Assembly: GCA_029882915.1 (NCBI GenBank)
Contig: JAOUJZ010000009.1
Location: forward strand, 1-52,894
Source: Gammaproteobacteria bacterium
GTDB taxonomy: Bacteria > Pseudomonadota > Gammaproteobacteria > Nitrosococcales > Methylophagaceae
Direction of reading: 5' to 3'
DNA length: 52,894 nucleotides
A program made the translations under genes and the position numbers. Shown here one piece after another: positions 1 to 52,894 of this stretch. The first letter of the stretch is position 1. Each line of letters begins with the position of its first letter. The notes under the pieces are model-generated. The model was not told where the DNA came from. It was given only the letters and a program-made list of their open reading frames with translations, and made no database searches.

Positions 1-44
1 GCTACACAATTTCTTTATCTAATATAGTTAATATAGTGGTTACG

Positions 45-74
45 TTACCATTGCCAGTGATTTATCTCTATAAT
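45..74 (+). promoter_or_regulatory. Candidate sigma70 promoter of rpiA
   Basis: A perfect -10 box TATAAT lies at 69-74, and a weak -35 box TTACCA lies at 45-50, 18 nt upstream. The predicted start near 81 would leave a leader of about 35 nt before the rpiA start codon. The rest of 1-115 shows no reading frame or other recognisable element. The call rests on hexamer matching only. Confidence 0.45.
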
Positions 75-115
75 TAGTCCGATAAATGATACTAATTTAA
101 TACAAGGATTATGCA

Positions 116-778
116 ATGACCGCTGATGAAATGAAAAAGCAGGCCGCCTACGCAGCTTTGGAACACATTGATACCGATGGTGTTGTCGGTGTCGGAACCG
201 GTTCAACCGTTAACCACTTTATTGATGCCTTAGCGACTATAAAAGGCCGCATTGAAGGCGCTGTTTCCAGTTCAATAGTGTCTACCAAGCGTCTGCAAGA
301 ACACGGCATTCATGTGTTTGATCTGAACGAAGTCGGTAATGTTGCTATTTATGTCGATGGTGCAGATGAGTCTAATCATCACCTGCAACTTGTTAAAGGT
401 GGTGGTGGTGCATTGACTCGCGAAAAAATTATTGCGGCAGCCAGTGAAAAATTTGTCTGTATTGCTGATGAAAGCAAACTGGTAGATGTATTGGGGAAAT
501 TTCCGTTACCTGTTGAAGTGGTTCCAATGGCACGCAGCTATGTTGCTCGCGAAATTGTCAAATTAGGTGGCCAACCTGTTTACCGTGAAGGTTTTATCAC
601 CGATAACAGTAACGTTATTCTTGATGTTCATGGCTGGGACATCATGGAACCCATTGCCCTGGAAAAAACCTTAAACAATATCGTGGGTGTCGTTACTAAC
701 GGCTTGTTTGCAATGCGTCCTGCTGATGTCCTGTTACTGGGTAGCGAAAGCGGCACTAAAACAGTTTACGCAAAATAG
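116..778 (+). CDS. rpiA: Ribose-5-phosphate isomerase A
   Basis: The gene encodes a 220-residue cytosolic enzyme that interconverts ribose-5-phosphate and ribulose-5-phosphate in the non-oxidative pentose phosphate pathway. The sequence carries the substrate-binding [11 protein letters not shown] near residues 25-35, DGAD at 81-84, [10 protein letters not shown] at 94-103. D81, D84, K94 and E103 occupy the same numbered positions as the catalytic residues of the E. coli enzyme. Its length matches the family (219 residues in E. coli). The ATG at 116 is supported by a Shine-Dalgarno AAGGA at 104-108; an ATG at 111 runs straight into a stop. It is probably monocistronic with its own promoter. 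A long inverted repeat follows the stop codon. The identification is secure. Confidence 0.97.
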
Positions 779-783
779 TGTCC

Positions 784-824
784 TTTTTTACCCCTTTCTC
801 CTTCAAAGAGAAAGGGGTAAAAAA
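784..824. repeat. 17-bp perfect inverted repeat with 7-nt loop between rpiA and lolC
   Basis: The left arm 784-800 and right arm 808-824 are exact reverse complements, with the loop CTTCAAA at 801-807. The core pairs CCCCTTTCTC with GAGAAAGGGG and is flanked by a T-run on the left and an A-run on the right. In RNA from either strand the U-run precedes the stem and the A-run follows it, so this is not a canonical intrinsic terminator, although the hairpin would be very stable. It begins six bases after the rpiA stop. It may be a small mobile or REP-like palindrome, or an RNA-processing hairpin. Confidence 0.8.
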
Positions 825-837
825 ATCACATAACAGC

Positions 838-2085
838 ATGTTCAAACCTTTAACTATTTTTATCGGCTTACGCTATACCCGCGCTAAACGCCGAGATCAC
901 TTCATTTCATTTATTTCGCTAACCTCCATGTTAGGGGTTGCATTGGGTGTTGCGGCATTGATCACAGTGCTGTCTGTAATGAATGGTTTTGAAAAAGAGC
1001 TGCGTACCCGAATTTTAGGTATGACATCTCATGCTTTTATCACTGGGGCTGATGGCACGCTTAAAGATTGGCATGCCTTACAAAGCATGATTGATGGTTT
1101 TCCCAACCTGATCGCTTCCGCACCGTTTGTGGAAGGACAAGCAATGCTGAGTCAGGGTAATCGAGTACGAGGCACGCTAATACGCGGTGTTGATCCACAA
1201 CTTGAAGGCCAAGTTTCCAGTATTGGAAACAAACTCATTCAAGGTCAGTTTGATTCTCTCCAATCAGATAAATTCGGTATCATTCTAGGTAAAGATCTAG
1301 CTATCGCTATGGGCGTTACTACCGGCGATAAAATTACATTGATAACACCACATGTTACCCCGACCCCGGCAGGTGTAATGCCTCGTTTGAAACGACTGAA
1401 TGTAGTGGGTATATTTGAAATCGGCATGTATGAATACGACAGTGCACTGGCCGTGATGAATATTCATGACGCCGCTAAACTATTTCGTATCCCAGACAAA
1501 GTCTCTGGCTTACGCTTGAAGTTGGATGATGTCTATCAGGCACCACGCATCACTAACAATTTGTTGGCGAACTTGCCTGCTAACTTTCGCGCCGCTGACT
1601 GGACTTATCAACATGCTAATTTTTTCCGAGCACTTAAAACTGAAAAAACAGTCATGTTTGTAATTTTATTACTGATCGTTGCTGTGGCAGCCTTTAACAT
1701 CGTGTCAACCTTAATCATGATGGTAACAGACAAACAGGCAGATATCGCTATATTACGTACCTTAGGCATGACCCCGCGCGACATCATGGCGATATTTATG
1801 GTGCAAGGCACCTTAATAGGATTGTTTGGGACTCTGCTCGGCGTCATTGGCGGCGTTGCTTTGGCAATCAATGTTCCGACGCTAATTGATGCTTTAGAAC
1901 AGCTGTTGGGTTACCAGTTCCTGCCGGCCGATGTTTATTACATCAGTAGCTTGCCATCGGATCTGCATTGGAACGATGTCACTATCATAGGTATCACTGC
2001 CTTCATATTGTCATTATTGTCCACTCTCTATCCTTCATGGCGTGCCGCTCAAACCAGACCGGCAGAGGCGTTACGGTATGACTGA
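838..2085 (+). CDS. lolC: Lipoprotein-releasing system permease, LolC/LolE family
   Basis: This 415-residue inner-membrane subunit of the Lol ABC exporter extracts outer-membrane lipoproteins from the inner membrane and passes them to LolA. It has the family layout: an N-terminal membrane segment with VLSVMNGFEKEL, a large periplasmic domain, then three C-terminal membrane helices with the FtsX-type segment ADIAILRTLGM. The frame is open back to a GTG at 778, but that would translate the inverted repeat. Family proteins start like the ATG at 838 (MFKP..FIGLRY), so I chose 838, though no clear Shine-Dalgarno precedes it. It overlaps lolD by 8 nt. No second lolE-type permease follows lolD, so the protein may act as a homodimer (LolF type) or pair with a lolE elsewhere. 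Confidence 0.9.
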   Translation: MFKPLTIFIGLRYTRAKRRDHFISFISLTSMLGVALGVAALITVLSVMNGFEKELRTRILGMTSHAFITGADGTLKDWHALQSMIDGFPNLIASAPFVEGQAMLSQGNRVRGTLIRGVDPQLEGQVSSIGNKLIQGQFDSLQSDKFGIILGKDLAIAMGVTTGDKITLITPHVTPTPAGVMPRLKRLNVVGIFEIGMYEYDSALAVMNIHDAAKLFRIPDKVSGLRLKLDDVYQAPRITNNLLANLPANFRAADWTYQHANFFRALKTEKTVMFVILLLIVAVAAFNIVSTLIMMVTDKQADIAILRTLGMTPRDIMAIFMVQGTLIGLFGTLLGVIGGVALAINVPTLIDALEQLLGYQFLPADVYYISSLPSDLHWNDVTIIGITAFILSLLSTLYPSWRAAQTRPAEALRYD

Positions 2086-2755
2086 TCCAATCATTCAATG
2101 TACGCATCTCGCCAAACATTTTACTGATGGCTATCTGGAAACGGATGTACTCAGCGATATTAATCTGACCGTTAACAAAGGGGATAGACTGGCTATTGTA
2201 GGTAGTTCAGGTTCAGGTAAAAGTACTTTATTACACTTACTGGGTGGACTTGATCAACCAAGTAGCGGCACGGTTAAAATTCATAATCAAGATATCAATA
2301 CCCTTTCTGTGAATGCCTTAAGCAAGCTACGCAATCAAAGCCTGGGATTCGTCTATCAGTTTCATCATTTATTACCAGAATTTTCTGCTCTGGAAAATGT
2401 GGCCATTCCATTGGTAATCGCTGGGCAACAGCCCAAGCAAGCTCAACAACAAGCCGAAGACTTGTTAACTAAAGTTGGACTTAGTCACCGGCTGGCACAC
2501 AAACCCAGTGAATTATCAGGTGGAGAACGTCAACGTGCCGCACTGGCCCGGGCGCTAATTACTCAGCCAGACTGTCTGTTAGCGGATGAACCTACAGGTA
2601 ATCTCGATCACCGTACAGCCCAGACTATTTTTGAGCTAATTCTTAGTCTCAATGAATCGCTGGGGACAGCTCTTATCATTGTGACTCATGATTGTGAAAT
2701 GGCATCACAGATGGATAAGATATTCACACTAAGCGATGGCATACTGACCGCTTAA
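2078..2755 (+). CDS. lolD: Lipoprotein-releasing system ATP-binding protein LolD
   Basis: The 225-residue cytoplasmic ATPase powers the Lol lipoprotein exporter. It shows Walker A GSSGSGKST at residues 42-50, the signature LSGGERQR near 146-153, Walker B LLADEP at 167-172 and the switch histidine at 204. FVYQFHHLLPEF at 91-102 is typical of the LolD/MacB branch. The frame is open upstream to 2042 inside lolC. The ATG at 2078 is preferred because it aligns with LolD starts and has GAGG at 2065-2068. The 8-nt overlap with the permease gene indicates translational coupling. It converges with the DUF2062 gene 4 nt away, with no visible terminator between them. Confidence 0.95.
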   Translation: MTDPIIQCTHLAKHFTDGYLETDVLSDINLTVNKGDRLAIVGSSGSGKSTLLHLLGGLDQPSSGTVKIHNQDINTLSVNALSKLRNQSLGFVYQFHHLLPEFSALENVAIPLVIAGQQPKQAQQQAEDLLTKVGLSHRLAHKPSELSGGERQRAALARALITQPDCLLADEPTGNLDHRTAQTIFELILSLNESLGTALIIVTHDCEMASQMDKIFTLSDGILTA

Positions 2756-2759
2756 TCAA

Positions 2760-3284
2760 TTAGATTCGGTTTATTTCGCGTTTCCGTCTTTGTAGCCAGT
2801 TGCGAATGACTACCAGACGCCACAGTAAGCGAACAAACACCACGCCTAGTAATGCGGAAAAAATCCCGCAAATCAAGCACCCCAGTAACAACGGTTGCCA
2901 TATCATCAGAAAATCATGGGTGAACCATTGCCATGACATTGTGAAGGCATGCTTACCAACAGGTATCTGTAATACCCAAGCACCGACCTTATAGGCAAAA
3001 AAGTAAATAGGGGCTACAGTGAATGGATTAGTAATCCATGATCCCATCACGGCAAGTGGTAAATTAACTCGAAAAACTATTGCTAATGCCGCAGCAATAA
3101 ACATCTGACCCAGTACAGGCATAAAACCAATAAATAATCCCAATGCCACACCACCCGCAACCGATCGTCTGTTTAAATGCCATATTTTAGGCTCAGTCAG
3201 ACGCTGACCAAACTTTTTCAGATGCGGATGTTCGCGCATCGTTTTATGATCAGGCATGATACGTCTAAGGAATTTCTTCGGCAT
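2760..3284 (-). CDS. DUF2062 family inner-membrane protein
   Basis: This 174-residue membrane protein of unknown function carries the DUF2062 core: a basic N-terminus, then RRSVAGGVALGLFIGFMP at about residues 40-57 and a segment with SWITNPFTVAPIYFFAYK at about 82-99. Two or three hydrophobic stretches (about 45-65, 70-95 and 128-155) predict a polytopic inner-membrane protein. Family members commonly sit beside comEC and the exbB-exbD-msbA-lpxK cluster in gammaproteobacteria, and that is the arrangement here, except that comEC is a wreck. The gene diverges from that remnant. No biochemical function is established. Confidence 0.85.
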   Translation of the reverse strand: MPKKFLRRIMPDHKTMREHPHLKKFGQRLTEPKIWHLNRRSVAGGVALGLFIGFMPVLGQMFIAAALAIVFRVNLPLAVMGSWITNPFTVAPIYFFAYKVGAWVLQIPVGKHAFTMSWQWFTHDFLMIWQPLLLGCLICGIFSALLGVVFVRLLWRLVVIRNWLQRRKREINRI

Positions 3285-3330
3285 TTAAACCCATTAAGAT
3301 TGTTAATCCGGCGGCTATTATAAGTGATAT

Positions 3331-3746
3331 ATGATTAAAACTGTCATTTCATTTATGCTCAGTTGTGTCTTGTTTTTATAATTGCCTGAGCTACCACCCA
3401 TCCAATGGTTGTAGATCATTTCTACGGTTGTCGGTTTATTACTTTTTTCACGCACACGTCTTAATACATTTTTTATTAGGCGCATTATGGTAGCGATACC
3501 TCTTCTATAGAAGGATTCATTGGCGCCGTTCAGCCTGAAATCAAATTATCTCCTAGTAGGCTATCGAAATCGTTATCATTTTCCAGCCAAAGCAGTAACT
3601 GAACGCTATGACAAACAAATATTGTCCTATTAAATAGTGCCAAACACGGGGCTATTCAAATTAAGTTTGGTAATGAGATTATCTCAGCACCAAATTCATG
3701 GCGACAAAAATCCAGACGTGTTTGGTCATCCGATGCTACTGACTAA
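3331..3746 (+). pseudogene. comEC: Decayed comEC (DNA-uptake channel) remnant
   Basis: The 516-bp gap between the DUF2062 gene and exbB holds the two ends of a comEC gene. From ATG 3331 the frame reads a ComEC-like N-terminus with LPELPPIQWL, interrupted by TAA at 3379 and TAG at 3412. Near 3475-3482 it jumps to the ComEC C-terminal beta-lactamase-like domain: AHYGSDTSS..FIGAVQPE (3480-3539), then, one frame over, LLVGYRNRYHFP (3550-3585), then, after a second shift near 3630, LNSAKHGAIQI and SWRQKSRRVW, with the final stop at 3744-3746. Functional ComEC proteins run to roughly 700-800 residues, so most of the gene is deleted. In related genomes comEC lies at exactly this position. No function remains; the segment may still hold the exbB promoter. 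Confidence 0.85.
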
Positions 3747-3800
3747 CGCATTTTTCACGTATTATGGTCGTTGATTTCTTTGTAAGTGAGATAAATTACT

Positions 3801-4445
3801 ATGTTGGAGCTATTTAAAGCAGGTGGTTGGCTAATGCTTCCATTATTTGCCTGCTCTATTATTGCCATAGGCATTATTGCTGAACGTTTCTGGAGTCTAC
3901 AGATCAAACGAATTTCACCTCCTGAACTGATTACCCAAATTTGGCAATGGTTACGTTATAAGCAAGTTGATGATCATCGTATTCAGGCGCTACAGGCAAA
4001 TTCGCCACTAGGACAAATTTTAGCTGCCGGTTTAATTAACCGTGATTGTTCTCGCGATATCACCAAAGAAAGTATTGAAGATGTCGGGCGTCATGTCACC
4101 TTATCTCTGGAACAAAACCTCAACACACTGGGCACCATTGCAGCCATTACACCTCTCCTAGGCTTATTAGGAACGGTTATCGGCATGATTAAGGTTTTTG
4201 CCGTCATTACTACCGAAGGGGTTGGCAATCCAGAAACACTGGCCGGAGGCATTTCAGAAGCGCTGATTACAACAGCCACCGGTTTGGTTGTAGCCATTCC
4301 CAGCCTGATTTTCTATCGCTATTTCCGAGGAAAAGTGAATACCTTAGTCGTTGGCATGGAACAACAGGCTATGAAATTAATTGAAATATTGCATGGTGAC
4401 CGAGAATTTGATCCTGATAAGGATAAGGAACAAGAATTACAATGA
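3801..4445 (+). CDS. exbB: MotA/TolQ/ExbB proton channel family protein
   Basis: This 214-residue inner-membrane protein belongs to the ExbB/TolQ family, whose pentamer surrounds a dimer of ExbD/TolR and converts proton motive force into work on the envelope. Hydrophobic segments lie at about residues 10-28, 112-134 and 155-175. The segment ITPLLGLLGTVIGMI at 116-130 is the family signature. It overlaps the exbD-like gene by four bases (ATGA), so the two are coupled. This copy, beside msbA and lpxK, is the usual gammaproteobacterial ExbB/ExbD pair of that operon; its partner TonB-like protein is not in the window. The decayed comEC lies immediately upstream, so its original transcription may have been rearranged; TATTAT at 3760-3765 is a weak -10 candidate. 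Confidence 0.88.
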   Translation: MLELFKAGGWLMLPLFACSIIAIGIIAERFWSLQIKRISPPELITQIWQWLRYKQVDDHRIQALQANSPLGQILAAGLINRDCSRDITKESIEDVGRHVTLSLEQNLNTLGTIAAITPLLGLLGTVIGMIKVFAVITTEGVGNPETLAGGISEALITTATGLVVAIPSLIFYRYFRGKVNTLVVGMEQQAMKLIEILHGDREFDPDKDKEQELQ

Positions 4446-4867
4446 AACTATTGCCACACAGACCAGAGGAACCCGATGTTAATCTCACACCAATGATTGA
4501 TGTTGTCTTTCTTTTGTTATTGTTTTTTATGGTGTCAACCAGTTTTATACGGGAAAGTTCACTTAAGGTTGATTTGCCTGAAGCCACAGGTGAAACCTTG
4601 GCTGAACAGGAAAAACCGATAGATATTGTTATTAATGCTAATGGTCAATTCATCATTAATAACGTAACGCTAGACAAACCAACCCGCGAACAAGTGATTT
4701 CTCAACTTAAACTGACTGCTGGAGATAACAGCGATCCTCATATCATTATCAGTGCTGATGCCAATACTGAATATCAGAACATCGTCACTGCTATGGATAC
4801 AGCACAACAACTTGGTTACACACGATTAACTCTGGCAACACGTCAAACTACAGCTGAAAAACCATGA
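4442..4867 (+). CDS. exbD: ExbD/TolR family biopolymer transport protein
   Basis: The 141-residue protein has a short cytoplasmic N-terminus, one transmembrane helix at about residues 19-37 and a periplasmic domain. The proton-carrying aspartate of the family is D20 in NLTPMIDVVFLLLLFF. It partners with the ExbB-like protein encoded just upstream (ATGA overlap), and its own stop overlaps the msbA start (ATGA at 4864-4867). The three genes are therefore likely translated from one message. The physiological substrate of this second-type ExbBD is not shown by the sequence. Confidence 0.9.
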   Translation: MKLLPHRPEEPDVNLTPMIDVVFLLLLFFMVSTSFIRESSLKVDLPEATGETLAEQEKPIDIVINANGQFIINNVTLDKPTREQVISQLKLTAGDNSDPHIIISADANTEYQNIVTAMDTAQQLGYTRLTLATRQTTAEKP

Positions 4868-6639
4868 ATTCTGATAATTCCCTTATGAGCGCCAATCAAA
4901 TTTATCGGCGTTTATTAACGTATGTTAAACCCTATTGGCCAGTATTTCTGGCTGCTATTTTCGCCATGGCTATTTTTGCCGGTACTGAAACTGGGGTAGC
5001 CGCATTAATGAAACCCCTTATGGATGGCAGCTTTGTTGAGCGCGATAACGACACCATCAAACTTATCCCATTGCTGCTCATCGGTTTATTTTTAATCCGT
5101 GGTGTGGCCAATTTTTTCACCTCCTATGGTTTGGGTTGGATTGCTCGAAATATCATCAAAAATTTACGTGCAGAAATGTTTGAACGTCTAATCACCTTGC
5201 CTACCAGTTTTTACGACCAAAACACATCTGGCAAGCTCATGTCCAAATTGCTTTACGATGTAGAGCAGGTCACCACTGCCACCACTGATTCTATATTAAT
5301 CTTAATTCGTGACAGTCTAACTATTATTGGGCTGTTAGCCTGGATGATTTACCTCAACGGACTATTATCATTGATTATTTTGCTCACGGTGCCACTGATT
5401 GGCTTGCTGGTATACAAGATCAGCTACCGTTTTCGACATATCAGTAAGGGCATTCAGGATTCTATGGGGGATGTCAGCCATATCTGCAATGAAATTATTG
5501 AGGGTCAACGTGAAGTTAAAACATTTGGTGCTCAACAATACGAAATCAAACGTTTTGACAAAATTAACCAACTAAACCGTCGGCAACGAATGAAAAGGGT
5601 CGCCACCGAAGCTATCAGTCAGCCCATCATTCAGCTTATAGCTGTCTTAGGTCTATCAGGTGTAATTTATCTAGCGACACTACCAGATATGCTGGAAAAA
5701 ATATCAGTTGGCAGCTTTATCTCATTTGTCACAGCGATGTTTATGATCCTTACACCACTCAAACGTCTCACAAAAGTTAACTCCAAGTTACAGGCGGGTA
5801 TTGCTGCTGCTCACAGTATTTTCAGCCTTTTAGATGAACACCCAGAACAAGATACAGGCACAAAAACCATTGGACGCACACAAGGGGATATTGTTTATAA
5901 AAATGTCTGTTTTAGTTACAACCCTGAAAAAGGCACCGTACTCCACGACATTTCCTTTCATGCAAAACCAGGGCAAACCATTGCTTTCGTGGGTCATTCT
6001 GGTAGTGGCAAAACCACTTTAGTGAGCTTGTTGGCTCGATTTTATCGATTAACCAGCGGTCAGATTCTCATTGATGGCATTGACATCAATGATCTCGCAT
6101 TAACTGACCTGCGCCAACAAATATCTCTGGTCAATCAACAAGTCGTTTTATTTAATGATACGGTTGCTAATAATATTACCTATGGCCAAAAGCAACATAT
6201 TAGTAATGAACAAATCATTGCCGCAGCTAAAGCCGCTCATGCATGGGATTTTATAGAACGTCTACCTGATGGTCTCGCTACTCATATAGGCCAAAATGGA
6301 GTTTTGTTATCTGGTGGTCAACGACAACGCATTGCGATTGCTCGTGCTTTACTACGTGATGCACCTATTCTTGTTCTCGATGAAGCTACGGCGTCATTAG
6401 ATACTGAGGCTGAAAGACACATTCAGGCGGCGTTAGAAGCACTAATGAAGCAACGCACAACTTTAGTTATTGCTCACCGTTTATCAACCATTGAAAAAGC
6501 CGACCAGATCATTGTTATGCACAATGGTCAGATTATTGAGACAGGCACCCATACTGAACTATTAGAAAAAGGGCAGCACTATGCCGAACTTTATCGTCTT
6601 CAATTTCAGGAAAAAACGGTCGTCACAGAGAATAAATAA
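4864..6639 (+). CDS. msbA: Lipid A export ATP-binding/permease protein MsbA
   Basis: This 591-residue half-transporter flips core-lipid A across the inner membrane. The transmembrane domain occupies about residues 20-310. The nucleotide-binding domain follows with Walker A GHSGSGKTT at 377-385, signature LSGGQRQR at 482-489, Walker B ILVLDEATASLD at 502-513 and the H-loop histidine in IAHRLS. The neighbouring lpxK and kdsB, also lipopolysaccharide genes, support MsbA rather than a drug exporter of the same fold. Length is as expected (582 in E. coli). The gene is coupled to exbD by overlapping start and stop. Confidence 0.95.
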   Translation: MNSDNSLMSANQIYRRLLTYVKPYWPVFLAAIFAMAIFAGTETGVAALMKPLMDGSFVERDNDTIKLIPLLLIGLFLIRGVANFFTSYGLGWIARNIIKNLRAEMFERLITLPTSFYDQNTSGKLMSKLLYDVEQVTTATTDSILILIRDSLTIIGLLAWMIYLNGLLSLIILLTVPLIGLLVYKISYRFRHISKGIQDSMGDVSHICNEIIEGQREVKTFGAQQYEIKRFDKINQLNRRQRMKRVATEAISQPIIQLIAVLGLSGVIYLATLPDMLEKISVGSFISFVTAMFMILTPLKRLTKVNSKLQAGIAAAHSIFSLLDEHPEQDTGTKTIGRTQGDIVYKNVCFSYNPEKGTVLHDISFHAKPGQTIAFVGHSGSGKTTLVSLLARFYRLTSGQILIDGIDINDLALTDLRQQISLVNQQVVLFNDTVANNITYGQKQHISNEQIIAAAKAAHAWDFIERLPDGLATHIGQNGVLLSGGQRQRIAIARALLRDAPILVLDEATASLDTEAERHIQAALEALMKQRTTLVIAHRLSTIEKADQIIVMHNGQIIETGTHTELLEKGQHYAELYRLQFQEKTVVTENK

Positions 6640-6653
6640 TCAATCACATTATT

Positions 6654-7640
6654 ATGAAATGGCTTATTAGCAGCTGGTATCACCCACATCCTGTACGCTG
6701 GATTTTGTCGCCATTGTCTGGCTTATACTGCCTGCTTATTTGGGTACGCCAGCAGTTGTATTGTCTTGGTATTTTCAAGCAACATCAGCTGTCTGTTCCC
6801 GTTATCATTGTTGGTAATATCAGTGTTGGTGGCACGGGGAAAACACCTTTTGTTATCTGGCTTGCTAAGCGACTTCAACAAGCTGGATATCGACCAGGCA
6901 TTGTCAGTAGAGGTTATGGCGGTAAGGCTAAACAGTATCCACAACAAGTCACTCCACATAGTGATCCCAAAATAGTTGGCGATGAACCGGTGATTATCAG
7001 CCGACACACCAACTGTCCAATGGCTGTTGCACCTAATCGTGTCAGTGCAGGTCAAATGCTGTTGAAACACTATGATTGCGATATTATTATTGCGGATGAT
7101 GGTTTACAGCACTACGCCTTAGGCCGTGATATTGAAATTGCAATCGTTGATGGTTCACGTTTATTCGGTAATCACTATTGTCTACCGGCAGGTCCGTTAC
7201 GTGAGCCAATATCTCGCCTAAAAAAAACAGATTTTATTGTACATAATGGCAGTCAATCATCTCCTGAATTTAATATGACATTATCGCAACGTCATGCCAT
7301 TAATCTGTCCGATCCAACACTTGCAAAAGAATTAGACTATTTTAAAAATAAAACTGTGCATGCCATCGCAGGAATTGGAAATCCTACGTGTTTTTTTAAG
7401 CAATTGACTGATCAAGGTATATCCATCACACCACATCCATTTACTGACCATCACTCATTTGTCGCCAAAGATCTTTATTTTAATGACGACAATCCAATCC
7501 TGATGACAGAAAAAGATGCGGTAAAATGTCAGCAATTTGCCAACAAAAATATGTGGTATATCCCCATTGAAGCGACAATAAGCGGTAAACTTGACCAACA
7601 ATTAATAGATAAATTAGCAGGACTCACTCCAAATGGATAA
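6654..7640 (+). CDS. lpxK: Tetraacyldisaccharide 4'-kinase LpxK
   Basis: This 328-residue membrane-associated kinase phosphorylates the 4' position of the lipid A disaccharide. It has an N-terminal amphipathic/hydrophobic segment (about residues 18-40) and the unusual P-loop [12 protein letters not shown] at 54-65. Further family marks are SRGYGG near 85-90, GDEP and DDGLQHY. It lies 14 nt after msbA and its stop overlaps the small ycaR-like gene (ATG at 7633, stop at 7638-7640). It acts immediately before Kdo transfer, fitting its neighbours kdsB and msbA. Confidence 0.95.
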
Positions 7641-7812
7641 AACTCTACTCGAAATTCTGGCTTGCCCTACATGCAAAAGCAGTCTGAATTACAACAAATC
7701 CAAACAAGAACTTATCTGTACTGCTTGTCGACTAGCCTACCCAATTCGTGATGATATTCCCGTTATGCTGGCTAACGAAGCTCGTGAACTTGCCGCAGAC
7801 GAAGATCATTAA
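7633..7812 (+). CDS. ycaR: Trm112/UPF0434 (YcaR-like) zinc-ribbon protein
   Basis: A 59-residue protein is encoded between lpxK and kdsB. It opens [18 protein letters not shown] and has a zinc-ribbon pattern with C11, C14, C29 and C32, ending in the family-typical [10 protein letters not shown]. Overlap with the lpxK stop (8 nt) and abutment with kdsB (TAA then ATG) show that all three are cotranslated. Trm112-like proteins in other systems activate methyltransferases; the role of the bacterial UPF0434 branch is not settled. Confidence 0.92.
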
Positions 7813-8571
7813 ATGGCATTTAAAATCATAATTCCGGCGCGTTATGCGTCAGGCCGCTTGCCGGGTAAACCTTTGCTTGATATTGCTGGCAAACCTATGA
7901 TCCAGCATGTATATGAACGGGCAAAAGAAAGTCTCGCCAGTGAAGTTATCATTGCAACAGATGACCAACGAATTAAACGAGTCGCACACAATTTTGGTGC
8001 CGAGGTCTGCATGACCCGATCAGACCATCCTTCTGGCACCGACCGTCTGGCGGAAGTGGTCAGTTTAAAGGGCTTTTCTGATAACGATATCATTGTTAAC
8101 GTTCAGGGGGATGAACCTTGTTTACCCGCTAGTTTGATTAATCAAGTGGCTGATGATCTACAGCGCTATACCGATGCTGATATTGCAACTCTGTTTTGTC
8201 AAATAAGACAAGAAAAACAGGTTTTTGATCCTAATGTGGTTAAAGTCGTGATGGATAAACATGGCTATGCCCTGTATTTCAGCCGTGCACCTATGCCATG
8301 GATGCGTGATCACTTTGACCATCAGTCAACATTACCTCCTGAATTGCCTCACTATCGCCATATCGGTTTGTATGGTTACCGTGCAAGATTTTTAAAACAC
8401 TACACGGAGTTAGACTCATGCGTTATAGAACAGGAAGAGTCATTAGAACAATTGCGTGCGTTATATCACGGTAAAAAGATTCACCTGACAGCGGCCACCG
8501 TTGATCCAGGGCATGGGGTAGATACGCAACAGGACTTAAATGATGTGCGTGAACTACTCGCTAAGCAGTAA
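7813..8571 (+). CDS. kdsB: 3-deoxy-manno-octulosonate cytidylyltransferase (CMP-Kdo synthetase)
   Basis: This 252-residue cytosolic enzyme activates Kdo with CTP to CMP-Kdo for addition to lipid A. The nucleotide-binding start IIPARYASGRLPGKPL (residues 5-20), the VQGDEP motif near 96-101 and the C-terminal DPGHGVDTQQDL are all family signatures. The ATG follows the ycaR stop directly. It is the last gene of the exbB-exbD-msbA-lpxK-ycaR-kdsB run. Its 3' end overlaps by 18 nt with the convergent small gene on the other strand, and no terminator hairpin is seen. Confidence 0.96.
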   Translation: MAFKIIIPARYASGRLPGKPLLDIAGKPMIQHVYERAKESLASEVIIATDDQRIKRVAHNFGAEVCMTRSDHPSGTDRLAEVVSLKGFSDNDIIVNVQGDEPCLPASLINQVADDLQRYTDADIATLFCQIRQEKQVFDPNVVKVVMDKHGYALYFSRAPMPWMRDHFDHQSTLPPELPHYRHIGLYGYRARFLKHYTELDSCVIEQEESLEQLRALYHGKKIHLTAATVDPGHGVDTQQDLNDVRELLAKQ

Positions 8572-8829
8572 ATGCAGTCCTGCAGAAACTAACTCGGTAT
8601 GTAATTCACCTTCACCATCAAACACAGACAAGGTATACGTCACTGGTACAGCCCTATGACCTTCGCCATATTGAGTGGCCTGAATACTAATATCATCTTC
8701 CAAAACCTGCAAAACAAATTCACACCCATCCAGTAACTCAATGATTTCACATTGTTGTCTCTGGTAAACAACCTGCTGGCCGATTAAAGTCAGCAGGTGC
8801 TCATTAGTATAAATCCTATTCGCTGGCAT
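8554..8829 (-). CDS. Small hypothetical protein downstream of rne
   Basis: The frame encodes a 91-residue soluble acidic protein from the ATG at 8829 ([13 protein letters not shown]), or 100 residues from an ATG at 8856 inside rne. I prefer 8829 because the sequence just upstream, AAGAAG, could serve as a weak ribosome site and the protein looks complete from there. The start overlaps the last 14 bases of rne, which suggests translational coupling with RNase E. It contains no motif I recognise: a mixed alpha/beta composition with [19 protein letters not shown] near the start, which could be a small beta-barrel. An 8-bp inverted repeat lies inside it (8771-8778 and 8791-8798). The coding status is fairly likely from its position and length; the function is unknown. 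Confidence 0.6.
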
Positions 8830-11143
8830 CTTCTTGTGGTGTTGATTTCCTGGCAACTGGTTTTATTTTTGTCAATTGGTCGCCACTATTATCTGCCGAT
8901 GTAATATTTTTTTCTACTTTTTCATCAGCAGAAGATGAAGCCTCTTTATCCATTTTATCTTTTGCAGGTGGTCGGCGGCGACGCGCTGTACCCGTCGAAG
9001 TCCTTCCACTTCGTGGCTTAGTAGTCGTTGGTTTATTTCCATCCGGTTCATTTACCGCTACATCAGTTGGAACATTTCCATTCACTTCAACTGGCTCAGA
9101 AGGAAGAGCATTACCATCCACTTCTTTCTTTGCAGGTGGTATTTTATTTCCAGCATCATCTGCAAGGGGTGTATTGCTATCCTTACGAGGACTACGACGA
9201 CGACCGCCACGACGTGCCCGAGTAGCATTCGGGCCTCGTGTTTTAGAGTGAGTGTCGCCGTCATCTTCAGTTTTAGATTCCTGAATCTGTGGCGGTTTCT
9301 GCTCACTATTATCTGGCCGCTCATTAACTGTTTTTTGTTCTGGTCGACGACGTGGTCCACGACGGTTATTACGGTTCCGCGGTCGTCTATTTTGATCGTG
9401 TTTTGGTTTCTCTTCTACTTTTTCTTCTTTTTCAATTTTTTCCTGGTCTGCGGAAGCTTCTCCTGTGAGTACCCCCAATAAACGTTTCAATAAGCCAGGT
9501 TTTTTATTTTCTTTATTGTCATTAGATAACACTGGAGCTGGTGCAGCAGGAGACACGCCCCTTACTGCCGGTTGTTCAATAGTTGGTTTTTCTTTCAATG
9601 CCGCAGGCATTTCAGGTTCAGGTGTCACCATCAAGTGGTGGCTGACTTCAACCTGCTGTTCGCCATCCTTAATCCGCTCAATATCATAGTGAGGCGTTTC
9701 TATATGTGGGTTAGGAATTAACAGTAACTTAACATCATGTCGATGCTCGATCGCATCCAATTGCATCCGTTTTTCATTCAGCATAAACGTTGCTACTGGA
9801 ACTGGTAATTGCACGACTAGTTGTGTAATACGCTCTCTCGTAGCTTCTTCTTCTACCAATCGAAGTACTGCTAGACCTAGTGATTCCACTCCACGTACAT
9901 GGCCTAAACCTGCACAACGTGGACACACTTCCTCATGAGCATCCCCCAAAGATGGTCGCAACCGCTGACGTGACATTTCCAGCAAACCAAAACGTGATAT
10001 ACGGCCAATCTGAACCCGTGCGCGATCAACTTTCAAATGGTCACGTAAACGGTTTTCAACTTCACGCTGATGGCGGCTTGGTCCCATATCAATGAAATCA
10101 ATTACAACCAGACCACCCAGATCACGCAAGCGGAGTTGGCGAGCTATTTCTTCTGCCGCTTCCAAATTGGTATTAAAAGCTGTTTCCTCAATATCGCCGC
10201 CCTTGTTCGCACGGGCTGAGTTCACATCAATTGAAATCAACGCTTCGGTTGGATCAATGACCAACGCACCACCAGAAGGCAGCCGTACTTCATGTCGGAA
10301 GGCTGTCTCGATCTGACTTTCAATTTGATAGCGTGTGAATAAAGGTACTTTATCCTGATACAGTTTGAACTTGCTCAACTCATGCGGCATTACCATGCGC
10401 ATAAAGTCATAGCCTGTTTGATAGACCTCAGGAGAATCCACCAGAATTTCACCAATATCTTTACGCAAATAATCTCGTAAGGCACGAATGATGATATTGC
10501 TTTCCTGATAAACTAGGAATGGTGCAGAGCGTTCTTGAATCGCGTTATCAATAGCCGTCCACAATTGCACAAGGTATTCCAAATCCCATTGCAACTCTTC
10601 AGCTTGTTTCCCAACACCTGCTGTTCTCACGATCATGCCCATATTTTCAGGCACTTCTAGTGATCGTAACGCTTCTTGTAATTCAGCGCGTTCTTCACCT
10701 TCAATACGACGTGAGATACCACCAGCACGTGGACTGTTTGGCATCAAAACCAGGTAACGTCCTGCAAGACTGATAAATGTGGTGAGTGCGGCACCTTTGT
10801 TGCCACGCTCTTCTTTTTCAATCTGAATGACTAATTCCTGACCTACTGAAAGCACATCCTGGACGTTAATACGACCAGATTCGCTTCCTTCATTTTTTCC
10901 ACGTTGCTTGAAGTAGTTTTGTGAAACTTCTTTTAGTGGTAAAAAACCTTGTCTTTCTGAGCCGTAATCAACAAAAACTGCTTCTAGGCTTGGTTCAACT
11001 CGTGTGATTTTTCCTTTGTAGATATTGCCTTTTTTTTGTTCCCGGGATGGAACAGCAATATCCAGATCAAATAAACGTTGGCCGTCGACCATCGCTACCC
11101 GCAACTCTTCTTCATGAGCTGCGTTAATTAAAATTCGCTTCAT
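8816..11143 (-). CDS. rne: Ribonuclease E
   Basis: This 775-residue endoribonuclease is the central enzyme of mRNA decay and rRNA/tRNA processing. The N-terminal catalytic half shows the S1 RNA-binding domain (about residues 36-120) and the DNase I-like region with catalytic D306 ([15 protein letters not shown]) and D349 (VVIDFIDM). The Zn-link CPRC (C407, C410) joins subunits. From about residue 500 the protein becomes low-complexity, with a first basic patch ([18 protein letters not shown] near 592-610) and another Arg-rich stretch, as in degradosome scaffolds. At 775 residues it is shorter than the E. coli enzyme (1061), mainly in this tail. It is divergent from rluC, as in enterics. Upstream hairpins may mediate autoregulation. 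Confidence 0.97.
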
Positions 11144-11148
11144 GCATT

Positions 11149-11166
11149 AACCTCTAGTTTGAGGTT
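11149..11166 (-). promoter_or_regulatory. Hairpin sequestering the rne ribosome-binding site
   Basis: On the minus strand AACCTC, a 6-nt loop AAACTA and GAGGTT form a 6-bp perfect stem ending five bases before the rne ATG. The GAGG inside the 3' arm is the only Shine-Dalgarno-like sequence there, so folding would hide it. The arrangement would suit feedback control of rne; the structure is visible, the regulatory role is inference. Confidence 0.55.
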
Positions 11167-11177
11167 CTCACGCTGGT

Positions 11178-11199
11178 TTATCCCAGAAAAAAGGGATAA
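11178..11199 (-). promoter_or_regulatory. Hairpin with U-rich loop in the rne leader
   Basis: On the minus strand TTATCCC and GGGATAA form a 7-bp perfect stem around the 8-nt loop TTTTTTCT. It lies 12 bases upstream of the hairpin that holds the ribosome-binding site. Such a U-rich single-stranded stretch would be a plausible RNase E contact or cleavage site. No U-run follows the stem, so it is not an intrinsic terminator. Confidence 0.5.
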
Positions 11200-11242
11200 T
11201 TCACTGTCACTAATGACTTATGCGGGACGTTACTATTTAACT

Positions 11243-11270
11243 TTTATAATTAAATGCAATTAATTGTCAC
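11243..11270 (-). promoter_or_regulatory. Candidate sigma70 promoter of rne
   Basis: Reading the minus strand, GTGACA (plus-strand 11265-11270) and TATAAA (11243-11248) are separated by 16 nt; each hexamer has five of six consensus bases. Transcription would start near 11236 and give a leader of about 93 nt containing both hairpins. Other, more distant promoters are possible. Confidence 0.4.
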
Positions 11271-11723
11271 AATGCGTCTTACGTTTGCACACTGTTTTCA
11301 CCTATATCGTGGCTTCTCATTATTCTATCCTTCCTGGAATACCACTATCGCAATAATGTTCTGCGATTCACTATCAATATCGGCGCTTGGCCCCTTGGCG
11401 GTTGCTGCCGAATATCTACACTTTATAATTAATTACTTGTCATCGTCCTGCCTGGTGAATTGATTGTTCATCACCAAGACGTGGGAACCACTTTAAAAAC
11501 ATATCGGACTCAATCAATAGTCCCTGACACGCCCAATTTATGTTCGACGTGTATTACTAAAAACTTGTTGGGGCTTTTGCCGCATCAACCTCTTGGGAGC
11601 GACTATGCCAATTTCAGGCCTTAATCGAATAAAAGTCAGTATACTAACACTTTTTAACAGATAGGCCGACATCTGAATATAACAGTCTAAGGTCATATCG
11701 GCAATAGTAAACTCAAAATATTT

Positions 11724-12683
11724 ATGACTTCCCGAGAGAATCAACCCAGCGCTGTTCAATTTATTGACATTTCAGCCTCACAGGCAGGCCAACGAATTGA
11801 TAACTTTCTGCTTACTTTGGAAAAAGGTGTGCCTAAAAGTCGAATCTATCGCGCCATTCGCAAAGGCGAAGTGCGAGTCAATAAAGGTCGAATAAAACAA
11901 ACTTATAAAATTCAGGAAGGTGATACAGTCCGTGTCCCACCTCTACGCACCTCTGAAAATACCACCCCGGCCTCTGTCAGCGATCGTTTAAGGCTACAAC
12001 TGATTGACAGTATTTTACTAGAAGACGATGATTTACTGGTACTCAATAAACCACCCGGCTTAGCCGTCCATGCCGGTAGCAATATAAAACAAGGCGTGAT
12101 TGAAGCATTGCGTGTAATTCGTGATGAACTTCCCTATCTGGAACTTGTACATCGACTAGATCGTGATACATCCGGCTGCCTGTTGTTAGCAAAAAATAGA
12201 AATGCGTTACTCAATCTACAGCAACAGATGCTTGATCATGATATTAACAAACGCTATCTCACCTTATTAAAAGGCAATTGGGGTGATAAGGAAAAATTGA
12301 TTGAACAGCCTTTACAAAAAAATACTGTTTCCTCGGGTGAGCGGATGGTCAGGGTGGATCCTGAGGGTAAGTATGCTAAAACATTATTTATCCCTCGCCA
12401 GCATTTCTCGCAAGCACAACTTACCGAGGTAATGCTGTTTACTGGCCGCACTCATCAAATACGAGTTCATGCCGCGCACATGGGACATCCACTTGCAGGA
12501 GATGACAAATATGGTCAACGTGATTTTAATAAGGAAATGAAAACGTCGGGTTTGAAACGTCTGTTTTTACATGCATGGAAATTAGGCATTGAGCATCCAG
12601 GTACCGGCCAATCACTAACGTTAGAGGCGCCCCTGCCAATAGAACTGAAACGTGTAATTGATAGCTTGGAAACACAATCATGA
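11724..12683 (+). CDS. rluC: 23S rRNA pseudouridine synthase, RluC/RluD (RluA) family
   Basis: The 319-residue enzyme isomerises uridines in 23S rRNA. It has an N-terminal S4 RNA-binding domain (about residues 22-70) and the RluA-type catalytic domain with HRLDRDTSG at 143-151, in which D146 is the nucleophile. FTGRTHQIRVHAAHMGHPLAGDDKYG is the second family signature. The divergent position next to rne and the following HAD gene fit RluC, which modifies positions 955, 2504 and 2580 in E. coli. No good Shine-Dalgarno sits before the ATG at 11724. The stop overlaps the next start (ATGA). Confidence 0.93.
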   Translation: MTSRENQPSAVQFIDISASQAGQRIDNFLLTLEKGVPKSRIYRAIRKGEVRVNKGRIKQTYKIQEGDTVRVPPLRTSENTTPASVSDRLRLQLIDSILLEDDDLLVLNKPPGLAVHAGSNIKQGVIEALRVIRDELPYLELVHRLDRDTSGCLLLAKNRNALLNLQQQMLDHDINKRYLTLLKGNWGDKEKLIEQPLQKNTVSSGERMVRVDPEGKYAKTLFIPRQHFSQAQLTEVMLFTGRTHQIRVHAAHMGHPLAGDDKYGQRDFNKEMKTSGLKRLFLHAWKLGIEHPGTGQSLTLEAPLPIELKRVIDSLETQS

Positions 12684-13330
12684 GTCGATATCAACTGATC
12701 GTCTTTGATTGGGATGGCACTCTGATGGATTCTACCGGCCATATTGTAAATTGCATGCAACAGGCGATAACTCGGCTGGCTTTGCCCTCATTAGAAGACA
12801 GTGCTATTAGTCATATTATTGGTCTTGGACTTAATGAAGCGGTTCAGGCACTCTATCCTGAAATTGATGTAGAAACCAGTGAGCAACTGGCCAATACCTA
12901 TCGCGAGGTATGGTTAACCACGCCTTATGAGACTCCTCTTTTTGATAATGCCTTCAATCTTGTTCAATATCTTTCTGAACAATCGTATTTTCTTGGTGTG
13001 GCAACAGGGAAAAGTCGTCGAGGGTTAGACAAGGTACTAAAAAGCACCTCATTAGGATCTTTTTTTCATGCTACCCGCTGTGCCGATGAATGTCATTCAA
13101 AACCGCATCCTCAAATGCTGGAAGAAGTCATGGATTTTGTCGGTGTCTCACCCAAAGAAACACTAATGATTGGTGATACAGAATATGATTTACAAATGGC
13201 AAATAATGCCGGCGCGGATAGCCTGGGCATCAGTCATGGTGCACATGGCGTAGAAACGCTTTTAGCCTGCCAGCCACAAGAAATTGTGATAGATCTCCAT
13301 CATGCTCAACAGTGGTTAAGTAACTTGTAG
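12680..13330 (+). CDS. HAD-superfamily hydrolase, phosphoglycolate phosphatase-like
   Basis: This 216-residue cytosolic phosphatase has HAD motif I FDWDGTLMDS with nucleophile D10 and acid D12, motif II in VATGKSRRGLDKVL near 109-122, and motif IV MIGDTEYDLQMA near 160-171. An alpha-helical cap lies between motifs I and II (subclass IA). The gene is translationally coupled to rluC by ATGA and precedes the sppA-type gene. Genes of this type occur between rluC and sppA in many gammaproteobacteria; the substrate is not proven, though a phosphoglycolate- or nucleotide-type substrate is likely. Confidence 0.85.
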   Translation: MSRYQLIVFDWDGTLMDSTGHIVNCMQQAITRLALPSLEDSAISHIIGLGLNEAVQALYPEIDVETSEQLANTYREVWLTTPYETPLFDNAFNLVQYLSEQSYFLGVATGKSRRGLDKVLKSTSLGSFFHATRCADECHSKPHPQMLEEVMDFVGVSPKETLMIGDTEYDLQMANNAGADSLGISHGAHGVETLLACQPQEIVIDLHHAQQWLSNL

Positions 13331-13383
13331 CCACCAATTTGTTATGATTGTCTGCATTATCTAATTGTTTGGAACAAATAACG

Positions 13384-14367
13384 ATGGCTACATTTGGTGA
13401 TTTTCCACCTTCCAGTTCGAAGAATACTGGCGCTACTCCCGATGGTCACCAACCATGGGAAAGAAAAGTGCTTGAAGATTTGGCCTTTTCTGCATTAAAA
13501 GAGCAACGCACAAGCCGCCGATGGGGTTATGTATTCAAAGGCCTGATGTTCCTGTATCTGGTTGCCGTATTAATTCTAATGACTCCAGCAGGTGATCTCC
13601 CTGCCCATAAAAAAACGCACACTGCTTTGGTTGAAATTAATGGTGTGATCTCCGCAGATGCAGAAGCCAATGCTGACACAGTCGTATCGGGTATTCGCGA
13701 AGCATTTGACAACTCAAACGCACAAGGCCTGATTTTAAGACTCAATACTCCAGGTGGCAGTCCAGTTCAAGCCGGCATCATCAATGATGAAATTCAACGT
13801 TTGCAATCGACACGCTCTAACTTTCCCGTTTATGCTGTCGTGCAGGATGTGTGTGCTTCTGGTGGCTATTATATAGCTGTCGCTGCCAAAGAAATTTATG
13901 CTGATAAAGCGAGTATTGTGGGATCAATCGGCGTTAGGATGGACAGCTTTGGTTTTACAGAGACCATTGAAAAACTGGGGATTGAGCGTCGCTCACTCAC
14001 TGCGGGTGACAACAAAGCGTTTCTTGATCCATTTTTACCGATGAAAGACAAAGATGTTAAACATGCTCATGCCATGCTCAATAACATCCATCAGCAATTT
14101 ATTGATGTTGTCAAAGCAGGCCGTGGAGATCGTTTAACTGATGACCCTGAATTATTTTCGGGCTTATTCTGGTCTGGAGAACAAGCATTATCATTGGGAC
14201 TGATAGATGGTTTGGCAAACAGCAGTACTGTCGCCAGAGATATCATTGGTGCAGAGGACATCATTGATTACACTCCTCGTCCAAATTATTTAGATCGTTT
14301 TGCTGGTAAACTAGGTGCCAGTTTAAGCCAAACAATCGTTAAATTATCAACCATGAGCATGCGCTAA
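13384..14367 (+). CDS. sppA: Signal-peptide peptidase SppA type, S49 family
   Basis: The 327-residue membrane-anchored serine protease degrades signal peptides and other membrane fragments. A cytoplasmic N-terminus of about 48 residues precedes one membrane anchor (about 49-66), and the rest is periplasmic. The catalytic serine is S159 in VCASGGYYIA and the general base lysine is K211 in AGDNKAFLDPF, giving the Ser/Lys dyad of the short, single-domain S49 form. The frame is open to 13348, but the ATG at 13384 is the natural start, with GGA about 10 nt upstream. It is in the rluC-HAD run, with a 53-nt gap after the HAD gene. Confidence 0.9.
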   Translation: MATFGDFPPSSSKNTGATPDGHQPWERKVLEDLAFSALKEQRTSRRWGYVFKGLMFLYLVAVLILMTPAGDLPAHKKTHTALVEINGVISADAEANADTVVSGIREAFDNSNAQGLILRLNTPGGSPVQAGIINDEIQRLQSTRSNFPVYAVVQDVCASGGYYIAVAAKEIYADKASIVGSIGVRMDSFGFTETIEKLGIERRSLTAGDNKAFLDPFLPMKDKDVKHAHAMLNNIHQQFIDVVKAGRGDRLTDDPELFSGLFWSGEQALSLGLIDGLANSSTVARDIIGAEDIIDYTPRPNYLDRFAGKLGASLSQTIVKLSTMSMR

Positions 14368-14368
14368 T

Positions 14369-14518
14369 ATGACTGAAAATGACACGCAAACCAAATTGAC
14401 AGAACAAGAATATGAACAACGGCAGGAACGCTTTCGTTACACTGATCTATCTCACCCTGTCATGCAGCTGCTGTTCAATTTGCAATTAAACTCAAATCCA
14501 CCAACAACGTCAGAATAA
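14369..14518 (+). CDS. Small hypothetical protein (49 residues)
   Basis: A short frame opens two bases after the sppA stop and ends 10 bases before the HDOD gene. It encodes an acidic, glutamine-rich N-terminal half (MTENDTQTKLTEQEYEQRQE), then RFRYTDLSHPVMQLLFNLQL. I recognise no family. Its tight placement between two genes in the same direction favours real translation, but the length makes chance possible. Confidence 0.5.
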   Translation: MTENDTQTKLTEQEYEQRQERFRYTDLSHPVMQLLFNLQLNSNPPTTSE

Positions 14519-14528
14519 ACATTTCACT

Positions 14529-15377
14529 ATGTCTCTTACTCCAGAATCTCTCGTCAATAAATCACTTGCGCTGGTTTCTCCACCTCACACCTATAGCCAA
14601 CTTAATGAATTAATGCATGCTCCCAATAGTTCGGTTGATGACATCAGTGCTGTTATCAATACTGACCCGGCTCTGGCCACTCGATTACTAAAAGTCGTTA
14701 ACAGCCCTTTTTATGGTTTTCCTTCGCAAATCAATACTATTTCACGCGCCATCACCATCATCGGCACACGTGAATTGACCAATTTGGTATTAGCGACATC
14801 CGTCATGAATTCATTTAAGGGAATTCCAAACAATCTAATGAACATGGATGAATTCTGGAGACACAGTCTGGCTTGTGCCATCGCAGCTAAATATCTTGCC
14901 CAGCATTGTAGTCAGCGTACATCTGAACAGTTTTTTATTGCGGGTCTTTTACATAATATTGGCTGTTTGGTGATTTACCAGTCTGTACCAGAATTAGCTA
15001 AAGAAGCTATTAATAGTGCTCGTTTTGGACATGAACTCATTTATAAGGCTGAACAACGTATCCTTGGTTTTGACCACACAGAAGTAGGGCAAGCATTAGT
15101 ACATGCGTGGCGACTACCCATATCTCTCGAGGAAGTTGTCCGTTTCCATCACATGCCGAGTAAAGCGCAGCAATTCCCAGTAGAAGTCGCCATCGTACAT
15201 GTTGCCGACGTTATGGTCAGTGCCGCAGAATTTGGTCACAGTGGCGATCAACATGTCCCATCATTAGATCATGATGCATGGGAACTGTTAGGTCTGGATG
15301 CAAGCGTTCTACCAGAAATATTACAACAAGTATCTGATCAATTAGACGACCTTGCATCCTTGATGAAGTCTTCTTAA
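14529..15377 (+). CDS. HDOD domain protein
   Basis: This 282-residue soluble protein consists almost wholly of an HDOD domain, an HD-related fold without confirmed enzyme activity that occurs in signalling proteins. Typical marks are the start LPSPPxxYxxL-like region (LVSPPHTYSQL, residues 15-25), ISAVINTDPALATRLLKVVNSPFYG at about 40-64, and ISRAITIIGTRELTNLVLA. A helix with FIAGLLHNIGCLVIYQ carries the remnant HD positions (here HN). Such proteins connect to second-messenger or stress signalling; the target is unknown. It follows the small frame after sppA and precedes adk, with a 66-nt gap. Confidence 0.88.
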   Translation: MSLTPESLVNKSLALVSPPHTYSQLNELMHAPNSSVDDISAVINTDPALATRLLKVVNSPFYGFPSQINTISRAITIIGTRELTNLVLATSVMNSFKGIPNNLMNMDEFWRHSLACAIAAKYLAQHCSQRTSEQFFIAGLLHNIGCLVIYQSVPELAKEAINSARFGHELIYKAEQRILGFDHTEVGQALVHAWRLPISLEEVVRFHHMPSKAQQFPVEVAIVHVADVMVSAAEFGHSGDQHVPSLDHDAWELLGLDASVLPEILQQVSDQLDDLASLMKSS

Positions 15378-15443
15378 ATTAAGCCAGTAAACCACAAGAA
15401 ACATTTATTCACATTCACTCAAATTATTAAAAAGAGGCAATTC

Positions 15444-16091
15444 ATGAGAACAGTATTACTCGGTGCCCCCGGTTCAGGAAAAGGAACACAAGGTGTTGGC
15501 TTATCTCAAAAATACAACATTCCACAAATTTCAACGGGGGATCTATTACGGGCGGCTGTCAATGCGGGATCTGAATTAGGAAAGAAAGCTAAATCTGCTA
15601 TGGATGCCGGTGCTCTGGTCTCTGATGATATTGTCATCGGTCTAATTCGGGAACGTATCTCACACGATGATGCCAAAAATGGTTATATTCTGGATGGTTT
15701 CCCTCGTAATATCCCACAAGCTGAAGCTCTGGATATCATGCTGAGTGAGCTGAATCAACCACTACAGGGCGTAGTTTTACTGGATGTCGCATTTGAAGAA
15801 CTGATGCAACGCTTGACTGGTCGCCGGACTTGCAAAGACTGTGGTGCTATATACAACATTCACCTGTCACCGTCTAAAGTTGACGGACACTGTGATGCCT
15901 GTAGTGGTGAGTTATTTCAGCGAGCTGATGACAATGAAGAAACAATTGCCAACCGTTTAAATGTTTATCAACAGCAGACAGCTCCCTTGGTAGAGTATTA
16001 TCAAAACCAGAATAAATTACACACTATTCCTGGTACTGGCAGTATTGACGATATCAGCACCGCGATAGGTGCGATTTTCGACACAATTTAA
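15444..16091 (+). CDS. adk: Adenylate kinase
   Basis: The 215-residue enzyme catalyses ATP + AMP to 2 ADP. It shows the P-loop GAPGSGKGT at residues 7-15, the AMP-binding segment with STGDLLR (30-36) and DGFPRN (84-89), and a long LID. The LID holds four cysteines, C130, C133, C150 and C153, so it is a zinc-binding LID, unlike the zinc-free E. coli enzyme. AGAGG precedes the ATG by about seven bases. A hairpin and the kinase gene follow. Confidence 0.97.
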   Translation: MRTVLLGAPGSGKGTQGVGLSQKYNIPQISTGDLLRAAVNAGSELGKKAKSAMDAGALVSDDIVIGLIRERISHDDAKNGYILDGFPRNIPQAEALDIMLSELNQPLQGVVLLDVAFEELMQRLTGRRTCKDCGAIYNIHLSPSKVDGHCDACSGELFQRADDNEETIANRLNVYQQQTAPLVEYYQNQNKLHTIPGTGSIDDISTAIGAIFDTI

Positions 16092-16109
16092 TCTAGGTTA
16101 ACGGGGTAT

Positions 16110-16139
16110 TCCCTCTCGACCCAATCGGGAGGGAGGTGA
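16110..16139 (+). promoter_or_regulatory. Hairpin overlapping a near-perfect Shine-Dalgarno before the sugar kinase gene
   Basis: TCCCTCTCGA at 16110-16119 pairs with TCGGGAGGGA at 16125-16134 around the loop CCCAA, with one T-G wobble. The 3' arm contains the start of GGAGGTGA (16132-16139), a nearly full match to the 16S rRNA tail, 10 nt before the ATG at 16149. There is no U-run, so it is not an intrinsic terminator for adk. The hairpin could limit initiation, or let the strong site compensate for the structure. Confidence 0.5.
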
Positions 16140-16148
16140 TTAGTTACT

Positions 16149-17027
16149 ATGGCAAAAATTCTCGCTATTGGCATTGCCACCCTTGATATCATAAACACAG
16201 TCAAAAGCTATCCTGATGAAGACAGTGAAGTACGTGTTAGTTCGCAGCGTCAATCCCGTGGTGGCAATGCAACCAATACTCTGTCCGTACTCAGCCAGTT
16301 AGGACATCAAAGTCACTGGGCGGGCATACTCATTGAAGAGCCGGACACCCAACTCATTCTTAATGATTTGTCTTTTTACCAAATTGACACCTCTGCCTGC
16401 AAGCGTCTAACGACAGGTAAAATGCCCACCTCCTATATCACTGTCAGTCAAAAAACAGGGAGTCGAAGTATCCTTCATCACCGTGACTGCCCTGAATATA
16501 GTTTTGATGATTTTAAGGCTATCGACCTGAGTCAGTTTGACTGGGTGCATTTTGAAGGACGTAACGTTGATGATACTCGTTTAATGTTACAGCACATTAA
16601 AACACATCACCCTGATCTGTATTGTTCGCTAGAAATTGAAAAGCCACGAGCTGGAATTGAGCCCTTATTTGAATTACCATCAATACTGATGTTTTCTCAA
16701 CACTATGCCAACAGCCATGGGTTTGATACACCAGACAGTCTATTAAAATCACTTCCGGCTGACATCACTGCCACCTGTACGTGGGGTGAAGCAGGTGCGT
16801 GGGCAATCACTGCTGATGGTACCATTTCTCACAACCAGGCCTTCTCTCAAGATAAAGTGATTGATACACTAGGTGCTGGTGACACATTCAATGCAGGCCT
16901 AATTCATAGTTTGATTAATCACAGTGATTTAAAACAGGCTCTGTCGTATGCATGCCTGCTTGCAGCTCACAAATGCAGTCAACATGGTTTCGCTAATCTA
17001 CTTTGTAATTTTAACGATGATGTCTAA
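16149..17027 (+). CDS. PfkB-family sugar kinase, ketohexokinase-like
   Basis: This 292-residue ribokinase-fold kinase shows PfkB signature 1 (RGGNATNTLSVLSQLG, residues 37-52) and signature 2 (DTLGAGDTFNAGLI, 239-252) with catalytic base D245. The N-terminal stretch YPDEDSEVRVSSQRQSRGGN closely resembles animal ketohexokinase (fructokinase), which has a YPKEDSEIR...RGGN segment from my knowledge of that protein. A ketose or similar sugar substrate is therefore likely, but not proven. Its stop overlaps the Rieske gene by 8 nt. Neither neighbour is a sugar-metabolism gene, so the pathway is unclear. Confidence 0.85.
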   Translation: MAKILAIGIATLDIINTVKSYPDEDSEVRVSSQRQSRGGNATNTLSVLSQLGHQSHWAGILIEEPDTQLILNDLSFYQIDTSACKRLTTGKMPTSYITVSQKTGSRSILHHRDCPEYSFDDFKAIDLSQFDWVHFEGRNVDDTRLMLQHIKTHHPDLYCSLEIEKPRAGIEPLFELPSILMFSQHYANSHGFDTPDSLLKSLPADITATCTWGEAGAWAITADGTISHNQAFSQDKVIDTLGAGDTFNAGLIHSLINHSDLKQALSYACLLAAHKCSQHGFANLLCNFNDDV

Positions 17028-17364
17028 ATATTTTCTCTGTAACAAACAAGATATACCCAATCATAAAACACGTGGGTTTAGCATTGATATTGAGCAAGGC
17101 AAACTTGAGCTTTTTTTACTCCGGCAAGATGACCGAGTTACCGCCTATAAAAATCACTGCCCTCATCTAGGCATCACATTAAACTGGCAGCCTGATGAAT
17201 TTATGTCTCAAGATGGCAGCCATATCCAGTGTTCGACTCATGGCGCTTTATTCAATTTAGAAGACGGCCACTGCATTGCAGGCCCGTGCACTGGAGAAAA
17301 TCTGACGCCCTTAACCTCACAAATAGAACACCATCCAGATGGTGAGATCTGGTTAGTTACGTAA
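17020..17364 (+). CDS. Rieske [2Fe-2S] domain protein
   Basis: The 114-residue soluble single-domain Rieske protein has both cluster-binding boxes: CPH (C47, H49) in NHCPHLG and CSTH (C71, H74) in IQCSTHGALF. It resembles the ferredoxin components or NirD-like small Rieske proteins. Start codons at 17017 and 17020 are equally placed; I chose 17020 (MSKYFLCNK). It overlaps the kinase gene end, so the two are coupled. An electron-transfer role is presumed; no partner oxygenase is in the window. It converges with tmcA, and 17365-17425 holds no clear terminator. Confidence 0.88.
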   Translation: MSKYFLCNKQDIPNHKTRGFSIDIEQGKLELFLLRQDDRVTAYKNHCPHLGITLNWQPDEFMSQDGSHIQCSTHGALFNLEDGHCIAGPCTGENLTPLTSQIEHHPDGEIWLVT

Positions 17365-17425
17365 TCAATTACTAATTATCAAGCCACCGCTAAAATAAAT
17401 CTCTGTGTTATCGGTTTAAGTTTAT

Positions 17426-19462
17426 TTATAACAACAAGCAAACAGCCTCACGTAAGGCAGTAATTATTTGTGTTTTACCTGTATAAGCTAACCGTTTAGC
17501 AACATCCGACCACTCACGCTGCTGAAAAAGTGTCATCACACACAGTTGTTGCTGTTGCTTTGTTAATTGCAGAAAATCAGGATGACAGATTCTGGAAAAC
17601 ATCCATAATCGCAGCGCGGCCTGACTAAACTCATAGCCCCTGTGTGCATGGGAAAAAGCGGCAATATCCTGTCTATCCCATTGCGAAATAACTACTTCTG
17701 GTAACGCTAATAATTGCGATAAACTTATCACTAAATCGGCATCAAGCTGTTTAAACTGAGTCGATAATAAATAAGGCCATTGTTGCTGAAAACGCTTTCT
17801 GCTTTCATCTATAACTACTTGCCCTTTCGGTGAGGTTCCCTGTAGCAGCATCACTGAATGACTGCCGGTAACATCACCATGGTGTATACCCAATCTAACT
17901 GGAACAAAACCAGAATGTGACCAGAAAGTTAATAACTCTGAACTTACACCAAAACTTGCACCAACTATATCAACACTATTCTTTACCGCTACCACATGGA
18001 TCTGCTGCAATAACGCATCACCTATACCACGCTGCTGTATGGCCGGATGAACAGCAATACGAGTAATTCTCTGGTAATTCAACGCTCCGGCGGTAGTTAT
18101 GCCAACATGTGCCAATAAAGACTGCGGTAATAAATGACCTTTTAAACGCCGTTGTCCAGCATGAATTGATACTGCAAGGTCATCATTCAAACCACCTTCT
18201 TTCACTAACCATGCACTGGCCACAATATGTCCTTTATAACGCATTGCATAAACGGTGACATCCTCTCTATCCAACATCATCTGCAAATCAGAAGGTCGAG
18301 TACGATAATGGGCCAACACCATCAAACCAAATAATTCCCTCAAACTTTGCTCATCATTCAGTAACTGGTCTCGATCACACTTTTCAAAGCTACATAACTC
18401 GGTTTGGGCATCAATAATCAATTCGTCTGCAACGGGCTCAGCATCCAATAACAAGGCATTAAAACTAAATTTTTCCAAAGGATCATTCGCGGCCCAACGG
18501 ATCGGCATCTCCATCCGATAGTGATGCCAGTTCGGTGTGTTTTGCTGCAAAATTTGTTGAAAGCGGACACTAAACCCTCTCCCCGTTCCTTCATAGCCAT
18601 GCAAGGTGGTGGCAAAAACAAGTCGTGAATACAGCCGCAACAGGTCTTCAAGCATTGAAGCGGGAATAGCAGCTGCTTCATCCACCAGTAACACATCAGC
18701 TTTTAGTTGTGATTCAATCAGAGCATCAGGTGCAACAAACTGAATCTTCGCATCATTGACTGAAATTCGGCCCCGTGTCACTTCCGCTTCCGGTAATAAT
18801 CGACGGGCATGTTCAAACACCGTCTCAGCGATAGCTAAACTGGGTGCTGTTACCACTATGCTTTTTTTGCCTTCATTAATAAGCTGCGCAGCTGCTATAC
18901 CTAGAGATGCAGACTTCCCTCTCCCTCGATCAGATGATAATACCAATGGTCTACGTCGATGGCCATATACGACTTTTAAAATAGCTGTAACGGCTTGCTG
19001 CTGATCTTCAGTTTGATAAATTGAATCCGAGAATTTTTGCTGTTCTGGAAATGTTAGCGCTGGTAATCCATCCCCTGCCCTAATCATCGTAAATGACTCA
19101 TATTGATGCTCAAAGTCTGCGATTACTTGCTGGAAACGACGCATCCAAAGACTAGATTCACACGTATCTGATAATAGTAAAATAAAAGTACCGCCGGCTT
19201 TGACTGTACCAAGAATAATTCCCAAATTATCCGCTGAAAATGGTTTCATACCATCAAAAATGACAATATCAAATTCATTACCTAGGTAGTTCCGAACCTG
19301 ACTGCGCTCAATTCGTGGCATACCGTCAAGGTCAGTATCAGAAACTATCACTATCTTTTTATTTTCAAGATTTTTCAGTAATGCCGATACAGATCGGTAA
19401 CACCACTGATTTCCACCTTGGAGAGTTATGCATGCTCTATATAGCACCATTTCACTATTCAT
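17426..19462 (-). CDS. tmcA: tRNA(Met) cytidine acetyltransferase TmcA
   Basis: The 678-residue enzyme makes N4-acetylcytidine at the wobble base of elongator tRNA(Met). It has an N-terminal DUF1726-type domain (about 1-130), an RNA-helicase-like ATPase module with P-loop SSDRGRGKSASLG (residues 176-188) and DEAAAIP Walker B, and a GNAT acetyltransferase module with RITRIAVHPAIQQRGIGDALL (acetyl-CoA binding) followed by a C-terminal tail domain. The order and length match the family (671 in E. coli). The gene is divergent from the receiver-protein gene with 86 nt between. Confidence 0.95.
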   Translation of the reverse strand: MNSEMVLYRACITLQGGNQWCYRSVSALLKNLENKKIVIVSDTDLDGMPRIERSQVRNYLGNEFDIVIFDGMKPFSADNLGIILGTVKAGGTFILLLSDTCESSLWMRRFQQVIADFEHQYESFTMIRAGDGLPALTFPEQQKFSDSIYQTEDQQQAVTAILKVVYGHRRRPLVLSSDRGRGKSASLGIAAAQLINEGKKSIVVTAPSLAIAETVFEHARRLLPEAEVTRGRISVNDAKIQFVAPDALIESQLKADVLLVDEAAAIPASMLEDLLRLYSRLVFATTLHGYEGTGRGFSVRFQQILQQNTPNWHHYRMEMPIRWAANDPLEKFSFNALLLDAEPVADELIIDAQTELCSFEKCDRDQLLNDEQSLRELFGLMVLAHYRTRPSDLQMMLDREDVTVYAMRYKGHIVASAWLVKEGGLNDDLAVSIHAGQRRLKGHLLPQSLLAHVGITTAGALNYQRITRIAVHPAIQQRGIGDALLQQIHVVAVKNSVDIVGASFGVSSELLTFWSHSGFVPVRLGIHHGDVTGSHSVMLLQGTSPKGQVVIDESRKRFQQQWPYLLSTQFKQLDADLVISLSQLLALPEVVISQWDRQDIAAFSHAHRGYEFSQAALRLWMFSRICHPDFLQLTKQQQQLCVMTLFQQREWSDVAKRLAYTGKTQIITALREAVCLLL

Positions 19463-19548
19463 TTAAAATTCCATAATTCTGTACTAGAATACTAGACTAA
19501 TGCTAGGATTTGAAATCGGGATAACGCTACTCAGGGAACATTGAATAT

Positions 19549-19944
19549 ATGTCAGATCAAATTAAAATCATGATTGTTGATGATCAAAGATCAATACGAA
19601 CAGTTATAAGTCATATTGTCACAGACCTTGGCGCCGAAGTAGTAGCTGAAGCTGAAGATGGCGAGCAAGCAATCGAAAATTACAAAAAATTCAAACCAGA
19701 CATGGTGATGATGGACATCAATATGCCAAAAATCGATGGCATTGTAGCCTTAAAAGCCATCATGGAAATAAACCCCAAAGCATTGATCATTATGCTGACA
19801 TCATTAGATTCACATAACGTCATCAAAGAATGTGTTGATGCAGGTGCCAAAAACTTTCTACTTAAAAATATATCTCCTGATGAAATTGCCGAGGAAATAA
19901 AAGAGTCATGGCAAGACTACCTCACTGAACTGAAATCGGCTTGA
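19549..19944 (+). CDS. Stand-alone response regulator receiver protein (CheY-like)
   Basis: This 131-residue protein is a single receiver domain with no output domain. The acidic pair D11-D12, phospho-acceptor D56 (MVMMDINMPKIDG), T84-S85 (MLTS) and K106 (LLKN) are all present, so it should be phosphorylated. No histidine kinase is in the window. AGGGA lies upstream of the ATG. It is followed by the zinc-ribbon gene after 6 nt and the PilB-type ATPase gene, suggesting an operon in which the receiver controls an assembly ATPase, as an inference. Confidence 0.93.
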   Translation: MSDQIKIMIVDDQRSIRTVISHIVTDLGAEVVAEAEDGEQAIENYKKFKPDMVMMDINMPKIDGIVALKAIMEINPKALIIMLTSLDSHNVIKECVDAGAKNFLLKNISPDEIAEEIKESWQDYLTELKSA

Positions 19945-19950
19945 TTCCAA

Positions 19951-20265
19951 ATGGATACTTGCCAACATCAAAACCCTTCTTCCCACAGTCATTGCGTCAT
20001 TTGCGGATTAAAGCTTGATCGGAATAACTGCCCCCATTGCCAAACAACAAATGATAAGAAGTTTTTATTTTGTTCCAGCTGTGGTCACGACATGAACAAA
20101 GAAGTATCAAGTGTCGACATCTCAAATGATAATGAAGATAAAATTGATCTGGAAGAATTGCTGGCTTTAGCAAGGAACCTACCTATTGAACCTGTTGCTG
20201 CTAACAAAAAAATGACACAGCAAGAGATAAAAGCAATGTTGAAAAACCGCAACGCAGGTAAATGA
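19951..20265 (+). CDS. Double zinc-ribbon protein, unknown function
   Basis: The 104-residue protein begins with cysteine pairs C4/C15/C18, C27/C30 and C41/C44 (MDTCQ..HCVICG; NNCPHC; FCSSCGHDM), making one or two zinc ribbons. The C-terminal half is acidic (EDKIDLEELLALARNLP) and ends with a lysine-rich helix including MTQQEIKAMLKNRN. I recognise no named family. The gene sits 6 nt after the receiver gene and 1 nt before the ATPase gene, so cotranscription is near certain. A structural or adaptor role with the ATPase is guesswork. Confidence 0.85.
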   Translation: MDTCQHQNPSSHSHCVICGLKLDRNNCPHCQTTNDKKFLFCSSCGHDMNKEVSSVDISNDNEDKIDLEELLALARNLPIEPVAANKKMTQQEIKAMLKNRNAGK

Positions 20266-20266
20266 A

Positions 20267-21937
20267 ATGCAATTAAATGAGAAATTAAAAACCATTTTTC
20301 TTGATAAAATTGACATTACAGAAGACCAGTTCCAAGCCTACATTGATGAAGCAAAAAATGATGCTATAAAGCTAGCTTCTCTCTGCATAGCAAATAATAT
20401 TTTGTCCCGTAATGAGGCAGGTATGATCATAGGTGATTACCTTAACTGTGCCTATATAAACCTTGATGAAACTCTGTTTCAGACCGACGTAGTCAATAAA
20501 TTACCCAAAGAGATTGCCGAAAAATATTCCGCTATTCCTCTCTATCAGTTTGGCGAGCATATAACACTTGTCACTTGTTTTCCTGAAGATACAACCACCT
20601 ATAATGTGCTTAAATCGTACATTCCGAAATTAGACGTCTTATTTTCACTCCCTGATGAAATTCAGGCTGCTATTTCAGTGCATTACAAAAAAGAAAAAGA
20701 CATAGAAGACATCTTTACTTCATTTGATCTTGCTTCTCTTGATCGTATTAATGATGAGAAAAGTGCAGAGTTAAGTGAAGTTGTTGCTATTTCCAGCAAT
20801 ATGGTCATGTTAGCGCTAAAAGAAGGGGCATCCGATATTCATATAGAACCCAAGGAAAATAGCTGTATTATCCGCTTTCGTATTGATGGGGTTTTACAGA
20901 AAAAATTTACATTTCCTGGTGAAATCACTCGAGCCCTAATCTCTCGATACAAGATTCTGTCTGGACTTGATATTAGCGAAAAACGTAAACCTCAGGATGG
21001 CAGGATATCCTTCCCTACGCCTATTAAGAATGTTGATATCCGCCTTTCCGTATTACCCACAGTTCATGGCGAAACCATAGTGATGCGACTGTTGGGATCA
21101 CTTTTCGATACCATAACACTTAATCTAAACGCGCTTAACCTGACTGAACGTGTTTCATCAGAGTTAAAAGAATCTCTTGCTCAACCAAACGGCTTAATAT
21201 TAGTAACAGGCCCTACTGGCTCAGGAAAATCCACCACTCTGTATGCAGCATTAAATCATCTAGATTCTCCAGGCATAAAAATTATGACTGTCGAAGATCC
21301 AGTTGAATATGAAATGTTCAATTTTTCACAGACTCAAGTCGATAGCAAAGCAGATAGGAGTTTTGCTTCTGTTCTTCGATCCATTCTCAGACAAGATCCT
21401 GATGTATTGCTTGTTGGTGAAATTCGTGATACTGAAACAGCAAATATCGCTGCTGAAGCTGCACTAACAGGCCACATCGTTCTCAGCACCCTGCATACTA
21501 ATAATGCTATTCAGGCGATAACGCGCCTGTCAGAAATGGGGGTTGAGCCCTATGTCATGGCGCCATCCCTGACAGGTATTCTTGCTCAACGGTTACCTCG
21601 AAAATTATGTAATGTATGTAAGGAAGCCTACACACCAGATGCAGCAGAATTACAGCCTTATTTTAAATGGGAACCAGATACATCTCTACCAACACTATTT
21701 CGCCCAGTTGGTTGTATAAAATGTTCATCTGGCTATAAAGGGCGTATCGGTATTCATGAATTCCTTAAAGTTGATCTGTACCTCAAAGAATTAATACTTC
21801 AACAGAAAAGTTATAACGAAATTCTGCAATATGCTCGGCGTAGCGGCTATAAAGACATGCGTTTTGATGGTTTCATAAAAGTCTTACAAGGTCTAACAAC
21901 CATTGATGAAATTGTACGCGTCACAAACTCTGATTAA
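20267..21937 (+). CDS. GspE/PilB-family secretion or pilus assembly ATPase
   Basis: This 556-residue hexameric ATPase family member powers type II secretion or type IV pilus extension. The N-terminal T2SSE_N-like domain spans about residues 15-140; the RLG...-type MshEN c-di-GMP motif is not evident. Walker A GPTGSGKS is at 315-322, the Asp box around TVEDPVEYE at 341-349, Walker B LLVGEIRD at 381-388, and the His box STLHTNNA at 407-414. A zinc-binding tetracysteine is formed by C448, C451, C483 and C486. No pilC, pilD or gsp genes are near. The receiver and zinc-ribbon partners are unusual for a PilB operon. Confidence 0.92.
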   Translation: MQLNEKLKTIFLDKIDITEDQFQAYIDEAKNDAIKLASLCIANNILSRNEAGMIIGDYLNCAYINLDETLFQTDVVNKLPKEIAEKYSAIPLYQFGEHITLVTCFPEDTTTYNVLKSYIPKLDVLFSLPDEIQAAISVHYKKEKDIEDIFTSFDLASLDRINDEKSAELSEVVAISSNMVMLALKEGASDIHIEPKENSCIIRFRIDGVLQKKFTFPGEITRALISRYKILSGLDISEKRKPQDGRISFPTPIKNVDIRLSVLPTVHGETIVMRLLGSLFDTITLNLNALNLTERVSSELKESLAQPNGLILVTGPTGSGKSTTLYAALNHLDSPGIKIMTVEDPVEYEMFNFSQTQVDSKADRSFASVLRSILRQDPDVLLVGEIRDTETANIAAEAALTGHIVLSTLHTNNAIQAITRLSEMGVEPYVMAPSLTGILAQRLPRKLCNVCKEAYTPDAAELQPYFKWEPDTSLPTLFRPVGCIKCSSGYKGRIGIHEFLKVDLYLKELILQQKSYNEILQYARRSGYKDMRFDGFIKVLQGLTTIDEIVRVTNSD

Positions 21938-21961
21938 AATTTCAAATTTTAACATGGATTA

Positions 21962-22165
21962 CTAATAATGCGGCGGTGGCGGCTCATTAGGTTCATTCAC
22001 CATTTGAGCCGTATGCATAGTTTGTACTTGCGCCCTTAAACTCTCAAGCGCTAATTCCATACGAGATATCTGTTGTTGTTGATCAGTAACCACCTGATTT
22101 AGTTCTTCCAGCAAACTGTCCTGAAATGACAGTTTCATTTGTAACTCAACGATCTCATCGTTCAT
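21962..22165 (-). CDS. slyX: SlyX family protein
   Basis: A 67-residue soluble coiled-coil protein, from an ATG that overlaps the metH stop by one base (TAATG). The heptad-rich stretch runs from about residue 3 to 50 (IVELQMKLSFQDSLLEELNQ and onwards), followed by the characteristic PPPPHY end. The function of SlyX is unsettled. It ends 24 nt from the convergent ATPase gene; the gap holds a near-palindrome of A and T (21934-21952) that includes that gene's stop codon. Confidence 0.9.
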   Translation of the reverse strand: MNDEIVELQMKLSFQDSLLEELNQVVTDQQQQISRMELALESLRAQVQTMHTAQMVNEPNEPPPPHY

Positions 22166-25100
22166 TAGTCATCACCATCATAAGATAATGCTGGGGCAAG
22201 CCAGCGTTCAGCAACATCTAATGACCAGCCCTTTCGCTTGGCATAATCTTCCACCTGATCCTGATCGATTTTTCCTAAGCCAAAATAACGTGATTCAGGA
22301 TGAGAAAAATAAAAACCGCTCACTGCTGCAGTCGGCAGCATCGCATAACTCTCAGTAATGGTTATACCAACATTTTTTTCAGGTTCCAGCAATTGCCACA
22401 ACAAGCCTTTTTCAGTGTGATCTGGGCATGCTGGATAACCAGGTGCGGGGCGAATTCCTTGATATTTTTCATCAATCAATGCTTCGTTATCCAGTGCTTC
22501 ATCAACGGCATACCCCCAATACTCCTTACGAACCCGCTCATGCAGTCGTTCGGCAAAGGCTTCTGCTAAACGGTCAGCCAATGCTTTCAACATGATGCTG
22601 TGATAATCATCGTGATCATCTTCGAAACGATCAATATGCTCATCAATTCCGATTCCTGCAGTTACAGCAAATGAACCAATGTAGTCCTTCACACCGGTTT
22701 CTTTGGGCGCGATAAAGTCAGACAATGCAGCATTAGGTCTACCAGGTGGTCGCTCAGTCTGTTGACGTAAGTTATGCAACGTCATCATTACTTCACTGCG
22801 TGACTCATCGGTATACACTTCAATATCATCGTCATCAACGCTATTTGCGGGGAAGAAACCAAATACCCCTTTTGCTGTCAGCCATTTTTCATCGACAATT
22901 TTAGTCAACATCGCCTTAGCATCATGAAATAAATGGGTAGCGTGTTCACCCACAATTTCATCGTCTAAAATTCTTGGATATTTGCCAGCCAGTTCCCATG
23001 CCTGGAAGAATGGCGTCCAGTCAATACGTTCAACTAATTCTTCCAATGGATAGTCATCCACTACCTGTACGCCCAGTTTTTTGGGAACAGTAGGATGATA
23101 GGCCTGCCAGTCTATTTTTGTTTTATTTGCTCGTGCATCAGCAATGGTTAATTGACGACGTGTACTCTTACGTCCTTTATGACGGGCGCGTTTGTCGGCA
23201 TAATCCGCTTTAACTTTGGCAATAAAATCATCACGAATATCAGGACTAATCAAACTCTGAGCGACACCCACTGCCCGTGATGCATCTTTCACATAAATGC
23301 TACAGCCATGATAATTCTGTTCAATCTTAACTGCGGTATGGATCAACGAGGTGGTAGCGCCACCAATCATCAATGGTATTTCGAAACCTAGTCGTTCCAT
23401 TTCCTTGGCAACATGCACCATTTCATCCAAAGAGGGTGTAATCAAACCAGATAGGCCAATGATATCGACATTTTCTTTTTTGGCCACCTCTAATATGGTA
23501 GCGGCTGGCACCATCACTCCTAGATCAATGATCTCAAAGTTATTACATTGCAGCACAACACCTACAATATTTTTCCCAATATCATGAACGTCACCCTTCA
23601 CTGTCGCCATCAGGATTTTGCCGTTATTAGAGGCTTCTTCGCCCTCTTCTTTTTCATCTTCAATAAACGGCATCAAATAGGCCACCGCTTTTTTCATGAC
23701 ACGGGCTGACTTGACCACTTGTGGCAAAAACATTTTGCCTTCACCAAATAAGTCGCCAACCACATTCATGCCATCCATCAATGGCCCTTCAATTACATGT
23801 AAAGGTCGCTCGGCTTTTTGTCTGGCCTGTTCAGTATCTTCATCAATAAAATCAGTAATACCCTTGACCAAAGCATGTTCCAGCCGTTTCTCCACCGACC
23901 ATGAACGCCATGCCAAATCTTCTTTTTTTTCTACTGCCTTGCCATCACCACGGTATTTTTCGGCGATATCCAGTAACCGTTCAGTTGCATCTTCACGCCG
24001 ATTGAGAATCACATCCTCAACGCGCTCACGTAATTCTTCCGGCAGATCATCATAAATAGCGAGTTGACCTGCGTTGACAATCCCCATATCCATACCCGCC
24101 TTGATCGCGTGATATAAAAACACCGCATGGATGGCTTCACGAATTGGGTTGTTGCCTCTAAATGAGAAAGAAACATTGCTGACGCCACCACTCACTAAAG
24201 CATGTGGTAAGACTTGTTTGATATCACCTACGGCCTCAATGAAATCAACCGCATAATTATTATGTTCATCGATACCAGTGGCAACCGCAAAAATATTCGG
24301 ATCGAAAATAATATCTTCGGGCGGGAAACCGACCTGCTCGGTCAAAATCTCATAAGAGCGGGTGCAAATCTCGCGTTTACGTTCACGCGTATCCGCCTGA
24401 CCTACTTCGTCAAAGGCCATGACGATAACTGCAGCACCATAACGTCGAACCAGCCTTGCCTGTTCGATGAACTTATCCTCACCTTCCTTCATGCTAATTG
24501 AGTTGACGATGCCTTTACCCTGAATACATTTCAGGCCAGCTTCAATGACTTCCCATTTAGAGGAGTCAATCATGATTGGAACTCGGCTAATATCGGGCTC
24601 TGAGGCGATCAGGTTCAAGAATGTGACCATGGCCTCTTTCGAGTCCAACATGCCTTCATCCATATTAATATCAATGATTGGCGCGCCACTTTCTACCTGC
24701 TGGCGAGCTACATCTAAGGCCGTGTCATAATCACCATCTTTAATTAATCGGGCAAAACGTGCTGAACCAGTGACATTAGTTCGTTCACCAACGTTGACAT
24801 ACAGGGTTTCAGGAGTGATATTAAATGGTTCTAATCCACTCAATCTGCAATGATGTTTGTTTTCAACCGGTACGCGAGGTGCACAACCTTCAACCGCTTC
24901 CGCAATCGCTTTAATATGGGCGGGTGAAGTGCCGCAACACCCTCCAATAATATTTAAAAACCCACTTTGTGCCCATTCTTTAATTTGAGCCGCCATGACT
25001 TCAGCTGATTCATCATATTCACCAAATTCATTAGGCAACCCAGCATTAGGATGGGCACTGATATGACAGGTGACAATATTAGATAGCTCTTCGACATATT

Positions 25101-25866
25101 GTCGTAATTGTTCGGCGCCTAATGCACAGTTAAGGCCAATGCTCAGTGGCTGTACATGTGCTAATGAATTCCAAAATGCTTCTGCTGTCTGACCTGACAG
25201 GGTACGACCACTGGCATCAGTAATCGTGCCTGAAATCATGATCGGCAGTTTTATATCGTGTTGGTCAAAATAGGTTTCGATAGCAAATAAGGCAGCTTTG
25301 GCATTTAAGGTATCAAATACCGTTTCAACTAACAGCAAGTCAGCGCCACCATCAACCAGACCGGCAATACCCTCAAGATACGACTCAACCAATTCATCGT
25401 AACTAACGTTACGAAAGCCCGGATTATTTACATCCGGTGAAATACTGGCGGTACGGTTTGTTGGGCCTAAAACACCAGCAACAAAGCGTGGTTTGGCAGG
25501 GTTCTGAGCCGTAAATTCATCGGCAACTTTCCGCGCAAGTAATGCAGACTCCTTATTAAGTTCATAGACCAGATCTTCCATCTGGTAATCTGCCATCGCA
25601 ATGGATGTACCGTTAAACGTATTAGTTTCAACAATATCTGCCCCGGCTTCAAAATAGGCTCGGTGAATATCGCTAATTATTTTCGGCTGGGTTAGCGACA
25701 ATAGATCGTTATTGCCTTTGACATCACATGCGTGATTTGAGAACCGCTCTCCACGATAATCGTCTTCATCAAGCTGATAACTTTGAATCATTGTACCCAT
25801 CGCACCATCTAGGATGAGAATACGTTGTTGTAACAGCTTTTTTATGTCATGAGTTGAGGTTGTCAA
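22165..25866 (-). CDS. metH: Cobalamin-dependent methionine synthase
   Basis: This 1233-residue modular enzyme transfers a methyl group from 5-methyltetrahydrofolate to homocysteine through methylcobalamin. The homocysteine domain carries zinc ligands C247, C310 and C311, the same numbers as in E. coli. The pterin domain (about 350-620) and cap (about 650-740) follow. The cobalamin domain has DVHDIGKNI with ligand H761. The C-terminal reactivation domain with [11 protein letters not shown] binds S-adenosylmethionine. The length is typical (1227 in E. coli). A promoter candidate lies at 25910-25938; no cobalamin or SAM riboswitch is visible in the short leader. The organism must make or import B12. 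Confidence 0.97.
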
Positions 25867-25909
25867 ATTCAGTCTTCCAATTTGGACAAAAGGTAAAATT
25901 TAATAATTA

Positions 25910-25938
25910 ATTATATCAGATACCCGTGTAAGTCTTAA
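25910..25938 (-). promoter_or_regulatory. Candidate sigma70 promoter of metH
   Basis: On the minus strand a consensus TATAAT (plus-strand 25910-25915) lies 17 nt from TTAAGA (25933-25938, four of six -35 bases). Transcription would start near 25903 and give a leader of about 37 nt, too short for a riboswitch. Confidence 0.5.
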
Positions 25939-26041
25939 CTGCATAAGTCATAGGGTAAATACTACTTCCATCCCTTTCGCCGTTGGCTCATAATCTAAAT
26001 TAATGTTACTCGCAACAGAAACTGGAAAGGATAATTTATCC

Positions 26042-27454
26042 ATGATTAAAAGAGTCATCACTGGAAAACGATTATTTATACTTGATACCAATGTCCTGAT
26101 GCACGATCCCACTGCGTTATTTCGTTTCGATGAGCACGATATATTCCTGCCAATGGTGGTATTAGAAGAACTTGACCGCGGTAAAAAAGGCTTGTCTGAA
26201 GTGTCACGTAATGTGCGCCAAGTCAGTCGTTTCCTTGATGACTTGATGTTACAGGCTGGTGATACTGAAGCCATTGCCAGTGGTATTCCGTTGCCAAGTG
26301 TCAATGCTAATAGTGATTTACCTAAAGCCAGTGGTCGCCTGTTTTTCCAAACCACCTTGATAGCACATGAACTACCCAAGGAACTACCCGGCAATCAAGC
26401 CGACAATGCAATATTGGGTATTGCAATCAGTCTGCAACAGACAATGAAAGACACCACCATCACATTAGTGTCTAAAGATATTAATTTACGTATTAAAGCA
26501 ACGGTTTTAGGCATTCATTCCGAAGATTATTACAACGATAAAGTACTTGATGATATAGATTTGCTCTATCGTGGATCCACTGAACTGAAGGCTGATTTCT
26601 GGGATGACCTTAACCGGCTGGAATCATGGACTGACGAAGGACGAACCTTTTATGAAATTGAAGGAGATATCGTTAAAGACTGGTATCCCAATCAACTTAT
26701 TTATTCTTCTGGCGAAACCAATTCAATAGAAGCAGTCGTGAGAGATATAACTGACAGCACTGCCAATATCGAACTCATTCATGACTACCACAAAGAGAGC
26801 CATGCAGTATGGGGAATTACTGCACGAAACCGTGAACAAAATTTTGCCTTAAACTTATTAATGGATCCTGAAATTGATTTTGTGAGTCTACTTGGGCAGG
26901 CTGGCACAGGTAAAACATTGCTTACACTCGCTGCAGCATTAACCCAGACAATCGAACATAAGCGTTATGCAGAAATTATTATGACCCGTGTTACCGTTCC
27001 AGTTGGTGAAGACATTGGCTTTTTACCCGGAACTGAAGAAGAAAAAATGACACCCTGGATGGGCGCATTAATGGATAACCTCGAAGTGCTGAATAAAACT
27101 GACGCTGGTGAATGGGGACGACAGGCTACGAATGATCTCTTACAGCGATGGATTAAAATTCGTTCGCTCAACTTTATGCGCGGTCGCACTTTCCTCAATC
27201 GTTTTATTATTATTGATGAAGCACAAAATCTGACTTCAAAACAAATGAAAACATTGATAACACGCTCAGGCCCAGGAACCAAAGTCATCTGTTTAGGCAA
27301 TATCGCCCAGATTGATACTCCCTATTTAAGTGAAACCACCTCAGGTCTAACCTATGTTGTGGATCGCTTTAAAGGCTGGAATCACAGTGGCCATATCACC
27401 TTATTACGTGGCGAACGTTCACGTTTAGCGGATTATGCCTCTGAAAACCTGTAA
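26042..27454 (+). CDS. PIN-PhoH ATPase (YlaK/PhoH2-like)
   Basis: The 470-residue protein fuses an N-terminal PIN RNase-like domain (about residues 10-140; LFILDTNVLMHDPTA with D15, and later acidic residues) to a C-terminal PhoH ATPase/helicase domain. Walker A GQAGTGKT is at 285-292 and Walker B FIIIDEAQN in the last third, with LGNIAQID as a sensor. Family proteins act as RNA helicase/ribonucleases. I chose the ATG at 26042 because AAAGGA (26026-26031) lies 10 nt upstream; an ATG at 26003 has no ribosome site. It is divergent from metH. It is followed by the PilZ-like gene after about 80 nt. Confidence 0.9.
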   Translation: MIKRVITGKRLFILDTNVLMHDPTALFRFDEHDIFLPMVVLEELDRGKKGLSEVSRNVRQVSRFLDDLMLQAGDTEAIASGIPLPSVNANSDLPKASGRLFFQTTLIAHELPKELPGNQADNAILGIAISLQQTMKDTTITLVSKDINLRIKATVLGIHSEDYYNDKVLDDIDLLYRGSTELKADFWDDLNRLESWTDEGRTFYEIEGDIVKDWYPNQLIYSSGETNSIEAVVRDITDSTANIELIHDYHKESHAVWGITARNREQNFALNLLMDPEIDFVSLLGQAGTGKTLLTLAAALTQTIEHKRYAEIIMTRVTVPVGEDIGFLPGTEEEKMTPWMGALMDNLEVLNKTDAGEWGRQATNDLLQRWIKIRSLNFMRGRTFLNRFIIIDEAQNLTSKQMKTLITRSGPGTKVICLGNIAQIDTPYLSETTSGLTYVVDRFKGWNHSGHITLLRGERSRLADYASENL

Positions 27455-27533
27455 AATCTGTAAAATCTGGCATAATGCAGTAACTAAAAAATCAAAACCA
27501 TGTGAGCAGTCAATAATTCAGGAATCAAGTACC

Positions 27534-28148
27534 ATGGAGAATATGTCAGATCCTAATAGTGCCAATCGAAAATTCTTTCGAATTGATGATATTGTTTTTA
27601 TCGAACTCAAGCCTATTAATGATGATGAAGTAGCAAAGTTGGCAAAAAGCATAATGGAGCCTGTACACAGCGCCAATTATCAACACAAAAGCCAGATGCA
27701 TACCTTACAAAATGCATTTACACATCTCACCGATCACATCAACCTGCATGACCGTGAGATCGCTCGCGCCCTCCGCTTACTGGATGAGAAAGTTAACTTG
27801 CTGGCAAACACTGTGCAGCAACAACTAAATAGCGTTGATGCAGATAGCCGAAAGCCAATAAAAGCAAACTTAAGTGCCGGTGGCATTGCCTTTACAATTG
27901 ATAAAAAAATTGAAGCGGGTAAGAACGTTGAGCTGAATCTGGAATTAAGGCCTTCTGGTGCTCTTATTCATGCTATCGCTAATGTTGTCTCCTGCGAAAA
28001 AGCTCCAGATGCACCGGAAGAAACACCGTTCCTGCTAAAGCTTGTGTTTAATCATATGAGCGATCTTGATCGTAATTTACTAGTCAAACACACTCTGTCT
28101 CTTCAAGCAGAAGCATTACGTGCAGCTCAGGACAATGACTATACTTAG
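27534..28148 (+). CDS. PilZ-like protein with an inserted helical segment
   Basis: The frame gives 204 residues from the ATG at 27534, which has AGGA at 27520-27523; it is open further upstream without a site. The c-di-GMP signature is split: RKFFR (R12, R16) at the start and NLSAGG (112-117) about 95 residues later, separated by a predicted helical stretch (about 30-105). After NLSAGG a beta-rich segment with KNVELNLEL follows, as in PilZ barrels. Both pieces match the RxxxR and (D/N)xSxxG motifs, so c-di-GMP binding is plausible. It overlaps the end of the convergent RND gene by four bases. Its effector target is unknown. Confidence 0.75.
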   Translation: MENMSDPNSANRKFFRIDDIVFIELKPINDDEVAKLAKSIMEPVHSANYQHKSQMHTLQNAFTHLTDHINLHDREIARALRLLDEKVNLLANTVQQQLNSVDADSRKPIKANLSAGGIAFTIDKKIEAGKNVELNLELRPSGALIHAIANVVSCEKAPDAPEETPFLLKLVFNHMSDLDRNLLVKHTLSLQAEALRAAQDNDYT

Positions 28149-31100
28149 GAAAGTCTTGTCCGCATAAGCGCATAATACATGACTGGAATAACTAATAAGG
28201 TTAATGCCGTTGACACCATAATTCCAAACAATAATGCTACTGCAAGTCCGTTAAAAATTGGATCATCTAAAATGAATAAGGCACCTAACATAGCGGCAAT
28301 TGCCGTCAAAACAATTGGTTTTGCTCGTACAGCCGCGGCTTGAATAACGGCTTCTTCCAATCTGACTCCACTTGCCACCGCCTGATTAATAAATTCCACC
28401 AGCAAAATAGAATTACGCACAATAATACCTGCCATTGCAATCATGCCAATCATAGATGTCGCGGTGAATTGAGTACCCAACAAAGCATGACCTGGCATTA
28501 CCCCAATAATAGTTAAAGGGATAGGTGCCATAATAACTAACGGCACTAAATATGATCTGAAATGTGCAACCACTAATAAATAAATCAGTATGATTCCGAC
28601 CACATAGGCTAACCCCATATCGCGAAAGGTCTCATACGTTACTTGCCACTCACCATCCCATTTAATACTGTCGTTGACGGGCAAGATAGGAGCATCAATA
28701 TAAAACTGTTCAATAGGAGTACCCTGAAGCTGCTTAATAATATCCAGCATGCCATACAGAGGACTGTCTAAATCACCAGCCATGTTCGCTGTCACAAAAC
28801 TGACTGGCAATAAATCTTTGTGAAAAATAGTTTGTTCATGTTGACTATCAATGACCTCGACCACATCACCAATTGCAATCAATGCACCTGTTAAATTCCT
28901 GATACGCAGTTTTAAAACTGATGATAAATCGCGCTGCTGACTGACCGGAAATTCCAGTCGTAAAGGCACCGCATATTTAACAGTTACCTCATGAAGATAC
29001 CCGACATCTTCACCCGCCAAAGCCATCCGAACCGCAGAGACCACCTGTGCCTGAGAGACCCCCAATAATGCTGCTTTTTCACGATCAATTTTGAGGATCT
29101 TACGAGCCGCATGTGTTTCAACACTGTCGTCAATGTCCACCACACTGTCAGCCTGTTCAAATATTGAACGAACCTGTTTGGCGACCTTCAGCTGGCTACC
29201 ATAATCTAAACCATACACTTCAGCCACAATGGGGGATTGAACCGGTGGTCCTGGTGGTACCTCGACAATTTTGACATTGCCACCCCAGCGTTGTGCTATC
29301 TTTTGCAGGGGCTCACGTGTTGCACTGGCAACCTCATGACTTTGTCGGTCGCGTAGTTTTTTATCGCTCAGGTTTACCTGGATGTCAGCGACTTCGGATC
29401 CTTCTCGTAAATAATACTGCCTGACAAGGCCATTAAAATTAATCGGCGATGCAGTGCCTGCATAAGCCTGATAATCAGTCACCTCAGGCACTATTGCCAG
29501 ATGAGAACCTAACTCACGTAACAAACCAGAAGTTCGCTCTAAACTGGTTCCTTCAGGCATATCTACCACTACCTGAAATTCAGATTTATTATCAAATGGC
29601 AGCATTTTCAATACCACGAGCTTTAATCCAACCATGCCCACTGAAAACGCGATCAGCACAGACATCGCCAACAATAATAACCAGCGATGCTTACGTCCAT
29701 TTCTGTTTAATATAAATAAGCCAATCAATTGATAAAAAAATCGATATACAGTGCTGTTTTTCTGGATTGCTTCATTTCCATGGCTATGAGACTGACGTTG
29801 TTGTGACAGCATTTTCAGCACCATCCACGGTGTCAAAATGTAAGCCACCAATAACGATAACAACATGCCTATGCTGGCATTAATCGGGATTGGGCTCATA
29901 TACGGCCCCATCAGCCCAGTCACAAAAGCCATCGGTAACAACGCGGCAATCACAGCAAAAGTAGCCAAAATTGTTGGACCACCGACTTCATCTACTGCTA
30001 AAGGAATTGCTTCACGAAGTGATTTTCCACCCATTTGATAATGCCGATGAATATTTTCCACCACCACAATTGCATCATCCACCAAAATTCCAATCGAAAA
30101 TATCAGAGCAAATAATGACACACGATTTAGAGTAAAGCCCCATGCCCAGGATGCAAATAACATCAACATTAACGTAATGATCACTGCCACACCGACAATA
30201 ATGGCCTCACGCCAACCTAATGCCAACAGCACAAGAAAGACAACTGCGATCGTTACAAATACCAGCTTCTTAATTAAGGTTTGAGCCTTCTCATCGGCTG
30301 TTTGGCCATAATTACGGGTGACGGTTACTTCTATCCCTTCAGGCACAAAAACACCTTTGAGATCATCAAATCTTGCAATCACTGCATTTGCAATATCAAC
30401 AGCATTCATACCCGGTTGTTTGGCGATAGCCAATGTCACAGCAGGAAATTCACCCTGAACCTCTATATCCTTAGTCATTGCAGCTGGACCGGTACCAAAC
30501 CAGACATATCGAGTTGCTTGATCAGCGCCAGCTAAAACAACTGCCACATCACGTAAATAGACGGGAGAACCATTTTTAACGCCCACGATTAATGATGAAA
30601 TTTCTTCAACTGTCGTTAAAAAAACACCGGCTTGCACTGATGATGCTTGATCATTTTTAATAACCACACCGGTCTCTGCTGAACTGTTAGCTGCTAACAA
30701 CGCCTGTTTTAGTTCTTCTAAATCAATGTCATATCCTGCCAATCGTTGAGGATCAAGCTGAATACGTACTACATTATCTGGCCCACCGATAGTGTAGATA
30801 TCACGAGTTCCAGGAACCCGCTTTAATTCCGTTTCGATCGCATGAGCGACTTTTTGAAGCTCATGGGCACCACGATTCTCGTCTGCCGTCCAAAGTGTCA
30901 GACTAACGATAGGTACATCATCAATGCCTTTAGGCTTAATAATCGGCTGTGAAACACCAAGCTGTGTCGGCAACCAGTCACTGTTGGAATAGATCTTGTT
31001 GTACAAACGAACAATGGCCGCGGTGCGTTGTTCACCAACCTCAAATTGTGCCGTTAAAGTCGACAAGCCTGGTCTGGAAACCGAATAAACGTGCTCAATA

Positions 31101-31351
31101 CCCGATATTTCAGAAATGATTTGCTCAGCGGGAGTTGAGATAAGTCGCTCAACTTCGCCTGCAGACGCACCGGGATAGGCAATGAAGATATTGGCAAAAG
31201 TCACGTCTATTTGAGGTTCTTCCTCACGAGGAGTCATCACTATCGCAAACAGTCCCATTAACAAGGCAATTAAGGCCAGTAATGGTGTGATTTCCGTATC
31301 CTGAAACTGCCTGGCTATACGACCGGATAGCCCTAGTTTTTCACTGTTCAT
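28145..31351 (-). CDS. RND-family efflux transporter, inner-membrane permease (AcrB type)
   Basis: This 1068-residue protein has the RND layout: 12 membrane helices in two halves (first TM near residues 20-40, then about 345-520; second half about 560 and 890-1060), and two large periplasmic loops. GILVDDAIVVVENIHRH in TM4 has the proton-relay aspartates, here two adjacent. It belongs to the HAE/AcrB group rather than the heavy-metal group on overall appearance, but the substrate cannot be told. It is encoded just after its adaptor, with starts and stops overlapping by 11 nt. No outer-membrane channel gene is adjacent, so a TolC-type protein elsewhere must be used. Confidence 0.92.
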   Translation of the reverse strand: MNSEKLGLSGRIARQFQDTEITPLLALIALLMGLFAIVMTPREEEPQIDVTFANIFIAYPGASAGEVERLISTPAEQIISEISGIEHVYSVSRPGLSTLTAQFEVGEQRTAAIVRLYNKIYSNSDWLPTQLGVSQPIIKPKGIDDVPIVSLTLWTADENRGAHELQKVAHAIETELKRVPGTRDIYTIGGPDNVVRIQLDPQRLAGYDIDLEELKQALLAANSSAETGVVIKNDQASSVQAGVFLTTVEEISSLIVGVKNGSPVYLRDVAVVLAGADQATRYVWFGTGPAAMTKDIEVQGEFPAVTLAIAKQPGMNAVDIANAVIARFDDLKGVFVPEGIEVTVTRNYGQTADEKAQTLIKKLVFVTIAVVFLVLLALGWREAIIVGVAVIITLMLMLFASWAWGFTLNRVSLFALIFSIGILVDDAIVVVENIHRHYQMGGKSLREAIPLAVDEVGGPTILATFAVIAALLPMAFVTGLMGPYMSPIPINASIGMLLSLLVAYILTPWMVLKMLSQQRQSHSHGNEAIQKNSTVYRFFYQLIGLFILNRNGRKHRWLLLLAMSVLIAFSVGMVGLKLVVLKMLPFDNKSEFQVVVDMPEGTSLERTSGLLRELGSHLAIVPEVTDYQAYAGTASPINFNGLVRQYYLREGSEVADIQVNLSDKKLRDRQSHEVASATREPLQKIAQRWGGNVKIVEVPPGPPVQSPIVAEVYGLDYGSQLKVAKQVRSIFEQADSVVDIDDSVETHAARKILKIDREKAALLGVSQAQVVSAVRMALAGEDVGYLHEVTVKYAVPLRLEFPVSQQRDLSSVLKLRIRNLTGALIAIGDVVEVIDSQHEQTIFHKDLLPVSFVTANMAGDLDSPLYGMLDIIKQLQGTPIEQFYIDAPILPVNDSIKWDGEWQVTYETFRDMGLAYVVGIILIYLLVVAHFRSYLVPLVIMAPIPLTIIGVMPGHALLGTQFTATSMIGMIAMAGIIVRNSILLVEFINQAVASGVRLEEAVIQAAAVRAKPIVLTAIAAMLGALFILDDPIFNGLAVALLFGIMVSTALTLLVIPVMYYALMRTRLS

Positions 31352-32456
31352 GTCGATGTTCTTGTTGTGACTGCTTCAATAGTCGAGATGCCTGTAATGG
31401 ATCCAGCGCAACCTGCTCACCCTCCTCAAGTCCTGCTAAGATTTCTCTTTGTTCGCCAACCATTAATCGACCTAATCGAATTTGTCGAAATAATAAGCGA
31501 TTATCGTCCATCAACACATATACACCCGCGACTTCGCTACGTTGCACAATGGCCGATTGTGGAATCACTTGAATTTGTTCATCACCAACATGAAATTGTA
31601 ATTTGCCAAACATACCAGGATAAACGTGCTCAATACCCGTAGCTAAATCAACTCGAAACTGAAAACTATGACTTTTTGTATCTGCATACGGAATAGAGGT
31701 GATCTTTTCACCGTTTATCTGGCGTCCATCTGCCAGTATTAACACTGGATCTTGAGCCAACTTAACAGTGCTGAACAAATACTGGGGTACATTGGCAACT
31801 GCACGTAAATGTTCCAATGAAACCCCAGTCATTAAATGCTGTCCTGGACTGGCCATTTCTCCCAATTCAATCAATCGTTCTGTCACCACACCACTGTATG
31901 GTGCCAGAATTTCTGTATAGGACAATTGTACTTTGCTCTCTTCAAGCTGAGCCTGACGTGCTTTTAATTGTGCTTGTGTGGCCTGAGCACGTGCCTTAGC
32001 CGCCTTCAAATCTGCATTGGCCTTATCGAGTGCAGCCTTCGCCAGCAACTTTTTGTTAAATAACTGCTGTACACGTTCCGCCTCAGACGCCGCTTCTTTC
32101 TGGCGAGCTAGGGCTTCACGATTTTGCGCTTTATCCGCTAATAAACCCGCCTCAATTTGTGCCACCCGAGACTGAAACTCTTCATCTCGAAATCTCATAA
32201 TGACAGCCCCTTTGGGGACAACATCATCAACATCATAATTGAGCTCAATCACTTCTGCTGCGATCCGTGATGACACCGTCGAGTGATAGGTTGCTTCTAC
32301 AACAGCAACAAATTCTTCAACCTTAGGGAATGACTTTTCAAGCACAGGCATCACAGCCAGATCGCTTTCCGCCTTAACTGGACTTGCTATAAAAACACTC
32401 AGTAACAGGCTACTGACTAACGTGAGGACAGTCATCCACAAATGTTGATGTTTCAT
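31341..32456 (-). CDS. RND efflux periplasmic adaptor (membrane fusion protein)
   Basis: The 371-residue protein has an N-terminal signal sequence (MKHQHLWMTVLTLVSSLLLS, ending near ASPVKA) and then the adaptor arrangement: beta-barrel, lipoyl half near IELNYDVDDVVPKGAVI, a coiled-coil hairpin of about 60 residues rich in A, K and Q (about 95-170), and the second lipoyl half (ILAPYSGVVTERLIELGEM). It links the inner-membrane pump to an outer-membrane channel. The lack of a lipobox suggests it is not a lipoprotein. Upstream at 32536-32551 lies a palindrome that could bind a regulator. Confidence 0.92.
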   Translation of the reverse strand: MKHQHLWMTVLTLVSSLLLSVFIASPVKAESDLAVMPVLEKSFPKVEEFVAVVEATYHSTVSSRIAAEVIELNYDVDDVVPKGAVIMRFRDEEFQSRVAQIEAGLLADKAQNREALARQKEAASEAERVQQLFNKKLLAKAALDKANADLKAAKARAQATQAQLKARQAQLEESKVQLSYTEILAPYSGVVTERLIELGEMASPGQHLMTGVSLEHLRAVANVPQYLFSTVKLAQDPVLILADGRQINGEKITSIPYADTKSHSFQFRVDLATGIEHVYPGMFGKLQFHVGDEQIQVIPQSAIVQRSEVAGVYVLMDDNRLLFRQIRLGRLMVGEQREILAGLEEGEQVALDPLQASRLLKQSQQEHRHEQ

Positions 32457-32535
32457 GTCATAACCCTTAAATCATCTTGCTGAATTTGTACTGTGCATCA
32501 AAACTATCAGTGATGCAAAGAAACTATATTAGCAA

Positions 32536-32551
32536 ATACTAATCTTAGTAT
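32536..32551. promoter_or_regulatory. Palindrome ATACTAA-TC-TTAGTAT upstream of the efflux adaptor
   Basis: Seven-base arms are exactly complementary around a TC centre, in the 179-nt divergent region between the adaptor gene and the GST-like gene. The size suits an operator for a dimeric repressor such as a TetR- or MarR-type protein. No regulator gene lies nearby, and a chance occurrence in AT-rich DNA cannot be excluded. Confidence 0.35.
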
Positions 32552-32635
32552 CCACTCTGACATTTAGGCACTTAATCTGTTGGTCACAATTAGTAACGTC
32601 AGTACAATAACTATTTTCAAACTATTTATCTCACA

Positions 32636-33283
32636 ATGTCACAGACCATTTTATACAGCTTTCGTCGATGTCCCTATGCCATGCGCGCCCGATTAGCCAT
32701 TGCTGTTAGCGGTATTATGGTTGAATTGCGGGAGGTGGCATTACGCAACAAGCCACATGCATTACTGCAAACGTCACCCAAAGGTACGGTACCAGTTTTA
32801 GTTAGCTCTAATACTGTGATTGATGAAAGTCTGGATATTATGTACTGGGCATTACGACAGGCTGATCCGCAAGGCTGGCTGTCAACATTAAATGAACATC
32901 AACTTAACACTGCCAGGCAGTTAATAGAAATGAATGATAATGAATTCAAAACTTTTCTGGATCGCTATAAATATGCCGACCGCTACCCAGAGCACCCCCA
33001 GGTTTATTATCGTCAGCAAGCTGAAAACACCCTGCAACTGTTAGAGCAGCAGTTAGCTGAGAATGGTTATCTGGTATCACCACAAATCAGTATCGCAGAT
33101 ATAGCCATACTGCCTTTTATTCGACAATTTTCTTTTGTGGACAATACCTGGTTTGACAGTTCGCCTTACCCATTAGTGAAAATCTGGCTAGATGAGTTTT
33201 TAAATTCATCATTATTTGAACGTATCATGCTCAGCTATCCAGCGTGGCAAGAAGGCGATCTAGGTACCAATTTTCCTCGATAA
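32636..33283 (+). CDS. Glutathione S-transferase N-terminal domain protein
   Basis: The 215-residue soluble protein has a thioredoxin-like N-terminal domain (about 1-75) opening with YSFRRCPYAMRARLA and carrying PKGTVPVL and DESLDIM, the cis-proline and glutathione-binding segments of the GST fold. A helical C-terminal domain follows. CPYAMRAR holds a single active cysteine like monothiol or omega-type GSTs, so it may be a reductase rather than a conjugating enzyme. It stands alone, divergent from the efflux genes. Confidence 0.85.
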   Translation: MSQTILYSFRRCPYAMRARLAIAVSGIMVELREVALRNKPHALLQTSPKGTVPVLVSSNTVIDESLDIMYWALRQADPQGWLSTLNEHQLNTARQLIEMNDNEFKTFLDRYKYADRYPEHPQVYYRQQAENTLQLLEQQLAENGYLVSPQISIADIAILPFIRQFSFVDNTWFDSSPYPLVKIWLDEFLNSSLFERIMLSYPAWQEGDLGTNFPR

Positions 33284-33300
33284 ATGCTGTTTGTAGCCCG

Positions 33301-34005
33301 TCAAGGACATAGGGTTTTAGCTTCTGATTCGGGCAAATCATAATGCTGATACAAACACACCATTGCATTTTCATCAGCGGCTTCAACATCCATATGACGT
33401 AGCAATTGTTGCCACAGAGTTAGCCGTCCAGCATCGTCAATATACTGTCCTGATTGTTCACGTTTAGCTAACCACAAACCTGTGCCATTAAAACTATACA
33501 CAGGTAATAAATCCTTACGTTGTGATGCCGGTAAAATTTGGGGATTCAAATTATCCAGCACAATTGGCTCTGAACGTGGTTGTTCAAAATAACTCACCAC
33601 CATATGTGCTTTATTAATAGTCAGTGCTTTTACATAAGTCAAACGCAACTTTTGTTCATCCATTCCCATTGCACTCAACGTAAAATATTTGGCAATAGCA
33701 AAATCCTCACAATCCCCGCCTCGGGTGACCAAGGTTTGTAACGGAGTCGCCCAATAATCTTCCTGCTTCCAGTGCTCACTGTCATCCACAAAATTCAACT
33801 GATTCACAAAATTATTCACGCTGGTCAATCTTTGAATATCTGACCACTGAGTGCCTGCATCAACCAGTGATTTCCACTGCGCTACCCGTTCGCGTGTTAC
33901 CGGGTCAATGCCATCAGAGGGTATGGAGGAGGATGTCACCTTAGGCACACTACCACCACAACCAGTTAAACAGGCCAGTAAAAATATACTGATCCACCTA
34001 AGCAT
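33301..34005 (-). CDS. Transglutaminase-like cysteine protease (BTLCP/LapG family) lipoprotein
   Basis: The 234-residue protein has a lipoprotein signal: hydrophobic MLRWISIFLLACLTGC with lipobox LTGC and C16 as the lipid-bearing residue, followed by GGS, which favours the outer membrane. The catalytic triad of the BTLCP/LapG family is visible: C99 in RGGDCEDFAIAKY, H134 in KAHMVV, D151 in VLDNLNPQI. In Pseudomonas, LapG cleaves a surface adhesin under c-di-GMP control; that protein is not lipid-anchored. Here the gene overlaps bioD by eight bases at the end of the bio operon. No LapD- or LapA-like gene is in the window. The target is unknown. Confidence 0.85.
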   Translation of the reverse strand: MLRWISIFLLACLTGCGGSVPKVTSSSIPSDGIDPVTRERVAQWKSLVDAGTQWSDIQRLTSVNNFVNQLNFVDDSEHWKQEDYWATPLQTLVTRGGDCEDFAIAKYFTLSAMGMDEQKLRLTYVKALTINKAHMVVSYFEQPRSEPIVLDNLNPQILPASQRKDLLPVYSFNGTGLWLAKREQSGQYIDDAGRLTLWQQLLRHMDVEAADENAMVCLYQHYDLPESEAKTLCP

Positions 34006-34666
34006 CTTGAGCGCCTATTTTAAGAAACTTTTCTGCTGTTTGTTGCTCTGTTAATGGCGGCACTACGCCTATACACGGTGCGGAAATTCGCTGTTCTAAC
34101 GTATCAATCATGGCATCGGCCTGTTCATTTTCTTCCAGTTGATTCGCCACCCAGCCATACAGTGGCAGTCCTGACTGTCGGATCGCGTCAACCGTCAATA
34201 AGGTATGGTTAATACAACCGAGACGAATCCCAACCACCAGCACAACTGGCAAGCCCAATTGAACAGCCAGAACGGCCAACGTGTCCTGCTCATTTAACGG
34301 CACCAGCCAACCGCCTGCACCCTCAACCACCACAGCATCTACTTGCTGAAGAATGACATCATAATTGTGTTTGATTTGGCTGAGCTCAATAGTGACACCA
34401 AGTTGTTGTGCTGCAATATGTGGTGCTATTGCCGGTTCAAAAGCATAGGGATTGATCCGTTCATATGGTAAATCAACATTCGCATGACTGCGCAATGCAA
34501 CAGCATCTTCATTACGTAACCCTTCGTCCGTGACTGCACAGCCACTGGCAACGGGTTTCATACCGGCGACACGTAAACCTTGCTGTTTTAATAACTCAAT
34601 TAACCCCACGCTAATACGGGTTTTTCCCACACCGGTATCTGTGCCGGTAACAAATACACTATTCAT
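33998..34666 (-). CDS. bioD: Dethiobiotin synthase
   Basis: This 222-residue ATP-dependent enzyme closes the ureido ring of dethiobiotin. It shows the P-loop GTDTGVGKT (residues 8-16), a KPVASG substrate loop near 37-42 and VEGAGGWLVPL near 115-125. It is fourth after bioB in the run bioB-bioF-bioH-bioC-bioD, five bases after bioC, and overlaps the following lipoprotein gene by eight bases. Confidence 0.96.
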   Translation of the reverse strand: MNSVFVTGTDTGVGKTRISVGLIELLKQQGLRVAGMKPVASGCAVTDEGLRNEDAVALRSHANVDLPYERINPYAFEPAIAPHIAAQQLGVTIELSQIKHNYDVILQQVDAVVVEGAGGWLVPLNEQDTLAVLAVQLGLPVVLVVGIRLGCINHTLLTVDAIRQSGLPLYGWVANQLEENEQADAMIDTLEQRISAPCIGVVPPLTEQQTAEKFLKIGAQDA

Positions 34667-34671
34667 GATTA

Positions 34672-35583
34672 TTAACGCCGTTGAATTTGACTGACGGGAA
34701 TACGGATCGATCCGTCATTACCAGCTTGCTGTACCTTTGTTTTTCCGCCCCAAGCATGACCATACACCACTTCATAAGTAGCCGGAAAAACACCATCTGT
34801 ACAATAGTGCTCATAGGCATTGGTCATCTTTTCAAATGCCCGTTTTCCCGTTAAACCACGGCGACGATGAGTATTCACATTACTCGCACCCAGCACTTTC
34901 AAATCCGTCATCAATGCCATAACGGAATCATAGGTCAGGATATAACGATCGGTATCCAGCACTGGCTCAACCAGACCAGACTCCATCATCGATTCACCAA
35001 TATCGTGCATGTCATAGAACATATTCACATGGGGATAGTCATCAACTGAAGCCCATGCTTGGCGAAGTTCATGCAAAGTATCCGGACCCAAACTGGTGAA
35101 CATAACTAGTCCATCCGGTTTCAATACCCGCTGAATTTCAGCAAAACTCGACCGTGGATCACACCATTGCAATGCCAGATTCGCAAAAATCAAATCAACG
35201 CTATTGTCAGCCAAAGGTAAATTCTCGGCATCACCCGCAATATACTGAGGCTTTTTATTGTTCGGCAACCATCGTTTTAATCCTTCTGATTGACGATAGC
35301 GTTGCTTTGCCTGTTGCAACATGGCAGGTGCGATATCCATTGCCAACAGTTGTGCCTTTGGATATCGATGAGCAAGTGAAACTAGGTTTCTTCCTGTTCC
35401 TACACCAAGATCCAATACACATTCAGGCTGTATGGTCACCAGTGATAAACGATCCAGTAATTCATCACCGGTCTGACGTTGCAATACCGCGACATCATCA
35501 TAGTATTCCGCCGCTCTACCAAAAGAACGGGCGACGAGTTGTTTATCAGGAAGTAAATCGTTATTCATTAATAAATTGTTCAA
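34672..35583 (-). CDS. bioC: Malonyl-ACP O-methyltransferase
   Basis: The 303-residue SAM-dependent enzyme methylates malonyl-ACP to start pimelate synthesis through the fatty-acid pathway. Motif I is VLDLGVGTGRN (about 55-66), with DIAPAMLQQA and NLALQWCD, the latter typical of BioC. The start overlaps the bioH end by 23 nt, with a second ATG at 35568. It lies directly before bioD. Confidence 0.95.
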   Translation of the reverse strand: MNNLLMNNDLLPDKQLVARSFGRAAEYYDDVAVLQRQTGDELLDRLSLVTIQPECVLDLGVGTGRNLVSLAHRYPKAQLLAMDIAPAMLQQAKQRYRQSEGLKRWLPNNKKPQYIAGDAENLPLADNSVDLIFANLALQWCDPRSSFAEIQRVLKPDGLVMFTSLGPDTLHELRQAWASVDDYPHVNMFYDMHDIGESMMESGLVEPVLDTDRYILTYDSVMALMTDLKVLGASNVNTHRRRGLTGKRAFEKMTNAYEHYCTDGVFPATYEVVYGHAWGGKTKVQQAGNDGSIRIPVSQIQRR

Positions 35584-36322
35584 TGGCCTGTTGGCATTCT
35601 AGTGGCTGGGAAATAAAAGGAGCATGTCCGGCTCCTGCTAACACGCGTGTCTGCAACTTGGGGTGCAACTGTTTTGCTGCCAATAACATTGCTTCAGGAA
35701 TCAGAGTGTCACGATCACCTAATATCATCTGTACCGGACAGGATAATGTTGATAACGGTTCTCTCATGTCCAGTTCAATCAATAATTTTAGACCAGCTTG
35801 TAATGCGTCTAACACAGGTGGTTGCTCAACCGCTAATTGATGCGCCAATTGTCGAATCGTGTCACGGCTGTGTTGTGAGCCCCGCGCTTGCAACAATAAA
35901 AACCGATGCAGGGTCTCGGCCTGATTCACGCTCAAATTAGCTGCAAAATCATTGAATACCGATGCTTCCATCGCACATGACCAATTAGCAGTCTTAACAA
36001 AACAAGGGGTGGCTGCTATTAAAGTCAGTTTCGTCACTCGTTCAGGGAACCGATCGGCAAACACGATACTAATCAATCCGCCTAATGACCACCCTAACCA
36101 ATACGCTGACTCAGGTAATTCTTCGCCAAGACGACCAATCAATACATCAAGGTCGAGGGCTCCATGTTGCCAGTTACTTTGGCCGTGTCCCGGTAAATCG
36201 ACCAGGTGCAAGGTGAAGTGTTTGGCTAATTCTTCGGCCAAATTATGCCAGACAGCACTGTGCATACTCCAGCCATGTAACATCACCAAATCTGGGCCTT
36301 GTCCCATTTTTTTAATGTGCAT
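35561..36322 (-). CDS. bioH: Pimeloyl-ACP methyl ester carboxylesterase
   Basis: The 253-residue alpha/beta hydrolase ends pimelate synthesis by cleaving the methyl ester. From the ATG at 36322 (MHIKKMGQG) it has LHGWSMHS (oxyanion region), the nucleophile elbow GWSLGG with S79, the acid in ILGDRDTLIP and the histidine in GAGHAPFISQP. The frame is open to 36340, but that start lies deeper inside bioF. It is encoded between bioF and bioC, with overlaps on both sides, as expected for a coupled BioC/BioH route. Confidence 0.93.
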   Translation of the reverse strand: MHIKKMGQGPDLVMLHGWSMHSAVWHNLAEELAKHFTLHLVDLPGHGQSNWQHGALDLDVLIGRLGEELPESAYWLGWSLGGLISIVFADRFPERVTKLTLIAATPCFVKTANWSCAMEASVFNDFAANLSVNQAETLHRFLLLQARGSQHSRDTIRQLAHQLAVEQPPVLDALQAGLKLLIELDMREPLSTLSCPVQMILGDRDTLIPEAMLLAAKQLHPKLQTRVLAGAGHAPFISQPLECQQAIEQFINE

Positions 36323-37487
36323 GCACTGTCTCCAATGCATCTAAGAGTTGATTGATTTGGGTTTCGTTATGGTCGGAAGAGAAAGTAATTCTCAACCTGG
36401 CGGTTCCTTCAGGCACGGTAGGCGGCCTGACAACCCCGACCAGAAAGCCTTTATCTTCCAATGCCTTACCAATAGTGACCGCACGTTTGTCATCACCAAT
36501 CAGCACTGGCTGAATGGGCGTTAATGAATCCATCAATTTCAGACCCAATGCTGAAGCGCCCTTCCTAAACTGAGCAATTAATGTCTGTAACTTTTCCCGT
36601 CGCCAATTTTCCTGCTGTACCAGTTTCAAGCTTGTCAGTGTCGCTGCGGCAATGGCTGCGGGTTGTGCAGTGGTATACACATAAGTACGAGCTTTCTGGA
36701 TCAAGGTTTCTATCACTAACTCATCAGCCGACACGAAAGCACCAGCAGTACCAAACGCTTTACCCAATGTTCCAACAACAATCGGCGCATCTTCCGCCTT
36801 AATTTTCCAATGTTCAACACTACCCCGACCATGTTCACCTAACACACCAAAGCCATGAGCATCATCAATAATGACACCGGTATGATGTGCTTTTGCTAAC
36901 GCTATTAAGTCTGGTAACGATGCCAGATCACCATCCATACTGAATACGCCATCACTGACGATCAGACGATGAGCTGACGAATCTGATTGCTGTAACCGTT
37001 TTGATAACGCAACCATATCATTATGTCGATAACGCAACTGATCAGCTGCAGATAAACGGCCACCATCCAATAAAGAAGCATGATTCAATTTATCCTGAAT
37101 GACCACATCACCGCGGCCCATTAAGGCATCAATCAACCCCATATTAGCTTGATAACCGGAGGAAAATAACAATACTCGTTGCTGTCCAGTAAACTCTGCC
37201 AGTGCCTGCTCCAGCTCCTGGTGGTAATGACTATGGCCTGTTAATAAGTGGGCAGCTCCACTGCCAACCCCTTCTTGTTCAGCAGCATCAATAAAGGCTT
37301 TTTTTAAGGCAGGATGACTTGCAAGACCAAGATAGTCATTACTGCAAAAGGACAATAATTTTTTACCATCAACAACTATATCAACACCTTGTTCACCCAA
37401 GCGACTACGTTGCTGCCGATATCGACCAGCAGTTTTACGCTCTGCAAGGTCTGCAGCTAACTGTTTAAACCAGGGAAGGTTTGTCAC
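36312..37487 (-). CDS. bioF: 8-amino-7-oxononanoate synthase
   Basis: This 391-residue PLP enzyme condenses pimeloyl-ACP and alanine. The PLP lysine is K243 in VVGTLGKAFGTAG; DDAHGFGVLG (about 208-217) and the glycine-rich FSSGYQANMG (108-117) agree with the family. It begins with GTG directly after the bioB TAA (TAAGTG at 37490-37485), so it depends on coupling. Its 3' end overlaps the bioH start. Confidence 0.95.
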   Translation of the reverse strand: MTNLPWFKQLAADLAERKTAGRYRQQRSRLGEQGVDIVVDGKKLLSFCSNDYLGLASHPALKKAFIDAAEQEGVGSGAAHLLTGHSHYHQELEQALAEFTGQQRVLLFSSGYQANMGLIDALMGRGDVVIQDKLNHASLLDGGRLSAADQLRYRHNDMVALSKRLQQSDSSAHRLIVSDGVFSMDGDLASLPDLIALAKAHHTGVIIDDAHGFGVLGEHGRGSVEHWKIKAEDAPIVVGTLGKAFGTAGAFVSADELVIETLIQKARTYVYTTAQPAAIAAATLTSLKLVQQENWRREKLQTLIAQFRKGASALGLKLMDSLTPIQPVLIGDDKRAVTIGKALEDKGFLVGVVRPPTVPEGTARLRITFSSDHNETQINQLLDALETVHAH

Positions 37488-38480
37488 TTAAGCAGCTGAA
37501 GAATGTTCGCCAATCGATGTTGTGATACCAAGACGATCAAACAATTGCTGATCATGATCGGTATCCGGGTTATCTGTGGTCAGTAATTTTTCACCGTAAA
37601 ACATCGAATTAGCACCGGCAAGGAAACACATGGCCTGCAACTCATCACTCATATGCTCACGACCTGCTGATAAACGTACAAAGGATTTTGGCATCATCAA
37701 ACGAGTCACTGCAATAGTGCGAACGAACTCCAATGGGTCCAGATTTTCTGTTCCCGCCATCGGTGTGCCTTCAACTTGTACCAATAAATTAATAGGTACA
37801 CTTTCCGGGTGACTTGGCATATTTGCGAGGCTTGCTAGCAAGCCTGCTCGATCTTGTCGAGTTTCACCCATGCCCACAATACCACCACTGCACACATTGA
37901 TATCTGCATCGCGAACATAACTTAATGTGTCCAACCGATCTTGATAAGTACGGGTACTGATCACATCGCCATAAAACTCTGGCGAGGTATCAAGATTATG
38001 ATTGTAATAATCCAAACCTGCTTCTTTGAGTCGTTTGGCCTGATGCTCTTCCAGCATCCCTAAGGTGACACAGGTTTCCAACCCCATATCTTTTACGCCG
38101 GTTACCATATCAGCAACCCGTTCAAGATCACGATCTTTCAGATTGCGCCATGCTGCACCCATACAAAAACGGCTAGCTCCAGATTCTTTCGCCTGTGCCG
38201 CATTTTCAAGTACTTTATCGAGCGGCATTAGTGGTTCGGCCTTCACTGCAGACTCATGGTGTGCACTTTGTGGACAGTAACCACAATCTTCCGCACAACC
38301 ACCAGTTTTGATGCTCAACAATGTGCTGACTTGAACCGCATTAGGATCAAAGTTTTCACGATGCACCGTCTGCGCACGATACATCAGATCAGCAAAAGGT
38401 AAGTTATAAAGCGCTTCTATTTCTTCAACTTGCCAATCATGGCGTATAAGTTGATCGGAATTTAATTTATTTTCAGGCAT
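37488..38480 (-). CDS. bioB: Biotin synthase
   Basis: The 330-residue radical-SAM enzyme inserts sulphur into dethiobiotin. Cluster ligands C62, C66 and C69 lie in [13 protein letters not shown]; further Fe-S region residues are in [10 protein letters not shown] and [12 protein letters not shown]. It is the first gene of the bio operon and is only 37 nt from the divergent comF start. AGTAGG precedes its ATG. No BirA-type operator (TTGTAAACC with inverted arm) is seen in the gap, so biotin control may lie elsewhere or use another mechanism. Confidence 0.97.
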
Positions 38481-38517
38481 GATACCTACTTCATCTTAGA
38501 TAAACGGATTAATCTTG

Positions 38518-39246
38518 ATGTCATTTAATTTTCTCTCCTCTTTCGGACAAAAAATAACGCATCGAACCGCTCAATTATACAGCAATCTGATGCCAATACC
38601 TTGTCTGCTCTGTGGATCGGATAGTTCAAACGAGTGTCTATGCCAAGACTGTGTCCACACCTTGCCAACACTCGAACATGCCTGTCCTCGTTGTGCCACC
38701 CCACTTGAACACACCATGATTTGCGGACAATGTTTACATCACCCACCCCAACAAAATTCAAGCTTTAGCCTTTACCTGTACCAGCCACCGATAACACGAT
38801 TAATTGCCGATCTGAAATATTACGACAAACTATTTTTAAGCCGTTTTTTTGCAGGGAAAATGGCTAAACAACTAAAAGATCGACCATTACCTCAATTATT
38901 AATCCCGATCCCATTACACCCTCGTCGTTTGCGCTATCGTGGCTATAATCAATCTCTTGTACTTGCCAAGTATTTATCAGCATTGCTTACTATTCCTATT
39001 GGTAGCGACATGTTGATCCGTACCCGAGATACGGCATCACAGGCATCATTACCTTATACGCAACGTAAGCAAAATATTCAGCGCGCTTTTAAAGTTAATC
39101 ACAACACACTACCATCACACGTAGCGCTGATAGATGATGTATTAACAACGGGACATACGGCCGATATCGCAGCCAAATCATTGCGTCAGGCCGGAGTCGA
39201 TATTATTGATCTATGGACAATTGCCCGCACAATAAGACATTATTAA
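38518..39246 (+). CDS. comF: ComF family phosphoribosyltransferase-like protein
   Basis: The protein (242 residues from the ATG at 38518) has an N-terminal zinc-ribbon (CLLCGSDSSNECLCQDC and CPRCATPLEH..CGQC) and a PRTase-like C-terminal domain with the diphosphate loop VALIDDVLTTGHT at about 200-212. ComF proteins contribute to DNA uptake in naturally competent bacteria. An ATG at 38590 (MPIPCLLCG) could also be the start. Intact comF contrasts with the decayed comEC at 3331-3746. The gene is divergent from bioB, a pairing common in gammaproteobacteria. Confidence 0.92.
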   Translation: MSFNFLSSFGQKITHRTAQLYSNLMPIPCLLCGSDSSNECLCQDCVHTLPTLEHACPRCATPLEHTMICGQCLHHPPQQNSSFSLYLYQPPITRLIADLKYYDKLFLSRFFAGKMAKQLKDRPLPQLLIPIPLHPRRLRYRGYNQSLVLAKYLSALLTIPIGSDMLIRTRDTASQASLPYTQRKQNIQRAFKVNHNTLPSHVALIDDVLTTGHTADIAAKSLRQAGVDIIDLWTIARTIRHY

Positions 39247-39250
39247 ACAT

Positions 39251-40351
39251 ATGGATAAAATTTCATACTCACAAAGCTCACCGATGCCACAAGATGTTGA
39301 AATATTACAAGCAAAGCTTGATACCCTGATACGTATAGCAAAAAATAATGAACGTAAACAAACCAACTTTCAGGAATATGAGCTGAACCTGCTAAACAGC
39401 TCCGGTTTATTTGATCTGTTATCCATCATTCTTGAACAGCACCAAGACCGATTCCAACTATCAAAAGTCACATTATTACTGCTCGATCCTGAATATGAGT
39501 TCCAACGGTTACTTGATTCATCCTCTCCACCAACAGCGTGGCAAGACAGTTTATTATTCACAGATAATGAACAAGCGATTAGTCAATATTTTACTGTACT
39601 TCGAAAACCTCGGTTGTCAGCATTTTCCACTGAACAACATCAACCCTTATTTCCTGATAACACCGAACTTCATTCGGTGGCATTGTTGCCACTGGTTCGT
39701 CAAAATAAATTAATTGGTAGTCTCAATTTAGGCAGCCGTAATCCTGATAGATTTCAAAGCAATATGGCTACTCAGTTTTTACAGCACCTTGCAGCAGTTA
39801 TTTCGGCATGTATTGAAAATGCAAGATTGCAGGAGAATATTAAACAAGTGGGTTTGCGAGACCCTCTAACTGACATCAACAACCGCCGATTCTTTGACCA
39901 ACGTATTGACGAAGAAACCAACAAAGCGCTACGAAACCAACAGCCCTTATCCTGTTTGTTTATCGATCTGGACCATTTCAAACAAATCAATGATACTCAT
40001 GGCCATCAGGCTGGTGACAGTGTACTAAAACGCGTTGCTCAACTGCTGAATGAGGCGATGCGTACCAGTGATGTCTTGGCTCGTTATGGCGGTGAAGAAT
40101 TTGTGATTTTACTTGCAGATACGGATGCCAAGTCTGCTTACGATATTGCTGAAAGGCTTCGCCAAACAACTGCCAATACTGATTTTGATATTGATTCATC
40201 GACTTCATTGAAAATCACCATGTCTATAGGACTGGCAACCATGAAAGCCAACACCGAAATCACAACATCCCAACAATTAATTGATGCTGCTGATCAGGCT
40301 GTATATGCTGCCAAGATTGCTGGTAGAAATCGCGTTCACCAGCCTGTTTGA
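39251..40351 (+). CDS. GAF-GGDEF diguanylate cyclase
   Basis: This 366-residue soluble protein has a coiled start (about 12-40), a GAF-like sensor domain (about 50-190; LLPLVRQNKLIGSLNLGS typical) and a GGDEF domain from about 203 (RDPLTDINNRRFF). The active-site motif is GGEEF at 280-284, a catalytically permitted form, and RTSD at 271-274 is a product-inhibition site in the expected position five residues before. It should therefore make c-di-GMP with feedback inhibition. It begins 4 nt after the comF stop, and the K+-channel-like gene starts 14 nt after its own stop. Confidence 0.93.
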   Translation: MDKISYSQSSPMPQDVEILQAKLDTLIRIAKNNERKQTNFQEYELNLLNSSGLFDLLSIILEQHQDRFQLSKVTLLLLDPEYEFQRLLDSSSPPTAWQDSLLFTDNEQAISQYFTVLRKPRLSAFSTEQHQPLFPDNTELHSVALLPLVRQNKLIGSLNLGSRNPDRFQSNMATQFLQHLAAVISACIENARLQENIKQVGLRDPLTDINNRRFFDQRIDEETNKALRNQQPLSCLFIDLDHFKQINDTHGHQAGDSVLKRVAQLLNEAMRTSDVLARYGGEEFVILLADTDAKSAYDIAERLRQTTANTDFDIDSSTSLKITMSIGLATMKANTEITTSQQLIDAADQAVYAAKIAGRNRVHQPV

Positions 40352-40365
40352 AATAAAACCATATT

Positions 40366-40791
40366 ATGTTCACTACTTTTATTATCAATCTATCTCTTGT
40401 TACCCTGTCCGTCATCATTCACTATGAAGTTTTGTATCAACTTGCCAAACAATTGCCCTCAGTAGCTATTCCACCACGTTACCGGGTTCTTCTGGGTGTC
40501 TTTGTCATTATTATTACCCATATCGTAGAAATCTGGTTGTTTGCAATAGGCTATTATTTAATGATTAAAATTGATGGTTTAGGCACTCTCACAGGCAATA
40601 TCGACCAAACATTACTAGATTGTACTTATTATTCGTTTACTAATTACACCACGCTTGGGTTTGGTGATATCGAACCCTCTGGCCACATTCGGTTTTTAAC
40701 TGGCCTAGAATCCCTTACAGGTTTAGTATTAATTACCTGGTCTGCCTCGTTCTTATTTCTGGAAATGCAGAAATATTGGCCCAAAAGATAA
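40366..40791 (+). CDS. Two-TM potassium-channel-like protein
   Basis: The 141-residue membrane protein has hydrophobic segments at about residues 4-24, 42-66 and 113-133, with a re-entrant pore region between the last two. The filter-like TTLGFGD at 95-101 resembles the TxGYGD/TxGFGD potassium filter, preceded by YYSFTNY. No cytoplasmic RCK domain is present. The arrangement is that of an Ion_trans_2 channel with one extra helix, ending in a short cytoplasmic tail. It lies after the diguanylate cyclase gene in the same direction. Confidence 0.82.
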   Translation: MFTTFIINLSLVTLSVIIHYEVLYQLAKQLPSVAIPPRYRVLLGVFVIIITHIVEIWLFAIGYYLMIKIDGLGTLTGNIDQTLLDCTYYSFTNYTTLGFGDIEPSGHIRFLTGLESLTGLVLITWSASFLFLEMQKYWPKR

Positions 40792-40809
40792 ACGTCTTCA
40801 GGAGCTATT

Positions 40810-41397
40810 ATGGATAATCGTATTAGCCAGTTAATTGATCAAATCAAGATACTGGAAGATGAATTATGTGACCAGCTTCACCAGCAAGAAGACGAATTAC
40901 TTTTTCAGCTTAAAGGCAAAAAAGTCGAATTTGAGCATAGTATCAAACAAGCGCATCACAAATTAAAAACCGGGGTATTGCAATGGATTTTTGCTGTTCG
41001 CCCCTTCAACATTTTAACTGCCCCGATCATTTATGGAATGTTAATACCACTGTTCATCTTCGACATTCTAATCAGCTTTTATCAAGCCAGTTGCTTTCCA
41101 ATATACAAAATCAACAAAGTGCATCGGGGTGATTATCTAGTGTTTGATCGCCGTCATCTCGCCTATCTCAATGTTTTTGAACGCCTACACTGTATTTACT
41201 GTAGCTATGCAAATGGTCTTATTGCCTATGCCCGTGAAATTTTATCTCGCACAGAACTGTATTTTTGCCCTATCAAGCATGCCCATAAGATTATTGGAAG
41301 CCATCACCGATATCCGAGATTTTTTGCCTACGGTGATGCAGAAAATTATCATAATAAACTAGAAACCTTGCGAAAAAAATTGGCTAATGAACAATAA
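40810..41397 (+). CDS. Coiled-coil membrane protein of unknown function
   Basis: This 195-residue protein starts with a charged coiled coil (about 1-55; LIDQIKILEDELCDQLHQQE), then one or two membrane segments (about 58-98, LTAPIIYGMLIPLFIFDILI), and a cytosolic or interfacial C-terminal part with CIYCSYANGLIAYAREI and ELYFCPIKHA. The cysteines in CIYC and FCPIKHA and several histidines suggest a metal or redox site, but I know no function. AGGAGC lies upstream of the ATG. It follows the channel gene after 18 nt and overlaps the convergent nuclease gene by 14 bases. Confidence 0.75.
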   Translation: MDNRISQLIDQIKILEDELCDQLHQQEDELLFQLKGKKVEFEHSIKQAHHKLKTGVLQWIFAVRPFNILTAPIIYGMLIPLFIFDILISFYQASCFPIYKINKVHRGDYLVFDRRHLAYLNVFERLHCIYCSYANGLIAYAREILSRTELYFCPIKHAHKIIGSHHRYPRFFAYGDAENYHNKLETLRKKLANEQ

Positions 41398-42217
41398 TCG
41401 CACTGGGATGGCGTACTAAAATCGAATAATGATCTTTATTGCGAGACGACCAACCACGAATTTCAAGTGACTGTCCTAAATAACTTTTCAGATCGGGAAA
41501 CAAGGTCAAATTATCTTTTGATATACGAATATCCATCTTATCAGTCAGGATTAAACGCACATATTTTCTTCCCTGTTTTATTTGTATTGGTGTAGCCACA
41601 AAACGTTGCCAGCCTGATCGTTTAAACTCTTTTGTCTGTGTCGTCACTACTTGAGGTTGGTACTCCATCATAGACCAGATACCTCGTCCTGCTTGCTGAG
41701 CGTCATTTTCTGCTTTTTGCAATTCATCCAAATAACGTAAATTTGGTGGAATCACACTTAAATGAGCCAGACCTGCAGTTAATAAGCCTGCATTCAGATA
41801 TTCACCACTGGGTAAAAACAGGTGTGCTAATAATCGATCATATTTATCATGCTGTTGCTGGTCATATTCGAGAAATACAGACTTTTGTTGTAACTTGTCC
41901 TTTAACCATTTTTTAGCCATCTGGCCACCAGCCGCACCCTCACGGTGACGACTTTCAATCTCGGGAGTATTAATGCCTAGCAAACGAACATGCTCACCAT
42001 TTTTGAGAACAATGGTATCTCCATCATAAACTCTAGCAACATGATGTTTATATCGATAAGCACGAACTGCTGGCTTAACAAGGGTTGAATTTTCTGACGG
42101 CTGATCAGAAAAACTGACATTCCCGCTTGTATCCTGACTGCGAAAAATATCAGCTAATAACAAATTGGCCTGCATAAGCAGGCCAATCACTATCAATCCT
42201 TTGATAACATGTTTCAT
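41384..42217 (-). CDS. DUF4124-thermonuclease (SNase-type) fusion, exported
   Basis: The 277-residue protein has a signal peptide (MKHVIKGLIVIGLLMQANLLLA), a short DUF4124-like segment (DIFRSQDTSGNVSFSDQP, about 23-40) and a staphylococcal-nuclease domain (about 58-200). Nuclease residues are visible: D65 and D67 in DGDTIV, R78 in VRLLGINTPE with E86, and R128 in KYDRLLAHL. So it is probably an active, calcium-dependent periplasmic nuclease. A C-terminal beta-type extension of about 75 residues is unassigned. It is encoded 27 nt after the ODP-like gene in the same direction. Confidence 0.88.
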   Translation of the reverse strand: MKHVIKGLIVIGLLMQANLLLADIFRSQDTSGNVSFSDQPSENSTLVKPAVRAYRYKHHVARVYDGDTIVLKNGEHVRLLGINTPEIESRHREGAAGGQMAKKWLKDKLQQKSVFLEYDQQQHDKYDRLLAHLFLPSGEYLNAGLLTAGLAHLSVIPPNLRYLDELQKAENDAQQAGRGIWSMMEYQPQVVTTQTKEFKRSGWQRFVATPIQIKQGRKYVRLILTDKMDIRISKDNLTLFPDLKSYLGQSLEIRGWSSRNKDHYSILVRHPSAIIVH

Positions 42218-42244
42218 GGACTCATTGTCCCATAAAATAATGTT

Positions 42245-42991
42245 CTAGCGCACGTTGCTCCAACCAGACCCTACATCCAGATTCTCAAACCAGGATAAGA
42301 AGCGACCCACATCATCGCCTTTGAATATGGCACCGTGCTGTGGACATAACATTTCTACATCACGTCTACGTACTTCAGCAATCCAGCGTGCTTTTGCGGT
42401 ATTAGATGGCATCCAGCGACGATGGAAATATTCCATACAATTAGCATGCTCAGCAAAGTCAGTGACAAATAAATCAGTGTGATCTTCGGGCAATAAGGCT
42501 GCCCCAATATCGCCTGAGAAGAAGATTTTTGCTTCGGGATCGTAAATTGATAAATTGCCTGGTGAGTGTAAATAATGTGCTGGCACCACTTCCAGATCAC
42601 GTCCTCCAACAGTAATTACGCCACCTTCGTCAGGAATAGGTCGCATATTCTCCAGACTGACACCAAAGTGAGTAATGAAACTTACCCAGATTTTGGGTAC
42701 ATAAACTAGTAATTTTGGATTAGCCTGTATCCAGAATGATAATGATGAAATAACATCTGGATCCTGATGTGAAGCAAAAATTGCTTCGACATTCGCCAGA
42801 TCAAAATGTTTGGAAAACTCCGCTGCTACTACCGAGAAGTTTTCAACGCCGCCCGGATCTAGTAATAAACCGCGGCCATTACTTTGTATTAAATACTGGT
42901 TAGTATCAATCACTTCCTCACGCCGATCTGGGTCTCTTCCCATGACCATCCAACTATGAGTATTTTTTTTATAAAGTTGTTCAACGCGCAT
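42245..42991 (-). CDS. Metallo-beta-lactamase-fold di-iron protein, ODP/FprA-like
   Basis: The 248-residue protein is a flavodiiron-type beta-lactamase domain without the flavodoxin module. The metal ligands align with FprA: H75-Q-D77-P-D79, H142 in LHSPGN, D161 in FSGDIG and H219 in CPQHG; the second ligand is aspartate where FprA has glutamate. Oxygen-binding di-iron proteins (ODP) of this kind are known to signal through chemoreceptors in Treponema. It overlaps the chemoreceptor-like gene upstream by 11 bases, so they are cotranslated. An oxygen- or NO-sensing role is the best inference. Confidence 0.82.
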   Translation of the reverse strand: MRVEQLYKKNTHSWMVMGRDPDRREEVIDTNQYLIQSNGRGLLLDPGGVENFSVVAAEFSKHFDLANVEAIFASHQDPDVISSLSFWIQANPKLLVYVPKIWVSFITHFGVSLENMRPIPDEGGVITVGGRDLEVVPAHYLHSPGNLSIYDPEAKIFFSGDIGAALLPEDHTDLFVTDFAEHANCMEYFHRRWMPSNTAKARWIAEVRRRDVEMLCPQHGAIFKGDDVGRFLSWFENLDVGSGWSNVR

Positions 42992-43685
42992 ATAATAAAT
43001 TCCTCATATTAATTTGTTGTTTTTCCATCGCTTCAGACAAATCACGTAACAGTGAACTTTGCTTTGCTGATTGCTGGCCTAATTGGCTCACTAATTCTCG
43101 CAGCATTGAAGATACTGCTTCAAAGCTCACCCCATATTCACCAGAACTTGCCGCTTCGACTGAGGAACAAACAGCCAGATATTCCCCTTTTTTCACAAGC
43201 GTTGATACGGGTGATAATAAATTAATCAACATACCCAACGAACGGCTCAATTGATTATTGTTATCGCGTAAGTCGCCCGCTATTTTTTTCTGTCCCTTCG
43301 CAAAGAAATTAGGCGATGTAATCATGCTCTCATCATCTTCAAAATGACTTAAAACCTCGCCAAAAGTCACATAACTTGAAAATAATCTTGCTAGATTAGA
43401 TGCCAGCAATACAATCTCACCGATAATTTTTTGTGTATCATCAATACAGTTTGAGACATCATCCCCAAGCAATTGTATGTCTTGAGTTAACACTCTAAAA
43501 GCATCACCCTCAGATCCAGCGCGTGCTGCAGAACTGACTGCATTAGATGACAGCAAATGCATTTGTTTTGCCAATGGTACCAACTTATGCAATTCAGTAT
43601 TCAAGCTGACACACTGACGGAAAATCGTATCGTACTCTTCCCCCATATTGCGGGTATATATATTTTCGTTCACTTGCGGCCTCAT
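42981..43685 (-). CDS. Soluble protein with two degenerate chemoreceptor-tip motifs
   Basis: From the ATG at 43685, 18 nt after ubiA, it is 234 residues with no membrane segment and high helix content. Residues 42-79 (LLSSNAVSSAARAGSEGDAF onward) and 168-206 (CSSVEAASSGEYGVSFEAV) each resemble the hairpin tip of a methyl-accepting protein, whose core reads [20 protein letters not shown]. The conserved EAAR glutamate is lost in the first copy and the arginine is lost in the second. It may be a degenerate receptor fragment or an adaptor. The ODP-like gene follows with overlap. Confidence 0.7.
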   Translation of the reverse strand: MRPQVNENIYTRNMGEEYDTIFRQCVSLNTELHKLVPLAKQMHLLSSNAVSSAARAGSEGDAFRVLTQDIQLLGDDVSNCIDDTQKIIGEIVLLASNLARLFSSYVTFGEVLSHFEDDESMITSPNFFAKGQKKIAGDLRDNNNQLSRSLGMLINLLSPVSTLVKKGEYLAVCSSVEAASSGEYGVSFEAVSSMLRELVSQLGQQSAKQSSLLRDLSEAMEKQQINMRNLLYAR

Positions 43686-43702
43686 TATTCTTTTTCGAAA
43701 GT

Positions 43703-44569
43703 TCAGGCTAAACCGTAGTGGACTGCAATTCCTATGAACAATGCAGCCCCCACCCAATTATTGTTGATAAAAGCTTGCAAACACTGTGCCGGTTCTCTAT
43801 TTATTACTAATTTTTGCTGATAAACAAATAAACCAAGAACAATTAATAAGCCAATATAGTAAATAAAACTTATTGCCAATTGGCTTCCGACCAACAGCAT
43901 AACCATTAGAAAGCTCAGTTGCAAAATGCCAATAATTAATCTGTCATCATCACCGAACAAAATCGCCGTGGACTTTACTCCAACTAGCAGGTCGTCTTCC
44001 CTGTCGGCCATTGCATAAAATGTATCATAAATTGTAGCCCACAATATATTAGCCAGAAATAATAACCATGCAATGCTAGGCACAGTATTGCTTTGAGCAG
44101 AAAATGCCATTGGAATAGCCCAGCCAAATGCCGCTCCTAAATACAGTTGCGGCAAATAAGTAAAGCGTTTCATGAAGGGATAAGTTATAGCCAAAAACAA
44201 ACCTACCAGTGACATCCATATCGTCATTGTATTAAGCTGTAATACCAGAAAAAATGCCAACAAACCAAGACCAGAAAATGCCATTAATGCTTGTTTAGGC
44301 TGTAAAGTCCCTGTTGCCAATGGTCGACTTGATGTTCTGCTGATTAACCCATCAATATTTCTATCTGCAAAGTCATTAATCACACAGCCAGCACTACGCA
44401 TAATGGTGACTCCTAGTGCAAATATCACCAGTACTTTTAAATCCGGCATGCCTTCAGCAGCGATCCACAATGCTGATAACGTTGGCCATAACAATAACAA
44501 AATACCGATCGGGCGATCCAAACGCATGAGTTGTACATAAGGTTTTAATCTTTCACGTAATGTTTGCAC
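43703..44569 (-). CDS. ubiA: 4-hydroxybenzoate octaprenyltransferase
   Basis: This 288-residue integral membrane enzyme prenylates 4-hydroxybenzoate in ubiquinone synthesis. The aspartate-rich motifs are NDFADRNID (65-73) and the second, [12 protein letters not shown], near 185-197. Several hydrophobic helices span the rest. Its ATG overlaps the ubiC stop by one base, making a ubiC-ubiA unit. Confidence 0.95.
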
Positions 44570-45108
44570 TATTCACTCCAGTCTAAAGTCGGCAAAAATA
44601 TCTCATTTACCAGCAATATTTTGCCGCTTAAATAGAAATGTGATCGTCTACCCCATAATTCATCTGGACGAACTGCTTCTTCTAATACTGCCACTTCATA
44701 TAACCATTGGCCAGGTTTTAGACAGGCAATCTCGATAGGGCCGCGTTTTACCGATGGATCTGTAAATAACAGTTCTCCAAGCGATTTATTACCCAATGCT
44801 TCAAAACGATGCTTCATCACCTGAAAGGTAGCCAATGGAACCACAGTGCGTGCATAGACATTGGCCTTATCACCATCCATCAATTTAACTTCACGTTGGT
44901 AAGCCATCTGTGTCATTGAAGTTCCTAAATCCAGACATTCATCAGGTAACGGCTTCATCCAGTGATTTCCTAATAACTGCACTGAAAAACCATGTTTATT
45001 GTGCGCCTTCAATCGTCTTGTCAATGAACCTGTATCAGTGAGCCACGAGGCCATTTCAGGTGGCATTAAACGCCGTTGCGGCTGATACCAACGCGTCCAA
45101 TGTTTCAT
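44569..45108 (-). CDS. ubiC: Chorismate lyase
   Basis: The 179-residue soluble enzyme cleaves chorismate to 4-hydroxybenzoate and pyruvate. It has the family shape with [13 protein letters not shown] near residues 24-36, YARTVVPL at 85-92 and [21 protein letters not shown] near the C-terminus; the Arg and Glu are as expected. It starts 21 nt after the recG stop and runs into ubiA. The product is the substrate of the next enzyme. Confidence 0.93.
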
Positions 45109-45129
45109 CGTGACATCCTTTTTTTCATT

Positions 45130-47217
45130 TTATACATGTCCAAAATCAATTTTGTGTCCAAACCATCTATTTATCAGGGCATCCGTATTTTCAGGTGTTG
45201 TTTGTAAAAATCGATCGGCCGCCCCTGACATCACTGATAACAGATCCTGATCTTCAAGTAGATTCGCTACTCTAAATGCTGGCAACCCTGTTTGGCGAGT
45301 ACCTAATAATTCACCTGGTCCTCGCAGTTCCAGATCACGCTGAGCAATCACAAACCCATCATTAGTATCACGTAAACAACTCAATCGCGACTGACCATGT
45401 TCAGATAATGGTGGGTGATACATTAGTACACAATGACTTTGCACACTTCCTCGTCCGACCCTGCCGCGCAATTGATGCAATTGTGCCAATCCGAGACGTT
45501 CGGCATTTTCTATCACCATTAAACTGGCATTGGGTACATCGACCCCGACTTCAATCACCGTAGTAGCAATTAATAAATCAATCTCTCCTGATTTAAATGC
45601 CTGCATAGTCGATTCTTTATCGGCAGCTTTCATGCGTCCGTGCACCAAGGCTATCTTCAGATCAGGTAATGCCTGCTGCAACTCTGTTGCCGCATCTTCT
45701 GCTGCCTGACATTGCAAATGTTCTGATTCCTCAATCAGTGTACACACCCAATAAACTTGACGCTTGTCCACACATGCAGCGTGTACACGCTGTACAATTT
45801 CACTACGACGAGAGTCAGGAACCACAACCGTAGTAACCGGACTACGGCCTGGTGGTAACTCATCAATCACCGATACATTCAAATCCGCATAAGCTGTCAT
45901 GGCTAAGGTTCTGGGTATCGGTGTTGCAGTCATCACCAGTTGATGAGGAAAGCTATTCACCTGACGCCCTTTATCACGTAATGCCAATCGTTGATGAACA
46001 CCAAATCGATGTTGCTCATCAATCACAACCAGTCCCAGGTTGTTAAATACCACCTCATCCTGAAATAAAGCATGGGTTCCCACGGCAACCTGAATGTCGC
46101 CGGCATTTAATTCAGTAAGGACCTGCCTTCGCTGCGCTGCTGTTTGTTTCCCTGCACACCAGCCGACTTTGATTCCGAGAGGTTCCAACCATATTTTAAA
46201 CGTTTGCAGATGTTGTTCTGCCAACAACTCGGTCGGAGCCATCATCACTGCTTGGTAGCCTGCCGCTACCGCTTCTACGACCGCAATGGCAGCAACCACT
46301 GTTTTTCCCGAACCCACATCGCCTTGCACTAAGCGTTGCATCGGCACGGATTGACCTATATCTGTCAGGATCTCATCCACGACACGATGTTGAGCGCTGG
46401 TTAACGGAAAGGGCAGATGGGCCAGCAATGCCTGTCGATGTTTTTTATCCCCATTGAGTATCGGTGCAGCATGTTTCTGAGTATTGGCTCTCACTCGACG
46501 CATACTGATCTGCTGTGCTAACAGTTCTTCATAGGCTAGGCGCCGTTGAGTTGGATGCTTGCGATCCAGCAACTGTTGAACATCCACATCCGGCGGTGGG
46601 CGATGCACATAGCGTAATGCCTCTGTCAAAGAATAATTGGCAACAGGATGTATGCGTACCGAATCTGATAACAGCTCTGGCATGGTCTGGCTATCGAGAC
46701 AGGCTAAAGCTTGTTGCATTAATTTGCGAAAACTAAGCTGATGCAATCCTTCTGTGACCGGATAAATGGGAGTTAATTCCGCATCAACAGCGATAACTGT
46801 ATCAGCAGCAATGATCTGATATTCAGGATGCACCATCTCCAGTGATGACGGACCGTTACGCACCTCGCCAAAACAACGTACTCTAGCCCCTTGTGCAAGA
46901 TGTTGTTGCTGAACTTTAGAAAAATGGAAAAAACGTAACACCAGCGACCCGGTTCCGTCTTCAATATGACACAGCAGAGAGCGACGGCGACCAAATTTGA
47001 TTTGGGACAAACGCACTGTGCCTTCAACCAGACATTCCTGTTGTAATCTCAGTGACCCTAAAGGCAACAACCGTGTCCTGTCCTGATATCTTAGGGGTAA
47101 ATGAAACAGCAGATCCTGAATCTCTGTAATACCCAGTTTTTGTAAACGTTCAGCAACCTTGCTACCCACACCTTTCAGCACAGTGACAGGTTGCGATAAC
47201 GCCACATCGTCCATCAC
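45130..47217 (-). CDS. recG: ATP-dependent DNA helicase RecG
   Basis: The 695-residue branched-DNA helicase regresses stalled forks. The N-terminal wedge/OB domain occupies about residues 1-230; the helicase core has Walker A GDVGSGKT (299-306), DEQH box (400-403) followed by RFGVHQR, and motif VI in QLRGRVGRG. Length and order match E. coli RecG (693). It lies after ridA and before ubiC. It begins MMDDVALSQPVTVLKGVG, with the second Met also possible. Confidence 0.96.
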   Translation of the reverse strand: MMDDVALSQPVTVLKGVGSKVAERLQKLGITEIQDLLFHLPLRYQDRTRLLPLGSLRLQQECLVEGTVRLSQIKFGRRRSLLCHIEDGTGSLVLRFFHFSKVQQQHLAQGARVRCFGEVRNGPSSLEMVHPEYQIIAADTVIAVDAELTPIYPVTEGLHQLSFRKLMQQALACLDSQTMPELLSDSVRIHPVANYSLTEALRYVHRPPPDVDVQQLLDRKHPTQRRLAYEELLAQQISMRRVRANTQKHAAPILNGDKKHRQALLAHLPFPLTSAQHRVVDEILTDIGQSVPMQRLVQGDVGSGKTVVAAIAVVEAVAAGYQAVMMAPTELLAEQHLQTFKIWLEPLGIKVGWCAGKQTAAQRRQVLTELNAGDIQVAVGTHALFQDEVVFNNLGLVVIDEQHRFGVHQRLALRDKGRQVNSFPHQLVMTATPIPRTLAMTAYADLNVSVIDELPPGRSPVTTVVVPDSRRSEIVQRVHAACVDKRQVYWVCTLIEESEHLQCQAAEDAATELQQALPDLKIALVHGRMKAADKESTMQAFKSGEIDLLIATTVIEVGVDVPNASLMVIENAERLGLAQLHQLRGRVGRGSVQSHCVLMYHPPLSEHGQSRLSCLRDTNDGFVIAQRDLELRGPGELLGTRQTGLPAFRVANLLEDQDLLSVMSGAADRFLQTTPENTDALINRWFGHKIDFGHV

Positions 47218-47233
47218 AATTTAACGGATCAGG

Positions 47234-47620
47234 CTATGCGCCTAAATGCATCACAGCATCCATTTCAACAGGCACGTCTTTAGGCAATGAAGCTACACCA
47301 ATTGCCGCACGTGCTGGATATGGCTGCTGAAAATACTCAGCCATAATCTCATTTACAGTGCCAAAATAGCTTAAATCAGTTAAAAAGATATTTAGCTTAA
47401 CAACGTCTTGTAAACTACCACCTGCAGCCTCAGCAACAGCAGTCAAATTATCAAACACCCGACGAACCTGAGTAGAAAAATCACCTTCAATCACAGCCAT
47501 GGTTTCAGGCACTAAAGGAATTTGTCCTGACAAATACACCACGTCACCAACTTTCACTGCTTGTGAATAAGTACCAATTGCTTCGGGTGCTTTTGATGTA
47601 TGAATGATTTCTCGTGCCAT
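47234..47620 (-). CDS. ridA: RidA family reactive enamine/imine deaminase
   Basis: The 128-residue protein removes reactive 2-aminoacrylate intermediates. From the ATG at 47620 ([16 protein letters not shown], with GGAG 8 nt upstream) it shows YLSGQIPL, the catalytic arginine in [12 protein letters not shown] and E in VPVEMDAV. An upstream ATG at 47638 adds six residues without support. It is encoded between spoT and recG. A hairpin (47636-47653) lies in the intergenic space. Confidence 0.93.
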
Positions 47621-47635
47621 ATTGTTCTCCGTTAT

Positions 47636-47653
47636 CACCGTTCAGAAACGGTG
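47636..47653 (-). repeat. Hairpin between spoT and ridA
   Basis: CACCGTT and AACGGTG form a 7-bp perfect stem with a 4-nt loop (CAGA on the plus strand) in the 77-nt spoT-ridA gap. No U-run follows in the direction of transcription, so it is not an intrinsic terminator. It may be a processing or stability element. Confidence 0.45.
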
Positions 47654-47697
47654 TATCTATAAAAGTAAGTTTTTAAAATTATGCCGGATTGAATTAT

Positions 47698-49860
47698 TTA
47701 ATTAATCCGTGTTATTCGCTCAACCATGTCAATATGTCGCAGGCGTCTAATAACGCGAGCTAAGTGTTGTCGACCAGTCACATCAATGGTTAATCTCAAA
47801 TCTGAATAGCCAGTATCTCGCTCATCCACGACGACATTATCAATATTTGAACCCATTTCTGAAATAGCCACTGCAATAGTCGCCAAAACACCACGTTGAT
47901 TATGCGCCTGAACTAAAATATCCACTGGAAGCTCACGAGTTACGTCATCAGCCCATACTACCTCAAGCCATTTTTCATTTTGGTCGCGTAATTTACTCGT
48001 GTTTTTACAATTTAACTGATGCACAACGATACCACGACCAGCACTGACAAAACCTTGAATAGGATCGCCTGGAATAGGATGACAACAACGAGCAAAACTG
48101 ACCACCATCCCTTCCGTACCAGCAATCACTAAAGGCTGTGCCTGCTGCTCTTCAAATGTCGCGTCGTCATGTACCAATTTCTGAGCAACCCATAATACCT
48201 GTCGATTACCCAAACCAATTTCATTCAAAACCTGATCAAAATCATCAACTTCAAGCTCTTTAAGAAGTTCATCAATCTGCTGTTGAGACACATCATTCAA
48301 ATTGGTTGAGAAGGCATTAAGGTGCTTATTCAATAACCTTTTACCTAACAGTACAGCCTCTTCATTACGAAGCTGTTTCAAATAATGTCGGATATTTGAG
48401 CGTGCTTTTGCTGTTGTGACAAAATTGAGCCATGCCGGGTTTGCATTAGGTGTCTTGGCGGTAATAATTTCCACAGATTGGCCTGTCTCTAATTGTGTAC
48501 TTAAAGGAACCAGATGGCGGCCAACCCTTGCTGCTACACAAGAATTTCCGACATCGGAATGCACAGCATAGGCAAAATCAACCACCGTTGCACCTCTAGG
48601 TAAAGCCATGATCGCGCCTTTTGGCGTAGATACATAAACTTCATCTGGAAACAAATCGATACGTAAGTTTTCCAGAAACTCTATCGAATCACCGGAACCT
48701 TTTTGCATTTCCAGAATATTGTGTAGCCACTGACGAGCAAGACTATGAGCCTGATTACTGCCTTCACTTTTACCTGTTTTATAGAGCCAATGAGCAGCAA
48801 CACCCGCTTCTGCCATTTGGTCCATATCACGTGAACGGATCTGAACTTCAACTGGCACACCATAGGGGCCAAATAACACCGTATGCAATGATTGATAACC
48901 ATTAGCTTTTGGAATGGCGATATAGTCTTTAAACTTACTTTGTACCGGTTTATAAAGGTTATGTACCACGCCTAGCATGCGGTAACACGAGTCGACATCA
49001 TCAACGACAATACGAAACGCATACACATCCATAACATCAGAAAATGGCAATCGTTTATTCACCATCTTCTGATAGAGGCTATAGAGATTTTTTTCACGAC
49101 CCTGAATATCAGCCGTTATCCCTTCTTGCTCCATTCGGTTAAGAATGGATGCAGTGATTTGGCTGACAATTTCTTTGCGATTACCACGTGCTTTACGTAC
49201 CGCGTCAGCCAACACACGGTAGCGAATTGGATATAAGACATGAAACCCCAAATCTTCCAATTCACACCGCATCAGATTCATGCCTAGACGTTGAGCTATA
49301 GGCGCATAAATCGTTAAGGTTTCATTCGCAATACGGCGACGTTTTTCTGGACGTAAATGCCCTAAAGTTCGCATATTATGAAGACGGTCTGCCAATTTAA
49401 CGATGATCACTCGAATATCGCGTGACATCGCCAACATCATTTTTCTTAGATTTTCAGCCTGGGCGTGTCGCTGGGTTTCAAATGCCGCCTTGGCGAGTTT
49501 ACTGACACCATCAACCAGTAAGGCCACTTCTTCGCTGAATTCGGCGGCCAGTGCTTTACGGCTAACCTTAGTATCTTCAATGACATCGTGTAACAGACCC
49601 GCCATAATGCATTCATGATCCATGTGCATCATAGCTAAAACATGGGCTACAGCTAATGGGTGGGAGATATACGGTTCACCTGAACGGCGAGTCTGGCTAC
49701 CATGCGCCTGCTCAGCAAAAAAATAGGCACGACGAATATCATCGACCTGCTTGCTTTCTAAATAATTGGACGTCGCAAAGCACAAGTCTTCAATCGTAAG
49801 TTGGGGTTCAGAATCATGAACCAGCTCCAGCTCAGAAGCGACTGTTGTCTTTGCGTTCAC
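47698..49860 (-). CDS. spoT: Bifunctional (p)ppGpp synthetase/hydrolase SpoT
   Basis: The 720-residue enzyme makes and degrades the alarmone (p)ppGpp. The hydrolase HD domain has H67, H91-D92 in LLHDVIEDT, with KLADRLHNMRTL following; the synthetase domain includes YAFRIVVDD and GYQSLHTVLFGPYGVPVEVQIR. A TGS domain (about 400-460; PRGATVVDFAYAVHSDVGNSC) and an ACT domain near 645-715 complete the layout. The hydrolase residues are intact, unlike RelA. rpoZ, upstream, encodes a subunit that transmits the alarmone effect in E. coli; here the two are 5 nt apart. Confidence 0.96.
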   Translation of the reverse strand: MNAKTTVASELELVHDSEPQLTIEDLCFATSNYLESKQVDDIRRAYFFAEQAHGSQTRRSGEPYISHPLAVAHVLAMMHMDHECIMAGLLHDVIEDTKVSRKALAAEFSEEVALLVDGVSKLAKAAFETQRHAQAENLRKMMLAMSRDIRVIIVKLADRLHNMRTLGHLRPEKRRRIANETLTIYAPIAQRLGMNLMRCELEDLGFHVLYPIRYRVLADAVRKARGNRKEIVSQITASILNRMEQEGITADIQGREKNLYSLYQKMVNKRLPFSDVMDVYAFRIVVDDVDSCYRMLGVVHNLYKPVQSKFKDYIAIPKANGYQSLHTVLFGPYGVPVEVQIRSRDMDQMAEAGVAAHWLYKTGKSEGSNQAHSLARQWLHNILEMQKGSGDSIEFLENLRIDLFPDEVYVSTPKGAIMALPRGATVVDFAYAVHSDVGNSCVAARVGRHLVPLSTQLETGQSVEIITAKTPNANPAWLNFVTTAKARSNIRHYLKQLRNEEAVLLGKRLLNKHLNAFSTNLNDVSQQQIDELLKELEVDDFDQVLNEIGLGNRQVLWVAQKLVHDDATFEEQQAQPLVIAGTEGMVVSFARCCHPIPGDPIQGFVSAGRGIVVHQLNCKNTSKLRDQNEKWLEVVWADDVTRELPVDILVQAHNQRGVLATIAVAISEMGSNIDNVVVDERDTGYSDLRLTIDVTGRQHLARVIRRLRHIDMVERITRIN

Positions 49861-49865
49861 AAGAT

Positions 49866-50126
49866 TTAGTCTTCTGCTTGTAACTCTTCTTCGCTTACGA
49901 TGCTTTCTTCAGCATGCTGACGGGCACTGCTTTTTTCCAGAATACTGGCATCAATCAAACCCGCTGCAATTTCACGTAATGCAAGCACGCTTGGTTTATC
50001 ATTATCAATCTCAACCATGGGTTCGGCACCCATTGCAATTTCACGTGCACGTTTAGCCGCGATCAGCACTAACTGAAAACGATTTTCAACGTTGTCCAAA
50101 CAATCTTCCACTGTTGTACGTGCCAT
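49866..50126 (-). CDS. rpoZ: RNA polymerase omega subunit
   Basis: The 86-residue subunit opens [20 protein letters not shown], followed by AAKRAREI, the classic omega core. It stabilises RNA polymerase beta-prime and forms part of a ppGpp site in E. coli. It lies between gmk and spoT, as in most gammaproteobacteria. Confidence 0.96.
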
Positions 50127-50175
50127 TTCATTTACCCCAAAATAAAAACATTTAATTTTACGAAATATCCAGCAC

Positions 50176-50787
50176 TTAGGCCAGAAGTTCTGTCAACAAT
50201 TGTTGGTGAACCTGTTTTTGAACAGTCAGCGAATGTCGCTTTGCCTTAATAACGGCAGCTAAATTTCCCAACGCTTGATCAAAATCATCATTCACTATCA
50301 AATAATCAAACTCAATATAATGCGACATCTCAGCCTCAGCGTCTCTCATCCTGCGAGCAATTGTCTCTTCATCATCTTGTCCCCTACCACGCAAACGTTG
50401 TTCTAGAGCCAACTTCGATGGCGGTAGAATAAAAATACTAATCGAATCAGGATAATTTCTACGAACTTGGGCTGCACCCTGCCAGTCAATTTCAAGAATC
50501 ACATCGTAACCCTGTTTTAACTGTGCCATTACAGCCTCAGACGATGTGCCATAAAAATTATCAAAAACAGTAGCAGATTCTAAAAATGCGCCCGCGTCAC
50601 GCATTTGCGCAAATTGTTCCTGATTGATGAAAAAATAATCCTGACCATCAACCTCACCTGCACGAGCTGGACGCGTGGTATGAGAAACCGACAAACGTAT
50701 GCTTGGATGTTTGGCCACCAGTGCATTCACTAAACTGGTCTTTCCCGCACCCGAGGGCGCAGCTACTATAAAAAGACTGCCACTCAT
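50176..50787 (-). CDS. gmk: Guanylate kinase
   Basis: The 203-residue enzyme phosphorylates GMP to GDP. P-loop APSGAGKTS is at 10-18, the GMP-binding segment [17 protein letters not shown] near 35-51, and DIDWQGA-type [11 protein letters not shown] near 98-108. It lies 9 nt after the yicC stop. It is upstream of the ppGpp genes rpoZ and spoT and supplies guanine nucleotides. Confidence 0.97.
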
Positions 50788-50796
50788 ATCATTTTC

Positions 50797-51663
50797 CTAC
50801 TCAATATTCTGTATCTGCTCACGCATCTGTTCTATCAACACTTTTAACTCCACTGAATTTTGAGTGGTATCTGTGTTAATCGATTTTGATGCCAGAGTGT
50901 TGGCTTCGCGATTCAATTCCTGCATTAGAAAGTCTAATCGACGACCGACCTGTTCATCACGTTGCAATACATTTTGTACTTCCGTGACATGGTTTTGTAA
51001 TCGATCCAACTCCTCTGCCACATCGCTCTTCTGTGCCAGTAAGACCAATTCCTGTTCCAAGCGTTCAGGATCTAGATTGACTTTCAATTCTTCAACGCGA
51101 GTCAGCAACCGTTCTCTATGCTGAGCAAGAATTTCGGGCATTCGTTGACGTGTCTCAATCGCAATAGTGTTAATGTCATCACAGCGTTGTTCGATCATTT
51201 TTTGCAGTGCTGCCCCTTCTGTTTCACGCGTAGTGATCAATTCATCAATGGCGTGATTTAAGGATGCCAGCACCGTTTTATTTAAACTGTCTTGATCCAA
51301 TGTATCGGCCTTTAGAACACCTGGCCATTGCAATACTTTTAACATATCAATCGGTGCGGGACGCGTGGTCATCATGGCCAAAGCATCACAGTTTTCTATC
51401 ACTGATCTCGCCAATGACAAATCCATTTCCAACGATATCTCCTGCTGTTCAGGCACTTTATAACGCAGCACAGCATCAACCTTACCTCTTGCCAACTTAT
51501 CGGCAAACAGTTTTCTTATTTGCATTTCCAAAGGCCGGAATCGCTCATCAAGACGAAGGGAGACTTCAAGGTAACGGTGATTAACACTTCGAACTTCCCA
51601 CGTCAGGTCACCTTGTTCTGTTTGCTCCTCATGTCGAGCAAATGCAGTCATACTCCGGGTCAC
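50797..51663 (-). CDS. yicC: YicC family endoribonuclease/stress protein
   Basis: The 288-residue protein starts at a GTG at 51663 (V/M-TRSMTAFARHE), with AGGAAC seven nt upstream; the frame extends to an ATG at 51717, but that would add 18 residues not usual for the family. The YicC N-terminal (RSVNHRYLEVSLRLDERFR) and C-terminal (QVGRRLDFLMQELNREANTLASKS) domains are both typical. It diverges from rph, a standard pair, and heads the minus-strand run ending near 41.4 kb. YicC proteins are implicated in RNA decay. Confidence 0.93.
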   Translation of the reverse strand: MTRSMTAFARHEEQTEQGDLTWEVRSVNHRYLEVSLRLDERFRPLEMQIRKLFADKLARGKVDAVLRYKVPEQQEISLEMDLSLARSVIENCDALAMMTTRPAPIDMLKVLQWPGVLKADTLDQDSLNKTVLASLNHAIDELITTRETEGAALQKMIEQRCDDINTIAIETRQRMPEILAQHRERLLTRVEELKVNLDPERLEQELVLLAQKSDVAEELDRLQNHVTEVQNVLQRDEQVGRRLDFLMQELNREANTLASKSINTDTTQNSVELKVLIEQMREQIQNIE

Positions 51664-51746
51664 TATAGTTCCTAAAATTTGCTGGTAATAACACATCTTA
51701 ACCAAAAGACTGGGCAAAAAGCACCCGTTATGTTGCCATAGCCACG

Positions 51747-51752
51747 TATAAT
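51747..51752 (+). promoter_or_regulatory. Candidate -10 box for rph
   Basis: TATAAT lies 34 nt before the rph start codon in the 122-nt gap between the divergent yicC and rph starts. No good -35 is found at the right distance, so the assignment is weak. Confidence 0.3.
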
Positions 51753-51785
51753 GTCGCCATTATCTAAATTATAAGGAACTGTTCT

Positions 51786-52502
51786 ATGCGTCCCAGCGGT
51801 CGTCAGCCCCATGATCTACGCAACATCACTATCACTCGCAATTATACTAAACATGCTGAAGGAGCTGTGTTGGTAGAATTTGGAGACACCAAAGTCCTAT
51901 GTACTGCTTCGGTAGAAGAACGCATTCCACAATTTCTGCGCGGCAAGGGCGAAGGCTGGGTAACGGCTGAATACGGCATGTTGCCACGCTCAACCGGTAG
52001 CCGTATGGCACGTGAATCTGCCCGAGGAAAGCAAGGCGGTCGAACCATGGAAATTCAACGTCTTATAGGACGTTCTCTTCGTGCAGCCATTGATTTAAAA
52101 GCCCTTGGCGAACGTAGCATCACCATTGATTGTGATGTCATTCAAGCCGATGGCGGTACACGAACTGCTTCGATTACAGGCGCCTTTGTCGCATTACACG
52201 ATGCAATTGATTATTTGCTGACAAAGAAAAAAATTAAAAAAAGTCCGCTACATGGTCAAATTGCCTCCGTGTCAGTGGGTATTTATCAAGGAACAGCAGT
52301 ACTTGATCTCGATTATGCTGAAGATTCCAGTGCCGAAACAGATATGAATGTAGTTATGAATGATGCTGGTGCTTATATAGAACTACAAGGCACTGCTGAA
52401 GGTCATGCCTTCCGTGCTGATGAGCTGCAAGCCATGCTAGATCTCGCCAAAGAAGGCATTGAGACTTTGATGGTCAAACAACGTGAAGCCTTGTCTGAAT
52501 AA
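51786..52502 (+). CDS. rph: Ribonuclease PH
   Basis: The 238-residue phosphorolytic 3'-5' exoribonuclease trims tRNA 3' ends. It opens [16 protein letters not shown], and has [28 protein letters not shown] and [20 protein letters not shown], both phosphate- and metal-binding segments. AAGGA precedes the ATG by about eight nt. It is intact, unlike the frameshifted copy in laboratory E. coli K-12 strains. Its stop overlaps the rdgB start (TAATG). Confidence 0.97.
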
Positions 52503-52894
52503 TGACAAAAATTGTTTTAGCCAGTGGTAACAAGGGAAAATTAACCGAATTTTCCCAGTTGTTTTCCCCAATGAAGATTGAGGTCGTACCACAATCTGAC
52601 TTCAAAGTACCTGAAGCCGAAGAAATCGGTTTGAGCTTTGTCGAAAATGCCATCATCAAAGCTCGTAATGCAGCTCACCATACTGGGTTAGCAGCGATTG
52701 CAGATGATTCTGGCATTGAAGTTGATGCATTGAACGGTGCACCAGGGATATATTCAGCTCGCTACGCAGGTTTAAATGCCAGTGATGACGAAAATCTTCA
52801 TGCACTCCTGACCGCATTACAAGATGTGCCAGACAATGAACGAACAGCCCGTTATCAGTGTCTATTGGTTTACATGCGTCATGCAGAAGATCCG
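52502..52894 (+). CDS. rdgB: XTP/dITP diphosphatase RdgB (5' part, cut by window end)
   Basis: The first 131 residues are present and the frame stays open at the window edge. The start has [13 protein letters not shown] (substrate-binding SGNxxK), and [23 protein letters not shown] carries the catalytic aspartates. The enzyme removes non-canonical purine nucleotides such as ITP and XTP. The TAATG overlap with rph suggests coupling. Family length is about 197, so roughly 65 residues are missing. Confidence 0.95.

Follow-up and report, generated by a model that had tools for sequence, protein, structure and literature searches.

A candidate natural single-chain chemoreceptor with two diverged tips, encoded beside an ODP-type di-iron protein in Gammaproteobacteria

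The locus described here raises the question of what a soluble protein carrying two chemoreceptor-like tips in one chain would do next to a di-iron protein of the ODP type, with which its gene overlaps. The window (the whole stretch of DNA analysed, 52,894 nucleotides) is part of a 1.94 Mb assembly; among relatives with a name, Methylophaga and MAGs related to it come closest. We consider it likely that the two-tip protein is a natural single-chain receptor "dimer" through which an oxygen-sensing ODP feeds into CheA/CheW arrays. The features concerned are as follows, tip residues being given in Tsr numbering.

42245-42991, minus strand: ODP gene, 248 amino acids (open reading frame, PF19583).
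42981-43685, minus strand: gene of the two-tip, single-chain chemoreceptor-like protein, 234 amino acids, ATG at 43685 (open reading frame, PF00015 twice, relatives, AF2 model); an alternative upstream TTG start at 43757 would give 258 amino acids.
43464-43574, minus strand: tip 1 (residues 38-74), turn at residues 57-60, with the equivalents of N381 and R388 kept and those of E385 and E391 lacking.
43074-43193, minus strand: tip 2 (residues 165-204), turn at residue 181, with the equivalents of E385 and E391 kept and those of N381 and R388 lacking.
42981-42991, minus strand: overlap of the two-tip and ODP genes, 11 nucleotides.
43703-44569, minus strand: ubiA-like gene (named from its sequence), directly upstream of the two-tip gene with a gap of 17 nucleotides.

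The first-pass annotation had called the product of the first gene an ODP-like di-iron protein lacking a flavodoxin domain, and both statements stood. It scores 240.3 bits against Pfam PF19583 (cut-off 27.2), which places it inside this profile family, and its best solved matches are the oxygen-binding di-iron proteins 6qrq (E 1.6e-66) and 6qnm (4.5e-64); Pfam scanning found no flavodoxin domain. The complete set of di-iron ligands is present (H75, D77, D79, H142, D161 and H219), each of the six being kept in 46 or 47 of the 47 aligned subfamily sequences, window included, and in 21/21 sequences of a second ODP group. By homology, the window ODP would be a di-iron protein of the metallo-beta-lactamase family that binds iron and oxygen. 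None of the observations points in particular to NO, the other ligand considered in the first reading. In genome G070, a gene for a roadblock/LC7 protein (L099 4540-5010, minus strand; PF03259, 3e-14) directly precedes an ODP of the second group, hinting that this other group may have different partners.

The partner is related to methyl-accepting chemotaxis proteins (MCPs) through two separate stretches. PF00015 (MCPsignal) matches it twice (48.4 bits, cut-off 34.6), and the segments 42-79 and 168-206, initially singled out as tip-like, coincide with conserved blocks. No membrane helix is expected, as already annotated, the highest 19-residue hydropathy being 1.29; two MCP units are thus found within one soluble chain, as in a natural single-chain soluble MCP. 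Of eight two-tip proteins of relatives scanned against Pfam, two pass the MCPsignal cut-off, four match below it, and those of L118 and L146 show no MCPsignal match. From 22 window-type proteins, one profile was made for each half and compared with a profile of ordinary MCP tips; the hhalign probabilities for half 1 and half 2 were 96 and 96, against 5 and 0.3 with the reversed MCP profile as control. Since the match is forward and hardly reversed, the likeness exceeds generic coiled-coil similarity. A PHROGs search returned no useful match.

An AF2 model computed from the window protein and 14 relatives (15 close sequences) is of moderate confidence (mean pLDDT 78.3, pTM 0.65). The first-pass annotation had suggested structure prediction on the 234-residue protein as a check; the model displays no unrelated fold, and its helices (9-33/35-56, 61-116, 125-180 and 182-233) leave turns at both tip motifs. 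This is the pattern expected of two hairpins joined away from their tips, from which we infer how they might pack. The predicted arms are about 50 residues long and, given how far from the tip the methylation sites of Tsr lie, would seem too short for methylation helices. In Foldseek searches with this model, designed (single-chain) four-helix bundles came first, no MCP was near the top, and an MCPB-MCPC model appeared at rank 38; this neither supports nor excludes an MCP fold, because solved MCP chains are single hairpins.

The two genes overlap, in accordance with the initial description, and the 11-nt overlap suggests translational coupling. It recurs in 8 of the 15 family loci having both genes (L009, which is the window's own, L012, L013, L014, L015, L017, L021 and L024); at the other seven, the longest ODP frame begins further upstream in six and the ODP is cut short in L010. 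A conserved LYAR at the C-terminus of the two-tip protein was rejected as a functional site: the ODP start codon overlaps it, and its conservation may be due to the overlap of the genes. On the other side, ubiC- and ubiA-like genes (window 43703-45108) precede the two-tip gene, which keeps this position in the relatives compared, even where the ODP is lost. Through this neighbourhood, quinone synthesis and oxygen sensing could possibly be tied.

Conservation of the pair across genomes, which the first reading had left to be checked, is extensive for one class of ODP. A search over 369 genomes of the class listed 92 ODP places. Where the ODP matched at E 1e-68 or better, a two-tip gene lay directly upstream in 32/32, the match being weak in L109 (4e-9) and the called ODP start lying inside the two-tip gene in a few of these loci. 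Among the weaker places (37 of 60 examined), the partner was present in 1/37, beside a truncated ODP in G144. Adding a second G023 pair and the five loci that a search of 398 genomes across the phylum yielded brings the collection to 39 distinct pairs, on top of which the window's family supplies another 14. Partnerless ODP loci number 37, of which 35 come from the class search and one each from G024 and G527. Full-length ODPs are split by similarity to the window ODP, paired ones at 5e-70 or better and unpaired ones at 9.7e-65 or weaker. Over the 39 pairs, ODP distances correlate with two-tip distances at 0.87 (maximum of 1000 permutations 0.32), a value that shared species history alone would also raise. 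The two genes thus show the coupling of an ODP with a soluble receptor.

What distinguishes the two-tip protein is the unequal endowment of its halves. The Tsr numbering of E385, R388 and F396 is supported by the accessible part of PMC8144572, and N381 as a trimer contact by the title of a reference in the accessible part of PMC8466855; the remaining positions were assigned by offset. We distinguish three ODP-paired subfamilies, W (window-type), K and M (both from the class search), the halves being designated 1 and 2. Over all proteins, half 1 has the N381 equivalent in 66/66 and E385 in 0/66, and half 2 has E385 in 60/66 and N381 in 13/66. In the 57 rows whose columns were assigned by profile alignment to ordinary MCPs (all distinct, though some resemble one another closely; M2 aligns weakly, at probability 52), half 1 carries N381 in 57, E385 in none, R388 in 51 and E391 in 8, and half 2 carries N381 in 13, E385 in 53, R388 in 9 and E391 in 34. 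Nine pairs outside those profiles behave alike, with N381 in 9/9 and E385 in 0/9 first halves, and E385 in 7/9 and N381 in 0/9 second halves. There are exceptions: E391 of half 2 occurs in 0/8 proteins of subfamily M and in 1/8 of a genus without ODP, and N381 is still present in half 2 of 10/19 K proteins. All four residues are found in 19/19 ordinary MCP rows (18 distinct), a full score that is partly built in, as these were picked out of 21 matches by motif (E/K at 385, R/K at 388); of the two matches left out, L095 has the complete signature and L006 is not readable that way. No single hairpin of the two-tip protein unites N381, E385, R388 and E391, each half being devoid of a part, and for this reason we do not file it as an ordinary MCP.

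The halves also seem to have long been separate. First halves match one another across subfamilies with profile probabilities of 92 (W1-K1), 95 (K1-M1) and 31 (W1-M1), and second halves with 94 (W2-K2), 86 (W2-M2) and 97 (K2-M2), against 7, 2 and 0.4 between half 1 and half 2 inside one subfamily. The picture is less sharp in the ODP-less genus, where half 1 reaches 81 with the half 2 of that genus and 28-60 with the remaining half 2 profiles. Most halves resemble the corresponding half of a distant subfamily more than they resemble the other half of their own chain, which points to one old duplication followed by lasting divergence. The original description of a duplicated, degenerate tip holds for the duplication; the "degenerate" tips, as far as aligned residues tell, are better read as asymmetric, with substitutions that are conserved and half-specific over many families.

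Linkage to chemotaxis genes, also raised at the outset, was confirmed for some relatives and not for the window's own pair, which has no adjoining che genes. By Pfam, L153 carries on one strand CheA, MCP, CheW, two-tip, ODP, CheR, CheD, CheB and CheW, with a second CheA further on; its two-tip protein matches PF00015 only at E 0.0026, under the cut-off. Similar orders were recognized by protein similarity in L146, L148, L151, L164 and L166, CheA directly precedes the two-tip gene in L168 and L169, and CheW, CheR, CheB and MCP genes lie upstream in L095 and L156. The CheA of these loci agrees with PF02895 places in L146, L148, L151, L153, L164, L166, L168 and L169; a 1418-aa frame of L156, considered as CheA, was discarded, as PF02895 does not bear it out. 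Within 5 kb, 12/32 paired loci have a che-labelled gene versus 1/21 others, counts in which two of the 12 loci have only an MCP, some stretches are short and some labels (CheB among them) are cross-hits to receiver domains. In the gene orders recognized by similarity, CheB labels include such cross-hits too, and the two-tip label was given to two full-length MCPs. By subfamily, a che-labelled gene is near in 8/9 M loci examined, which lie in che clusters with CheA, and in few K loci, most W and K loci not being near such genes. At two K-type loci, the gene immediately before the two-tip gene encodes a SpoIIE phosphatase (L095 12704-14401, where it also encodes a response-regulator domain, and L055 2856-3575); with only two loci, a general link to this phosphatase was rejected.

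At the level of genomes, the window's own encodes CheA and CheW, together with eight MCPs that pass the Pfam cut-off. The CheA dimerisation domain (PF02895) is present in 35/35 bearers outside the family and 14/15 within it, versus 79/114 in the whole set of relatives, and CheW in 31/31 genomes, 30 of them bearers. G009 keeps the pair and PF02895 was not found there; it has weaker kinase matches, probably of ChpA type (1156-aa frame), and was set aside as evidence of independence from CheA, as these other matches are present.

Two-tip genes also exist alone, in five genomes of one genus and at eight loci of a sister genus. As they persist after ODP loss, they can serve without it. The distance between the N381 columns of the two tips is 123-125 in the 17 ODP-paired W proteins and 121 in 18/19 K proteins, with 123 in the remaining one; eight M proteins span 113-121. 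In the ODP-less sister genus it is 79 in 8/8, and in the other ODP-less proteins 110 and 106 (two of the first-mentioned genus) or 124, 124 and 128 (three others). That the chain is shortened away from its tips once ODP has been lost hints that ODP may make contact at the open end. In the sister-genus proteins (L030, L032-L038), the first tip hardly varies and the stretch between the tips is shorter by about 45 residues; keeping these tips without ODP, they must have another role or input. Decayed copies were seen in L138, L141 and L142 (genomes G013, G007 and G001), and the only CheA-like match of G013 is an 1874-aa frame, probably of ChpA type.

We propose that ODP would be the sensor of an input module for a CheA/CheW system. 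The two-tip chain, having neither a transmembrane segment nor a HAMP domain, would fold two short hairpins, joined opposite their tips, into a four-helix bundle as an ordinary homodimer does. The state of ODP would reach the tips probably via the open end of this bundle, and the tips would join the receptor array and tune CheA. In this scheme, we infer the four-helix packing, the ODP contact, the docking into arrays and the ligand.

Other readings have to be set against this proposal. The three decayed copies would fit a functionless MCP duplicate on its way out, which we regard as very improbable given that dN/dS is 0.056-0.069 in five ODP-paired comparisons (dS near 2, near saturation, in two) and that the tip pattern is kept across families; these low ratios also speak against the tips being simply degenerate. 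Constraint is weaker in three ODP-less comparisons (0.10, 0.11 and 0.39). The two-tip protein might instead bind CheW or ODP only and never enter arrays, with some other output possible where W and K pairs stand outside che operons. The majority of the loci examined in these two subfamilies are indeed not beside che genes, and the SpoIIE gene stands before two K loci; CheA-containing clusters at almost all M loci and CheA in every bearer outside the family go against such an arrangement, which we judge quite unlikely.

Two further possibilities concern how the tips would be used. In a sharper form of the single-chain dimer proposal, half 1 would always sit at the trimer axis and half 2 always face CheA/CheW, in one fixed orientation. 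The reciprocal retention in 66 proteins (N381 and mostly R388 in half 1, E385 and often E391 in half 2) argues for it, as does the arrangement given in the accessible part of PMC4692393, where the trimer contacts fall to one dimer subunit, leaving the other able to meet CheA/CheW. According to the part of PMC8144572 available, however, E385 pairs with R388 of the neighbouring dimer, so that a half lacking E385 would be one lock short at the axis, and the M, ODP-less and K exceptions in half 2 do not follow the scheme; we hold this sharper form as tentative. Because the lock partners are divided between the halves, R388 of half 1 could alternatively pair with an E385 supplied by a neighbour, either by half 2 of another two-tip molecule or by an ordinary receptor; the outcome would be a lattice of its own or trimers that have to be mixed. 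Such a heterotypic lock, suggested by aligned residues, appears unlikely, half 1 having R388 in 51/57 rows and not in all.

The single-chain dimer proposal, if correct, bears on a general difficulty: in ordinary arrays the same residues stand in two environments, so that what they do at the trimer axis is hard to tell apart from what they do at the CheA/CheW face. With different contact residues in each half, a natural family would make these roles readable from sequence and testable by single changes. ODP-type intracellular sensing, known from Treponema and also occurring in Thermotoga, would extend to many gammaproteobacterial families, with some pairs inside a che operon.

Among known proteins, the soluble receptor of Thermotoga maritima (3g67/3g6b) is likewise an MCP-type signalling chain, 3g67 matching tip 1 at E 7.6e-4. 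Its 213-residue chain has one matched stretch, whereas the two-tip protein holds two tips in 234 residues; we take this receptor to be Tm14, with a neighbouring ODP. In Treponema denticola, the ODP TDE2498 is genetically coupled to the MCP homologue TDE2496, which is able to modulate CheA, according to the accessible text of PMC7666581, where it is also noted that the array offers ODP no evident site. By its description, TDE2496 resembles the two-tip protein as an ODP-coupled MCP homologue without transmembrane or sensing modules; no doubled tip is described in that text, whereas here one chain bears two diverged tips. Muok et al. 2019, as cited in PMC6978683, report that ODP binds iron and oxygen and contacts its receptors.

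The first-pass annotation knew of no described protein with this layout. Natural soluble single-chain MCP signalling domains are nevertheless mentioned, with roles unknown, in the accessible part of PMC4692393, and from that description the two-tip protein is of the same kind. No two-tip ODP partner was found in our literature searches, and the pair may still have been described. Within the literature searched, the kind of protein is already known, and what is added here is its pairing with ODP, the reciprocal tip residues and the breadth of their distribution. The same portion of PMC4692393 presents an engineered single-chain Tsr, whose receptor subunits are covalently joined as in the two-tip protein, with which the inner and the outer subunit can be manipulated independently. 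It is conceivable, if rather doubtful, that the two-tip protein is an obligate asymmetric chemoreceptor, its halves permanently specialised for the trimer axis and for CheA/CheW and driven by the ODP oxygen sensor at the open end. Nature would then separate the inner and outer roles of the trimer-contact residues, which those authors engineered Tsr to separate, with the difference that the engineered chain consists of two Tsr subunits, whereas the halves of the two-tip protein differ by long divergence.
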